64,000 bases of DNA from Hyaloraphidium curvatum (Eukaryota; Monoblepharomycota; Hyaloraphidiomycetes; Hyaloraphidiales; Hyaloraphidiaceae), in assembly GCA_025558095.1 (NCBI GenBank), contig JAIVFI010000002.1, forward strand, positions 1 through 64,000. Direction: 5' to 3'. Below the pieces are notes generated by a model. It was not told the DNA's origin. It saw nothing but the letters and a program-made list of their open reading frames with translations, and ran no database searches. The translations under genes and the position numbers were made by a program. Positions 1-64,000 of this stretch are shown here, in pieces. Positions within the stretch are counted from its first letter, which is position 1; the number at the start of each line of letters is the position of its first letter.

Positions 1-376
1 CGAGCCCACGCGAGGCGAGAAATCAATCGAAGGGAATCGCAGGACAGATGATGGAAGCTTCGTGGGCCAGCTGCCATGGGATAGAGTCTGCCATCCCTCA
101 GCGTCCACCCGCGGCTTTCCCAATTGTGAACGCGCGACCTCTGCGGCCCGTCCAGCTGGGGAAGTGCCAACGAACGATCGCGACTAGAAGCCGTCAATCG
201 TCCTCAGTGGTTGTCGACCTCTGATGGAGACCTACCCCAGGGACGATCGACCGGAGCGCGGCGAAGCGGTCCTCAGGGTCCGCGTCCGACTTCTCGGCCC
301 TCTCCCCATACTGATCCCGGCCGCCCAGTGCCGTGCCGGTCTTTCAAACCACCTTCCGACCGACGCAGTTTCCTTG
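1..376. other. 5' flank, no gene recognised
   Basis: No convincing coding sequence is seen before the alpha/beta hydrolase start at 377. An in-frame ATG lies at 224, but the peptide between it and 377 is low-complexity and precedes the conserved fold, so this stretch is treated as promoter and 5' leader. Confidence 0.4.
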
Positions 377-2123
377 ATGAGCGCCCCGAGAGACGAGCGC
401 CCGCCCTCGCCCTCCCCGCGGCTGCTGGCCGGGGAGACGGTGCTTGCCAGCGACCCGGCCGAGGAGCCCGAGCGGCTGCCGATCGTGCTGCTCCACGGCA
501 TGCGGCTCACCGGCACGCAGTTCCGCCCGGTGCTGCGCGCCCGCGAGTTCGGGCCGGTGCTCGCCGGCGGCCACGACGTCGCGACGCCCGACATCCCCGG
601 CCACGGGCGGTCCGCACAGCTCGACTACTCGGTCGAGCGCACCGCACGCGTCGTGGCCGAGGCGCTCGGCGAGTCCTACGGCGACAAGGAGTGGGAGGCG
701 GAGAAGGAGCGGTGGGGCAAGGAGCTGAACCCGTTCCGCCCGTACGCGGGGAGGAAGTCGCCCGGCCCCGAGCGGGCGAGCACGCTGGGCCGCAAGCGGT
801 CGGCCGACGGCATCTCTACTTCATCGGGCTCCTCGGCCGCGTCGACCGCGATCGCCTCGATCACCGAGCGCGTGCGCAGCCTCTCGCGCTCGCTGCCCCG
901 CGGCGCCTCCTTCTCCTCGCTGCTGCGCTCCGCCGCCGACGCCGCCGACGCCCCCCGGCCCGAATCCACTCCCCCGCCGGCCACCCTCCCCGCCGTCCTG
1001 ATCCCCGGCCTCGCGGTCCGCGCCGCCACCGAGGACGACCCCCTCCTGGCGCAGGAATCCTTCGCCGCCGAGCTCGCCTCGCTCGACCCCCCGCCCCCCC
1101 GCGGCCCGCGACGGCACGTCCTCGCCGGCACCTCCCTGGGCTCCTTCATGGCCCTCGCCTCGGCCTTCCTCCGCCCCGACGCCGTCGCCGGCCTCGTGCT
1201 GATGAACGGCGGGTTCAACCCCACCTACCCGCTGTCGTTCCCGTACCTGGCCTTCACCACGCTGATGTCGACGTGGTCCGACGCGGGGTACATCCGGAAG
1301 CTGTACGACCGCGGGCTCGAGGGGTACGTGGACAAGGGCCGCACGCGGGAGGAGGTCGAGGGGGTGATGGAGGGCGGGAGCTTCTTCAAGGGCGCGGGCG
1401 AGGCCGTGTCGCGGGGGGTGCTGGGCTGGGACTACGTGGCCATGGCCGCCGCGTTCGTCGAGAAGGTAGGTCGGCGGTGTAGCCGACGCGCACCCGCCAC
1501 AAACCCCGCCAGAGCTGACCTGCGCCCCCGTCTCCCTTCTTCGGTGTCAGACGAAGCACCTCTACCCCCAGACCGCCACCCCCACCGGCCGACCCCCCCG
1601 CAAGCTCCGCATCCTCCTCATGAACGGCGCCAACGACGCCCTCTTCCTCATGCACGAGCCCGCGTATGTCCGCGCCCTCTCCGCGCCGCACACGCTCGTC
1701 TCGGCCGTCCGGATCCCCAACTCGGGCCACCTCTCCTTCCTGGACAACCCGCCGTTCGTCGCGGGGGCGCTGGCGAGGTTCGTCGCGCGGGTGCAGGAGG
1801 AGGAGGAGGCCGGGTGCCTGATCGCGCGGGACGGCGACGGGGAGGAGCTGCGCGAGGTCAGGGGGGAGGGCGCGAAACCCCCCTCTGGCGCCGCTGTAAC
1901 GCAGGGGGACAAGAACTCCCCGGGGATGGGCACGCTCCGCAGGAAGCTGGAGAAGGAGGAGAGCGAGGCGGCCGAGGCGGCCGCGGGGGCGGGCAAGGCG
2001 GTGTGGGGCAGGGAGTGGGGGGACAAGCTGAGGGGGTGGTTGGGGTTGCCGATGTCGGGGGCCGCGGGAGGATCGGTGGGGCTAGGGGCGGTGCCGGAGG
2101 GGAAGGAGGTTGGGCAGGTGTAG
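377..2123 (+). CDS. alpha/beta-hydrolase fold protein
   Basis: Two exons, 377-1465 and 1551-2123, with an 85-nt GT-AG intron in phase 0, give about 553 residues. The product looks like a serine hydrolase of the alpha/beta fold: an oxyanion-type LLHGM motif near residue 40, a nucleophile elbow GTSLG at about 251-255, an acid candidate in NGAND and a catalytic His in NSGHLSF, both encoded by exon 2. The order Ser, Asp, His matches the family. A Ser/Arg-rich insertion of roughly 75 residues (about 125-200) separates the first strands from the nucleophile, and the C-terminal 100 residues are Glu/Gly-rich and outside the fold. The substrate cannot be inferred. The start at 377 was chosen because conserved sequence begins soon after it; a longer start at 224 is possible. 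Confidence 0.8.
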
Positions 2124-2296
2124 GGTCAATGATGGTGAAAATCCTCGACTATTTCCCAACGTACCGCCAATAGTGCGGCTTCCCGCGACTTTCACCCCGG
2201 AGACGATCGCACTCGCGGTGGTGATCGGGTTAGACGCGACGTTTGGTGCGTGAACGGTGCTGGCATCTGCGTCCAAGAACATGGCGATGCACATGT

Positions 2297-2302
2297 TTTA
2301 TT
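2297..2302 (-). terminator. AATAAA-like polyadenylation signal
   Basis: The reverse complement of these bases is AATAAA, about 52 nt downstream of the stop of the glycine-rich gene ending at 2354. Position and sequence fit a fungal polyadenylation signal. Confidence 0.45.
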
Positions 2303-2353
2303 ATATCAATGTTTTCGCACACTCCACACTGTTGAACAGCTTGATCAGCTTCA

Positions 2354-3748
2354 TCACGCCACCAGCAGCGCCGCGGTGGCCGCCAGCAGTCCCACGAGCA
2401 GCCCCGCTGCGGACCTGCTGCCGGCGCCCGAGGGGCGGGAGGAGGTGCTGATCGGGAGGGAAGACGTGCTGGTCGCGGCGGCCGCCGACGCCGACGTCGT
2501 GCGTGCGACCGCGGTTGTGGTCGCGGTTGCCGTCGTCCGCGTCTCCGTGCGCGTGGTGCTGGCGGTGTTGACGGTCTCGGGCAAGCCCGGGTCGGTCTCT
2601 GGCGCGTCGGCACCCACGCAGTAGTTCAGCCCCTCGGGGGTCTGCTGTGCCTGAGACGGGATCGGGCAGCTCTGCCCGTCCGGCGAGACGTAGACGATCA
2701 CGGCATACCCAGCGTTGCCCCCGCCGAGGAAGCTTTCCTCTTTGCCGCCGACGCCCCCGGCGCCGGCGCCGCTGGGCAGCACTGCGGAGCCAGTGGGTGC
2801 GAAGGAGCATGCACCCTGCCCCTGCTGCGCAGAGCCCTCCTGGTAGTTCGGCGTCGACGGCGAGGGCTCCGACCGCGGGGGCCCGCCGGCGGAGCCCGAG
2901 GACCCGCCGATGCCACCATACATGTATGACTGGCCGCCCGAGGCGCCGTTGTAGAGCGGCTGCGCAGGGGAGCCGCCACCCGAGCCGTACCCGCCGCCAT
3001 TGCCAGCCTGGCACGCGGCCTGCGAGCCCGAAGCGCCCTGCCCGCCGGCGCCGCCGCAGATCGTCCCGGCCTGCTCGCCGTCGCCACCGTCGTACTGCGA
3101 TCCGGCCGCGGCCGCCCCGCCTGCGTTGCCCGCCCGGCCCGACCCGGCCTGCTCGCCGCCGCCGCCGCCCGACGTGTCCGTGGACGTGCCCAGCGAGGCG
3201 CCGCCCCCGCCGCCGCCGTACGCACCCGCGCCGCCGCCACCGCCGCCGAAGTAGCAGATCAGCGCGTTGCCGACGTCCTTGCCGCCGGTCACGCAGTACG
3301 GGTTGCCCGCGCCGCCGCCGCCGCCGACGGTCACGGTGATGGGTGCGCCGGCCGGCAGCTGCACGCCGGTGAAGCTGGCGACGGCGCCGGCGTACCCCGA
3401 CCAGCTGGACCCCGCCAGCCCGTTGATGTACCCGCCGTGGCCGCCGGGCGCGAAGAGGTGCGTGCTGTCAAAGTCGATCGCGGTCGAGCCGCCGCCGCCG
3501 CCGCGGCCGTTCTCGGCCGAGCCGCCGCCGCCGCCGCCGGCGAGCACGACGTCGACGGTGAGCGGCGCGGAGAGCGTGAACGTCGCGCGCGTGGCGATGT
3601 TGGCGACGCACAGCAGCGCCGGCGGCGGCTGCGTGGAGTTGGCCGGCGCCTGGCGGGCCGCGAGTGGGAGCGCCGAGGAGAGGGGGAGCGAGACCGCCGC
3701 GACGAGCGCGAGCGACAGCGCGGGGATGCACGAGCGTCGGCGAGTCAT
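2354..3748 (-). CDS. secreted glycine-rich protein with GPI-like C-terminus
   Basis: A single exon encodes about 464 residues. The N-terminus has a basic start and a hydrophobic signal peptide ending near the SSALPLAA segment. The body is dominated by runs of Gly (blocks such as AGGGGGGS and VGGGGGAG) alternating with short hydrophobic strands (TVDVVLAG, PITVTVGG), a layout seen in glycine-rich beta-structured extracellular domains. A conserved block with paired Cys (SCPIPSQAQ, NYCVG) closes the domain, followed by a Ser/Thr/Ala-rich stalk and a terminal hydrophobic stretch (AAGLLVGLLAATAALLVA) typical of GPI-anchor signals. It is paralogous to the divergent gene starting at 4161. The start at 3748 was preferred over 3784 because it places the signal peptide at the N-terminus. 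Role inferred only: cell-wall or surface protein. Confidence 0.75.
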   Translation of the reverse strand: MTRRRSCIPALSLALVAAVSLPLSSALPLAARQAPANSTQPPPALLCVANIATRATFTLSAPLTVDVVLAGGGGGGSAENGRGGGGGSTAIDFDSTHLFAPGGHGGYINGLAGSSWSGYAGAVASFTGVQLPAGAPITVTVGGGGGAGNPYCVTGGKDVGNALICYFGGGGGGAGAYGGGGGGASLGTSTDTSGGGGGEQAGSGRAGNAGGAAAAGSQYDGGDGEQAGTICGGAGGQGASGSQAACQAGNGGGYGSGGGSPAQPLYNGASGGQSYMYGGIGGSSGSAGGPPRSEPSPSTPNYQEGSAQQGQGACSFAPTGSAVLPSGAGAGGVGGKEESFLGGGNAGYAVIVYVSPDGQSCPIPSQAQQTPEGLNYCVGADAPETDPGLPETVNTASTTRTETRTTATATTTAVARTTSASAAAATSTSSLPISTSSRPSGAGSRSAAGLLVGLLAATAALLVA

Positions 3749-4118
3749 TGCTGTATGTCTTGCGGGCTTGTGTCTCGTGTGCAAAAGTGCCGAGTGCCGC
3801 CGCGCAGGGGTTGCTTATGAATCGCGAGAATGCAGCGTTCTTGGGAAAGTCCTGGGGCTCAGCCCCTGGACCCGTCGAAAGCGCACAGCAAGTGAGGACA
3901 CACCGGTAGGGGGCCCATCCGCGGCACTACGGCACTACCAGCTCCGGGATCCGAGGGCTAAATGTGTATAGATGGCTCTCCGGGGCGGGCTCGGGCGCGC
4001 AAGGCCGATGCTCGGCCCCGAGGCGAGGTGGATGCTAGCATCTATGGACCCAGCTAAGCCCCGACATGGAACCGCAAGAATTTCGCAACCGAACCTCGCA
4101 AGATCTCCACGCACGGCA

Positions 4119-4124
4119 TATAAA
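4119..4124 (+). promoter_or_regulatory. TATA box of the secreted glycine-rich gene
   Basis: TATAAA sits 37 nt upstream of the chosen ATG at 4161, implying a very short leader and supporting that start. Confidence 0.5.
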
Positions 4125-4160
4125 CAGCGCCCGCCAGAACCCGCCGCAGCATCATCAAAC

Positions 4161-5312
4161 ATGCGACGACCCTCCTTCCCCGCTCTCGCCCTCGCCGCCG
4201 CGCTCGCCGCGTCGGCGCCCGCCGCGCAGGCCCAGCAGGCGCCCGCGCTGCGCTGCGTCGCCAACATAGCGACCCAAGTCAACTTCACACTCTCCACCGC
4301 GATCGCCGTCGACGCCATTCTCGTCGGCGGGGGCGGCGGCGGCTCGGGATACAACGGCCGCGGGGGCGGGGGCGGCTCCTCGGCCATCGACTTTGGCACC
4401 ACGCACGTCTATGCCGCTGGCGGCCACGGCGGATACTCGTCCGGCGACGGGCTGAACTACTGGAACGGCTACCCCGGGCAGCTGGTCCAGGTCGCCGGGC
4501 TCAAGATCCCCGCCGGCGTGCCCGTGACCATCACCGTCGGGGGTGGCGGCGGCGCCGGGAACGACTACTGCCAGAGCACGCTGCAGAAGGGCGACCCGTG
4601 CCCGCAGGGCGGCGGCGGCGGCGGTGCGGGTGCGTACGGTGGCGGCGGCGGCGCTTCGGACGGCGGGTCGGACTCGGGCGGCGGCGGTGGCGAGGCGGGC
4701 GGCGCACGGCAGGGCGGCAACGCCGGCGGCGAGGGCAACGCCGGCTCGCAGTGGGCCGGGGGCAAGGGCCAGGGCACCAGCTCGGGCAACTGCAACCAGG
4801 CGCTCAACAACCAGGGCCAGAACCAGGTCTCCAACTGCGGCGGCGACGGAGGCGCCTTCTTCCTCGGCTCGCAGCTCGCCACCACCGCCGGCTCTGGCGG
4901 CGGCTTCGGCTCGGGCGGTGGCAGCTCGGCCTACCAGTACCACGACGGGGGGGCCTACTTCCCCCTAGGAGGCACGGGCGGCAGCAACGGCGGCGCCGGC
5001 GGGCCCAGCCGCACGGGCACCCCGAACTCGGCCAACTACGCCACGGGCCCCGACCTGGCCGGTGCCGGCGCCTGCTCGTTTCCCCCCGGGATTGGCGGCG
5101 CGGTGCCGTCGGCCGCTGGCCGGGGTGGCTCGGGCGCTAACCCCGGCTTGGGCGGGCTGGGAGGCGTAAGCGAGGAGGAAGGCTCCGGCACCGTCTCGGG
5201 GGGCAATGCGGGCTACGTGGCGCTCTCGTACGCGAGTCCCGACGGGGTAAGCTGCCCGATCCCGTCCCAGGCGCAGCCGGCGGGCGTGGGCGGCAATTAC
5301 TGCGTGTTCTGA
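4161..5312 (+). CDS. secreted glycine-rich protein, paralogue without GPI tail
   Basis: A single exon encodes about 383 residues. It opens with a clear signal peptide (MRRPSFPALALAAALAAS, then AAQAQQ). The mature part aligns block by block with the divergent neighbour: CVANIAT, NGRGGGGGS, AGGHGGY, TVGGGGGAGN and the C-terminal SCPIPSQAQ with a final NYC. Unlike its partner, it stops three residues after NYC and has no Ser/Thr stalk or hydrophobic anchor, so it is predicted to be freely secreted. The two genes share a 412-bp intergenic region and could be co-regulated. An upstream in-frame ATG at 3972 would bury the signal peptide and was rejected. Known family: glycine-rich extracellular domains; the function here is inferred only. 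Confidence 0.75.
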   Translation: MRRPSFPALALAAALAASAPAAQAQQAPALRCVANIATQVNFTLSTAIAVDAILVGGGGGGSGYNGRGGGGGSSAIDFGTTHVYAAGGHGGYSSGDGLNYWNGYPGQLVQVAGLKIPAGVPVTITVGGGGGAGNDYCQSTLQKGDPCPQGGGGGGAGAYGGGGGASDGGSDSGGGGGEAGGARQGGNAGGEGNAGSQWAGGKGQGTSSGNCNQALNNQGQNQVSNCGGDGGAFFLGSQLATTAGSGGGFGSGGGSSAYQYHDGGAYFPLGGTGGSNGGAGGPSRTGTPNSANYATGPDLAGAGACSFPPGIGGAVPSAAGRGGSGANPGLGGLGGVSEEEGSGTVSGGNAGYVALSYASPDGVSCPIPSQAQPAGVGGNYCVF

Positions 5313-6515
5313 GCCGGTAGCAACCAACGTCGGGCATCTCCGTCGAGCGGGTGTATCTGCTACGACAGCTATACGTGTGGGATTATGTTTTTGGTCAGCA
5401 GAGTGCTGACGCCAGTCTCCGCATCTGCTGCGCCCAGTCCACGTTGAGTCGCAGTGCGAGAGGATGTGGGAGATGCTGGAGATGCTAGAGACGGCGGCGG
5501 CGGAGAAGCTCAAAAGAAGGGAGGATGGGCAACGCGAGACCCGATGAAGGCGCAACGTGGGCGAAAACTCATGCAACCACCCGGCCCAAAGTGCTTCTGC
5601 ACATGGGTGCTGCAAGTGTGCAAGGCGGCTCTACGAGTTTCGGACTGAAATCCGGGGGCCGCTCGGAGGCGGCGGAGGCGGTGGGACGCGGCTCTTTCCC
5701 CGTTCACGCCGGGTTCGGGACAAAGCTTTCGGGCGGGCGATCACCCGGTAGCACCCACAAGGGTCGCTTTCCCCTGAGCCTTCGGCCGCAGGCGAGAAAT
5801 CCCAGACGTTCTCGGACGATAATACACACTGGAGCCCAACACGACGATTCCCAGAACCGGTTCTCGGAATCGGGTCCTCCGGAGGCCTGTAAAAGCAGGC
5901 CATTCGTGTAGTCGAAAAACCACCGCAGTCAGTCGTCACTGAGCCCACTGAAGGGCAGTCCGCAGCCGACACTCAAGTCCGTGAGCAAGGTTTGTGTACG
6001 TCGCCACCGGCGCGTCTCCCGTCTTGCCCGCGCTAGCTGTCACTTACCGCACGGGGTCTTTTCTTCAATGCGGCTTCGGCCGCAGGCGTGAAGGTCCGTC
6101 CTGCAGGGCAAGGGGGAAAGGTGCTCCCGATCCGGAAGTGAAGGAAGGTCCCGAATCCCTGAATAACACCGGAGGCGGTCGAACGCAGGGACGGACGTCA
6201 AGCCGAGTTGACATTAGCGAGCCGAGTGCGGACGAAAGGGACTCGGCGGACCGCGCAAGGAAACGGTCTGATCACGCCCGAGACTCTCGATTCCAACTCG
6301 CCGCCGGCGCCGCACTGCGGCCCCGGCAGGCAACGATGTACACATGTGGTATTGGGACGCAAGGCGTCCGACAAAGAGACGGAGGGAGACGGAGGGCGAC
6401 GGGGCGCCGACAGAGGCGGAGACGTCCGTGATCGCGCGGCCGGGGCCGGGCGGAGAGGGGAACAAAGGAGAAGGAGGAGGGGGGGCATTGTGTCCGAGTT
6501 CGGAGGGTGACGGAA
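5313..6515. other. 1.2-kb intergenic region with short repeats
   Basis: No convincing gene is seen. It contains a 15-bp direct repeat (CTTCGGCCGCAGGCG at 5780-5794 and 6074-6088) and the left arm of an inverted repeat at 6276-6297 whose partner lies at 8133-8154. It separates the 3' ends of the glycine-rich gene and the convergent protease gene. Confidence 0.4.
6276..6297 (+). repeat. left arm of inverted repeat
   Basis: GAGACTCTCGATTCCAAC (6280-6297) recurs as a perfect reverse complement at 8133-8150. Extending to 6276 gives 21 of 22 matches. The two arms bracket the protease gene at a spacing of about 1.85 kb. Confidence 0.7.
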
Positions 6516-7454
6516 TCACGCCCGTTGCGCGATCGGGGGACCGCGGCGGAACCGGGGCGCCCGCCGCGTGGTCTTTGCGCGCTTGGTGGTCTTCCTCCGC
6601 GACGTGGTCCTCCTCCTCGTGGTTGTTTTCCTCTTCCGCGACGACGGCGAGTACTGCTCTACCACCTGGTCGAGCCACGAGCTCGCCGACGACAGCCGCG
6701 AGAAGTAGCCCTCGCGGGAACAGTCCTGCTCTGCCGTCGCCGAGACCACCCCGACCTGCACCCACCCCGTGCCCCTCCGGACCAGCAAGGGGCCACCGGA
6801 GTCGCCGTAGCACGGGCCCAGCCGGGGGGCACCGGCGCAGATAAGGTGCCACGACGAGCAGCGCGCGATCACGGGCAGGTCGGCCTCCTTGGGCGCGAGC
6901 TCGGACAGCCTGCCGGTGCCGGTTTCGCCCCAGCCGACGATCCGTGCGGTCAGACCCGGGGTGGGGGTCACCTCGTCGTGGTTGTAGGGCACCACAACGG
7001 GGTCGTAGGGCCCAAAACGCACAGGAGGCCCGAGCACGATTACTGAAACGTCCATGTTATCGATGTTGGCCAGGATAGCGGTGACGTTGTAGGCGATGCC
7101 GCCCTCCTTCGAATCGAGCAGGTTGCGACGGTGCGTTTCGATGCGCCAGGCCGCGGGGTTCGGTTCGGAAGCGGTGCAGTGCGCGGCTGTCAAGGCGAGG
7201 TTCGGGGCGACCAGCGATGCGCCGCAGTAGGCGCGGTCGCCTCTCAGGAGAATGGCGAGGAAGGGATAGGGGGCGGCGGGCCGGCCGCCGACGACGTTGG
7301 GCGCGAGGCTCGGCGCGAGGTCGTTGGGCGGCACCGGCACGCCCGACAGCGGGGCGACCGCGAGCGGGGCCGCGGGGCCCAGCGCACCCGCCGGGCGGCA
7401 CAGGAGGGGCAGCAGCGCGAGTGCCGCTGCGAGCCGCGCCCGCGCCCGGCGCAT
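6516..7454 (-). CDS. secreted trypsin-like serine protease (S1) with basic tail
   Basis: A single exon encodes 312 residues. The signal peptide is at the N-terminus (MRRARARLAAALALLPLL). After a short pro-segment the mature chain begins at VVGGRPAAPYPF, matching the IVGG activation site of chymotrypsin-family enzymes. The catalytic triad is visible: His in ALTAAHC, Asp in NMDVSVIVL and Ser in GDSGGPLL. The C-terminus leaves the fold and ends in a Lys/Arg/Thr-rich tail of about 35 residues (pattern KTTTRRRTTSRRKTT). This tail may bind cell wall or be a processing substrate; that is inference. The start at 7454 was chosen over an ATG 600 nt upstream because it yields the signal peptide. The gene is divergent from the nitronate monooxygenase at 8324. 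Confidence 0.88.
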   Translation of the reverse strand: MRRARARLAAALALLPLLCRPAGALGPAAPLAVAPLSGVPVPPNDLAPSLAPNVVGGRPAAPYPFLAILLRGDRAYCGASLVAPNLALTAAHCTASEPNPAAWRIETHRRNLLDSKEGGIAYNVTAILANIDNMDVSVIVLGPPVRFGPYDPVVVPYNHDEVTPTPGLTARIVGWGETGTGRLSELAPKEADLPVIARCSSWHLICAGAPRLGPCYGDSGGPLLVRRGTGWVQVGVVSATAEQDCSREGYFSRLSSASSWLDQVVEQYSPSSRKRKTTTRRRTTSRRKTTKRAKTTRRAPRFRRGPPIAQRA

Positions 7455-8323
7455 CTCTGTGCGATTGGCCAGGGGGACGGCGGTCGGTCGGCCGGGGGTC
7501 CAGATGCCCTTGCGCGCGCCCAAACCGGAGGGAAACACGCCCACAACACCGCTCGCAGGAGGGCTGCTCGGCGGCCGATCTCGGGCACTCGGCACGCAGG
7601 GGAGCACGGCAGGGCTTCCCGCCCGCTGGTGCCGCCGGCTGAGGGGGATCCGGGCAGGTGCGGCGGTTGCGGCCGTCGGTTCCAGCCGGCCAGCTCCTTT
7701 TTGGCGTTCTCGATTTGGTTGATTGCCTCCCCCCGGCAGAACCTGCCCCCCCGGAAACCCGATTGCCGTGCACGCCGTGCTCGTAAGACGTCTTCGGAGC
7801 TCCGATCGCCCCGTTTCGCGCGGCCGCCGGGGGTCCCCATGCGCAAAACGGGTCCGGACCGCGATCCCCCTTTCCCGCCTTGCCGCCGCCACTCCCGGGC
7901 GCCATGCTGTCCGATGTCCCCTCGCAGCCCTGCGGCACGAGGGCGAAAGGAATGGTAACCCTCGGCGAGCAGGAGGCGGATTGGGCGGGTGCATCTGCAC
8001 TTTGTGCCACTTTAAGGCACAGGAACGAGGGAGACAAGGGCATGTGACAGGCAACGGCCGTCGTCCCTGCGCCAGGGATGTAAGCGGCAGGCACGAGGGC
8101 TATATTTCGGAATTGTCTGCAGCCTGCGACCCGTTGGAATCGAGAGTCTCTGGCGCGGTCCCTTCCTGGCTGTTCCGGGTCCTCCCCGTCTCCGCCGTGT
8201 CTGCCTCGGATGGCAGGGCATTCCACTACCAACGCGTCGTCAGGTCAGTTACGGTGCAGTCAGTGCGATCGTCGGGCTCCCGACGTCCAGGTTCGAGTCA
8301 CCAACCGAACCACACACACCAAC
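7455..8323. other. divergent promoter region, protease / nitronate monooxygenase
   Basis: 869 bp between two divergent starts. No gene is supported. It holds the right arm of the inverted repeat at 8133-8154. Promoter elements for both genes should lie here, but no clear TATA box was found. Confidence 0.4.
8133..8154 (-). repeat. right arm of inverted repeat
   Basis: Reverse complement of the sequence at 6276-6297, 21 of 22 bases, including 18 perfect bases. See the finding on the bracketed protease gene. Confidence 0.7.
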
Positions 8324-9637
8324 ATGGCCCCCTCCGCCCCGCTCCTCGGCCTCACTCACCCCATCGTCCTCGCCCCCATGGGCGGAATCGCCACCGGCCT
8401 CCTCGCCGGCCGCGTCGCCCGCGCCGGAGGCCTCGGGCTGATATCCGCGGGCGGTGCGTGGCGCGCCGCGAGGGTGACGTGGCATCCGGTGACCGGCGCT
8501 GCAGCGTCCTACACGGCGGAATGGTACCTTTCCGAGCTCGACGTCGCGGAGCGGGAGATGGGAGGCAAGGAGGAAGGGGCGCTGGGCGTGGGCTTCATCA
8601 CCTGGTGGGCGCCGACCCGGTCCGAGGCGACGCAGCCTCTGACCCGCTCCCACAGGGTGCTTCTGGCGCTCCCCGTGGAGAGGCGCGCCCGGCTGCTCGA
8701 ATCCGTCCTCTCCCGACCGAGCGTGCGCGCCGTCCATCTTTCTTTCGGCGACCACACCCCCCTGATCGCCGCGATCCGCTCCCTGCGGCCCGACGTCGTC
8801 GTGATGCACCAGCTCCACTCCCCGCGCGAGGCTCTCGTTTCCCTGCGCGCCGGGTTGGCGGATGCGATCGTCGTTCAGGGCACCGAGGCGGGCGGGCACG
8901 GGAGGGGAGGGGGCAAGGGGGTCGGGTTGATGGTGCTGCTCCCCGAGGTCGTGAGGGAGGTGAGGAGGTGGGAGAAGGAGGAGGGCGGGAGGAGGAGGGT
9001 ACCGGTGCTTGCGGCGGTGGGATCGCCTCGGATTCCTGTGGCTCTGTTTTGGAGCTGACCGAAATACGCTCGTGCTGCCACAGGGGGGAATCTCCACCGG
9101 CGCCCAAGTCGCCGCATGCCTCCGCCTCGGCGCCGACGGCTGGTCGATCGGCACGCGGTTCATGGCCTGCCGCGAGTCCCCCCCTGCGCGAGGCGTGGAA
9201 GGCGCGGATCGCCGCGGCGGGGTCGTCGGAGGAGACGGTGCGGACGCTGCTGTACGATCGGACGAGGGCCGGGGGCAGGGAGCAGGGGTGGGAGATGCTC
9301 GGGTATGTTGCGCGGCAGCGGGACCTCGTGCGGCGATGCTGATCGTTCGCGCAACAGCTACGACGGGCGCGTGATGCACAACGACCTTACCATCGCGTAC
9401 GAGTCGCCCGACGCCTCCGACGCCGACCGCGCCTCCCTCGTGCGCCACGTCGAAGAACGCGGTGGGCAGTTCCAGCTTCCCGACGACGAAGGCGCGCTCT
9501 GGGCTGGCGCGGGGATCGGGCTCATCGAAGGAAACGAGACGGTGGAACAGGCGATGCGAGACCTGGTGGACGGGGCGGTCGGGGCGCTGAAGGGGGCTTC
9601 GGATCTCGTTCCGCCCGTGCTGTTTTCGAAGATGTAG
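8324..9637 (+). CDS. nitronate monoox., NMO/2-NPD family, one-base frameshift
   Basis: Exons 8324-8453, 8505-9016, 9084-9302 and 9358-9637 are joined by GT-AG introns of 51, 67 and 55 nt. The product, about 379 residues if the frame is corrected, is an FMN-dependent TIM-barrel enzyme that oxidises alkyl nitronates. Landmarks are an N-terminal PIVLAPMGGIATG, GLGLISAG, the ALGVGFITW strand, QGTEAGGHGRG (phosphate-binding and catalytic region), AAGGIS spanning the second splice, and LGADGWSIGTRF. Within exon 3 the frame is lost at a run of seven C (9178-9184). Dropping one C joins RESP to the conserved LREAWKARI...EETVRTLLYD and keeps the final exon YDGRVMHND in frame. The first intron is a multiple of three and could be read through. 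Either a decayed gene or a homopolymer error. Confidence 0.75.
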
Positions 9638-9659
9638 GATTCCTCAATTCCGCTGTGCC

Positions 9660-11001
9660 TCACCTCCCCGACCGGTAATCGCCCTGCGTGTACGAGCTCC
9701 CGTACGTCAGCCCCCTTCCCCCCGGCCTCGGTCCCTTCGGCCCCCTCCTCCCCTCCTTGATCCTCCCCTCCACATGCACCGTGTCGCCATCGACCCAGTA
9801 CGCCTTCTCCAGCTCCACCTCGACCAGCGCGAACCTCGCCCCCGGCCCGTCGCGTGTCCCCGGCGGCGCGGGCGCGGACCCGGCGAACCCGGCGGCGCCA
9901 AACACCGCGCCCGCGGCGTCGGCGTTGAGCACCCTCGCCGGCACGACGGGCGCCGCGGTGGCGGCGAGCTTGGGCTCCAGCAGCGCGCGGATGCCGAAGG
10001 TCGGGCGGGCGCGGGCGGCGGCGTCGTCCGCGGGCGGGGTGGCGGGCTTGGTCTCGGGGCGGAGGTGGAAGAGGAACGAGGGGGGGTGCACGCGCGGGCC
10101 GGTGGCGCGGGGTTGGGGGAGGAGGGAGAGGGCGAAAGTGCGGGCGGCTCCGGGGGGGACGGCGTAGTCCGGGAGGGGGCGGGGGTTCTCCGAGGCGGTG
10201 TAGGTGTCGAGGGGGGGCATGCCGTCGCGGATCCACTGGCGGAAGCGGCGGCGGACGGCGGGGGAGCGTGCGGCGGCGAGGAGCGCGGAGAAGTCGGCTT
10301 CGGAGAGGTCGGGGAGCTCCTTGGGTTCCTCGAAGCGCACGTCGCGGTACGTGCCGCCGAGGTCCGCGGCAGCCTGAGGCGGCACGAGCTCGTTCCACCG
10401 CGCGAGGCGGTCGGCTAAGGGTGTGGCGGGGACCCACTCGGCCGCGCGGTCGTCGGCCGTGTCAAATTGGGCGGCGGGTTTGGGCTCGACCGGTGGGAAG
10501 ATGGGACGCTGCGCCATCCGGGGGCTGACGAGGCGTGGCACGGGGAGGAACTCGGGGCCGGTCTGCGGGTTGGGGTCGTACGGCCTGGGCAGCGGGGCCA
10601 TCAGGGGGCTGTCAACCCAACCAGCAGCCAACGGCAGTTTAAGAGGAGATTAAGGAGAGGTCAGAAGCACGAATACGGCGGGCCAGGACGGGTTACCTCG
10701 CGGGGGCCACGGCGCCGAACTCGCGCTTGAAGCCAAAGTCGCCGCGGTCCTTGCGGGCGTCCCACTCTGCCAGCTGCGCGTCCGACGCGCCCGGCGGCGG
10801 GTCCGGGATCTGATAGGTCTGCCCCAGAGCCAGCTTGCCGTCGACGGCGGCGAACCGCGAGCTTCTAAAGAGGTGCGCGAACGAGTCGAGCGCCGTCGGC
10901 GGCGGCGCATCGCGCGGCGCCCGCGACGACTTGCAGCGGGACAGGCGCGGGGCGGAAGCCCGGCCCAGCGCCCGGACGCGCGGCGCGCTGAGAGGGAGCA
11001 T
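9660..11001 (-). CDS. putative mitochondrial small-subunit ribosomal protein, Mrp51-like
   Basis: Exon 1 is 10697-11001 and exon 2 is 9660-10608, with an 88-nt intron in phase 2; 417 residues. The N-terminus (MLPLSAPRVRALGRASAPRLSR) is Arg/Ser/Ala-rich and free of acidic residues, as in mitochondrial presequences. It is followed by SFAHLFRSSRFA and, about 45 residues later, RGDFGFKREF. This resembles the start of the fungal Mrp51 (mS51) family, where an LLRSSR element precedes a GDWGLKRPL element. The rest is Pro/Ala-rich with short conserved-looking strands (TFGIRALLEPKL, EKAYWVDGDTVHVEGRIK). The start at 11001 was chosen over 11151 because of the presequence. The family call rests on short motifs and should be treated as provisional. 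Confidence 0.55.
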
Positions 11002-11419
11002 CGCGGCGGCAGGCGGCTGGCGATGCGTGGCCGTGGCGTTTGTTGCCGCGGGCCGTGCGGAAGGGCGCACGGCGATCGGCCGCGTCCGCACGTACTCCCC
11101 GTGAAGCAGCTGTGCAGTCAACAACCAAGGAGGACTTCTGCTAGCATCCATGTCCGCCGCTTCTGCCGCTGATGGCTACCGTCGTGCACGAATCGTTGAT
11201 CGAGGTGCCCTTGAGCCCCGGCCCGCTCAGCACCTTCGCCTTCGCGGACTGCGCCGACAAAACTATACGCAGTGGACCATCGCTGGGGAAGGAAAACGTT
11301 GGAGTTGAATGGTCTGCGGCGCATCTTGACGTTCAATGCGCTGCATGACGCGTCGGCGGTCCTGCCGTCACCGCAACGCGCAACCCGCTCAGCACCGATC
11401 AGCAACCCGGACCGCAGCC
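11002..11419. other. divergent promoter region, Mrp51-like / MICAL-like
   Basis: 418 bp between two divergent starts; no gene or clear promoter motif seen. Confidence 0.35.
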
Positions 11420-13356
11420 ATGGCGGACGCGCCGCAGCCCGTGCGAGCGCACTTCGAGGCGTTCATGGCGGCGGGCACGGCGGCCGACATTCTCGACGCG
11501 TTCGGGAAGCTGGCCGGCGCGGCGGACGCGTCATCTGGAGAAGACGCCGGGCACTCTTACGAGCGGCTCCGCGACGCCGTGCTGCCGCACCTCCCGTACA
11601 AGCACAAAGGATTGTTTGAAGGATTGGACGCGCGTTTCGCGCGGTATGCCGCCCTTCGTGCCCAGACTCCCCCCGATGCGCGCCCCCTTCTTGTTTCCGG
11701 CGCCGGCCCGTGCGGCCTCCGCGCCGCCGTCGATGCCCGACTCCTTGGCATCTCGTGCACTTTGGTCGAACTCCGCACAGATTTCTCGCGGCACAACGTG
11801 CTCAAGGCGTGGCAGGGCTCGCTGGACGACCTCGCCGGGCTGGGGCTCGCCGCCTCGGTGCCCGGCTTCCGCAGGCACGGCGTGCTGCACTGCCCGACAA
11901 AGGACCTGCAGGCGACGCTGCTGCGCGCCGCACTGCTTTTGGGGGCGGACGTGAAGATGGGCTGGGGCGTGTGCGGGCTGCTGGACCCCTCCTTTGTTGT
12001 GGATGGGGCGGAGGGGGAGGCGGGCCGGGCGGGGAGCTGGCGTGCCTGGGCGCTCCCCGAAAAGCTGGCCCGGGAATACCTCCGACCCCCCGACTCGGCC
12101 GACTCCGCCGACGAGCCGGCCGAGCTCGCGCTGAAACCCGGGGAGCAGGACACCTCGCGGCTGCAGCAGACCTCGCTCGTCGATTTCGTCGAGGTGCCCG
12201 CTCCCGATCCCAAGGCGATCCTGCGCGGGCCGGACGGCGGGCTGGGGGACGGGGATCGCGAGCGCGGGCTGCTGGTGGACCCGCTGCGGAGCGGACACGG
12301 CGTACAGCTGCCTCTGGTGATCCCGTTCGACAGCCTGGTCATTGCCGAGGGCGAGGCCTCGCGGCTGATCCGCCGCCTCGGCTTCTCGCGCAAGGTAAAC
12401 AAGTTCGCCAACGCCATCGGTACGGCGCCGCGGTTTGTCGCTTCCATGCTGGCCGTACTGAACAGTTCCCCCCCTCGTCCAGGGATCGTGGTCAACCTCG
12501 ACTTCTCCCCGGGCGCGGGCCCCACCTCCCCCGAGCGCCGCATCCCGGAGCGCGTGGTCTGGCGGGCCAGCGCCGACTGGCGCTCCTCGGTGCTCGGCCC
12601 CCTGGCCGACGCCGGCTTCCACGCCGAGAACCTCGAGTACCTCCGCGGCGCCGCGGCCCACTTCATCGCCGCCACCACGCGCATCCTCGATCTGCTAACG
12701 GCGGGGATCGTGCGCGCCGATCGGGGCCGCGTGCGGGACACGCTCAGGGGTGACAACGTCGACCTCGATGCTCTGCGGGAGCTGGCGAGGAAGCTCGCGC
12801 GGGCGCTGGGGATCCCAGACGATGCGCCGCTGTCGGCCAAGCACGGCGTGCAGGTGTTTGACTTTTCGGCGCGCGGGCTGTGCACCGAGGTCGCGAGGGT
12901 GCTCGAGGCAGACGGGGGCCCGGATGCGCTGGTGCTGCCGGCGGGGGACACGATGCAGAACCCCTATTGGTGGGCCCCGCGAGCGTCCGCGACATTCATC
13001 CTGCTGACCCGCCCCTTTCCCGCGACGGCAGGCCCCAGGGTCTCGGCATCAACCGCGGCTTCCACAACGCCCTCGACGCCGTCTGGACCGCGTACCTCCG
13101 CCTCCTCGCGCACCCCCCTTCCCCCCCGCTGGACGAGCGCCGCGACGCCTTCCGCACCGCGGACTACCTCACCTTCTCCCCCGCGTGCCTCGCCCCCGCG
13201 GCCGGTTGGACCGCCGATCCGTGTAGCAGGTACGCGCAGGCGGTGTATGCGCGGAGGCACCTGGATGATGTGGCGGCCGGGAGGCCGCCGGGGGTGCTGC
13301 CGAGGATACGGGAGGCGCTGGGGCTGAGGGAGGCGGCGGTCGCTGCCAATGGATGA
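11420..13356 (+). CDS. MICAL-like FAD monooxygenase, stand-alone
   Basis: Exons 11420-12969 and 13032-13356 with a 62-nt intron in phase 2; 624 residues. The flavin domain is of the MICAL type: dinucleotide-binding GAGPCGLRAAVDARLLG at about 94, then a block with FSRHNVLKAW and LDDLAGLG corresponding to the FSRNNVLHLW...DL signature of MICAL proteins, a later NKFANAIG, and GDTMQNPYW joined by splicing to PQGLGINRGFHNALDAVW, equivalent to the GDALLEPFWPMGTGCARGF region that closes over FAD. Animal MICALs oxidise methionines of F-actin and carry CH and LIM domains; none of these follows here, so the protein is the catalytic module alone. About 90 N-terminal residues precede the fold. Substrate unknown; actin is a guess from family knowledge. 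Confidence 0.82.
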
Positions 13357-13693
13357 TGGGGGAATGAGTTGGGGCAGTGCGTAGGTATCCCCGTTCGCGA
13401 CTCCAGCTGGAGCGGACGCGCCTAGCCCTAGCGCAATCGGCCTGTGCTTTTCTGGTACCGCTAATGCTGGTTCGTGGCTTCTTCCATGTTGTTTGCGTCG
13501 GCCACCTTGCCACTCGCCACCATCCGCCACTGAACTCAAACTCCGTCGCGCGCTTCCGCCGTCTGCTGGCCCTAAACTCAGCTACAAACACTTTAGCACG
13601 CGTTCTTCGTGCTCTAAAGTGCGAGAGGGGGTTTTTCAGCCGCCCGACGTGACCTGGCCTTCGTTAGCCGCACTGTCTCCCGCGATCCTCGCC
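13357..13693. other. intergenic region
   Basis: 337 bp between two genes on the same strand; AT-richer than its neighbours and without a recognisable gene. It should hold the promoter of the CoA-transferase. Confidence 0.35.
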
Positions 13694-14902
13694 ATGGCTC
13701 CCCACATCTTCTCCAACCTGTTTGTGCTCGAGGTGGCCTCCTATATCGCCGGTCCTTCTGCAGCGACGATCCTCTCGGACTTTGGCGCCGACGTGGTGCG
13801 CATCGAACAGCTGGACGGCGACCTCTACAGGCGCTACTTCCCCGGGCAGAGCTTCCACTTCGACCTCACGGCGAGGAACAAGCGCAACGCGGCCATGGAC
13901 ATCAAGGACCCGCGGTGCTTCGCCGCCCTCATGAAGCTCGTGGAGCGCGCCGACGTGTTCCTGACCAACTACCTGCCCCCGATCCGCACCCGCCTGGGGA
14001 TCGGGTACGAGGACCTCAGGAAGATCAACCCGCGGCTGATCTACGCCACCGTATCGGGATACGGCGATAAGGGTCCCGAGGCCGAGAAGCCCGGGTTCGA
14101 TGCGACGGCGTACTGGGGCCGCTCGGGGCTGCAGGACACGGTGCGGCCCGACCCCGACGGCCCGCCCGCGGGGAGCGCGGTGGCGCAGGGCGACTACCCC
14201 ACCAGCATGTCGCTCTTTGCGTCCATCATGGTGGCGCTGTACCGCCGGCAGATCACGGGCGAGGGCGGCTACGCGACCACGAACCTGCTGCACAACGGGA
14301 TCTTCTCCAACTCGACCTACGTCTACGGCGCGCTGCGGGGGGCCGACCTCGCGGGGGAGGTGCCGCAGCCCACGCGCGCGACGAGGCCGAGGCCGCTGGT
14401 CAACATGTACAGGTGCAGGTGCGGGGGGTGGCTGTTCATGACGGTGGTGCAGGAGAAGCAGGTGGCGCCGCTGTGCCGGATCCTGGGGATGCCGGAGCTC
14501 GTCGACGATCCGAGGTTCGCGACGGGGGAGGCAAGGGCGGCCAACAACGTCGAGGTGACGCGGATCCTGGACGGGCTCTTCGCGAGGCACGACCGGGCCG
14601 ATCTCATCAGGGCGATGGACGAGGTAGGGATCACCTACGGCCGCATCTCGACGGTCGCAGAAGCCGCAGCGGATCCGACGGCGCACGCCAACGGTGTCTT
14701 CGTGCCCTACGCCGACGGCCGCGGGATGACGGTGGCCAACCCGATCAACGTGTCGGGCGTGGACAAGGTGGCGCCCAGGTGGGCACGCGGGCTCGGAGAG
14801 GACACCGCCGAGGTGCTCAAGAGCGCGGGAGTGGATGGGGAGGAGTTCCGGCGGATGGTGGAGGACGGGGTCGTCATCGTGGCGGGATCGTCCAAGCTAT
14901 GA
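13694..14902 (+). CDS. CoA-transferase family III (CaiB/BaiF type)
   Basis: A single exon encodes 402 residues, the usual length. Members transfer CoA between organic acids through an aspartyl-CoA intermediate. Recognisable features are the N-terminal VLEVASYIAGPSAATILSDFGADVVRIE block, the RNKRNAAMDIKDPR loop, ADVFLTNYLP, NPRLIYATVSGYGDKGP, and a central GFDATAYWGRSGL. In this family the catalytic Asp lies after the GY.....P segment; the Asp in the GFDATAYW block or in AQGDYPT is the candidate. The C-terminal part has ITYGRISTVAEAAADP and HANGVFV, also typical. The start ATG at 13694 sits directly before the conserved region. Specific acid substrate unknown; it neighbours an alcohol dehydrogenase in convergent orientation. 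Confidence 0.9.
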   Translation: MAPHIFSNLFVLEVASYIAGPSAATILSDFGADVVRIEQLDGDLYRRYFPGQSFHFDLTARNKRNAAMDIKDPRCFAALMKLVERADVFLTNYLPPIRTRLGIGYEDLRKINPRLIYATVSGYGDKGPEAEKPGFDATAYWGRSGLQDTVRPDPDGPPAGSAVAQGDYPTSMSLFASIMVALYRRQITGEGGYATTNLLHNGIFSNSTYVYGALRGADLAGEVPQPTRATRPRPLVNMYRCRCGGWLFMTVVQEKQVAPLCRILGMPELVDDPRFATGEARAANNVEVTRILDGLFARHDRADLIRAMDEVGITYGRISTVAEAAADPTAHANGVFVPYADGRGMTVANPINVSGVDKVAPRWARGLGEDTAEVLKSAGVDGEEFRRMVEDGVVIVAGSSKL

Positions 14903-15020
14903 AGCGGCGCGACGGGCACTCTTTTAGCTAGATTGTCACGGAAGATCTGTTACAAAAATTCAAGGAAGACCTAGTTTTCGGGGAATCGATCTGATCGCAC
15001 ATCGAGCACTGTCGAGCCGT

Positions 15021-16349
15021 TCACCGGAACTTCGTCACCACCATCCGGTCCTGGATCGCCCCGACATGATCCATTTTGGCGAACGCGTCGTTCAGGTCGT
15101 CCAACGAACACGGCGTGACGAGCGGCTTGACCTTGCCCTCGGCGACCAGCTGCAGTGCCGCCGCGGCATCCTGGGACAACGTGTCAACGGCGCAGGAGAA
15201 CCAGTGCGCACGCAGGGTCGTTACCTCGGTGCTCCCGATGACGCTCCCCTTGATCGTAATCTCCTTCATCAGCACCGCCATGACGTCCAGCTCGATCGGC
15301 TTGTCCGACCCCGGCACGCCGATGAACACCACCACGCCGCCGCCGCGGACGAGCTCGGGCGCCTGCTGGAACGCCGAGTTGGCGGTCGTGACGACGATGA
15401 TGGCGTGTAGGCCCTGCCCGCCCGTGTGCGCGCGGACGGCGTCGGGCGTCTTGGCGCCCTCCGTCTTGGGGTTCACGCAAGCCTGGGCGCCTAGCTTCTT
15501 GGCCGTGGCGAGCTTGCTGTCGTCGATATCGAGGGCCAGCATCTGCGAGTGAGGCAAATCAGCTGATACCACAACTCGTTCGACGAAGGCCGCACCTTGA
15601 AGCCCATCGTCTGCCCGATCTGGATCGCCATCTGCCCCAGCCCGCCCGCCCCGCTGAGGCCCACCCAGTCCCCAGACCGCGCGCTCGTCCGCTTCAGCCC
15701 GGCGTAGACGGTTACGCCGGCGCATCCTATCGGGCCGGCCACGTCGAACGGCACGTTGTCGGGGATGCGGACGACAAAGTCGGGGTTGACAACGGTGTAC
15801 TCGGCGCTGCAGAAAACGGCATCAGCTGGACCTTCCCCTCCGATTCTGCACGCCACCCACAAGAACCCGTTCTTATGCGTCGCGAACCAGCTCTTGTCCG
15901 GGCACTGCTGCTCCAACCCGCGGGTGCAGTACTCGCATTTCCGGCAGCAACCCCCGTTCACGGGCGCCAGTATCCGGTCGCCGACCTTCCACCCCTTCAC
16001 GTTCTCTCCCACCGCCGCAACGGTTCCGGCACCCTCGTGTCCTAGATTCGGTGGTCTCGGTAAGCGCTGGGTTGCCCGGCGCGCCCGAGAGAACGACCTA
16101 GGATGAATCCGTCGGGGATGCCGAAACGCTCCGCGCTCGCCGAGAGCATCTGGTCCGAGTGGCAGACGCCGCACGCGGCGACCTTCATGAGCAGCTCGCC
16201 GGCGGACGGTTTCGGGAGGGGAACGTCCTCGAACGTGAGCGGGCCCTGCGGGATGGGCGTGTTTGCCGGTCTCCCGCGGCGGCGTCAGGGGGCGCGTCGC
16301 GCACCTTGCTGTGCGTCAGTGCCGCCCGCATTTTGTCCGGGAGGGCCAT
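15021..16349 (-). CDS. zinc-dependent alcohol dehydrogenase (MDR, Adh1-like)
   Basis: Five exons (16305-16349, 16098-16245, 15861-16041, 15596-15806, 15021-15542) with GT-AG introns of 53-59 nt give 368 residues. Catalytic zinc ligands are in CGVCHSD and GHEGAG; the structural zinc site is the four-Cys array in CRKCEYCTRGLEQQC. The Rossmann segment reads GLSGAGGLGQMA and is followed, across a splice, by LALDIDDSKL. All are in the order expected for NAD(P)-dependent alcohol dehydrogenases that interconvert primary alcohols and aldehydes. The exon 3/4 splice yields NGFFAEYTVV, the conserved strand before the nucleotide-binding domain, which supports the GTGGGT donor there. Cytosolic, as no targeting peptide is seen. 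Confidence 0.9.
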
Positions 16350-16447
16350 GGCGGCGGAAAGCGGCGCTGGAGAGGTGAATGAAGGAAGCGGTGGCGTGGG
16401 GGACGCGGGGAACGGGTGAACCCGGTCCGGGTGGCAAAGGTTGGCGC

Positions 16448-17658
16448 CTATGGCCGCGTCAGCAATTGCTCCCATCCACACAAAGCGGCAGCGGAAAAGC
16501 GCATCCGAAGATACTCGATGGCGTTGTCCGTGCCGGCCATCAGACGTGCCGTGCTTGACGTTGCCGGCGCCGTGGAGCTGGTCGCGGGGGCTGTAATGCT
16601 GGTGCTCGTGCCGGTCCATGGCATGGCCGAAGTCGTCCTCGGCAACGAGATGGCCCCGTCGACGGTCGCCGCCGTCCCCAGCGGCGCAACGAACAGCGCC
16701 AGCACCGTGCAGTCCGCCAAGCGGAGCACCAGGGGCGTGCCGGCCGGCTCGGCGGGCATCACGATCCGGAAGAGGCCCGACGCGTCGGTGGCGCCGCTGC
16801 CCAGGGCGGGCCTGCAGACCACTGCCCTCTTGCCGCGGGCCAGGGGGTACGAGACGGCGACCGAGACGCCTACGAGGGGCCTGTCAACACCGGGCACGTA
16901 TTCGCGGGAGGGGGAAACGTCGTAGTAGATGCTGGAAAGGGGAAGGCGGGTCAGCTTGCCCGATGCGACGCGAGCCGGAGACGCACCGCCCCGAAATGGT
17001 CTGCAGCGGCCTTCTCGTCGTCGTCCTCTTTGCCGGCGTCACGGTCCGCGTCCGCGTGGTCCGCCTGGTGGACGTGACGGTCCGCCGCCGCGGGCAGCAG
17101 TACGCGGCCCTGCTCGTGCCGGGCTTGGCGAGGCGTGCTCCGGCGGGGCAGAGGGGGCAGAGGTGGTTCGGCACGATTGCGCGGCGTTCCGGTGGCGATG
17201 CATCGTGCGGATCATTGGGGGAATGCGCGGCATTTGCCAGAGGTTCCTCGGCAGACGCGTCGCCTCGCGCGGCGGGCCAAGCACGCCCGGCGAGGCCGCG
17301 TGCTCGAGCGCTTGCGGTGACGGTCCTCGTCACGGTGATTGTCCTGAACTTGGTTACGGGCCGCGAATCAGAGGGAGCGCAGCAGCACCCCGAGAGCTGC
17401 CCGGTGACAGCGTCAGGCGGAGAACTTTCCGAGCCCCGAATGAACACACATAGGAGGCGCCGGGTTTGCTTCATGCCATGCACGGCAAGGCGTCGGGAAG
17501 ATCGACGTCAGGTTTTGCAGGCACGCTGGTACGGAGGGACGCCGTGCGACTCACCAGGCTGGCGCCGCGGCCCAGAGCTGCGGCGACGCGGCGTCCGCCG
17601 CGGGCCAGGGACACAGCGCGACCAGGCACTCGGCCAGAATTGCTGCGGCTATGAGCAT
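16448..17658 (-). CDS. predicted secreted Cys- and Thr/Arg-rich protein
   Basis: Proposed exons 17555-17658, 16987-17424 and 16448-16931 (introns 130 and 55 nt) give about 341 residues. Exon 1 encodes a signal peptide (MLIAAAILAECLVALCPWP) and ends at a consensus GTGAGT. The mature part carries small Cys clusters (SGCCCAP, LCPLCPAG, AYCCP) alternating with Thr/Arg-rich blocks (ITVTRTVT, RRTVTSTRRTTRTRT). Exon 3 encodes a domain with PLVGVSVAVSYPLARGK and GATDASGLFRIVMP, reminiscent of Cna-B or transthyretin-like beta-sandwich repeats, and ends in an Ala/Thr/Ser linker. I do not recognise the family. The splice into exon 3 (GTGCGT donor) is strong; the first splice acceptor is the weakest point. 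Confidence 0.5.
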
Positions 17659-18233
17659 CGGTTGGATTCGTTCTCAATTCGATTGCTGTCTTCGACGTTG
17701 TTTTGGAGCGCGGGATCCGGAACCTGAGGCCGTCGAGTCAGACGACCCCGCCACAGTGTGACTCCGCGCGCTCGCATTTGCCTTCGCCGCAGTCGGCGCC
17801 ATAAGCGGACGCGGATTACGAGACCCAATCTCACGATACGGTTGGTGAAGGCCCTGTGCTCGCCCGGATGCAGCAGCCGGGATGCGACGGCGTAGTCAGC
17901 TTGTGCTTCGCCACAGATCACCGCGGCCCCATTGAGCATGCCGGAGAGGAAGAGTTGGCTGTAGCGCGCACTGAGAAGACCTAGACATGTGGACGATGAT
18001 TTCCCGGCCAGCTGGCCGCCCGTTGGGTGGTGCGTGCCGAAGCCCCCAGCTTGCCCGGAAGGGTCCGTGGCACCATCCCCAAGCACGACTCGCTCGAAGC
18101 CATCCCATCCGACGGCTCGCGTAGAGCTCCAGCATTTTGTCTGTGAGGCGCTGCCTAGTCGAGGACGCGAGTCCTCAGGCGACCGTCGCCACCCGCAACC
18201 CTTTCTTGCGGAACGCTCCCCCTCGCGGCCGTT
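17659..18233. other. divergent promoter region
   Basis: 575 bp between the secreted protein start and the membrane protein start on opposite strands. No gene or clear element is seen. Confidence 0.35.
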
Positions 18234-19907
18234 ATGACGGCGATGGCGGAGGCGGACCCGGACGGCGACGGCTCCTGCGAGCTTTCTGCGCTGCGCGTGG
18301 TCGATCCCGCCGCGTCGGACGCGCCGTTCCGGCTCTCCGCGGCCGAGTGGGCCGCCCTGTTCCCGGCTCCCCCGACCGACGCGGACGTCCCCGACGGTGG
18401 CGCGCCGGCTCGCGCCGCCCACCCGCTGACGGAGCGCGCCGTCCTCGATCTGCTGGGAGATCCGCGGTGGCGGGCTGGCCCTCTGGCGTCGCTCGTCAAG
18501 TTCTCCCGGTTCACGGCCCCCGTCTCCGCGTACCACCGCGTGCCGCACGATCTCGTCACACTGCCGCTGGCCGGCCTCCTCTGGTATTTTGCACCCCCTA
18601 CGGGACGCTTCTCCACGCTGTCACTCGCTGCCTCGACCGCCTCCACCGCCGTGGGCGCCGTCGCGTGGAGCTGGGGCATCATCGGGTACGGGATCCTGGC
18701 CCTGGGGCGCCGGTGGAACGTCAAGGACGTCACCGACGGGGTTGATGACGTGGAAAAGCAGGACATCGAGCCCACGCCGCCGCCAGGTACGGAATCGACC
18801 TGGGACGCGCACGTGCTGGCCCCCATGCTGCGCTGGATGATCCTGACGGACGGCGATCGCGCCTCCGAATCCGGACCTCTCGTACGCCACGATCCCACGG
18901 ACACGCTCTGCCCGTGTGCTAGGGCATCCTGCTGCGGCTCGTACCCGCGCGTCGACAGCACCCTCCGATCCGTCGCGCTCGCCGTGCAGGTCCTCGCTTC
19001 GATGGTGGCCTGGGTACTGCTCAAGTTCTGGATCCAGTTCATAACGGCCGGGACGACGTTCTGGCACATCCCGTGGTCGGCCGCGCTGGGCGGCCTCGTC
19101 AGAGAGTTTCGTTTCCGAGCCCGCCATACTCGCGCTCACCTCATGCCTCGCACAGTCCTCGTCGAGGTGATCCTTCTCACCTCCAACTACGTCACACTCT
19201 TCTTCACGCAGCCGAACGCCGTACCAGCTCGGCTGACTTCCAGGCTGCAGCGCCGCGCGGCCACGCTCGCCCTCGACGACCTCGTCGCCCGGTGCGCCAC
19301 CGGCCTGAAGCCGGACCTTGGCGGCGCACCAGGTCACACTCCTGAACCGCCGGGCGCCGACGAGGAGGACGCCCGGCTCTCTGCGGCGCTGGTGTCCTTC
19401 GTCCGCGCCCGCAACCTCGAAGGCGAGGCCGTACGCAAGACCCTCTCCATCTTCTTCGTCTCGGACGTCTTTGTCGGGGGCATCATCAACGCGGCCGCTG
19501 CCGGGTGCATCCCCGCCGTCGGCCTTGCCTCGGGTCTCGTCATCCTGGGCTTCATCGCGCAGGACCTCGCGCAGGCGGCCGCCGCCAACGCCGCCGTCGC
19601 CGGCGTCGCGGACCAGTACCGCCGCGCCGCCTCGCGCCTCCGCTCTCTCCTCCTCGCGGCTCCTCTGGCCTCCACGCCGGAAGAGCTCGATACGCGCGCG
19701 AAAGTGCGGGAGCACCTGCGCGCGCTCGAGGCGTTCGCGGGCGAGCCGGGGCTGGCGGCCAGGTTCATGGGGTTCCCCGTGTCGTTCGGCGCGCTGAGGA
19801 CGCTGCTGGTGACCGCGCTGACCGTCGTCGTGGGGCTTTGGGGGATCCTGAGGGGGCTGGGGGTGTTTGTGGCCGTGGAGAACGCGTGTCCGACGGTGTC
19901 AGGATGA
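18234..19907 (+). CDS. multi-pass membrane protein of unknown function
   Basis: A single exon encodes 557 residues. No family was recognised. Hydrophobic segments that could span a membrane include LVTLPLAGLLWYFAPP, a stretch around VGAVAWSWGIIGYGILAL, VALAVQVLASMVAWVLLKFWI, VEVILLTSNYVTLFF, a Gly/Ala-rich pair around FVGGIINAAAAGCIPAVGL and LVILGFIAQDLAQ, and the C-terminal LLVTALTVVVGLWGILRGLG. A short Cys patch (LCPCARASCCG) lies in the loop before the third. The N-terminal 75 residues are acidic and hydrophilic with no signal peptide. A predicted helical soluble segment (EELDTRAKVREHLRALEAFAG) precedes the last membrane span. A second in-frame ATG lies three codons downstream. Confidence 0.65.
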   Translation: MTAMAEADPDGDGSCELSALRVVDPAASDAPFRLSAAEWAALFPAPPTDADVPDGGAPARAAHPLTERAVLDLLGDPRWRAGPLASLVKFSRFTAPVSAYHRVPHDLVTLPLAGLLWYFAPPTGRFSTLSLAASTASTAVGAVAWSWGIIGYGILALGRRWNVKDVTDGVDDVEKQDIEPTPPPGTESTWDAHVLAPMLRWMILTDGDRASESGPLVRHDPTDTLCPCARASCCGSYPRVDSTLRSVALAVQVLASMVAWVLLKFWIQFITAGTTFWHIPWSAALGGLVREFRFRARHTRAHLMPRTVLVEVILLTSNYVTLFFTQPNAVPARLTSRLQRRAATLALDDLVARCATGLKPDLGGAPGHTPEPPGADEEDARLSAALVSFVRARNLEGEAVRKTLSIFFVSDVFVGGIINAAAAGCIPAVGLASGLVILGFIAQDLAQAAAANAAVAGVADQYRRAASRLRSLLLAAPLASTPEELDTRAKVREHLRALEAFAGEPGLAARFMGFPVSFGALRTLLVTALTVVVGLWGILRGLGVFVAVENACPTVSG

Positions 19908-20297
19908 GCATGGCAGGACGTTTCGGGGCGGAGCTGTATTTGGGGGCTCGCCGTGGCGGACGGCGCCGTCCGTTCTGCGACGAGTACGGCAAGGACGAGT
20001 AGAAAGAGAGCGGCAAGGTGGAGGTGAAGCAAGCAGGCCGCGTGATCGACGGCTGGACGGACGGTTTCGCGGATCCGTTGGCGGTTCTTGCTGTAGCTTC
20101 GAAAGAGCTTACATTGCAATCAATGTCATTCGTCTTCCATCGTGTTTGCCAGAGGAATAACGGCACCCGATCCAAGGGCGCGCCGGCATCAGATCAGAGA
20201 CGGCCACGAAGAAGGGTTCGGGTCCGCCCGACCTTGCTGGGCGTGACCGGCGCGGCGCAGAAAAAAAAGGCCGCCCTTTCCGTCCCGCCCCCCCACC
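19908..20297. other. intergenic region
   Basis: 390 bp between two genes on the same strand, with no recognisable gene. A run of eight A lies about 30 nt before the next gene's C-rich leader. Confidence 0.3.
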
Positions 20298-20736
20298 ATG
20301 CTCCCCCGCGCCGCCCTCCCCCTCCTCCTCGCCCTCCTCCTCCTCCCCACCTCCGCCCCCGCCCTCCCGGGCCCGGCGGTGGTCTTCCGCCGCTCGTGCG
20401 CGGAATGCGGCGACGACGCCCTGTGGTGCGCCGATGCCGCCCCCGCGCCGGCCGCGGCCGAATTAATTCCCCCCGCGGCGCAGCGAGTTCGGGTACAAGG
20501 GGGCGCCGGCGTACCACGTCGCGTGCTTCGAGTACGGCGCGTTCGGGGGGGACGGCCAGCGGCTCGTGGAGGGGTGCCTCCCCGACGCCCGGCCGTGCGG
20601 TAGCTCGTCGCAATGCTGGTGAGCTGCCGTTCGTGGCTGCTTTGGACTGTTTCTGAGCGACTGTTGCCGGGCCAGCTCGGGCGTTTGCGATGGGGAGGGG
20701 GCGGACAGCGTCTGCCTCCCGCCCGCGGCGGCATGA
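20298..20736 (+). CDS. small secreted Cys-rich protein, frameshifted
   Basis: Two exons (20298-20618, 20676-20736; GTGAGC donor, 57-nt intron). The signal peptide is MLPRAALPLLLALLLLP. After VFRRSCAECG, shared with the paralogue at 21223, the frame is lost at a run of six C (20469-20474). Removing one C gives about 126 residues and restores SEFGYKGAPAYHVAC, which matches SELGYPGAPLDAVAC in the paralogue. The C-terminus, completed by the intron, reads CGSSSQC then CSGVC and ends shortly after SVCLPP, a spacing seen in small disulfide-knot modules. The function is unknown; such proteins occur as fungal secreted effectors or wall proteins, which is inference only. Without the correction the frame ends early in an Arg-rich tail that looks artefactual. 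Confidence 0.55.
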
Positions 20737-20782
20737 AGAGGAAATCGTCCGACGAAGGGGCAGACGCATCTCCGCGACGATA

Positions 20783-21178
20783 TCAGAGCGATCCGTGTTT
20801 GTAGAATACCACGTAGGGAATACCAGCGAGTACTGGTGGCTCGGCAGATCCGTTGCCGAAGGGGATCTTCCGCTTCGAGTCCGACGGGCCGCCGGTCTCC
20901 GCACCAGCAGGAGCGGCCGCCTCGTTGAGAGAGCGAGCTTTTTCTTTGCTTCGAAGCATTGACTGGTGTTGTTGCATGAGGAGCGCAAAGAGGCGTGGTA
21001 GGGATGTCTCCCACGAGGGCTCCTCCCCTTCTATCCCCTCGGTCCATGACAAAGCGTCAATGGACGTGTCGGTCTCGCTACCCAGCACGTAAGAAGTCAT
21101 TACGTACGGCATGGATGTGCCGCCGGCCAAACAGGCGGCGAGATCCTCGTAAAGGACTTCGGCAACGCGCAATCTCCG
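20783..21178 (-). other. orphan open segment, possible gene remnant
   Basis: On the minus strand an open frame reads VAEVLYEDLAACLAGG, SWETSLPRLFALLMQQHQS and a charged KEKARSLNEAA segment before a stop at 20783. The residue composition looks protein-like and differs from the Arg/Pro/Ala-rich noise of other antisense frames, but no start, partner exon or family could be found. It lies between the two Cys-rich genes, antisense to them. Could be the last exon of a decayed gene or chance. Confidence 0.2.
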
Positions 21179-21222
21179 CTGGGGACCAGAGTGGGGACAC
21201 CGCCCCCCAGCCTTTTCCCGCG

Positions 21223-21942
21223 ATGCGCGCCGCCGCCTTCTCCGTCGCCGCGATCGCGCTCGCCCTCGCAGTTGTCGCTTCGGGCTCGTGAGCTTCCTCC
21301 CGGCGCGATGCGCGCGTCCCGAGCGGCTCCTGACAGCAGTCGCGCAGGCCCGTCCGCGCGGCCCAAGCCCCGGCCGTGTTCCGCAGGAGCTGTGCCGCGT
21401 GCGCCGAGCACGAATACTGGTTGGCCGCCCGTCCCGCTCCTTGCCTGATCGCGCTGACGGACCGCCCCGCCCCCAGCGAGCTCGGCTACCCCGGCGCCCC
21501 CCTCGACGCGGTCGCCTGCGTCGACTACTCCTCCGCGTCCCGCCGTGCACTCTACCGCCGCTACGCACCCGGCTCATGCTCCGTCCTCGACCCCCCGCTG
21601 TACCCGTCGGGCATGCTGCAGTGCGGCACCGGGGGCGGCTACCAATCCGCGTGCGACCTCGCCACAGGCGCCCTCGTCCCCTCGGGAACAGCGGACGGGA
21701 TGTGCGTCAACCCGGACGCCGACGAGTACTGCTGCCAGTCGGTCGCCACGGGGTGCGCCAACGCCGGCGGGGGCGCAAAGCAGATGTGCAGGGCGGCGGT
21801 CGGGGCGGCGAGCAACGTGGTGTACGCGTCGACGTCGCAGCTGCAGTGCGATCTGTCGACGGGCGTGGTGGGGTCGGGGTCGGGGCGGTGCAGCTCCACG
21901 CCCGCGGTCGGCTCGGCGGCGGGGTGCTGCGTTCCCACCTAG
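21223..21942 (+). CDS. secreted Cys-rich protein
   Basis: Two exons (21223-21287 and 21348-21942, 60-nt GT-AG intron in phase 2) give 219 residues. Exon 1 encodes a signal peptide (MRAAAFSVAAIALALAVVAS). The mature protein starts near AQAPAVFRRSCAACAEHEYW and contains about 16 Cys, spaced as CDL and CVNPDADEYCCQ and CSSTP...GCC. It ends with a Cys pair shortly before the stop. The N-terminal half is paralogous to the gene at 20298 (VFRRSCA, GY.GAP....AC). No enzyme motif is visible. The splice both joins the signal peptide to the mature frame and uses a consensus GTGAGC donor, so the model is firm although the function is unknown. Confidence 0.72.
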
Positions 21943-22382
21943 ACACGCGTCAAAGCTTGCACTTCTTCGGTGATCCAACAATGCTCGTCGTCGGTCAGTC
22001 CGTCGCCTCCCCTCCTCGGTCATTTTCCGGCACCGCGTCGGCCAATCGGCCATCTGCCTGGCACTCGGCCGACCAGTGCCTCCCGACCCTGCACCTCCCG
22101 CGCCGCATCATCTTCCTCCCTCCCTAGCTCACCCGGCGCACGCCTTGCACCTGTCCCGATCAGCTCGGTCAGTACGTGACCCCGGCTGTCTGTGGAGCGG
22201 GGCTCGAATGCAGACAGTCCGGTCGGAACGACCGAGGAGGCGCTCCTTTGTTCTCCAAGGCGGGTTGGGCACGGAGAGGCAGCCAAAGCGGGCCAATCGT
22301 TGGAAGCAGGGCAGAGATTGGCGGAGCAGAAGGCAAAGGATTGACCGCATTCCACCGCCGATCTCATCTGTTTACACCCGCG
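21943..22382. other. intergenic region
   Basis: 440 bp. An in-frame ATG for the next gene exists at 22176, but the 69 codons from it lack conserved features; treated as promoter and leader. Confidence 0.35.
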
Positions 22383-24656
22383 ATGCTTGGCACGGGCAGC
22401 TGGTCCGAGGCGGGCCGCAAGGCGCGCAAGAAGCAGCTAAAACGGGCGGCGCCCGTGGCGCCGGCGAACCTGCCCTCGGACGTGCTCGTGGACTTTGCCC
22501 TGGCGGCCATCTCCGACTCGGTGCCGAACGACCCCGCCGACCTGCTCATCGTGCGCGGCGACGCGCGCAGCCACTTCTGGCTGGCAGAGATAAAAGGCCA
22601 GCGCCGCGTGCGCCGCGTGTTCGGGTCGGCGCTCCCGCCGCTGCAGCGCGGGCGCGCTTTCCAAATCCGCTGCGACGCGCGCGCCGGGAGGCGCTCGTGC
22701 TCCATGGACTTTGCCGAACGGCGCGTGATCATCGAGGATGCGGTGCTGACGTGGGCCCCGCGCGTGTTTGCGAGGACGGCGTGGGACGGCGAGGTCCCGG
22801 AGCTCGACGTCGACGCGGTGGAGAGCGTGCCGGAGCCGGCACGGCCAACGACCCCGCCTCTGGCCATCGCCGTTGCGCAACCCAGCATTCCCCCGGTGCT
22901 TGCAACCGCAGGGGTGTTTGATGAACTTGCGGAGGACGGTGCAGGCCCGGATTCTGAGGGCGAAACCGAGGCGGACCGCTCGCCCGCGGATCGGAATCGC
23001 GCTCCCGCCGCCGCTGCCGCCCGGAAAAAGGCCGGCAAGTCCAAGAAGAAGGCCAAGGATGCCAAGCAGTCCCCTTCGCCGAACAACGAGCTCGAGGACT
23101 GGGAGCTCCTCGAGCGCGCCGCCAAGGAGGCCGAGGCGGCCCGCGCGGCCAAGGAGAGGGAGGAAGAGGCCGCGCGGATCGCCAAGGAGAAAACAGAGAC
23201 AGTTGCCCGAGCCGAGGCGGCCACCAGCACGGAAGCTAGGCCGCATGACGCGGGGAAGGACTTGGCTGCCGGAGGCGAAAAGGCCAAAGAGGGCCCGGCG
23301 CCGGCTATGGCACCGGCCAGCGTCTACGCGAAGCTGTTTCCGCATTTTGTCGAGGTCAAGGGCATCGATTTCGAGCCCTCGCCTGCGATCATTGGCGTGT
23401 TGGAAGGGGGGGAAGGCTTCCTCACCGCCGCGGAATGCGCCATGTTCCAGCCGGACCCGCCGCCGGACGACGGCGAGGGCGACGAGTGGGCGGACAACTT
23501 CGACGCCGCCGGCTTCTCCGGCTGCATGGACTCCCTGCTCATGGACTACACCGCCAACTTCCTCCCGTCCATGCTGCGAGCACGGGAGGCGGGTCCGGCG
23601 CCCTGGGCGGACGCTCCGCCACGCGCACACCGCGCCAGGAGGGCGCTCCGCCGGGCGTGGGACCTCGTCCGGGCGCTGCTGCGTCCGGGTACGGGCGCGC
23701 CGCCGGAGCGCCTGGCGCCCTTCTTCAGGAACGGGGCGCTGCCCCGCACGGGCATGAAGCCGTGGCACGCCAACCTCCTGCACCGGATCTTCCTGAAGCA
23801 CTACATAGCCATGCGCACGACCGTCACCGCGTTCGCGGACCCGCACGTACGGCAGCGCTGGAGGGCGGTGGATGCCCCGCAGTCGGACAAGGCAGCGCAC
23901 GCCGGGGCCGCGTTCGTCCTCTGCGACTTTTTCCTCCCGGCCTTCAACTACGCCTGCGGCCTCCTCGCGTCGCTCATGTCCTCGCGCCCCGTCGCGGCAC
24001 GCGTGGCCCGGGACCCCAACTTCCTCGACCAGCTCGCCTTTGCCGGTGCCAGCATGGTCGCGATCAAGGCCGCCCCCGGCTTCCACGGCCGCCCCGAGCT
24101 TCCCATCGGGTGGTACACGTGCTCGGACATCCTCAACGCCGTGGACATCTGCTCCCTCGCCGTGGCCGAGAACCGCAACCCGTGGCACCAGACCTCACAC
24201 GGGGCCGTGATCATGGGGCAGCACGTGCCCGCGGAGCTGCTCTACATCAACGCCGGCGCCATCAACGGCGTCTTCGAGCAGGGAGCGTCGCACCCCGGGA
24301 CCGATCCGTCCCGCGGCCCCAGGTTCGCCGCGCGGAGGCTGATCCTGAGCCTCGTGGTGGAGCGGGACGTCGAAAAGAACCCCGTCCTCTCCCTGCGCCG
24401 CGAAGCCCTGAAGGCGTGCATCGCCGCGCGATTGCCGGGCGACGATGCCTGCGACGCGTGTTACAAGCCCGGCCCGCTGTCGACCGTGTGCGGGAACTGC
24501 GGGTTCGGCACCTTCTGCAGCGGCGACTGCCTGCGCGCCGGGTTCGAGGACCACAAGACCGTGTGCAAGCAGATCGGAATGGGGATGATACGCAGCATGC
24601 AGGAGCTCCGCGCGAAGCAGCTGGAGCATAGGAAGCTGATGCCGAAGAAGAGATAG
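22383..24656 (+). CDS. MYND zinc-finger protein with coiled-coil region
   Basis: A single exon encodes 757 residues. The C-terminus carries a MYND finger: CDACYKPG, then CGNCGFGTFCSGDC and a final HKTVC, giving the CxxC...CxxC...CxxC...HxxxC ligand pattern at about 689-731. MYND fingers bind proline-rich peptides in partner proteins. Residues about 205-300 are Lys/Glu/Ala-rich heptad-like sequence likely to form a coiled coil (KKAGKSKKKAKDAK, ELLERAAKEAEAARAAKER). The middle part (VKGIDFEPSP, LHRIFLKHYIAMRTTVTAF, PIGWYTCSDILNAVDIC) is conserved-looking but not recognised. It is one of four MYND genes in this window; all carry the finger at or near the C-terminus on different N-terminal bodies. 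No signal peptide. Confidence 0.8.
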   Translation: MLGTGSWSEAGRKARKKQLKRAAPVAPANLPSDVLVDFALAAISDSVPNDPADLLIVRGDARSHFWLAEIKGQRRVRRVFGSALPPLQRGRAFQIRCDARAGRRSCSMDFAERRVIIEDAVLTWAPRVFARTAWDGEVPELDVDAVESVPEPARPTTPPLAIAVAQPSIPPVLATAGVFDELAEDGAGPDSEGETEADRSPADRNRAPAAAAARKKAGKSKKKAKDAKQSPSPNNELEDWELLERAAKEAEAARAAKEREEEAARIAKEKTETVARAEAATSTEARPHDAGKDLAAGGEKAKEGPAPAMAPASVYAKLFPHFVEVKGIDFEPSPAIIGVLEGGEGFLTAAECAMFQPDPPPDDGEGDEWADNFDAAGFSGCMDSLLMDYTANFLPSMLRAREAGPAPWADAPPRAHRARRALRRAWDLVRALLRPGTGAPPERLAPFFRNGALPRTGMKPWHANLLHRIFLKHYIAMRTTVTAFADPHVRQRWRAVDAPQSDKAAHAGAAFVLCDFFLPAFNYACGLLASLMSSRPVAARVARDPNFLDQLAFAGASMVAIKAAPGFHGRPELPIGWYTCSDILNAVDICSLAVAENRNPWHQTSHGAVIMGQHVPAELLYINAGAINGVFEQGASHPGTDPSRGPRFAARRLILSLVVERDVEKNPVLSLRREALKACIAARLPGDDACDACYKPGPLSTVCGNCGFGTFCSGDCLRAGFEDHKTVCKQIGMGMIRSMQELRAKQLEHRKLMPKKR

Positions 24657-24715
24657 ATCGATGCCAATTGCACTGTATGTACATTCAAGAACCAACGATT
24701 TCCCTCCCCCAAGAA

Positions 24716-26632
24716 TCACGCGTTCCGCATCTCGGGCGGCACGTACCGCAGCCCCAGCTTCTCGAAGAGCCCCTCCTCCGACTCGACCTCGATCCGTTCC
24801 CCCGTGACGCGGTCGAACAGGCCGTGCGAGGCAAAGTGCATCCCATGGAGGCGAGCCCACTCGCGCAGGGAGCGCTGGAAGAGGGTCGAGCCGGACCAGC
24901 CGACGACGGCGACGGGGTAGTTGGCGGGCGGGGTGACGATGAGGTCGAGCTGGCGGAGCTTGCCGCTGGAGGGCTGGCTGAGGACGACGAACGCCTGTGC
25001 GTCATTCCCAGCCGAATGCATCACATGGGAGGTCCATTGTATCCGCGTCGTGGCAACGCACCTTGTCCAGCACGTCAAAGTGCGCCCCGCGAAACGCGCC
25101 CATGCTGCTCGGGTTGACCCACTCCACGACGCCCCGCCCTCCAAACGCCTTCTGGCTCACACTCCTCGCATCCCCGCGCCCCTCCCTTCCCTCGCCGAAG
25201 GTTAGGATGTCCACGAGCACGCCGCGCCGCTCGAGCTGCTTCACGATCCGCCCCAGGAGCCCCGGGACCTCGCCGGCGTCCGGGTGCGTGATGACGACGT
25301 CGACGTCGCCGTTGAGCAGCTTGCCCCTGCGGTACCCGCCGCACACCTCGTGCTCCAGCTTCGGGTCCACGGCATCCAGCGCCTCCCTGACGACAGCGAC
25401 GACCTCGGCCACGTCGTCGCGGTCCATCGGCGCTGAAAAGGCGGAGAAGTAGCGCACCCCCATGTCCTGGCTCGGGTTCAGCCTGATCGCGTTCTCTTCC
25501 GCCGCCCTCGCGATGCCCTCGACGGTCCTGTACCCCCGGTTCCACCACTCCCGCGCCGTGGTCGCCCCCACGCCGTAGATCTTGGCGAAGCAGTCCAGCG
25601 TCTTGAACCTCTCGTCGGTCCTGATCCGCTCGGCCTCCTTCAGCCCGCCCGTCTTGAGCACCTCCCGGATGATGTGCGCGATCTTGGTCCCGATCCCCTT
25701 GACCTTCACGGCCTCGGCCGCCGAGCGGACGCGGCGGGGGTAGCTCCGCAATGCGGCCGCCGCATGCGAGTAGGCGAGGAACGAGGTCTCGTTGCCCTCG
25801 AGGTAGCGCGACCGGGCAATGATGTCGAGCGGCTCGATGAGGTCGTCGTTGGGGCTGGTCAGGGGGTGGAACCGCTGGCATTCGTGCCGCACGTTCGGGT
25901 ACGATGGGTCCAGCGCGGCGCTGCCGTCCTCGGAATCGGTGTCCGTCTCGCCCTCCGACCCGGTGCCGCGTGCCATGGGCGAGGAAGAGCGGGAGCTGAT
26001 GGATGCGGAGCCGAGTGAGAGCCGGGAGGGCGAGGGGGAAGGAGACATGCGGCGGCGTTTGGCCTGGCTCGCCGCCGCGTCGAGCGCCGAGAGGTGTTCC
26101 TTGGCCGCCTGCTTCAGGTCAGGATGCTCGCGGGCCTGTGGGATGGTACGTGGAAGCCTTTCGTCAGCACCTGCGGTTGGTGACAGTCGCCGTTGTATCC
26201 CACCCAACGCCTCACCCTCTCGTCCGCCTCGACCAGCCTCCTGTCCGGCCTGTACTCGTCCGGCACCCCAATCTCGTACGCTGCCGTGTCGAGCAACCTC
26301 CTCTCCCTCACGCAGTCAAACACAAACTCCCTCCTGAGCACCCTCAGATCCGGCTTGTGCTTCGGCACGTACCGTCCGATCCGCCGTGCCGATCCCAGGC
26401 CCGTCAGGAGGTAGTCCGCCCCTGAGTAGTCCGCGTTCTCGGAGAGCAGCACGCCGCCGTGGCGCGGGATCTCGGCGTCGAGGTCCGCGAGCTCCGGGTC
26501 GGGGAGGCCGGCGTCGACGAGGGCAAAGGTGAGGCCGCCGAAAAGGAAGTCGGAGATGTCGAGCGTGAGCTTCGGACGCGGAGAGGAGCTCGGTGGTGGC
26601 GCGCTAGAGGAGCTGCCCGCAACGGAAGCCAT
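24716..26632 (-). CDS. family X DNA polymerase with BRCT domain (pol lambda/Pol4-like)
   Basis: Exons 26216-26632, 25062-26135 and 24716-24994 (introns 80 and 67 nt) give 589 residues, close to human pol lambda. It fills short gaps in base-excision repair and end joining. Order of parts: an N-terminal BRCT domain (FLFGGLTFALVDAG, GGVLLSENADYSGADYLLT, REFVFDCVRERRLLD); a Ser/Pro-rich linker; the 8-kDa lyase-type domain with a helix-hairpin-helix GIGTKIAHIIREVLKTG; a second hairpin FAKIYGVGATTAREWW; palm motif CGGYRRGKLLNGDVDVVI with the metal-binding DVD pair; and, after the last splice, RQLDLIV with the third Asp. The C-terminus ends in GLRYVPPEMRNA, as in pol lambda and beta. A 35-nt alternative for the first intron is possible but less typical. 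Confidence 0.92.
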
Positions 26633-26759
26633 GGTTGGCGGTTGCGAGGTGAGTCGGCTAATGACACGTCATCAACCGAACCGTACAAGCGGTCGCACGC
26701 CGCCAACACCAAGATCAATGGCACATCACATTTCGCAACGACATCGCATCCATAATCAT

Positions 26760-28076
26760 TTACAGCACGCTCCTCCTCCATGCCGGGCTCTCCGCGTACC
26801 CCTTCCCCCTCAGCGCCTCGGCCTGCGTGCCCGAGCTGGGGTCGAAGAACGGCCGCTCGCCCGTCGCAACCACGCGCACGCCGCGCCGGACCGAGGGATA
26901 GTAGTCCCTGTACGTCAAACAATGGGTCAGTCCGAAACTGGTTTAGCGAGTCCAAGGAGTACCGACCAGACGGCCTCGTGCTGCGTGGCCCGGTTGTCCC
27001 AGATCGCCACCGAGTTGTCCTCCCACTTGAACCGTACCTTGAACTCGTCGCTCTTGACGTGGTCTGCCGCGCACCCCATCTCAGCCCCCACTCCCGCACG
27101 CCCCCAAACGCGGCACCCACTGAACAAAAACTGCAGCACCGAGTCGCTCTCCCCCTTTGTCAGCCCCTTGATCTGCGTGGTGAAGCCCTCGTTGACGAAG
27201 AGGGACTTCCAGCGGGTGAGCGGGTGAGTGCGGACGACGGGGTGGAGGGAGGTGTGCGGGCCGCGGCGGTAGTAGCGGAGCTGGTCCGCGGTCAGGTCGG
27301 GGCGGAGGCCGGTGTAGTGCTAACCGACGGCGATGAGACGCGGTCGGGATGGATGGAAGCGGGATCCCACCCTGTGGGCGTTGGTGTGGTACGCCTGGAG
27401 CCCCTCGAGGAACCGCTTGTACGTGGGCGTCAGCCGGTCGTAGGCCGCGTACCCCGAGATCCAGAGCGTGTCGCCGCCGACCTCGGGCGCCTTGGTGATC
27501 TTGAGCATCGAGTAGGCCGCCGGTTCGGTCTCGAACGAGACGTCCGAGTGCCAGCCCTCGCCCGCGACGGCCGCCGAGCTGTGGGTCGCGGTTCGTCGTG
27601 CGCGGTCAGCCGACCGAAGCAGTCCACAGTGCCAACACCGCAACGCACCTGGCGTCGGCCGAAAACACCTGGATCTCGTCCTTGTCCGGGTCCGACCAGC
27701 CCAGCGGGTGCACGTGGATCGGCCCCAGCTTCCTCCCCAGCGCCAGCTGCCCCGCCTCGTCGATGTCCTGGTCGCGGAAGAACACCACCCCCCTCTCCGC
27801 AACCAGCAGCGCGAGGTCCTGGACCTGCTGGTCCGTCAGCTTCGAGAGCTGGATGCCCGACGCGGCCGGGAACTCGGTGCCGATGGCGGCGGTCAGGTCG
27901 CGGCGGCGGAAGGCGGCCAGCGAGGATTTGGCGGGGTCGGCCTTTGCGCCGGCGAGCTCCGAGAGCGGGCGGTTGACGACGCGGAAGTCGGAGCCCTTGG
28001 GGAGGTGCAGCACCGCCTCGGCGATGAAGGTGACGCCCTCGGCGTCCGAGCGCGGCGCGGGGTCGACCGAGGTCAT
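26760..28076 (-). CDS. TauD/TfdA-type 2-oxoglutarate dioxygenase
   Basis: Five exons (27649-28076, 27371-27578, 27121-27319, 26967-27063, 26760-26907; introns 51-70 nt) give 359 residues. These Fe(II)/2-oxoglutarate enzymes hydroxylate substrates such as taurine, sulfonates or aryloxyacids. The facial triad is visible: His and Asp in WHSDVSFE, and the distal His in DNRATQHEAV. The 2-oxoglutarate-binding Arg lies in the following VRRGVRV segment. Other landmarks are GVVFFRDQDID near residue 80 and LGPIHVHPLGW. Splicing reconstructs FLFNHVKSDEFKVRFKWEDNSVAIWDNR and AVWDYYPSVRRG, both conserved in yeast sulfonate dioxygenase relatives. The true substrate cannot be read from sequence. It lies 127 bp upstream of, and on the same strand as, the polymerase gene. 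Confidence 0.9.
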
Positions 28077-28372
28077 GGCGGGGGCGGGCCGGGGCCGGGG
28101 CTCAAAAGCGCTCTAGCGGAACAAGATTGGACTGGCGAGGCCGGTCTCTCCCTGCCGGCAATGACGGGCCGATGGCGTTTGCTCGTGGGCGGAGAGATGG
28201 CGCGATTCCCAGCACAAACACCGCTGCGACTTCTTCCGTCTCCCACGCGCCGCCCTGAAAATCGCCCTAGCTCCTCCGAAGACGATCAACGAACAAGATT
28301 GATTCCTGGTCGGCACAGCAACCTGTCCAATCTTCTCCCCAGCGTACGGGCTTCCTCGCTATACGGCTCACT

Positions 28373-29266
28373 TCAGAGCCGCCCCTCGTCCCCGGCCGGG
28401 TTCCTCCGGACGTGCTCCACCAGCTCCTTGTTGACCACCTCGGGCGCCTCGTCCGTCACAAAGTGCCCGACCCCGGCCAGCGGCACGAACCTGTACGCCG
28501 CGGCCACGTGCGCCCCCGTCCCGTGCGCCGCGGTCTTGCCCACCGTCCCGTCCTCCTCGCCCCACAGGTACAGCGTCGGCACCTCGATTATGCCGACCTC
28601 GGTGCCCTTGAGCGCAGCCCCGGCGGCGCGGTACCACCCCAGCGCGGCCTCCATCGCCGCTTCGTTCCCGACAACGGAGAGGTACTCGTCGATCGTCTCC
28701 GCGGGCACCCCCTTGCTCTTGCTGGCCCACTTGGGTCCCAGCAGCTCCCTGATCCTCGCACACCCGTCCTTCACGAGTTCCGGCCCCGCCTCGGGCTTCA
28801 GGAAGGCGGCGTGGTGGCCCGACCGCGTGCGCTGGCCCTCGGCGTCGGCCTGGAACGCGGCGCGGAAGGACAGCGGGTGCGGGCGCGAGAGCACCGTCAG
28901 GGAGGCGAGCCGCGACGGGTGCAGCGAGGCCGCGTGCCACGCGATGGCGCCGCCCCAGTCGATGCCGACGAGGTGGAACCGCCGGCCGGGGGACACGGCG
29001 TCGGCGACGGCGAACACGTCGGCGACCATCTTGTCGACCGTGTAGTTCATGATGTCGGCCGGGTCGGGACGCAGCCCCGGAGAATAGCCGCGCTGGTCGA
29101 CGGCGACGGCGCGGAAACCGGCCGAGGCGAGCGCGGGCAGCTGGCGCTTGAACGCGTGCCGCGACTGCGGGAAGCCGTGCAGCAGGACCACGAGCTCGCC
29201 CGATGCGGGGCCGGCGGCAAACGCCGTCAGCGTGCCGCCGGGAATCGGGATGCCGATGGTTTCCAT
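28373..29266 (-). CDS. epoxide-hydrolase-like alpha/beta hydrolase
   Basis: A single exon encodes 297 residues. The fold is marked by [24 protein letters not shown] and a nucleophile elbow [10 protein letters not shown] in which the nucleophile is Asp103 rather than Ser. An Asp nucleophile with the HGFP oxyanion segment places it with epoxide hydrolases and haloalkane dehalogenases. The acid candidate is in [10 protein letters not shown] and the catalytic His in [13 protein letters not shown]. The cap region contains tyrosine candidates ([19 protein letters not shown]) that in epoxide hydrolases activate the epoxide oxygen. Cytosolic; no targeting peptide. The substrate is not deducible. Confidence 0.85.
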
Positions 29267-29384
29267 GGTTGGGGGGCAGACGGGTCCGGTCTGGTCTGGG
29301 AGGCAGTCCGGCGCGATGGAAAAGAGCCAATCGACGAGCGCGCTAGGCCATGTAAGCTCCGAACTCCAACGATTTCTGGCTTTC

Positions 29385-30318
29385 TCAGCTCCTGGTGGTT
29401 CGATTTGGCTTTGGTGGTGTCACCTAGCCCCGCATCCCCGACGACGACGAGCGAACGACTACGTCGCCGCCGGCCCCGCCACCTTCCCGCGCAGAACCGC
29501 TTGTGCTTCGGCCAATCCCCCCTCTGGCACTCCTCCCCGCAGTAGTACGCAGCCCTGCATGCCCCGCACCTCCTCAACCCCCCCGTCGCCGGGTCCGCCA
29601 CGGTGCCGCAGGCCTGGCAGTACTGCACCAGCATCCCCACGGGCGCCTCCTCCCCCACGTCCCGCTTGCCTGTTCCGATCATGGCGAGGATCACCCTCTG
29701 CGTGCCCGTCTCGTTGTTCACGTCCCCCACGTACCCCAGGTAGCCCTCGCCGACCTTGGCGAACGCGATTGGGGCCTCCCCCTTGTCCGTCACCGGCATA
29801 ACCGGGAACACGCGCGATTCGGTGACGGCCCCCTCGGCGGGCACGTACACGCGCTGGTCGGCCTCGGCCCCGTCTACGTGCAGCGCCTTCATCGAGTACC
29901 GTTCCGGCAGCCCCGGCATGCGGTCGGCAAAGGCGGGGTTGGCCCGGTGCGTGGTCCGCTACGTCCGCGCCGGGGGCGTCGCGATCCTGTGCTGTATGTT
30001 CTCCTCCATGGTGAGGATGGACGCGCTGTCCTCCCTCTTCGGGCGCACCTTCGGGCTGCCGTGGACCAACGGGGATTACATGCTGCCCAGCGCCACGGCG
30101 ACCTTGGAGTTGGCCTTCACCGCAATGCCGCCGTCGGTCACGAGGACGGCGGCAAAGGCGTTGGGCCCCGTGAGCTTTGCGATGGCCGTCGCGGGGGAGG
30201 TCACCTCCACCGGGGAATACGACGCCCGGAGGAGCTGGAGGAAGCCGGCGTACATCGAGTCGAAGAAGCCCTCCTTCTCGAGGCTGATCAGCAGCACGGC
30301 TGGCTTCGATGCGGCCAT
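29385..30318 (-). pseudogene. MYND-finger gene disrupted by an internal inversion
   Basis: The minus strand carries the first part (30318 to about 30088), starting MAASKPAVLLISLEKEGFF and running to VLVTDGGIAVKANSKVAVAL, and the last part (about 29941 to 29385), running from NPAFADRMPGLPERYSMKAL through VGEGYLGYVGDVNNETGTQ to a MYND finger (YCQACG, RRCGACRAAYYCGEEC, HKRFC). Between them lies a segment that on this strand hits a stop at once, but whose plus strand encodes the expected middle of the same protein. This body plus MYND layout is one I know from expanded fungal families in which the middle carries a YVRAGG...FSSF...FGLPW motif. As it stands the gene cannot make the full protein. 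The last splice (29483 to 29391, ending two codons later) is tentative. Confidence 0.75.
29942..30087 (+). other. inverted internal exon segment of the MYND gene
   Basis: Read on the plus strand, these 146 bases give 48 open codons, beginning ARCVVRYVRAGG and ending GLPWTNGDYML. The flanking minus-strand codons end in VAVAL on one side and begin NPAFADR on the other. If the block is turned around, the reading frame runs without interruption through both junctions (146 = 48 codons plus 2 bases, completed by one base of the flank). The flanks share only one or two bases of homology at the breakpoints. Confidence 0.75.
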
Positions 30319-30500
30319 CCCGGTGCGTGCTTCGTCCGACGCGGCTTGGTTGTTTTTTTGCCTAGTTGGGTCAGCGTTGTTTGCGTCCTTAGAGGCCCAT
30401 CTACCGGAATTCCTGACTCTGATTGGTCGCGCCCCCTCGCCGCGCCCCGCAGTCACATTCCCCCTCCTGCGCCTCTCCGCCCCGGGGACCCGCGGCCGCC

Positions 30501-32495
30501 ATGCAGCCGTTCTACTACCTCCTCTTCGGCGCGCTGGCGGCGGTGTGCGTGTACCTCGAGGTGCAGAAGTCGCGCGGCGAGACGTCGGCCGTCACCTCCG
30601 AGGCGTACCGCACGTTCCGCAACAACTACGTCGTCGTCTACGCGCTCATGATGGGTGGGTAACCCCCGAGGGGCGGGGGCGCGGGACGGCGGGCGGGGGG
30701 CGGCGCCACGCGGGCAGCAGGGACGCGCGGCGCAGCGGTTGGGGGGTAACCGCCGAGGCTTGCGCGTCCGGGCGGCCGTTGTCACTGCTCGGTAGTGTGG
30801 TGCGAACGTGCCTGCAGCCGGGGAGGCCTATTTTGGGCCCTCCCGTGCGGCCCACAACAACGCGCCTGGATGCTCGTAACGGTTGGGGCCGCACGGCCCG
30901 GGCCCCGGACGGCATGCAAAGCCGGATCTCATGTTGCGGATCTGTCTCGGGCCCACCAGTTGGCCCGCTGCCGGAATGCGCTGCCATGACGGCCTCTGAC
31001 CACGCTTCCGCCACCCTTGCAGCCGGCGACTGGCTCCAGGGCCCGTACGTCTACGCGCTCTACCAGCACTACGGCTACACCACCGGCGACATCGGCAAGC
31101 TCTTCATCGCCGGCTTCGGCAGCTCGATGGTGTTTGGCACCATCGTCGGCAGTCTCGGCGACCGCTTGTGGGATCCTTCTCCTGTCCTTGCCGAGACCAA
31201 ACTGATCATGTTCCCTCCATCCCCACCTTCCAGCGGCCGCCGCACCGCCTCGATCACCTACTGCGTCACCTACATCCTCTCCTGCTTCACCAAGCACTCC
31301 CCCGCCTACTCGGTCCTCATGGTCGGCCGCCTCCTCGGCGGCATCGCCACCTCGCTGCTCTTCTCGGCCTTCGAATCCTGGCTCGTCGCCGAGCACTTCA
31401 AGCGCGGCTTCGACGCGCAGTGGCTCTCGCTCACCTTCTCGCGCGCCATCTTCGTCGGAAACGGGCTCGTGGCCATCCTCGCGGGGCTGCTGGCCAACTT
31501 CCTCGTCAAGAACATGGAGCTCGGGCCCGTGGTGCCGTTCGACGCCGCCGCGGCGTTTTTGTCGGTCGGGTTCGCCATCATCGTGACCACGTGGCCCGAG
31601 AACTACGGGGACGCGAGCGAGAAGGCCGCCTTCTCGGCGCAGTTCGTCAAGGTGGGGCGACAGGCGCCGGTGGTGAACTCGCGAGAGCTGAACGCATTAC
31701 CATACGCGGTCCACAGGCCTGGCAGACGATCAAGGGCGACCAGCGCATCGCCTCGCTCGGCGCCATCCAGTCGCTCTTCGAGGGCTCCATGTACACCTTC
31801 GTCTTCCTGTGGACCCCCGCCCTCAGCCCCAAGGGCGAGTCCATCCCGCACGGCTTCATCTTTGCCCTCTTCATGCTCGCCTGCATGATCGGCTCCTCGG
31901 TCGCTGCGCGGCTTCTGCTCAAGATCGAGGACGTGCCCGTGGAGTCCTACATGCGCTACGTCTTCGGCTGCGCCTCGCTTTCCCTCTTCGTCCCCGTCGC
32001 GCTGCGCTTCATGGGCATGAACGACGTGGCCGACCCCGCGGGCGGGCTCACCCTGGCCGGGCAGATCCTCCTCCTCGCCTTCCTCTGCTTCGAGGGCTGC
32101 GTGGGCGTCTTCTGGCCGTCGATCATGAAGATGCGCTCCACCTACATCCCAGAGGAGTCGAGGTCGACCATCATGAACTTCTTCCGCATCCCCCTGAACC
32201 TCTTCGTCTGCGTGGTCCTGTACAACGTCTCGGCATTCGAGATCTCGACCATGTTCACCATGTGCGCCGCCTTCCTGGGCGTCGCGGCGGCGCTGCAGCA
32301 CAGGCTGCTGGGGCTGAGCAAGAACCCGCAGCCGCGGAGGTCGATCGCAGGTAACGCTCCCCCGCGGCGCGCGGGGGCCAAGATGTCCTGACGGCCGTTT
32401 GGCGCGCAGACGACTCCGAGGCGTCGCAGAAGCTCACCGACACGGACGAGCTGGGGAGGCCCAAGGAGGAGAAGGAGGCGGGCGAGTCGGCGTGA
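30501..32495 (+). CDS. MFSD5-type major facilitator (molybdate-anion transporter family)
   Basis: Five exons (30501-30654, 31023-31167, 31234-31651, 31717-32350, 32410-32495) give 478 residues. The first intron is long (368 nt); the others are 59-66 nt. The protein starts with a membrane span (FYYLLFGALAAVCVYLEV) and has the MFS_5 family signatures: FRNNYVVVYALMM, then DWLQGPYVYALYQHYGYTTGDIGKLFIAGFGSSM, GSLGDRFGRR completed by the second splice, GRLLGGIATSLLFSAFESWLVAEH, and WPSIMKMRSTYIPEESRSTIMNFFRIPLN in the last third. Relatives import molybdate in algae and animals. About twelve spans are present, and the C-terminal tail is acidic and cytosolic (TDTDELGRPKEEKEAGES). All splices restore conserved sequence. 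Confidence 0.92.
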
Positions 32496-32753
32496 CTAGC
32501 CGAGGGGGGCGGCAGGAGGAGGAAGGCCGCCGGTCCCGCTGGGGGGAGGAAGGGTTAAACCGAGCGGGCTCGGACGCGGATGGGACGGGAGATGGAGCGC
32601 ATCACGCGCGAGAGAGTGGAACATCGTCAATATCATCGCGCATCGTCTTGCAACGGGCCCCGATCGAGTCGTTCAGCAAGAGGGGAATAGCATTATCGGG
32701 TTTCGAAAGACATAGCGGGCCGGCCGCCCCCTTTTTGCCGGCGACGGAGCCCC

Positions 32754-34334
<1,581 letters not shown>

Positions 34335-34556
34335 GGACGGGAGAGAGGTCTGGCGCTCGGCGTTCTTTGGCGAACGGCCGGCGTGAGGGTCCACCGCGTT
34401 GGGGCCCAACCGGAGGAGAGACGCGGGTCCCACACCCGAATCTCCTTCTGAAGGCAAACACCGGGCCGCTGTTTCTCAGGCCAACAGGACAGTAGTTCTA
34501 GATCTTCGCCTGAAGTCTGCGACCGGCCCGACTGTATTCGAGGCCATCAGGATAGC

Positions 34557-36012
34557 TCAGATCTTCGCCTTGGCCTCCACCTTGCGCACGTCCTTGATCT
34601 TGCGCACAGTTTCGACCCGAGTCCGAACCAGCTCCAGCCCCGTGTAGATGGCCCGGATGGCAGCGCCGGACTCGAGCGTGTCCTCCTCGATCGCGTACAT
34701 CATGGCATCGGCGATGTCGTCCGGCGTCAGCGTTTCGATGGACTCCTGGAGCTGAGCGGGGCGGTCAGCCGGCATCCAATGATTCAGACTCGACGGCAAG
34801 TACTACCCCAGCTGCCTGGAAGCCCGACATCTCGAAGGCGGATTTCCCGAGCGGGGTCGCGACACCGCCGGGGTGGATCGCTGGGATCCAAGCGTAAGAG
34901 AGTAGCGAAAACACGCCGAACAGCGAAGAGCCCCCACAGTAAACGCGGACTTTCGGGTTGATCTTGCCGATCGAGCGGGAGAAGCTGTAGACGGCTGCCT
35001 TGGTGGCTGAATAGATGGGCAGGGCCGCCGACTGCAAACGAGCAATGTGGTCAAAAGAGAGGCGGTCTGGTCCAGTATGCTGACGTACCGGGTACCAGGA
35101 TCCGATCGACGCCGTGTTGATGATGATTCCCTGCTTGTTCGACTCCTTGAACTCGTTCAACGCGAGCTCTGTTTGGCCTCGTCAGATTGAACGACGAAGC
35201 ACGAAGCGGGAGACCCACGAGAACCGTAGATGACCGCATTGAGGTTGACGTTGACCATCGTTTCCTGTGTATCCCGACAGAAATGAGCGAGCTCTGCGGT
35301 CCGCAAGCGCGAACATGCCCACCCAGCCGGTGCTTTCGGGATCCTTTTCGTCCTGGAAGAACTTGTCGCCATTGCCAATGCCAGCATTGTTGCTTTGAGC
35401 GCGCTGTCAGCAGGCAATTGAGATCGAAGGAAGAAGGGGGCCCCACACGACGATCTGAATCCATTGTTGTCGCCCGTAGCCAATCATTCCCGAGATACCG
35501 TCGACCGAACCCAGGCAGTCCAAGCTGTCAATCATACAGTTTCCACATCCAGCGCCGAACCCACGTCCACGGTCGCGAACCGCTTCATGCACTCGTCGAA
35601 GACCTTCTTGACCCCCGCGTGCGTCGAGAGGTCCGTCTCGACGAACGGGAAGAACCCGATGTCCAGCTCGCCGCCGTAGGTCTCGTCCAGCTCCGCGGAG
35701 AGTTTCCGGCCGCGCTCGCCGTCCCGGTCCGCCATCACGACGATTGCACCCTGGGAGACAGCGGTCCGGCACGGCGACGCGCCAAACGCGTGCGTCAGAG
35801 AATCTCCGGCAGGAAACCCATTAAGGAAAATACCCGAGAGGCGAGCTGCCGAGAGATGGCCTCCCCGCTTTCCCGCAGACGCGAGTGTTGGCATGTTTGC
35901 AGCTCGGCAACGGAGGACGCGACACCCACAATCCGGAGGCTGCGCCGGTGACGATGCAGACTTTGCGCGTCAGGTTCTTCTTGTGCTTCACGGGAGCACC
36001 TGCGGGAGCCAT
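34557..36012 (-). CDS. short-chain dehydrogenase/reductase, nine exons
   Basis: Exons 35930-36012, 35834-35867, 35565-35750, 35323-35403, 35219-35264, 35089-35168, 34938-35031, 34807-34880 and 34557-34751 give 290 residues; introns are 50-83 nt except one of 161 nt. NAD(P)-binding TGAASGFG is completed by the first splice; VMADRD follows at the second strand, NNAGIG marks the central sheet, NTASIGS supplies the catalytic Ser, and YSATK the Tyr and Lys. After the active site, HPGGVATPL is the usual SDR lid. The residues before NNAG (RAQS) are unusual; the family normally has VLVNNAG, and this junction follows the longest intron, so its acceptor may be wrong. Substrate not predictable. Nine exons in 1.45 kb is the densest intron load here. 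Confidence 0.85.
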
Positions 36013-36189
36013 GTTTACGCTGTGGGACGGGACAATCGGATGGGCGAAGAGCTGCTTCGTCTGTGGCAAGTTCGAGGGGCGACCTTCGCCGGACTCGAAT
36101 CCGTCCGCATCACTGTTTCCTGCTTCAATTCCCACCGAAACCATGCCTCAGGTCCCTTCTTAAATCCCTCCCTACACCCCGCCTCCGCC

Positions 36190-37085
36190 CTACCCGACGG
36201 TGATGATCCCCTCCTTCACGAGGAACTCCACGACGAACTCCCGCTCGCCCATCAGCCCCTCCACTCCGAACCGATCCACCAGCGCCGCCGCCACGTCTTT
36301 GTGGCCGTTGTGCACGGCGAGGGTGAGCACGGATTCCTGGGACTGGGCGTGCTTGGCGAGGGGGTTGGCGCCGCGCTGGAGGAGGAGGCGGACGGTGGGG
36401 AGGCGGCCGGTGTAGGCCGCGAGGGCGAGGGGGGTGAAACCTGGGAAGGAAATATACGTGTGAGCAATCAAGGATCAAGTGTTGTGATACGCTTGTCTCC
36501 TGAGTTGAAGTGCCAGTTCGATCCGTTGTCGCCGTTCCAGTGACACCTTCCGATCGCCCGATGAGGCAGTAGGAATGCCAAGCTGGGTCTTCCAGACCAA
36601 CAGATTGTCTCGATGACTGCAAACCAGATCGACACAGGGTTCTGGCCACGGGTAGCCCGCCAACCGGCTTCGTGCCATGCTCCGTCCACCTTCCCAACCA
36701 ATCGCCGTCCAAACACCGCCTCCGCAACGAAACCAAGCTCACCATTATCCCGCGCCTCGAGCTCCGCCCCCGCCTCGATCAGCGCCCTCGCCAGCTCGTC
36801 CTCCCCCTCGAAGCACGCGAACGCGAGGTACGTCGTCCCCTCCCCGTCGTCGTCCCGCGCCTCCAGGTTCAGCTTCCGTCCCGTGTGCTCCTTGGACGCG
36901 CAGAACCGCACGAACTTGGCCGCCTCGGCCGTCCGTTCCGCGTAGATGAGGTTCCACAGGCACGGCAGCTTGGACTCCTTGTCCGCCGCGTTGGGGTTCG
37001 CGCCGGCGCGGAGGAGCCGCTCGATGGCGTCCCATTGGGGTTTGGAGCCGGAGCAGGCGGCGACCAGCTGGTCGTCGAGCGACAT
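36190..37085 (-). CDS. small ankyrin-repeat protein
   Basis: Two exons (36743-37085, 36190-36440) give 197 residues. Four or five ankyrin-type repeats can be seen: AIERLLRAGANPNAADKESK, a diverged one around AKFVRFCASKEHTG, YLAFACFEGEDELARALIEAGAELEARDN, the splice-completed GFTPLALAAYTGRLPTVRLLLQRGANPLAKH, and VLTLAVHNGHKDVAAALVDRFG. Ankyrin stacks mediate protein binding; no catalytic domain is attached. The intron is 302 nt, long for this window, and a short additional exon inside it cannot be excluded. No signal peptide, so intracellular. Confidence 0.82.
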
Positions 37086-37412
37086 CGCGGGGGGAGGTGC
37101 GGGAGATGGAGGGCGGCCCGGCGTTTTCCCGCGCGTCTGCTGCCGGCGCCAAGCGCCTTCGCAAGTGGAATCGGTCCGCCCGATTCCGCCAGGAATCAGC
37201 ACGGCTGCCTCGCCAAAACTATGAACGCACGCCCCTGTAATGAGAAGCAGCGGGACGTTACATTACAGCAGATGATCCCAACCAGATCGGCATAGCCGTC
37301 CTCCGACGGTCGATCCACCCGGCACGACAGATGCGATCCATCCCAACCCATCCCGAACGATCAGATCCGAGTCCATGCGCGGTCCGCGAGGGTCCGTTGC
37401 GGCGCCACGCCC

Positions 37413-38334
37413 TCACATGCCCGTGAGCAGCGCCTCCACCGCCACGTCCTCCTTCCCCCCGGCCTTGACCAGCGCCCTGATCACGTCCGCCCTCGCGAAC
37501 CCCATATCGCACAGCCGCCCCACCGCCTCCTCCTTGATCCCCGGCGGCAGCGGCTCCTTCTTCTGCGGCTGCGCCGGCCCCGCCCCCGCCGGCGCCGCCT
37601 CGGTGCCCCCGGTGCCCCCGGCGTACATCCGCGTCCACGCGCGCGCGGTGCGGTCGAATTCGGCGGGGTTGCTCATGAACACCTTGGCGACCTCGGCGTC
37701 CTGCGGGTCCTTGGGCTCGGGGGACTGCAGGAGGGCCTGGAGGGAGAGGATGGCGGTCTTGAGGGTGTAGACGGGGGACCAGGAGCCGCCGTCGGCTTTG
37801 AGGATGTCGAGGCAGATGGCGCCGGTCTGGGAGGAGATGTTGGGGTGGTAGATTTTGGTGTCGAACTGAGGAAAGGAGTGGAGGGGTTACGGGGGCGAGG
37901 GCGGGCACGTGAGACACGAATCGCGCCGGCTGCCACAGATCCTCCTTCGGCGGCTGCCTACCTTCATCTTTGGCGGCTTGAACGGGTAGTCCTGCGGGAT
38001 CTGGATGTCCACAACATACTTGCCGCCTGGACGTGCCCGGCCGAGTCAATTACAGGCTGCCCCCTCCAGAAGTGCGCCGGCCGACGACGCACCTTCATAC
38101 ACGGTCCCGGGAGGCCCCTCGAACGCGCCCTTCAGGTGGCCTGCGGGGTGGGAGCGCGGAACGGGTGGGTCGGTCCGCCTTCACGCCCGGCGGCCCCGGC
38201 TGCCACGCACTCAGGTTGTCCTCGACGACCTCGATCTTCACTTTCGCCTCCTTGTCCGACTCGCACGCCTCGATCTCCTTCATCACGCGCTTGTTCTTGG
38301 GCACCGCCGCGCCCGGCTTGCCGCGCGAGGACAT
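37413..38334 (-). CDS. UBC1: ubiquitin-conjugating enzyme E2 with C-terminal UBA (Ubc1/UBE2K-like)
   Basis: Four exons (38211-38334, 38093-38140, 37962-38026, 37413-37865; introns 66-96 nt) give 229 residues. The enzyme carries activated ubiquitin on a Cys and extends mainly K48-linked chains in yeast Ubc1 and human UBE2K. The E2 core reads [31 protein letters not shown], then YHPNIS and TGAICLDIL, where the Cys is catalytic. After the core come DPQDAEVAKVFMSNPAEFDRTARAW, typical of this subfamily, a Pro/Ala-rich linker, and a UBA domain with IKEEAVGRLCDMGFARADVIRALVKAGG. The first intron uses GTGCGT and rebuilds NLSHLKG. A longer read-through of that intron would break the conserved core. 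Confidence 0.94.
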
Positions 38335-39174
38335 GGCGGCGGAGGGCGCGCGGGCGGCGCGCGCGGGGAGCTCGGGGGGCGCAGGAGGTGCGGCCGCGGG
38401 GAACGGCACAGTCCCCGAGCGGAGCGGGGGGAGGAGAGGGGACGAGGGGTTGTGGTGTTCGTTCACAGGGACGCGTTGCATGGCCGCGCGCCCCCGGCGC
38501 TGCAGAACAAAGAATGCCCGCCGAGCTGGACCCGGTTTCCCCAGGAAATATGGCACGAAAATTCCATCTCAACGAAAGAAACGCCTCGTGAGACCCGATT
38601 GGACCTTGATTGTGAATATATGTCGGATCCACGGTCCTGGGAAGGAGGACCGGATCTCGAGGCCCCAGTCGTACGATCTGCACCATTCAACACCAGTGGC
38701 ATCGAATAGGACCCAAAAAGTCGCAATTGTGGCCTGGGACATCCATCTTCTTTCTCGGGTATATCAAGTGACAAACGATCCGATGCTTCGTCGAATGGTC
38801 CACCGACAAGTACACCTGACCTTCCGTCAGTGCATTCCACGCTTTCGGCCCTCGACACATCTCCTGCTTCTCTGGGAGCTATATCAAAGCCAATCACCAA
38901 GTATGTTCTCATATTGGTGCGTGTGCTCGGACCTCGCAGCGCCACAGCTTGAGAGGAGCTCACACCCCAACGTCATGGCGAAATGCTTCCCTCCAACCAC
39001 TCGCCGACCCGAATCCAGATCGTCTTTAACGTCTTTCAAGCAAAAAGCTGTGGGTACTTGGTTCGCCGCGTGAACTCGGTCACGGAGCCAAAGCTTAGCC
39101 ACACCCACTCTTCCCCGGGAGACAGATTATCGCACTTGACGCGGGCAACGCATCGCGCATGCAGGATCCAAGGA
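38335..39174. other. divergent promoter region, Ubc1 / amidohydrolase
   Basis: 840 bp without a recognisable gene. The half near the amidohydrolase is clearly AT-richer than the genes. No confident promoter element was picked out. Confidence 0.35.
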
Positions 39175-40782
39175 ATGGCACCCCCGCTCCCGCAAGTGCA
39201 GCCCGCGCCGGGGCAGGCTCTCGCGCTGGTCAACGGGCGCGTGTTCACGGCGGCGGCGGGCGGCGCGCGGTGGGCGACCGCGGTGCTCGCCGTCGGCGGA
39301 CGCGTGGCGGCTGTCGGCAGCGACGGGGATGTGCTCGCTGCGGCCCCCGCGGGCGCGCTGGTCGTCGACCTCGGCGGCCGGGCGGCGCTGCCGGGCATCC
39401 ACGACGCGCACACGCACCTCCTCTTCTCGGGCCTCAAGTTCACGCGCGAGGCGCGGCTGGGCGTCGGGGCGGGCCCGAAGCAGATCGTCGCCGACCTCGG
39501 GGCATGCACGTGCTGCAATTTGCCCGGCGGCTGGCTCGTCGGCGGCGAGTTGAACCCGTACAACTTCGGCCCCGGCGAGCTGGACCGCGCGTTCCTCGAC
39601 GCCGCCTTCCCCGATCGCCCGATCTTCCTCTACGACTACTCGATCCACCACGGCCTGGCCAACTCGGCCGCGCTCAAAGCCGCGGGGGTGGACGCAGACA
39701 CCCCCGACCCGCCCGGCGGCACGCTCGTCCGCCGCCCCGGCGGCACCGACCCCACCGGCGAGCTCGTGGAGCGCGCCACGTGGCCGGTGCAGCGTGCCAT
39801 CCCCGAGCGCCCGATGGAAGAGTACGTCGACGCCGTCCGCTGGGCCGCGGGCATGTGCGCGCGCTTCGGGATCACCTCGGTGCAGGAGGCGTCCGCGGGC
39901 CCGCAGGTGCTCGCCGCGCTGCGCCACCTGGACGTAGCCGGCGAGCTGCCCCTCCGCGTGGCCGCGCACCTGGTCTGGAAGGAGGAGGGCTTCGGGATGG
40001 CCTCGGGCGCGGAGCTCGACGCCCTCCTGGACCGCGCGGGGGAGCTCGCCACCCCGCACGTTGACACCCGCTTCGTCAAGATCTGGCTCGACGGCGCGCC
40101 GCTGCCGCCGCACTTTACCCAGGCCGACCTCAAGGAGGACGGTTCCCCCGACCTGTCCCGCATCGTCGTCGACCCGGCCGAGCTCCTCCCCGCCCTGCGC
40201 CGCTTCGACGCCTCGGGCCGCACGGTCAAGATCCACTGCGCGGGGGAAGGCGCCGTCCGCGTCGCCCTGGACGCCCTGGAAGCTGTGCGCGCGGGCAACC
40301 CCTTGGGCCCGCCGCACGAGGTCGCCCACGCGGGCTTCGTGCACCCGTCCGACGTGCCCCGGTTCGCGGCCAAAGGCGTGGTGGCGGAGATGTCGCCCGC
40401 GTTGTGGCACCGCCGCGAGCCCGAGTTCGAGGGGCTCGACGCCGGCTTCAGGTTCCGCACGATGGAGGATGCCGGGGCCAGGGTGACCATCGGCAGTGAT
40501 TGGATCATTACGCCCGATCCGAACCTGTTCCCGGCGCTGCAGGGGGTCCTGGAGCGCGGCGGGGAGTCGCTGGCGCTCGAGCGCGCGCTGGAGATCATGA
40601 CCATCGGCGGCGCTCGCGCCGTGCGGCGTGACAAGGACGCGGGATCGCTCGAGGTCGGAAAGCTCGCGGATGTCATCGTGCTGGACAGGGATATCTTTGC
40701 CGTCCCGAGCTCGCAGGTCGGCGCGACGAGGGTGCTGCTCACCGTCTTCGAGGGGCGGCCCGTGTTCCAGCAGGGAGAGTAG
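39175..40782 (+). CDS. amidohydrolase superfamily protein (YtcJ-like)
   Basis: A single exon encodes 535 residues. Metal-dependent hydrolase of the amidohydrolase_3 group. Metal ligands are seen in HDAHTHLLF (HxH), the central KIWLDGAPLPP, KIHCAGEGAV and VAHAGFVHPSD (later His residues) and TIGSDWIITPDPNL (active-site Asp). The N-terminal beta domain LVNGRVFTAAAGG and the C-terminal LEVGKLADVIVLDRDIF complete the composite fold. In this group the bound Zn activates water against amide, imide or similar bonds; the substrate of YtcJ-like proteins is generally unknown. The ATG at 39175 directly precedes the conserved beta strand; in-frame codons upstream are not conserved. Confidence 0.9.
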   Translation: MAPPLPQVQPAPGQALALVNGRVFTAAAGGARWATAVLAVGGRVAAVGSDGDVLAAAPAGALVVDLGGRAALPGIHDAHTHLLFSGLKFTREARLGVGAGPKQIVADLGACTCCNLPGGWLVGGELNPYNFGPGELDRAFLDAAFPDRPIFLYDYSIHHGLANSAALKAAGVDADTPDPPGGTLVRRPGGTDPTGELVERATWPVQRAIPERPMEEYVDAVRWAAGMCARFGITSVQEASAGPQVLAALRHLDVAGELPLRVAAHLVWKEEGFGMASGAELDALLDRAGELATPHVDTRFVKIWLDGAPLPPHFTQADLKEDGSPDLSRIVVDPAELLPALRRFDASGRTVKIHCAGEGAVRVALDALEAVRAGNPLGPPHEVAHAGFVHPSDVPRFAAKGVVAEMSPALWHRREPEFEGLDAGFRFRTMEDAGARVTIGSDWIITPDPNLFPALQGVLERGGESLALERALEIMTIGGARAVRRDKDAGSLEVGKLADVIVLDRDIFAVPSSQVGATRVLLTVFEGRPVFQQGE

Positions 40783-41083
40783 GGGCTCGGTGGACAGCAT
40801 TGTCCGCCTCGGCGTCGCCGCAGTCGATTGATAGAAAGCCTCGGTTGGAAGGATCGCGATTGAGTGTTCGACTGGGTGCTGACTGCGCTGTATATGGATC
40901 GCGGGCACCGACCGCCACTCGGCCAACCTAAGATGCTCCGTCGGTCGATAGCAATAGAGTGGATCATTTGCAAGGCGCCGTACATTACATGCAGGCACAT
41001 ATTCTACGAGCGGAATCTTGCGGGGAAGGTAGGCAGCTGGGCCGCAGCATCACGTCGCAACATCGCTGGGTGTCTCCCACGCG
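40783..41083. other. intergenic region
   Basis: 301 bp between two genes on the same strand; no gene seen. Confidence 0.3.
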
Positions 41084-41505
41084 ATGCCGGACCCCAGCGG
41101 CAGCATCGCCGCCGTGACGCGCCTCTACGCCAACTACAACGCGCGCTCGCTCGACGGCTGGCTTTGCGCGTTCGCCCCGGCGCGGTCTGGACCAACGTGC
41201 CGACGGGGGAGAAGTTTGTCGGCGAGGAGGGACAGCGGGCCAACTATTCCGCGTGGGACACCCCGTTTCCGACCGGACAGTGCGTTGACCTGCGGGTGCG
41301 CGCGGGCGGCGACGTCGTGGTGGCCGAGTTTGTCGGGGAGGGCGCGAACGAGGGCCCGCTGGCCGGGCCGGACGGGACCGAGCGGGAAGCGACGGGGAAG
41401 CGCGTGGCCATTCCGTTCTGCGACGTGCACACCGTGCGCGACGGACTGATCGTGGAGACGCACCGGTACTGGGACAACGCGACGGTGGCCGCGCAGATGG
41501 CTTGA
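41084..41505 (+). CDS. SnoaL/NTF2-like protein with one-base frameshift
   Basis: About 140 residues if one base is added. The first frame gives MPDPSGSIAAVTRLYANYNARSLDGWLCAFAP; a second frame continues GAVWTNVPTGEKFVGEEG and then YSAWDTPFPTGQCVDLRVR, VVVAEFVGEG, TGKRVAIPFCDVHTVRDGLIVETHRYWD and a stop at 41505. This is the full SnoaL-like cone fold (polyketide-cyclase related). The two frames meet at a run of four C (41175-41178), where one extra C would make a single frame; no GT-AG pair fits between them. Either a disabling deletion or an assembly error. The family includes hydrolases, cyclases and binding proteins, so no activity is assigned. Confidence 0.6.
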
Positions 41506-41711
41506 TGGTGGGGGACTGCGTGCAGCGGAACCCGTGCGACGCTTGCATCGGCGGATGCTTACAGCGCAACATCGAGTGCGTTGCGTCTGATAGCGAGGCC
41601 GATGATGCACTGCGCGCATCGGGCTGATCTGCTTCCGAGAGTAGCGGGGCGTCAGCGAGTTTCCGCACGGTCGACCAGCTCCAATAGAACAACCACAGGA
41701 AACGGCACGCG

Positions 41712-42920
41712 ATGTCCGTGCCGTTCGTGCCGCCCGTGTTGCCGCCCGGGTCGCCGTGGCGCGGGCTCGACGCGGGCCGGCTCGTGGCGCGCGTGTCCAA
41801 CACGGTGGTGAACCTCGAGACGTGCCACGCCGACTTCTACGGCGCGCTGGACGAGCCCCCGGCGGCGGCGGCCCCGCGCGAGGCCAACGACGCGTACGTC
41901 CGCGCGCTGCGCTACGGCCACTCGGTGCTCGCCGCGCTGCTCGCGCCGCCCGGCACCGACCGCGGGCCGCTCGCGGAGTTCTGCCAGAACGGCGCGGTGC
42001 CAAAGGACGCCGTGCCCGAGGACCTCTTCGCCGCGATCGCGCTGGCCGTGTTCCGCCGATCATTCAAGACGCTGCGGCGCTGCATCGCGGAGTTCGTCGA
42101 CGTCGGCAGGCGCCAGCGCTGGGGCGCCTTCGACCCGTTCGGGTGCGTGGCCGGCGAGCCGCTGCCCACAAAGATGCCCGACAACACGAAGCTGTACAAC
42201 GACTACTTCTACGACCCCGCCAAGCTGGCCAGGCAGATCGCGTACACGCTGGCCCGGGCCCGCCCCGTGCGGAGGCGCATGGCCGACGACTGGTTCTACC
42301 TCGACACGCTCTCCCTGGCGCTGCTCGCCGCACCCGAGGTGTTCCGCGCCGCGTACCTCGGCACCCTTTCCCGGGGGCTGGCCCAGGGGGAGAAGCTCAA
42401 GGAGATCAACAAGGTCGCGGCCGACCTGAGCGACGGCTGGAACGCGCTGCGGCTGCCCGTGGCCGAGAACCCCAGGCCCTGGACCGAGCACCGCCGCCGC
42501 GCCGAGCGGCTGGGGTACTTCCCCTGCGCGGCCATCCTCGCCGAGAACCTGTCCATCTTCGCCGACGACTGCGCCAAGCTGGGCCCGGAATCGCAGGCCT
42601 TTGCCAGGGACGTCGCGCAGCGCACCGACGCCCTCCTCCGCACCCTCGACCTCCCGCGGCGCCCGAACCCGCCCGATCCCAAGCCCATGGAGGACATGGA
42701 GCGGCAGCTGCTGCTGTACGGCGACCTGGCCGACGCCTGCGACGCCTGCGGCAAGAAATCGGACGGGTCGTTCGTGATGAAGCGGTGCGCGAGGTGCAGG
42801 ACCGCGAGGTTCTGCTCCAGGAAGTGCTTCGCGGCGAGCTGGACCTCGGGCTCGCACCCGGAGGTGTGCTACGCCGCGGCGCCGGGGTGGATGCCGGAGA
42901 TGAAGGCGCCTTCGATGTGA
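41712..42920 (+). CDS. MYND zinc-finger protein
   Basis: A single exon encodes 402 residues. A C-terminal MYND finger begins near residue 342: CDACGKK, RCARCRTARFCSRKC, then HPEVC. The 340-residue body is mostly helical in appearance (FRRSFKTLRRCIAEFVDVGRR, DTLSLALLAAPEVFRAAYLGTL, ENLSIFADDCAKLG) with the polar segment DNTKLYNDYFYDPAKLARQIAYTL. I do not recognise the body as a known domain. There is no SET domain and no signal peptide, so a scaffold role through the MYND finger is the simplest inference. The spacing between the last Cys of the third pair and the final His is slightly longer than in the paralogue at 62123. Confidence 0.78.
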   Translation: MSVPFVPPVLPPGSPWRGLDAGRLVARVSNTVVNLETCHADFYGALDEPPAAAAPREANDAYVRALRYGHSVLAALLAPPGTDRGPLAEFCQNGAVPKDAVPEDLFAAIALAVFRRSFKTLRRCIAEFVDVGRRQRWGAFDPFGCVAGEPLPTKMPDNTKLYNDYFYDPAKLARQIAYTLARARPVRRRMADDWFYLDTLSLALLAAPEVFRAAYLGTLSRGLAQGEKLKEINKVAADLSDGWNALRLPVAENPRPWTEHRRRAERLGYFPCAAILAENLSIFADDCAKLGPESQAFARDVAQRTDALLRTLDLPRRPNPPDPKPMEDMERQLLLYGDLADACDACGKKSDGSFVMKRCARCRTARFCSRKCFAASWTSGSHPEVCYAAAPGWMPEMKAPSM

Positions 42921-43335
42921 GGACGGGTGGGGGCCGCCGGAGTTTGCGTGTGGGACGGGAGCCTGGGCGTGGCGGTGATTGCGGGACCCATTGGATGGAG
43001 AGAATGGGCTTGACGGCACGATACCAAGCCGGAAGGAAGGGAATCTGGAGGCATGGACGGATGGAAGTGCTCGAGTCACGGATAGATCTTTTGCCATCTT
43101 TCCTCGGCGAGCGGTCCCAGCGGCAGCTCAATGCACGCAGGGTTCAGCTAGCCCACATGCGAATGACCTCAGCTGAACGGCGTCGGTGGAGGTTCCGGCC
43201 ACAGAACACCCCGATGTGTCACCGGGAAGCGGATACGTTCGTCGGATGAACGGTTGGACCGAAACGCAATCGCACTCATTGTCCCCCGCGCCGAGCGCGC
43301 CCGCCTCGCCCGCCTCCCGCCCGCCCTCCGCGGAA
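42921..43335. other. intergenic region
   Basis: 415 bp between two genes on the same strand; no gene or clear element seen. Confidence 0.3.
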
Positions 43336-44666
43336 ATGAAGCCCGTCCAGGCCGCCAAGCTGGCCGCCGCGGCCGCCGCCGCCGCGCTCTCGGCCTACCT
43401 GGGCGCCAAGGCCTACCGCAGCGCGCAGGCCCGCCGGCGGCACGCCGAGAAGCTCAGGCCGCTGTTGGAGGCGTTCGCGGCGTCGGGCGAGAAGGATATC
43501 CACGTCGCCAACGAGATTCGGTGGGCTCGTTGCCGTCGGACGCCGTCGCTTTCGCGCCTGACTCAAGGCAACCTCCCGTTGGCGTCGGGTCCCCTCGCAG
43601 CACGCTCACGCTCCACACGCTGAACCCGCACATCGTTTCCTTCTACGGCTTCTACCTGACCTGGGCCTCGTTCATGTGCGTCCCCCGGCCGCCCGGAAAC
43701 GCCCCGCTGACAACCCCGCAGGGGAATGAACATTGCCCGCATCGTCATGGCCTCGCCGCAGGCCCGCACCCCCGAGGCCTCGTTCGCGCGGTACGAGCAG
43801 ACGTCCAGGCTGCTGATGCAGTACTGGCACTTCCCGCCGGACCACCCGCGCGCCGTCGAGGCGATCGAGAGGACAAACTACATACACTCGAGGTTCCCGG
43901 CCATCTTCGAGAAGTACAGGGACGACATGGTGCGGTCGCGGCGCGCAAGCCTCCCGATCGCGGGGCTGACCGGCTTCCGCCGGCGCAGATCTACGTCTGG
44001 GGCCAGTACGGCCCGTTCGGCAACCAGCGCATTGCGCGGCGGATCGGCGCGCGGCGCATGTTCACCCCCGAGGAGTGCCAGGCGCAGTGGCTGCTGCAGC
44101 GCGAGACGCTCAAGCTGATGGGGTGCACGGCGCCGGAGCGGTACGAGGACGCGGACAGGTTCTGCGAGAAGTTCGAGGAGACGACGATGGTCGAGACCCA
44201 GTCGAGGTGGGCCGTCCCGCTGCCCGCCGCATCGGCAGCGCTTGACCCGACCGTCCGATCCAGCCTTCGGTTCGCCGAGACGCTTTTCCTCTACTTCGAA
44301 AACATCAAGCCCGCGGGCCTCGGCCGCGGCATCGCCAAGGCCTTCTGCGAGGGCATCTTCCCCGAGCCCATGAAGCGCGCCTCTGGCCTCTCCAACCCCT
44401 CGTTCGGCACCAAGCTCGGCGCGTGGCTCATCTTCGACGCCATCCTGCCCGCCGTCGACTTTTACCTTTACTGGTTCGCCTTCTCGGACGTGCCGCACAC
44501 GCACCCGGGGGAGATGGGCGAGGACGGGCTGGTGGAGCGGCCGAGGATATTCGGCAGGGAGGCGGCGAGCGCCAGGTGGGAGGACAAGGGGGAGAGGTTC
44601 AGGATCGCGGACGTGAACGACAAGTACCAGCCGGGGGAGAAGCTGGCGTTCCCGACTTCGGGTTGA
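43336..44666 (+). CDS. membrane-anchored MpaB/DUF2236-like oxygenase
   Basis: Four exons (43336-43520, 43601-43675, 43722-43929, 43989-44666; introns 80, 46 and 59 nt) give 381 residues. The N-terminus has a short membrane span (LAAAAAAAALSAYLGA). The body fits the ER-bound oxygenase mpaB/latex-clearing protein family: LNPHIVSFYGFYLTWASFM, MNIARIVMASPQARTPE, RYEQTSRLLMQYWHF, RTNYIHSRFPAIF, RDDMIYVWGQYGPFG and FTPEECQAQWLLQRETLKLMG. Some members cleave polyprenyl chains oxidatively using haem; the His in IHSRF is a candidate ligand. A 57-nt in-frame segment at 44207-44263 has GT-AG ends and may be a fourth intron. Substrate unknown. Confidence 0.72.
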
Positions 44667-44872
44667 GGGGCGGAGCCTGTAGATCGGGGACTTGTTGAAC
44701 TCGTGTCGAAGTTTGCTATCTAGAATTGGTACTTCGTTGTCTGCGCAATGAGCGCGGCCTCTCAGGGTGGATCGCCAGGAGGATTCGCGCGGGCGGCAGA
44801 GAAAATGAGTCGGCCCCGGGTGCGGCTGTCACCCGTCGCGGACACCCTGTTGATTCCTCAAAGACAACGACG

Positions 44873-45211
44873 ATGGCCCAAATCAAGGTGGTCTACCACG
44901 TCAACGACCCCGCGTCCTTCCCGGGCGCCCTCAAGAACGTCTCCAACCACCTCGCCGCGGACCCCGGCGCGCGCATCGTCCTCATCTGCAACGGCGGCGC
45001 GATCAGCGCGCTCACCACGGCAGGGGGCCACGCGGACAAGATCACGGATCTTGCGGGCAAGGGCGTCACCTTCGACGGTTGCGCCAACTCGATGCGCGGG
45101 GCGGGATTGGAGCAGAAGGACCTGGTGCCGGGGGTCGAGGTGGTCCCGGCGGGCGTGGCGGAGCTGGCGAGGCTACAGTGCGTCGAGGGCTACGCGTACA
45201 TTAAGCCTTGA
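44873..45211 (+). CDS. DsrE/DsrF-like small protein
   Basis: A single exon encodes 112 residues. The pattern of strands and helices (IKVVYHVNDPASFPGALKNVSNHL, ARIVLICNGGAISALT, GVTFDGCANSMRGAG, LVPGVEVVPAGVAELARLQCVEGYAYIKP) matches the DsrE-like family of bacterial origin, which bind or transfer sulfane sulfur in some cases. The Cys in FDGCANSM aligns with the position often used by DsrE relatives. A eukaryotic homologue this short could have come by transfer from bacteria, but its base composition is not different from its neighbours. The ATG at 44873 has the conserved strand immediately after it. Confidence 0.78.
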   Translation: MAQIKVVYHVNDPASFPGALKNVSNHLAADPGARIVLICNGGAISALTTAGGHADKITDLAGKGVTFDGCANSMRGAGLEQKDLVPGVEVVPAGVAELARLQCVEGYAYIKP

Positions 45212-45320
45212 TGCCAGAGAGCGGATAGGACGCGATTCGGGTGGAACGGACGCGTTCGGACGGGATGCTCGGCACGACCTGTCAGCGGGACAAGCTCATG
45301 CAATTCGAACAAGCTATCCA

Positions 45321-46532
45321 CTAGCTCTCCAATATCCTCAGCACGCGTTCGGGAGGATACCCCGCCGCCGCCTTGTGCCGCTCGAAAAGGTCCTTGAGCG
45401 CCTCCTGGTACGCGACCTGGTACCCCTCCACCATCTCCTCCGGCGCGCGCCACTTCTCCCCCTTGTCCCTCAGCGCCGCCATCCTCTTCTCGGCGGCGGC
45501 ATCGTCGTATCCTGCCGGCCAGGGAACGGGGTTGCCGATGGCCACCGTCAGCTGCACGTTGAAGGGCAGGGGCGTGAAGAAGCGGCCCCAGAAGAAGGGT
45601 ATGCAGACGCGGTGCGCGTGCGAGAGCCACTTGCGGAGGCCGTACAGGAGGCCGGTATTGGTTGCATACTGCAGAGGGCGGAAGAGTGAGTCGCCGTCCA
45701 TGATTTCGCCCCGGAAGACGGGACCAACCGTGTCGGTGTTGTGGAAACAGTAGCAGGGCACGAGCTGCGCGCCCGACTCGAGCGCCAGCCTCACGAATCC
45801 CCGCCTCTTCCTGCCCGCAAGCACGACGTCGTCCGTCCCCGGTGCGGAAAGGAGCGCCTCGGCCTCCCCGCCCACGATGATGTACAGGCTGTTTCCTTCC
45901 GCGAGCGCCCTCTCGCACACGGCGCGCGATGCGTCGCGCCAGCCCAAGGCAAGGAAAAACTCGCGAACGAGGGGTACGTAGAACAATACTCCGGCCCCGA
46001 GGCCGACCATTCTGTTGCGCAGGAAGGGGTGCGTGCCGTAGAAGGGCGATGTGCGGTCAAAGAATAGGAAGGTGCCGAAGCCGTGGATCCCGTGCGGGCT
46101 GTAACCGAAGATATAGCTCCGTCCGGGCTCAATCGATGTACTTGCAGCCGGATCATCCATCAGGACGCGAAAGTCAAAGTACTGAGTGAAGGGGCCGCCG
46201 TCCGAGACGGTGCGCCGAAAGGTGTCCACGAGGCCGGTTGCCGCCCAGCCGGTCACGGGCGCACGCGACAGGAACACATGAGCGTAGTAGAGCGCCGCAA
46301 TGGCGAGGAGCAGAGACGGCGGGACCGACAGAACGCGAAAGAGGCCCCAGAAAAGCGCCGCGAGAAGCACAAAGTTCGCGAACAGATTCCCGACCAGGAA
46401 GGCCGCAACCGTGCCCGCCAAGGTGGGCCGGGTCCAGACGACCGTAGAAGCGACGTGCGGAGGCAGCGACATGGGCGTTTGCAGCCAAGCTCCAAGGTGA
46501 ATCGTTGCAAGTCGCGCGGCGTCACGCTGCAT
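45321..46532 (-). CDS. diacylglycerol acyltransferase type 2-like (DGAT2)
   Basis: A single exon encodes 403 residues, a usual DGAT2 length. The family esterifies diacylglycerol to triacylglycerol at the ER and lipid droplets. Two adjacent hydrophobic segments near the N-terminus (GTVAAFLVGNLFANFVLLAAL and SLLLAIAALYYAHVF) form the membrane hairpin. Conserved blocks follow: YIFGYSPHGIHGFG, LGAGVLFYVPLVREFFLALGW, VGGEAEALLSAP, RGFVRLALESGAQLVPCY and GRFFTPLPFNVQLTVAIGNPV. The HPHG block reads SPHG, so the first His is replaced while PHG is kept. A TATA-like box at 46591-46596 makes 46532 the most likely start; another ATG 20 codons later (46472) also fits. Confidence 0.85.
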   Translation of the reverse strand: MQRDAARLATIHLGAWLQTPMSLPPHVASTVVWTRPTLAGTVAAFLVGNLFANFVLLAALFWGLFRVLSVPPSLLLAIAALYYAHVFLSRAPVTGWAATGLVDTFRRTVSDGGPFTQYFDFRVLMDDPAASTSIEPGRSYIFGYSPHGIHGFGTFLFFDRTSPFYGTHPFLRNRMVGLGAGVLFYVPLVREFFLALGWRDASRAVCERALAEGNSLYIIVGGEAEALLSAPGTDDVVLAGRKRRGFVRLALESGAQLVPCYCFHNTDTVGPVFRGEIMDGDSLFRPLQYATNTGLLYGLRKWLSHAHRVCIPFFWGRFFTPLPFNVQLTVAIGNPVPWPAGYDDAAAEKRMAALRDKGEKWRAPEEMVEGYQVAYQEALKDLFERHKAAAGYPPERVLRILES

Positions 46533-46590
46533 CGAACTGTTTACTGGAGGCTGGATGCATCGCCGTCTGCTCTCGCGGAGGCATGAGGAC

Positions 46591-46596
46591 TTTATA
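46591..46596 (-). promoter_or_regulatory. TATA-like box of the DGAT2 gene
   Basis: On the minus strand this reads TATAAA, about 60 nt upstream of the proposed start at 46532. The spacing supports that ATG over the one at 46472. Confidence 0.4.
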
Positions 46597-46913
46597 ATAA
46601 GTGAAAGATGCTTCGATATCCTACTGCTCTCGACCAGCATTGTCGAGCCCCGTCGAAAGACAGGCACCTTCACCGGGTCCCGGTTTCAAGGAGTCGACAA
46701 GGCGATCCAGCAAGCTCCCGAGTCCGCATCCAGGTCTCTGTGGATTCATCAAAATCGTCCGCAGCAAGGAAGAGCCAACAGTAAACTGGCCGGATGGAGT
46801 CGGGGTGATCGGAAGGGGAGTCACTCGGCGTCGACGACCGCAGCAGATGGCCGCGTCCCTGAACGAAACTCCGGGTCCCCCATCGCGCTTCCCGCGGCCC
46901 CGCGTACCGCGCG

Positions 46914-49081
46914 ATGCCGTGCTCCCAGCGCTGCGGCTCGTGCCGCCCTCGCGGCGCGGACATCGAGGAGTGCGCGGCGGCGTGCCCGCTGGCGCCCGCT
47001 CCCGCCGCGTCCGAGTTCGACCCGGCCGCATCGCACTATGCCGAGGACCTGCCCGAGGCCGACACCCCCGAGCTCACGCCACACTACCAAGTGGCCATCA
47101 TAGGAGGAGGCGTGATCGGGCTGGCCGTGGCGCGGAACCTGTCCAAGTTCACGGCGTCGGTTCTTGTCATCGAGCGAACACAAGACGTGGCACAGGGCGC
47201 GACAAAGGCGAATTCAGGCATCGTACACGGCGGCTTCGATGACAAGCCGGGGTCGGTCAAAGCCAGCGTGTGCTTCAGGGGTGGGGACAACTCGACGCGG
47301 GTCTGGGCACCGTCTTGACACACAGTTCCGGTCCTCCACCCCACAGGCAACCAGATGTTCACGCAGCTGGACAAGGAGCTGCAAATGGGATTCCGCCGTA
47401 CCGGCAGCTTGGTCCTGGGCTTCAATGACGAGGACCGCAAGGGCCTGGAGGAGGTCCGTGGTCGCTCAGCTGCGCTCGGGACCTCTCTGACCCCCTTTCC
47501 AGCTCCTCCAACGCGGGATCACCAACGGCCTCACCAGCTGCCGCATCATCGAGCGCGACGAGATCCGGAAGCTCGAGCCCAACGTGAACCGCGACGTCAC
47601 CGCCGCCCTGTGGTGCCCCGACGCCGGCCTCGTAAGCCCGTACGAGTACGCCATTGCGCTGGCCCAGAACGCCGTTACCAACGGCGTCGTCATCCGCCTC
47701 GGGGAGGAGGTCACGTCGATCGACGTGCTTGATGCGACGAGGCCGGCGCCGGTGGACGACCACCCGGACGAGGAAGAGCTGCGGAGGACGGTGGACAGGG
47801 TGCTCAAGGGGATGGAGGACGCGGCCGGGGATTCGGTGCCGCACGAGAAAAAGAAGGCGGCACCGGACGGCGCGCCGCGCAACTTCCTGGTTCACACGAA
47901 CGGGGGCATCGAGGGCGGCGGGTTCCAGTACACGGCCAGCATCGTGATCAACTGCGGTGGGTTTAGTCTTCCTTTTCTGAAAGGGCTTTTGACTAACTCC
48001 GCGACCAGCTGGCCTCTTTTCGGACCGGATCGCGGACATGGTTGGCGCTGGAGACTTCACCATCACCCCTCGGAAAGGAGAATACCTCGTGAGCTTGCCG
48101 TCACTCCAACTCCCTTCTTTGTTTGCTAACGGCACAATCCGTCAGGTTCTCGACCGCCCCAAGAACCCCGTCGTCAACACCGTCCTCTTCCCCATGCCCT
48201 CCAAGGAGCGCGGCAAGGGCATCCTCGTTAGCCCGACACACTGGGGGCAGATCCTCCTCGGCCCGACCAGCCGCAAGATCGAGGAGCGCATGGGCCGAGA
48301 GGAGGTCGTCCGGGCCATCCTGTCGGGGGCACACCACTCCATTGACCCGCCCAAGCTGATCCCGCACCTGAGGAAGGTGCTCACGAGCTACACCGGGCTG
48401 AGGGCCAAGTCGTCCCGCGGGGATTTCATCATCGAAGAGTCGCGGGTACCTAACTTCATCAACGTCGCCGGGATCGACTCGCCGGGTCTGACGGCGTCGT
48501 ACGCCATTGCCGAGAAGGTCGAGGGGATCATTAGGGCATGCAGGACGAGAATGGTGGGGCCGAGCGGGGAGCCGGCCGAGGTGCCGACGGTCGAGCTACT
48601 TCCCGACCCGACGTACGACCCGCGCCGGCCGCGGCTGTTCCGCCGCAAGCCGCCGACCTTTGACGGCGTGCCGGACGACCCGAGGGGACCGGACTACAAC
48701 GTCATCTGCCGCTGCGAGGTGGTCACCGAGACCGAGGTCCTGCGCACGATCCGCGGGCCAGTAGGGGCGCGCGGGGTCGACGGGATCAAGTGGAGGTGCC
48801 GCGCGGGAATGGTGGGCTCATTCGCTGCGCCGTGTTGTGTTCCAATGCTCACTACGCCTCGGCAGGGTCTCTGCCAAGGGTCCTACTGCCAACCGCGTGT
48901 CACCAAGATCCTCGCACGCGACCTTGAGATTCCGGAGGAGATGGTACCGCAGCGCGGCGCCGGGTCGAGCCTCCTTCCGCATAGGAGGGCCCTCTGGGAG
49001 GATCGCAAACAGCTCGTCGACATGTGGGAGGAGGCAGGGGAGGAGGAGCATGTGGAGCCGGGCGGGGCGCCGAAGCTGTAG
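46914..49081 (+). CDS. GlpA-like FAD oxidoreductase with [2Fe-2S]-type C-terminal domain
   Basis: Six exons (46914-47280, 47347-47453, 47503-47956, 48009-48088, 48146-48811, 48866-49081; introns 49-66 nt) give 629 residues. The fold is a DAO-type FAD enzyme: VAIIGGGVIGLAVARNLS at the dinucleotide site, TKANSGIVHGGFDDKPGS, LVSPYEYAIALAQNA, NCAGLFSDRIADMVGAGDF and ITPRKGEYL. After GNFINVAGID-like sequence (FINVAGIDSPGLTASYAI) comes a BFD-like iron-sulfur domain with VICRCEVVTETEV and, completed by the last splice, AGMGLCQGSYCQPRV, giving four Cys. This arrangement is that of bacterial anaerobic glycerol-3-phosphate dehydrogenase GlpA. A Cys cluster near the N-terminus (CSQRCGSCRP) is extra. Substrate probably a 2-hydroxy acid or glycerol-3-phosphate. 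Confidence 0.88.
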
Positions 49082-50218
49082 CCTATTCGTCTCTATTGTG
49101 CACAAATCGGTCCGGTGGCGAACGAGAGCCTTCCTCGAATTGGTTCCGAGATGGGCCGAGCCGTCCGCAACGCTGCGAAATCCAAATCCAATCCAACAGG
49201 GATCGTAAAGAAATCGATCTTTCACCCATTCCATGTCAACATCCATGCTGCGAGGAGGGCTCGGCTGCGGTTCGGTTGCGGTATCCTTTATTTGCCTCCG
49301 GCAGAGGATCCCCAAGAATCCCAAAGCCGGCAGATTCCGCCACCGCGAAGCGCATGCAGCATATCCTTCCACTCGGAATCTGCTGGCCGACTATAATTGG
49401 AAGCCCGACGTCTGTGTATGCGTTTCACAATGCCCGCCGACCGCATCGCGACTCCGCTGCCCCGATACCATGCGCTCCTCGAAGAGCCGTGGGCCGCGTC
49501 GCCCCCACCGCTCCGTCTGCCGTCGCCCGCCTGCGCAGCGGAATCTTTCCACCAAGACGATTTCGAAGCGCGTTGGCGGACCGAGTACAAGGCGGCCGGA
49601 AACACGGACGCAGCGCGGGAGGCGGCGACGAAACCCGTCGAGCCTCCGCGCAGGTTCCGGCTAACGGGACGCCCAGAGGCCTACAGTCTTCGGAGACCCA
49701 TTTCGCGGCGCCAAAGTCGACCCTCTGGACCCGCTGTTGCGCTTCCTTTGCTGCTCCAACGTCTTGCGGTCGCCGAACCCGCGAGCAAGACGGGCAAACA
49801 CTCGGAGGCACCACACGCCATCATTGGCGAAAAAGACAATGGCAGCTACGTGTTGCTGCTGCCTCCTGGGACCGAGCTACAGAAGGCTCAGAAGGTCAAT
49901 GTTTCTAGTACCGAAGCTCAGGTGGAGCACGGATCGGACAAGCCAGTGCATTTGTCACCTCGCAGCCTTCTGTTTGGGATTGGCCTTGCGAGCTGACCGC
50001 GAACGACTGGTCACCTGTGAGCCGACCACGGACTAGTCATCTGCAAAGATCCCTGTATAGGTTGCCGCGGACCATTGCCAGATCATGCATACCCCGAGAT
50101 GCGTGAAGCAGAGCAGATAGAGGCATGAAATAGACTCTTCTTTTCCTCCTTCCTTCCAAACAAGAAGCCCGTCCCAGCACTGCACTGCTCCTAACGTTTC
50201 CCTCCAAGACCAACAGGC
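49082..50218. other. 1.1-kb intergenic region
   Basis: Lies between two convergent genes (GlpA-like and the Zn2Cys6 factor). No gene is supported, and all frames lack family features. Near 49988-50044 an imperfect tandem pair is seen: GAGCTGACC...GACTGGTCACCT followed by GAGCCGACC...GACTAGTCATCT. Confidence 0.35.
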
Positions 50219-52785
50219 TCACGACACCCACGCGGACGCCCTCCGATCCGTCGCCTGCACCAGCTCCGCCACCGTCCTCCCCGGCTCTCCGGCCCCGCCC
50301 TTGAGTGACTCCCCCGGCCCCACAAACACCGGCGGCCCGGGCACGTTCGGCCCCGCCCCGCCCTCCTCCTCCTCGGGCGCGGGGAGCAGCGTCGGGTCCG
50401 GGCGAACGCCGGCGTCCAGCATGGACTTGCGGAACCGCGCGGCGGAGCGCTGGTACATGAGCCCAAAGTTGCGGCCGACGGCGTCCATGTGCCTGGCGAT
50501 GGTGCGGAGGTCGTTTGCGAAGCCCGAGGAGGCGACGGCCGCGGGCGGGGTGTTTGCGGAGCGGAGGATGCCGATCCCGGCAAAGTTGATGGCCGCGGCC
50601 ATGAAGGTCTCGTAGGTGCGCATGAAATGGGGCGAGCGCAGCTCGGGGTCGTGGTCCATCTGCGAGCCCATCAGTCGCACATACAGCACCGCGCTGTCGA
50701 GCACGCGCAGGAACTCGGGCGAGGAAAAGAGCGACGCCTGGGCGCCCTCGGGCTTCCCATGGCCCATGAAGTGTTCGATGGGATAGGCGTGCAGGGGCAT
50801 CACCGTGGTGATGAGCATGAGCGCGTGCATGGGGTCCGCAAAGTAGGTCGGCCAGGACGCCATCAGCGGCCCGGCATCGCCCTGTGCCAGCCCGGCGCCA
50901 ATCTCGGGAGGCATGCTGGCAAACACCTCGGCGACAACGGCGTCGAATATTTGGACGCGCGCGCGGAAGGCAGCCTCGGCAGGTGTCCACTGCTCCGCGG
51001 GGCGGGCGATCGTTGCCATGGGTTCCACGCCGGTGCGCTTGGCGTCGTCACGGATGCGAAGGCGGAGCAAGCGGAAGAAGCTGTTCAAGTGAAGGACTGC
51101 GTACGTCCCCGCGCGCAGCTCAAACACGGGCCGCACCACGTCCCGCATGAGCCGCTGGCCGTCCTCGAGGCGGTACCCGCCGGCAAAGAACTCGCCAAAA
51201 TTGGCCGAGGTCGGGAGGAAGCGGCCGTCGCCCGAGACAAAGACGAGGTCGAACGCGGCGGCGGGGTCGGGGTGGGTCCAGTAGAGCTCGTGGCAGGCCA
51301 GGCGGATGGGCCGCCTCGGGAACCAGTCGAAAGAGGGCTCGCGGTTGGTGTGGTGGGCAAACACGACGTCCAAGTTTGCGTAGGCTACCCAAAGCCGCAG
51401 CACGAGCTCGCCGCGCAGCCATTGTTCCACGTTGGCCGGGATCCAGGCCGGAGAGAGGCAGTCGTTGCGCCCGCGCAAGTCGGGGCCCGCCGCGGCCAGG
51501 CGGGCCAGGATGGAAATGCCGTGGCGCATTAGCGGGGCGGCTTTGCCGACCATGCCGACGGAAAGCAGGGCCTCAAGGAGCTGCCAGAGCGCCTGAGAGG
51601 CTTCCATATCCGTCACCGGGCGGGCGGCCGCCTGCGGGGAACCAAAGTAGCCGGCCAGGAGCAGGTCACGGGCGCGCTCGCAGTAAGCGATGCCGATGCG
51701 CATCTTTTCCGGCTCCGAGAGAGCACCGGTGCGGACCATGAAGGCGCCGCAGCCAGCGGCGGCGTACAGGAGGGCGAGTGGCGGGCGTTCGCCATAGATG
51801 GCCGAGCCGCGGCCGGCAAAGGCGGCTTCGAGGGTTGGGCGGTGCACCATGGGCACGAAAGGGTGGAAGTTCTCCCAGTAAGAGGAGAGGCAGAGGAGCA
51901 GGATTTCTGGGTACGGGGCCGCACATTCCGACACAGGGTGACACCACAATATGAAGCGGGCAAGGAAACAACTCGACGGTAAGAAACGATACAAGGCGTG
52001 CGCAGCGATCAAGAACCCACCCTCTGGAGGCGCAAGGGACACCTGCTGAGGGACGCTGAATGCCCGCTCCCAGGCCGCCATCGCCACGTTCTCCGCCCCA
52101 TGTAGCGGAGCAGGGAGCTGGCCAAACACGGGTGGCGCGTGCACCGACACACGCATTGCCTGCTCGGGGTTGTCGGGCAGGCCGAACGACGCCGAGAAGA
52201 GCGGGGCCCCTGCAGCGATCCACGAGCTCTGCGAGACGGGGCTGTTCCCGCTGTGTGCGTAGCTGCTGTTGCTGTGATTACGGCCGAAAGGCAGCAGGTC
52301 GACGGGCGACCGAGAATCGGTGGGCAGCGGGTCCGAGCTCGTCAGCGGGTCGGTGTCGGAGCCCGGCGAGCTCTTCCTGCCGCTCCACAGCTCCACCAGC
52401 CCCGCAGACCCGGAGAGCGCCGGCCGGCCCGACGAGGTGGGCGAGTCCGACGAGCTCGGCGAGCCCTTTGCGTTGTCCGGGGCGGCGCCGCCGGCCATCT
52501 CGGCGAGCATCGCCTTCCACTTCTCGACCTTGCGGAGGCGCTCCCGCTGGCGCCTGCTCAGCGCCGAACTCTGCGGTTCGCAACTTTTGCTCAATCTCAA
52601 GCACCTGTCGCAGGCGGCGTTGCCGGCCGTCCATTCGCATTTGACTTTGTGGGCGCCGCAGGGCGCGCTGGAGCGGGAACGGCGGTGAGCGCGAACCGCC
52701 ATCGGGGCGCCGGCGGCCAGACGCACCACGCCTTGGACGGCCGAGCACGCCGCGGCGCCGACTCGCCGCCGTCGGACGGCGCCAT
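50219..52785 (-). CDS. Zn2Cys6 fungal-type transcription factor
   Basis: Exon 1 (52727-52785) and the following exon from 52667 are joined by a 59-nt intron. The splice creates the first Cys of the binuclear cluster, giving ARPSKACAPCGAHKVKC and then ACDRCLRLSKSC, the full C-x2-C-x6-C-x8-C-x2-C-x6-C set. A coiled-coil-like linker (RRQRERLRKVEKWKAML) and a Ser/Pro-rich part follow. The middle-homology region of fungal regulators is seen as YWENFHPFVPMVHRPTLEAAF, LLYAAAGCGAF, a ERARDLLLAGYFG segment and FDWFPRRPIRLACHELYW. A second intron (51907-52020, 114 nt, in frame) probably removes a non-conserved segment. Predicted length is about 797 residues. Nuclear DNA-binding regulator; it faces away from the redox cluster at 53-62 kb. 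Confidence 0.88.
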
Positions 52786-53298
52786 CGCTACGAAACGGGG
52801 CCCACGGCGGCACGGGGCTGGGCAAGGGAATAATGACCGACGCCGCTTCTGACCGACGCCGCCAGGCCTCGCCGCAACGAGATTCTGCCGCGCAACCACG
52901 GCTGCCTCCAAACAATTTCGCGCGGTCGGTTGCGGACTGCAGAAAGTTGGCCAAGCTCGACTGATGGGCGGGCTCGTGGCCGGGCAGAAGTGCGCGACGC
53001 CCCCAACCGGCGGGTCCGGATTGATCAACTGCGGCCTCCGCACGAAGGAACCAGAAAGCAAGCGCCGCCGCTAGCGGTCGCGGCGCAGGCTGTCCCGATG
53101 GATTGCAACGGGATCGTGAGTGGTGACCTTGCTTCATAATCACCCGCGGGAATGGGGTGGTTTCGATCGAGTTAGTGTCCCCCGGCCCAGACCTTGGTCC
53201 GCTCGGCGGTTCGGGTAGCAGTTGGGCGGCCATCCGCAATGCCGCCTCGACCAATGGTGGCAAACGTCACGTGTCCAAAATGGACAGTCTCATCGCAT
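52786..53298. other. intergenic region upstream of the transcription factor
   Basis: 513 bp between the factor start and the end of the SDR gene, same strand. It stays open on the minus strand but the peptide is not conserved; likely promoter and leader. Confidence 0.35.
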
Positions 53299-54358
53299 TC
53301 ACGTCTTCCTGTACACCATTGGCGGCCCGTCCGTCGCCTGCTGCTGCGGGACCACCACGACGTCGGCCAGATTCACGTGGGCCGGGCGGGAGGCCATGAA
53401 CGCGATGACTTCGGCTGGATGGTGGTGGCCACAGTGAGAAGCCGACTTTGGTGGATGCAGGGAGCATCCGTGAACGCACCGACGTCCTGCCCCGTCAGCG
53501 GGGCCACCCCGTTGTACACCTGCTTGGCCTTCGTCTTGTCCCCCCCAAAACGGACCTCGCTGAACTCGGTCTCCACCATGCCCGGATCGATCTCGCAGAC
53601 ACTGATTGGCCCGCTGTTAGCTGAAGAATCACGTTTCGATGGAAGCACTCACCGGATTCCGAAAGGGAGCAGTTCCTGCCTCATCGACCTCGCCACGGCG
53701 TTCAGGAAGTGCTTCGTCCCGCAGTCTGGAGCGACCTCTTTCAGAAAAAATGAGACTCATCCGCGCGAAACACCCACAGACCGCCCCCCCGGGGTAGACC
53801 TCCTTCCCGCTGATCGACCCGACAAAGATGACCGTCCCCCGCCCCCTCGCCTTCATGCCGGGCACCACCGCCTGCGCCGTGTACAGCGCCCCCGCGGCGT
53901 TGGTACCCAGCATGCTGTCGACCGCCGAGGAGGGGATCGCATCGGCGTGGTCCATCCCGACGACGCCGCCCGCGTTGACCACGCAGACGTCGGCTTCGAA
54001 GGCGCCCAGCTTCTCCTTCACCGCCACTGCGTTGGAAACGTCGAGCTCCACGGGGGTGGCCTTTATCCCGTGGGCGGAGGAGAGCTCCGAGGCGAGGGCA
54101 GAGACCCGGTCGAAGCGGCGAGCGGCGAGGACGACGTCGGCCCCGTGGGACGCGAATTCTGATTAAGGGGATCCCGAAGTCGATGGAAAGCGAAGTCGTA
54201 GAGCACAACGGCATTGGGCAGCGACGCGTCGGGAGGCACGTCAAGAGAGGAATCGGACGCTGACGCGTCGGAAGCCCACCCCGCGCGGTGGCCTCGCCGA
54301 TCCCGGCCGAGGCTCCCGTGATGATCACGAGCTGTCCTTTAAGTCGCGAGTCCGGCAT
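53299..54358 (-). CDS. short-chain dehydrogenase (YdfG/serine 3-dehydrogenase-like)
   Basis: Five exons (54280-54358, 53778-54158, 53653-53725, 53480-53601, 53299-53414; introns 51-121 nt) give 256 residues. Classical SDR motifs are present: LVIITGASAGIGEATARE for cofactor binding, VVLAARRFD (Arg after the second strand suggests NADP), VCVVNAGG at the central strand, a GTVIFVGSISGKE strand with the catalytic Ser, and YCGTK as YxxxK. The C-terminal EIDPGMVETEFS and QVYNG are characteristic of the YdfG group, which oxidises 3-hydroxy acids or serine derivatives. It is divergent from the quinone oxidoreductase with only 125 bp between the starts, so the two are probably co-expressed. Confidence 0.9.
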
Positions 54359-54483
54359 TGCGGGTCGGTGCTCCTGTGCTGCTGTCCAGTTTGTTTACGG
54401 GAGACGCGGCCGACCTCTTTGCCACCGCACTCCCACTTTCACTTTCATCCAGAGCACTGCTCAATCCTCCATCGCGCGCATAA
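54359..54483. promoter_or_regulatory. bidirectional promoter, SDR / quinone oxidoreductase
   Basis: Only 125 bp separate the two divergent starts, so both promoters must overlap here or extend into coding sequence. No Zn2Cys6-type CGG-Nx-CCG site could be called with confidence. Confidence 0.5.
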
Positions 54484-55530
54484 ATGACCGCATCTGTTGC
54501 TGCTCCCCTCCCCGCGACGATGCGCGCCGTCGTCTGCGCCGAGTTCGCCCCCCTCTCCTCGCTCCGCCTCTCGTCGCTCCCCGTGCCGGCCGTGCCCCGC
54601 GGCTCGCTGCTGGTCCGCGTGCGCGCCGCATCCGTGTCGTTCCTCGACACCCTGCTGGCGCAGGGCAAGTACCAGGTGCGCCCGAAGGTGCCCTTCGTGC
54701 CGGGGAGCGAATACGCTGGGGAGGTCGCGGCCGTCGGCGAGGGCGTCGCCGGGTGGCAGGTCGGAGACGGGGTGGTCGCGGGCGGGTTCACGGGCGGGCT
54801 GGCGGAGTATGCTGTTTGCCCCGCAGAAGGCGCCGTGAAGCTGCCCCCGGGAATGTCCGCGGAGGATGCCGCGGGGTTCCGAGTGGGCTTCGCAACGGCC
54901 TGGCACGCGCTGGTGGACAGGGCCAACGCGCAAAAGGGGGAGTGGCTGCTGGTGCTCGGTGCTGCAGGCGCGGTGGGAGCGGCCGCGGTGCGCGTGGGCA
55001 AGGCACTCGGGATGCGGGTCATCGCGGCGGCGTCGAACCCAGAGAAGCGCGACTATGCCCTGCGCCTGGGCGCCGAGGCGGCCGTGGACTACACCGCCAA
55101 GGACTTCCGCCAGCAGGTGAACAAGATAGTGGGCGAACGCGGCGTGGACGTGGTGTTCGACCCCGTGGGCGGCGACTACGCCGAGCCAGCGTTCCGGTGC
55201 CTGGCCTGGAAGGGCCGCCACCTCGTCGTTGGCTTCGCCGCCGGCAACATCCCGCGGCTGCCCTTCAACCTGGCCCTGCTCAAGGGCGCCGCGCTGGTCG
55301 GCGTTGACCTGGCGCGGTTCGGCAACGTGCACGAGCCGGAGAAGGCAAAGGGGAACGCTGCGATGCTGGTGCGGATGTGCACCGAGGGCAAGTTGGAGCC
55401 GGTGCCGGCGACGGTGGTGCCGTTGGAGCGGTTCTCGGAGGCGTTCGAGCTCGTCGCGGGGAGGAAGGCGCTGGGGAGGGTGGTCGTCGTGATCGGGGAC
55501 GACTCGGCTCGGGGCAAGGCCAAGCTCTAG
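54484..55530 (+). CDS. NADPH:quinone oxidoreductase-like MDR protein
   Basis: A single exon encodes 348 residues. It belongs to the zinc-free medium-chain reductases (zeta-crystallin/QOR and the related enoyl reductases). Landmarks: VRVRAASVSFLDTLLAQGKYQ, FVPGSEYAGEVAAVGEGVAGWQVGD, the FATAWHALVDRANAQKGEWLLVLGAAGAVG stretch with the AxxGxxG NADPH motif, VDVVFDPVGGDYAEPAFRCL and KGRHLVVGFAAGNIP. The Cys ligands of the zinc alcohol dehydrogenases are absent. Such enzymes reduce quinones or enones by one hydride transfer. An alternative ATG 12 codons on (MRAVV) is the usual family start. It is convergent with the DUF3421 gene. Confidence 0.92.
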   Translation: MTASVAAPLPATMRAVVCAEFAPLSSLRLSSLPVPAVPRGSLLVRVRAASVSFLDTLLAQGKYQVRPKVPFVPGSEYAGEVAAVGEGVAGWQVGDGVVAGGFTGGLAEYAVCPAEGAVKLPPGMSAEDAAGFRVGFATAWHALVDRANAQKGEWLLVLGAAGAVGAAAVRVGKALGMRVIAAASNPEKRDYALRLGAEAAVDYTAKDFRQQVNKIVGERGVDVVFDPVGGDYAEPAFRCLAWKGRHLVVGFAAGNIPRLPFNLALLKGAALVGVDLARFGNVHEPEKAKGNAAMLVRMCTEGKLEPVPATVVPLERFSEAFELVAGRKALGRVVVVIGDDSARGKAKL

Positions 55531-55634
55531 TTGGACCGAAAGGAATTGGACTGCAGATCGCATCGGATCGAATCGATTGCTATAACTCTAGAACCATGCC
55601 CAGCACATGCTACCGCCGCGATCCAGCCCCGAAA

Positions 55635-56592
55635 TCATTCCACAACCAGCACCTCCCCAACCTCGCTCCGAATCTCCTTCCCGCCCCACGGCGCGACCAC
55701 CAGCAGCTCCGCGTCCCCGCCCTCCGGGGGCACCAGCACGAACCCCACGTGGTATCCGTCCGAGTGCCGCGCGCGAGCGACGCCGAGCTGGTCGCCCTTG
55801 GGGGAGCGGAGCGAGGCGCTGACGAGGTTGCGAAAGGAAGCGGCGGTGGGAGGGAGGGGAAGCCAGGTGTGGGTTAGTTTTGTCGGGGGCCGGGGGTGCG
55901 TGAGCACCTGTGGGCACAAACGAGAAAAGGCCCGCTCTGTGAGATCGCAGCAATCAGATACCATGTCATTGAGGCCCACCTGGTAGCTCTTCGCAACGCG
56001 CTCCTCGCCGTCGCCAAGACCGTAGTTGCAACCTCCCAGGAACGACGCCGCCTTCCCCGGCACGATCGCCACGCCATGCTTCACCCTGGCCACGTAGATC
56101 GCCTCCTTCGAGGATCCCCCGAACGTTGACCGCCGCACGACGTGCCCCGCCTCTACGGCAAACTCGGGAATGTCTCCGTTCTTCGCCGACACCCAGACGT
56201 AGCCCCGCAGCCCCAGCTCCGCGTCCGTGAGCAGCACGGGGTCCGGCACCTCGAAGCTGCGGAACTGCGCGTCCTCGTCCGCGGCCGGGAGGCGCTCCAG
56301 CCCCAGGTCCTCGGCCGGCGACGAGGACTCGGGCGAGGGCGCGAGGTCCAGGTGGTCGCGCGCCGCGATCTCCTTCGGGTCGAGCGGTGGCGGCGCGGCC
56401 AGTGGCGCGGCGTCGGCCCACGCGTTGGCCGTCGGGTCGTCGAGGCCCGGCGGGGGCGATGATCGCGGGGCGGAGACGGAAGAGGACGGCGCGTCCGCCC
56501 ACTCGTTGGCGGCGACGTACGGGTCCCTATGAGGCAAAAAGACGATGAATGGCAAGAATGATATGCGAGCACCACGTTTGGACCCACGCCAT
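55635..56592 (-). CDS. DUF3421 (DM9-type) protein
   Basis: Proposed exons 56588-56592 (ATGGC only), 55980-56526 and 55907 down to 55635, 274 residues. The first splice gives MADPYVAANEWADAP; a first exon of five bases is unusual and tentative. After a Pro/Ser/Ala-rich stretch comes the domain: GYVWVSAKNGDIPEFAVEAG, EAIYVARVKHGVAIVPGKAASFLGG, a KSYQ/VL junction at the 72-nt intron, and at the end YHVGFVLVPPEGG and APWGGKEIRSEVGEVLVVE. Repeats with a P-A-V-x-x-G, then YVxRxxH and PGK, are the hallmark of DM9/DUF3421 domains, known from animals and fungi as carbohydrate-binding modules. The protein has no signal peptide. Confidence 0.65.
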
Positions 56593-56840
56593 GGCCGGAA
56601 ACAGGGGTAGCGGGAGTCCCTGAAAACGCGTGTGCTGGCTTTGCGGCTGCCGCGAGATCGCGCAACCGTCCACACCGCATCGACCGATAGCAGACCAAAT
56701 GCGCCGGAAATCTAGCTCTAGTGTTCTAATACATACATCTAATCTTGGTCTTCCGCAGTCCGCTCCCAAGTCGCCTCCATCGGGCTGGCCGATGTGAATC
56801 CCTGTGTACTCACTTCCCAAGTCGCTCTCACTCGGTCAGG

Positions 56841-59087
56841 CTATCCAACGATGTGGATTCCCGAGTAGGCCATGTCCAGCATCGATTCCTTGGGTGGTTG
56901 CGGCACGATCCACGGCCGGTCGGCCTTGGTCGCCTCGAAATCTGACCAGACCGGGTATCGCATGATCGCGGCGAGCTCGGACGGCATCCCAGGGAAGTAG
57001 ATCCGCCTGGTCTCCGTGCCGTCGGCCTTTTGCACGGCGTAGTAGCCCGAGCAGGACGAGCGGGTGCCGGTCTGTGGCGCGGAGTGGGCGTCAGAGGCTG
57101 CCGCGATCAATCCTGCGCAGGACATACCGGCGTGCCCTTCACCCCGTCGTCGATCCGCTTGCACCACGCCAGCACGGCCTCGTGGGTCGGGCTGATGGCC
57201 TTGATCCCGTTGCGGATCGCGTGGCCGATGACCTTGCAGGCAAAGTCGATGTGCGTCTCGATGGCCTCGATCACAGAGTCTGCCAAAGGGAGGCGTCAGC
57301 GGACCGCTCCGGCCACTGCGGCGGCGACACCCACAGAGCGGCAGACCCAGCGCGTTGCCGGGCGTGAAGAAATTCGGGAACTTATCAAGCATAACGCCGA
57401 AGTATTGCTGCATTTCCATGTTCTCCAGGCCGCCCTCGTCGATGTTCATCATGCGGATCGGGTAGTCGATTCCGCCGACGCCGAGAATGGGAATGCCGGC
57501 GGGCTTCCCGCCAGTGATCGCCCAGCCAGTGGCGTCTACCGTGGGAGGATCATCAGCCTGGCTCGATCGCCAGCGGGCCCCACGAAGCGGAACCCACAGA
57601 TGATCACGTCGAACTCGCGCTTCTTGAGCTCCGCCTTCTCGTCCGGCACCGGGTCGCGGGGGTCCTGGAGCGCCGTCACGATGCCGTCCTTCTCGATCCG
57701 CACGATCCGCTCCTGCACGAGCTCGACGTTGGGGCGGTTGAGGGCGGGGTAGAACTGGTCGTGGAAGAGGACGCGGCGGCACCAGGGATGGAACTGGCAG
57801 GCATAAAAGGTCGCGGGGAGGAGGAGCAGCAGCGCCGCGAAGGGCGGGGAGAGTGAGGGGGAGAGTGAGGAGCGTGGGAAGAAAGGAGTCATGGTTAGCA
57901 GCTGGCAGTGGCCGTGACAATCGAGACCTACGGTAGGCCAGAGGATCTCGCGGAGCTTGGGGTCCTTGATGTTGGTCTCCAGGTTCCTCCTTGCGCTCTC
58001 GACCGTCTTCTTGTACTCGTCGCTCCCCTCCCGGAACGCCGTATCGTGCCAGTTTTTGGCAAAGGTATACTCGAACTTGGCGCGGAAGGACCTCAGCTCC
58101 AGCGGGTTCTCCCTCCACCTCTTCTTCTGCTCCTCCGGGTACGGCTCGTTGGGCCTCTCCACGACGTGGTTGGGCGTGCGGTGGTACACGGCCAGGCTGG
58201 TCGCCACCGCCGCGATCTCGGGCACCAGCTGCACCGCCGCCGCCGCGCAGCCCACCAGCGCCACGCGCTTCCCCATGAGCCGGTCGATCCCGTCCCTGGG
58301 CCACCGCATGCTGTGCCACCAGTCGCCCTCGAACACGCCCTCGACGGCGCCGGGGATCAGAGGCAGTCCGGGCTCGTTGGTGGCGTGGCTGGTGTTGAAC
58401 AGAAAGTTGACCTCAAAGTGCCCCGTCGAGCCCTCGATGACCTGGGACTCCTTCGTCGCCGGCAGCCCGTCATCGCGGGGCACGAGGTCGTGGTACGTGA
58501 CCCTCCAGACGCCCTCGTCCGCGAGCCATTCCGCCTTCTCGTGGCGGCGGTTGAACGTGAAGTATTTTTCCACGTCGAACCGCTTGGCGACGGACTGGAT
58601 GTAGACCAGTAGCTCCGTCTGAGGAGGGAACGGGCGGCTCCAATCGGGGTTCAAGGCGAAGGAGTAGGAGTCTGAGGGGGGGAAGGATCACTAGTGATCC
58701 CTGGCCAGAGCGAGGCGCAGTGGACCCACAGACGTGTGCGGGAACGTCGCACGCGAGGCCTGGATACGAACTTCAAACTTTCGGAGTCCGTCGCGCGGTT
58801 AGAACTCGTCCGAAGGCAGCTGACTCCCTGAAGACACCCACCCAGTTGCCGCCGGGCGCCGGGTGCCGCTCGATCCCGATGATGTCCTCGATGCCGAGCT
58901 TCTCCCTGACAAAGATCGTCGCTGGAGGCAGGAGCGCGATTCAGGCCGGAATCGGGCGGCGCGCAAGCGGAAGAGAGCGCGGACCTGCGATACCGGCCAG
59001 TCCGCAGCCTATGATCCCCACGCGGGGACTGCGGCCCTCGGGAGCCGCGTGGGCCGTGCCGTTGGCGACAGGCGCCGTGTCAGGCAT
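56841..59087 (-). CDS. Baeyer-Villiger-type flavin monooxygenase
   Basis: Eight exons: 58994-59087, 58842-58921, about 58730-58770, 57932-58671, 57598-57793, 57347-57535, 57128-57279, 56841-57071; about 573 residues. It would insert oxygen next to a carbonyl using FAD and NADPH. Motifs: VGIIGCGLAG at the first FAD site; [38 protein letters not shown]; a second Rossmann VALVGCAAAAVQLVPEIA, where an Ala replaces the usual second or third Gly; a central WCRRVLFHDQFYPALNRPNVELV; and VIIYATGW across a splice. The fingerprint FxGxxxHxxxW is seen as FEGDWWHSMRW. The exon 2/3 junction (58842 to about 58770) does not close in frame with canonical sites; one base is unaccounted for. Confidence 0.82.
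58685..58700. repeat. 16-bp perfect palindrome in an intron
   Basis: GGATCACTAGTGATCC is its own reverse complement. It lies inside the third intron of the monooxygenase gene (58672-58729). Confidence 0.6.
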
Positions 59088-59477
59088 GGTTTCGCGCAGG
59101 TCAGGTCCCGAGTGGCCCGAGTCGGCGATGGTTGGAGTTGAGGTGGGTTCCGGTGGCGGGAGGTTCCGCCCCACCGATTCTCCGACAAATGCCGACTGTG
59201 GCGAACCGAATACTTCCCTCGTTCCCCCTGATGGACATCGGGTTTGCCGCGGTAGCTTCCAATAAGTTTATCTGCAGGGAGCTTGAAAGATCCGACGCAC
59301 CGCAGAGCTAGTTCGCATCGATGCAGCACGAGGATACAGCTCGAGGCTCTACGCTGCGGCACAAACAAGTCTCTGTTCGTCGTACTCGCCAGTAAGATGC
59401 ATCATCATAGAGCTGAATCTCATCATGTCGGAAAGTTAAGAATGGGAACCGAAACTGGGCGCCATCACAGTGCCGTA
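59088..59477. other. divergent promoter region, monooxygenase / RidA
   Basis: 390 bp between divergent starts; AT-richer than the genes. No element is called. Confidence 0.4.
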
Positions 59478-60000
59478 ATGACTCCGGAAGAGCGACTTGA
59501 CGCACTCGGAATCAAGCTACCCCCGGTGCCGCAGCCGGCGGGCACTTACATCCCGTGGAAACGCGTCGGCCACACGGCTTACTTGGCCGGGCAAGGCCCC
59601 CGCAAAGAAGATGGAGCTTTCGCGACAGGGAAGGTCGGGGACACGATTACCGCCGAGGAAGCGTACGAGCACGCGCGTCTCGTTGGGTTGGGAATCTTGG
59701 CGGCCGCGAAAGAGGCTGCCGGAGGGGACCTTTCGAAAGTCGAGTTCCTGAAGGTCTTGGGGATGGTGAATGGTGCGTCGACGCGTCTCCCGGCCTTCCT
59801 GGTCGTGTTACCAAGTCTAGACACCTGCTTTAGCCGTTCCAGAATTCGGAGACCACCCGAGAGTCATCAACGGGTTCTCGGATTTGATCGTCGAAGTGCT
59901 GGGCGACCGCGGAAAACACGCCCGCAGCGCCGTCGGCATGTCTTCGCTGCCCATCGGGATCTCGGTCGAGGTTGAGGCTGTAATTCACATTCATGAGTGA
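59478..60000 (+). CDS. RidA/YjgF-family protein
   Basis: Two exons (59478-59772 and 59834-60000; 61-nt intron in phase 1) give 153 residues. The fold is the trimeric chorismate-mutase-like RidA barrel, which in many members hydrolyses reactive enamines or imines to ketones and ammonia. Sequence: RLDALGIKLPPVPQPAGTYIPWKRVGHTAYLAGQGP, AYEHARLVGLGILAAAKEAAGG, LSKVEFLKVLGMVNAVPEFGDHPRVINGFSDLIVEVLG and a C-terminal SAVGMSSLPIGISVEVEAVIHI. The Arg in KHARSAVG corresponds to the substrate-binding Arg of active RidA proteins. It stands beside flavin and SDR enzymes, where imine or enamine clean-up would be plausible. Confidence 0.93.
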
Positions 60001-60279
60001 TTTCAACTCCGTAAAATGGCATCTTTCCTCATCTACAAGGGTGCGTGGTGCTGTCTACGGTCAAGGCGATCGCCGTCCCTTTCCGGCCGTGAAGACGCGC
60101 TGGATGCCAAGCTCTTGCTTCATTGAGAATCACTAGCCTGTTTATGTGTCTTGCAGTCCGTCAGAGGTTCGGTGCCCGATAGAAGCCCTCACTCGTGGGA
60201 GACGATGGGCGGCGGAGCGGAAGGATGGTCCCAGGTTGCCTCTTGCCACACCCGACACTAGAACCGCGTCAGCAGCGCC

Positions 60280-62067
60280 ATGGGTCCGGAGAGCGGTGCC
60301 GACGCAAAGACCGTGGTCTCAGATGAGGGGCTGCCGGGCTGGGAGCCGGTCAGCGGCGTTGCTGGCGTCGCCGCCGTGCCGAGTGACGGGGAACTCGGGG
60401 CACCTGAGGGTGCCTGGGTCGCGGACACTCCCTCGGATCCCGCCGGAAAAATAGCCGCGGCGTCTATCAAGGTGCCCATGGACGGCGAGCTCTTTCCCGG
60501 ATCGAAGGACGAGATGGTGGTGGATACTGCGGAGAAGGGGGAAAACGACGAGACGGCGGCGGCCCCTCCCCCGCCCCCCATGAGCATTCGGCAGACGCCA
60601 TTCAGGGCCTGGATGGTTCTCCTCGCCGCGTTCGTTGCCCAGCTCTTTACCTGGGGGTTCATCTTTGCGGGTGGAATCTGGCAGCGCTACTTCTTCACGA
60701 CCAACTTCTTCCCGGGCGCCACGCAGTCGGACCTTGCGTGGATAGGGTCTATTGCCTACACCGTGTGCATGGCGTTCGGGTTGGTTTCGGGGCCGATGTC
60801 GGACTACATCGGTCACCGCTGGGTCTTCATCATCGGCACGGGGCTCTACGCGGTCTCGTTCCTCCTCGCGTCCTTCGCCGTCGCCGCGTGGCAGCTGTAC
60901 CTCACCCACGGAGTCCTGTGGGGCCTGGCTATCGCATGCATCTACGTGCCCGCGAGCGGCGTCATCGTGCAGCACTGGAAGCACCAGGTCCCCTTCGCGA
61001 TCGCCATCTCGGGCATGGGCAGCGGGATCGGCGGTTTCATGTGGCCGGCGACCCTGCAGGCCATGCTGGACGCCTTGGGACCGCGGTGGAGCTACCGCAT
61101 CATGGCAGCGTCCGGGCTGTTCGTGCTCAGCCTCTGTGCCTGGGCGCTGAAGCCGCTGGAGCTGTCGGCACGGGCCAAGAGGAAAGTGGAGGGTGGGGAG
61201 CGCAAGCCGTTCATCGACGTGAGGCTGTTCACGAACTGGCATTACTGGTACGCCGGCTTGAGTCGCGCGTCGATCCATTCCTTAATCTTTCGATCGACAC
61301 AGGCTCATTTCGGGAGCCGGCGGCATCCTCGCGATCGGCCTGTACGTGCCGACGTATTATCTCGCGCAGTATGCCACGGACGTAGGGCTCGATGCCACCA
61401 CCGGCTCGCTGCTTATCGCCGTCTTGAACGGCAGCTCGCTTCTAATGCGACTTGTCCAAAGCCCGCTCGCCAAGCTTCTGGGGAGCAACACCAACTTCGC
61501 CATGTTCATCGCGCTCGGTGCGCTCTGTCAGCTCGTCATCTGTGGGTCGAAACTTCGCAACCATCCTCGTCCACTAACATCTCTTTCTCTAGGGCCCTTC
61601 AGCAAGAACCTGGCCTCGCTAATGGTCTTTTCTATCCTCTGTACGTCCGGCGGGAAGCGACCGACATGCCGCGCCAGTGCTGATTCCCTCCAATCAGACG
61701 GTTTTTTCGCGACCGGAGGCTGCTTCGGCTTCATGCCTCGTGGGTCTCCTGGCCTGTGCGAGCTGCCCCATTCTCACGCTTGCCTTCACCAGTCGTCGTC
61801 TTCAACGCCTTCCCGCACGCCTACGCGAGCGCCATCGGGATCATCTTCGCTTGGTGCGCCCCGGGAGGGCTGATCGGACCGGTCGTCAGCGGCGTCCTGT
61901 TTGACATCAACAGCACGTACACGAACGGCGTTCGCACTACGAACTATATACCTATGATGATGTTCGGCGGGGGAACGCTCCTGTTCGCCTCGTTCTTTGC
62001 GGTGGCTGAGCTGATGCTGTTGAGAAGGGAGCGCGGCATCCCGCTGGGCAAGTGGGTGCCGATCTGA
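60280..62067 (+). CDS. MFS transporter, monocarboxylate (MCT) type
   Basis: Five exons (60280-61247, 61303-61541, 61593-61640, 61698-61739, 61793-62067; introns 51-57 nt) give 523 residues with about 12 spans. After a cytosolic 105-residue N-terminus comes FRAWMVLLAAFVAQLFTWGFIFAGGIWQRYF, like the conserved first span of the family, then SYxx-type FGLVSGPMSDYIGHRWVFIIGTGLYAV (MFS motif A variant), ASGMGSGIGG-like AISGMGSGIGGFMWP, and in the C-terminal half SGAGGILAIGLYVPTYYL, GFFATGGCFGFMPLVVFNAFPHAYASAIGIIFAWCAPGGLIGPVVSG. Exons 3 and 4 are only 48 and 42 nt but rebuild the span exactly. Likely moves monocarboxylates or similar small acids; specificity unknown. It follows the RidA gene on the same strand. 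Confidence 0.88.
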
Positions 62068-62122
62068 ACGCTAGAGAAACGTGTAATCGGTCAATGTGGT
62101 GAACTCTTCTTTGGTGTCTTTC

Positions 62123-63647
62123 ATGCTGCTGGTGTTCCCGCCCGCTCAGGGGGACCGCGTTTCCAGCGGGTCGGCGGTCCCGCTGCCCAGTTCTGTTTCA
62201 ACTTGCATACCGTCGCTGCACGCGTCCGACGGCCTCAAACTGGAGGGCGACCACCCCTACAAAAATGATCCCGTCCCGACGGAGGGGCAGTGCGGCGCCG
62301 CGATCGCGCGGATGGTCGGGCGCACGCGCTGGATCGACGTGGCGCGCGCGTTGGCACCGACAGATCCCGGCCACGGCGTGACCGTGCAGGACCCGAGCCC
62401 CGCCGGGTGTGATTTCGTTCGGCTTCACAGAACGATCTCCGGGCAAGGCGGCGAGCTGGAGCTGCTCGCGCCCGACGTGGCCGAGCTGGAGCTGCGCCGG
62501 GTCGTCTCCGCCTCGTTCCTTGAATGCAAGGCCGGCCAGAGGATGAAGTTCTTCGACGCAACGATGGAGTGGGTGGCGGCCGCCGAGGCTGAACGGGCAC
62601 ATCTGTCGCCCGGCCAGAGGACCAGCGCGGTGGAGGCTCTGCGGCAAGAGACCGCCCCGCAGCGGTGGCAGCAGTTTGCCGACGCAGCAATCGCCCGGGC
62701 GAGAGCGCACGGCGGGGCTTACAGCATCCTCCGCTACCGGCTCCACCATTTCTTCAGCAAGGCGCAGGTCAAGGGAAAGATCCCGCAACAGCACGGCGCT
62801 CACGAGCAAATCATCGGCTCGGCCGGCCACCGCATCAACGCCATGGGCATCCCCGATGCCGTGGACCTCTCTGCGCACCTCGCTCTCCTGGGCGACGCGA
62901 CGGCGGCGTCCGGCGTAGCGGGAGTGCTCTACCGGACTCACGACTCGCGCATTTTGTGCCCCCTGGGCGACAATGGCGTCCCGCTCCGGCCGTGGACGCA
63001 GCCGGACAAGGATTCGGACTTTGATGCGACGCGCGTGCGTATCCATTACGAGACGGCGCGGTCCAACGACGTCCGCGGTGCGGCCAGGGGCGCGATCATC
63101 CGCGAGTTTTCGATGACGTATCTGGATTCCAGCAGCGAAACGCCGCCCAGCGGGATCACCACCGGGCCCTGCTACTTCTGCTCCCGCCTCACGGGCCGCT
63201 ACTACACCCGCACAATGCCCATATCAAAGGACCACGTTAATCGCCCGCTGGATCCCCTCGCAGAGGAGTTCTGTTTTCTGGTGTGCACCGCCTCGGCTAC
63301 GAGCAGATGCGCGGCCAAGGGCAAGTCCGAGATGGATCGGCTCGTGGCGGCCTTCGTCGGGGTGCCAGATCTTTGCGTTGGCGAGCTCTGCTGGAACCCC
63401 ACGTGCGTGCGGCAGGGCAAGGGGGATGATGCTGGGAAGTACAAGAGATGCAGCCGCTGCAGGGCTGCGAGATGTGAGCTTCGATGCCACACGGACCTTG
63501 CTTCGTTCCTGCTCATGTGAGCTCCTTCCAGATTGCTCGGTCGAGTGCCAGAAGGAGGATTGGCCGCGGCACAAGGTCGATTGCAAGCGGCAGGAGGACG
63601 CGGAGGAAGCCACGGTTGCGGGCATCGGTGCCCTGTCGTTGGACTGA
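62123..63647 (+). CDS. MYND zinc-finger protein, C-terminal
   Basis: Two exons, 62123-63473 and 63532-63647, joined by a 58-nt GTGAGC intron in phase 1. The finger is completed by the splice: CVGELCWNPTC, KRCSRCRAARY, then CSVECQKEDWPRHKVDC, with a His and seven Cys in MYND spacing. The body (about 430 residues) is unrecognised; it includes a Cys pair PCYFCSRLTG and a segment ISKDHVNRPLDPLAEEFC. A charged tail QEDAEEATVAGIGALSLD ends the protein. The true start is uncertain: the open frame continues upstream of the ATG at 62123 almost to the previous gene, without a good in-frame ATG, so an upstream exon or a later start (MVGRTRW) is possible. Confidence 0.75.
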
Positions 63648-63888
63648 TCGCTCGCCGGACGCAAAGAGTCTTGTCACGGACGGTTTCCACAGGTTGTAGC
63701 CGTCCACACGCGGAAATGGCTGGCCGAATATCCCGAATCAGATATACTCACTTCGAACTCTTGCCTTCGCGAGAGGTATGGTCACCGGCACCGCAACGGC
63801 GCTTTTGTGATGGCTGGCGCGCGTCACTTCATCGGTCCATGTCCACCACACTCACCCTCGCACATCCTTCGCTCTTGCTCTCCAAACG

Positions 63889-64000
63889 ATGGCAGACTTT
63901 ACCGGTGTGTAGAGCGGCGGACATGTTGACCTTGTCTGAGCCCGCTCCGTCCCGCGCACCGTGCTTTCTGGCAGCGGCCCGCTTCTTCACCACCGCCGAG
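63889..64000 (+). CDS. 5' end of a truncated gene
   Basis: An ATG at 63889 opens MADFT and meets a GTGTGT donor after one base; a CTGGCAG acceptor at 63974 continues in frame as AARFFTTAE to the window edge (intron 70 nt). Short, but the donor, acceptor and length match the other introns here. The product cannot be named from 14 residues. Confidence 0.4.

Follow-up and report, generated by a model that had tools for sequence, protein, structure and literature searches.

A short in-place inversion very probably interrupts a MYND zinc-finger gene of Hyaloraphidium curvatum

In the genome of Hyaloraphidium curvatum, a segment of about 146 bp (144–150 bp) has very probably (our own estimate is close to 0.87) been inverted in place in the first half of a single-copy gene with a C-terminal MYND zinc finger. 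The gene lies within the first 64,000 nucleotides of contig JAIVFI010000002.1 (assembly GCA_025558095.1), the whole stretch of DNA that was analysed and that we call the window. A first-pass annotation had proposed that part of a MYND-finger gene is inverted here, and this proposal is borne out by the restored reading frame, by a match to the family PF01753, by a codon signal that flips strand, and by a scan for such flips. From the coding signal, which gives the ancestral state, we infer that the block is flipped relative to the ancestral sequence and lies at the same place. Small inversions are a known and mostly ordinary kind of mutation; the event is thus of a kind already known, and the locus is a clear example of it.

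Open reading frames and their translations show that both ends of the protein are encoded on the minus strand, in one frame, whereas 48 codons of its middle are on the plus strand. The N-terminal part (30088–30318, minus strand; 77 codons, MAASKPAVLL...NSKVAVAL) is an open frame that starts at an ATG at 30318 and scores +55.3 bits of codon log-odds. The C-terminal part (29485–29941, minus strand; about 152 codons, starting with NPAFADRMPGLPERYS and counted through the MYND finger) continues in that same minus-strand frame and scores +82.4 bits. Between them lies the inverted block (29942–30087, plus strand; 48 codons, ARCVVRYVRAGGVAILCCMFSSMVRMDALSSLFGRTFGLPWTNGDYML), with +27.5 bits on the plus strand versus +2.8 on the minus strand. 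As assembled, the 77 N-terminal codons are followed by GSM and a TAA (30076–30078, minus strand), a premature stop after 80 residues that is due to the inversion, and a second in-frame stop, TAG, is found within the inverted block (29959–29961, minus strand). When 29942–30087 is turned around again, a single open minus-strand frame runs from the ATG at 30318 to the end of the MYND finger, 278 codons in all. The first-pass annotation had described both this division between strands and the recovery of the frame at the two junctions; the translations, together with the codon log-odds of each part, agree with it on both points. The restored protein reads VAVAL-ARCVVRYVRAGG...FGLPWTNGDYML-P-NPAFADR...LPERYS and then enters the MYND finger, with one proline codon spanning the second junction. 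The finger (29491–29619, minus strand; residues 234–276 of the restored frame) covers positions 1–39 of the 39 in the PF01753 profile (hmmscan E = 1.2e-11, 44.9 bits, above the curated cut-off of 22.7), placing the protein among the MYND zinc-finger proteins. Apart from the two stops described, neither the flanks nor the inverted frame carries any stop or frameshift of its own.

The coding strand thus flips at both ends of the block and re-inversion restores the frame, as expected of a segment reverse-complemented at its own place. Since the N-terminal and C-terminal parts share one minus-strand frame, the arrangement fits a simple inversion in which no bases were gained or lost. A search across the genome returned no other copy of the block, which favours an in-place inversion over the insertion of an inverted copy; the latter, also considered, is unlikely for that reason.

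Frame continuity alone is weak evidence here: because the DNA is GC-rich, more than 1000 other breakpoint pairs nearby also keep a long frame. We therefore relied on codon log-odds, for which 15 other long frames of the window served as the training set. A preference for the antisense strand as extreme as that of the block was seen in 0.17% of 2357 windows of equal length within trusted genes, those used for training, and its score was reached by none of 5000 dinucleotide shuffles. Codon statistics alone, with frame continuity left out, place the best breakpoints at 29946 and 30085–30087. We also scanned for the pattern of a coding flank, a gap with stops that is coding on the other strand, and a second coding flank in the frame of the first, using a grid of lengths that does not include 146. 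The block was the single match in the 64-kb window (at 29950–30084), and there was none in 188,379 bases from other loci of the same genome, 252 kb having been scanned overall. Two extra matches from a looser version of the scan disappeared once the flanks were required to code better in sense than in antisense.

At the breakpoints, the first-pass annotation had expected little or no homology, and only 3 bp were found: TGG at 29940–29942 and CCA at 30087–30089 (both read on the plus strand) form a 3-bp inverted microhomology. Because one is the reverse complement of the other, four inversions (29940–30089, 29941–30088, 29942–30087 and 29943–30086) are indistinguishable and give the same restored sequence; the ends are therefore known to about 3 bp, and the inverted length lies between 144 and 150 bp. 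An inverted match of at least 3 bp would occur at the breakpoints by chance about 7% of the time, so that TGG/CCA taken alone does not point to microhomology repair. A repeat search of the region revealed no inverted repeats longer than 3 bp at the two breakpoints through which the block could have recombined. The inverted pairs that the region does contain are perfect over at most 10 bp or else imperfect, and none flanks the block as a pair; one of 9 bp (29905–29913 and 30053–30061), away from the breakpoints, has its source in two GLP peptides. We also noted an exact direct repeat of 11 bp, CCCGGTGCGTG, at 29943–29953 and 30319–30329 (plus strand), which touches the left breakpoint and adjoins the start codon; we take it as chance.

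The repeat content also bears on whether the block might be an error of assembly or consensus, with an intact gene in the real genome. Such an error would agree with the lack of further stops and frameshifts in the flanks and the block, as would be seen in an intact gene. An assembly flip of a block normally requires long inverted repeats at its ends, though, and here the breakpoints share 3 bp and no long inverted repeats flank the block as a pair, which makes this explanation unlikely. The contig, moreover, is 1.3 Mb long and belongs to an assembly of 55 contigs.

If the inversion is real, two routes could have produced it. Two breaks may have been rejoined with the piece between them flipped (end joining); alternatively, replication may have switched template and back at microhomology. 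Both would fit, and a single sequence cannot separate them. A programmed or recurrent inversion switch would be expected to have longer flanking inverted repeats than the 3 bp present at this locus. Four kilobases from the inversion, at 25005–26315 (minus strand), lies a frame whose helix-hairpin-helix, fingers and palm domains are those of an X-family DNA polymerase (lambda, for example), a class known for filling gaps in end joining; its position is probably a coincidence.

Read as assembled, the gene would yield only the 80-residue N-terminal fragment, without the MYND finger. Most likely it is disabled, either as a recently disabled allele or as a pseudogene. With no further stop in the flanks or in the block, the event itself is suggested to be recent. 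The minus-strand frame continues past the MYND finger with no stop until a TGA at 29229–29227, which lies beyond the start codon (ATG, 29267) of the following minus-strand gene, and the segment 29227–29484 (minus strand) has non-coding codon statistics. As no stop follows soon after the finger, the end of the gene model is uncertain. The segment 29227–29484 may hide a frameshift, a terminal intron or a lost stop, and the gene could have suffered a second lesion there.

A different outcome would be that the inversion created a new intron: if a GT shortly ahead of the right breakpoint (at 30096 or 30120) were spliced to the AG at 29959, the transcript would lose the whole block and stay in frame. 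The MYND-finger protein would then still be made, the gene having survived through an inverted piece turned intron. We regard this as quite unlikely. Less probable still is that no inversion took place, and that 30087–29942 is an ordinary minus-strand intron read on the plus strand by chance. The shared frame of the N-terminal and C-terminal parts would suit an intron, and frame-preserving GT...AG pairs do exist, such as 30096–29959 (138 nt) and 30120–29959 (162 nt). Such pairs are easily found, though (20 combinations were listed), and the donors, GTGGCG and GTGAAG, look weak. The codon score also argues against it: no open frame in nearby non-coding DNA (the intron 30659–31022 and two intergenic stretches) scored above 3.8 bits, as against the 27.5 bits of the block, a score matched by no shuffle. 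We can practically dismiss a separate, overlapping plus-strand gene of which the block would be one exon: a plus-strand frame is indeed open from 29744 to 31888, but it crosses intergenic DNA and the intron of a neighbouring transporter gene, and the flanks score lower on the plus than on the minus strand (19.1 vs 82.4 and 26.7 vs 55.3 bits), the weak plus score being the expected shadow of a real minus-strand gene.

The order of segments after re-inversion may match a fungal MYND family in which YVRAGG...FGLPW precedes LPERYS, as the first-pass annotation had also stated. Searches for a homologue of the N-terminal domain gave nothing in the genome of H. curvatum outside the window, and nothing among viral and prokaryote contigs, PDB, Pfam or NCBIfam, collections nearly without other fungi. 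Many loci of the same genome match the protein in the MYND finger alone, and in none of these paralogues did we find the N-terminal domain, a GLPW motif or a GYVGDVN motif. Searches with patterns chosen from a bait alignment, built on two fungal-like sequences and not counted as evidence, found nothing. Structure prediction was uninformative: the block alone came out as a single long helix (mean pLDDT 73), and the N-terminal part was modelled with low confidence (59.8) and without a useful fold match. We know of no role for this particular gene.

Inversions described in other systems offer partial parallels. Microinversions between human and chimpanzee are 17–33 nt long, and 8 of 59 have flanking inverted repeats of only 3 nt (PMC8755829). 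Like them, the block appears as a precise in-place reverse complement with a short match at its edges, and its 3-bp TGG/CCA would correspond to the lowest flanking-repeat class of the definite cases (PMC8755829); unlike them, it spans about 146 bp, interrupts a coding frame, and has its ancestral state read from the coding signal and not from a second genome. In genes of Saccharomyces cerevisiae, template-switch inversions affect spacers of 2–5 bp between arms of more than 9 bp, and the gene stays open (PMC8604942). Here, too, a segment is inverted inside a fungal coding sequence, but with a block of about 146 bp, arms of 3 bp and a broken gene as the result. The 3.6-kb inversion at the MAT locus of Sclerotinia sclerotiorum, which occurs in every meiotic generation via inverted repeats of 250 bp, is likewise a fungal inversion that truncates a gene (PMC3574095), whereas the block in H. 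curvatum has no such flanking repeats. Overall, the inversion seems to resemble the human–chimpanzee microinversions in its edge match, and it differs from all three systems in size or consequence.

Gene finders and aligners easily overlook small inversions and report an intron, a gap or a truncated gene in their place. The present one is visible from a single genome because the strand of the coding signal changes sharply at two positions. The simple strand-flip scan could be extended to many genomes for an estimate of the rate at which short inversions hit genes. If other strains of this fungus carry the uninverted form, the event could be dated and its effect tested.

The MYND finger itself occurs at more than 100 separate places in the genome (one query listed 139, including two at its own locus), which makes the family a large one for a fungus of 32 Mb. 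The window holds two more MYND matches, both near the family cut-off, at 22128–24653 and 41688–42917 (plus strand). PF04082, a fungal transcription-factor domain, was matched 74 times in the same genome, which marks it as fungal. Among the MYND or PF04082 matches, some places are paired with equal scores and lengths (C10:47483–47605 with C51:15661–15783, and C25:4796–5410 with C25:28295–28909), which suggests duplicated or unmerged segments of the assembly.
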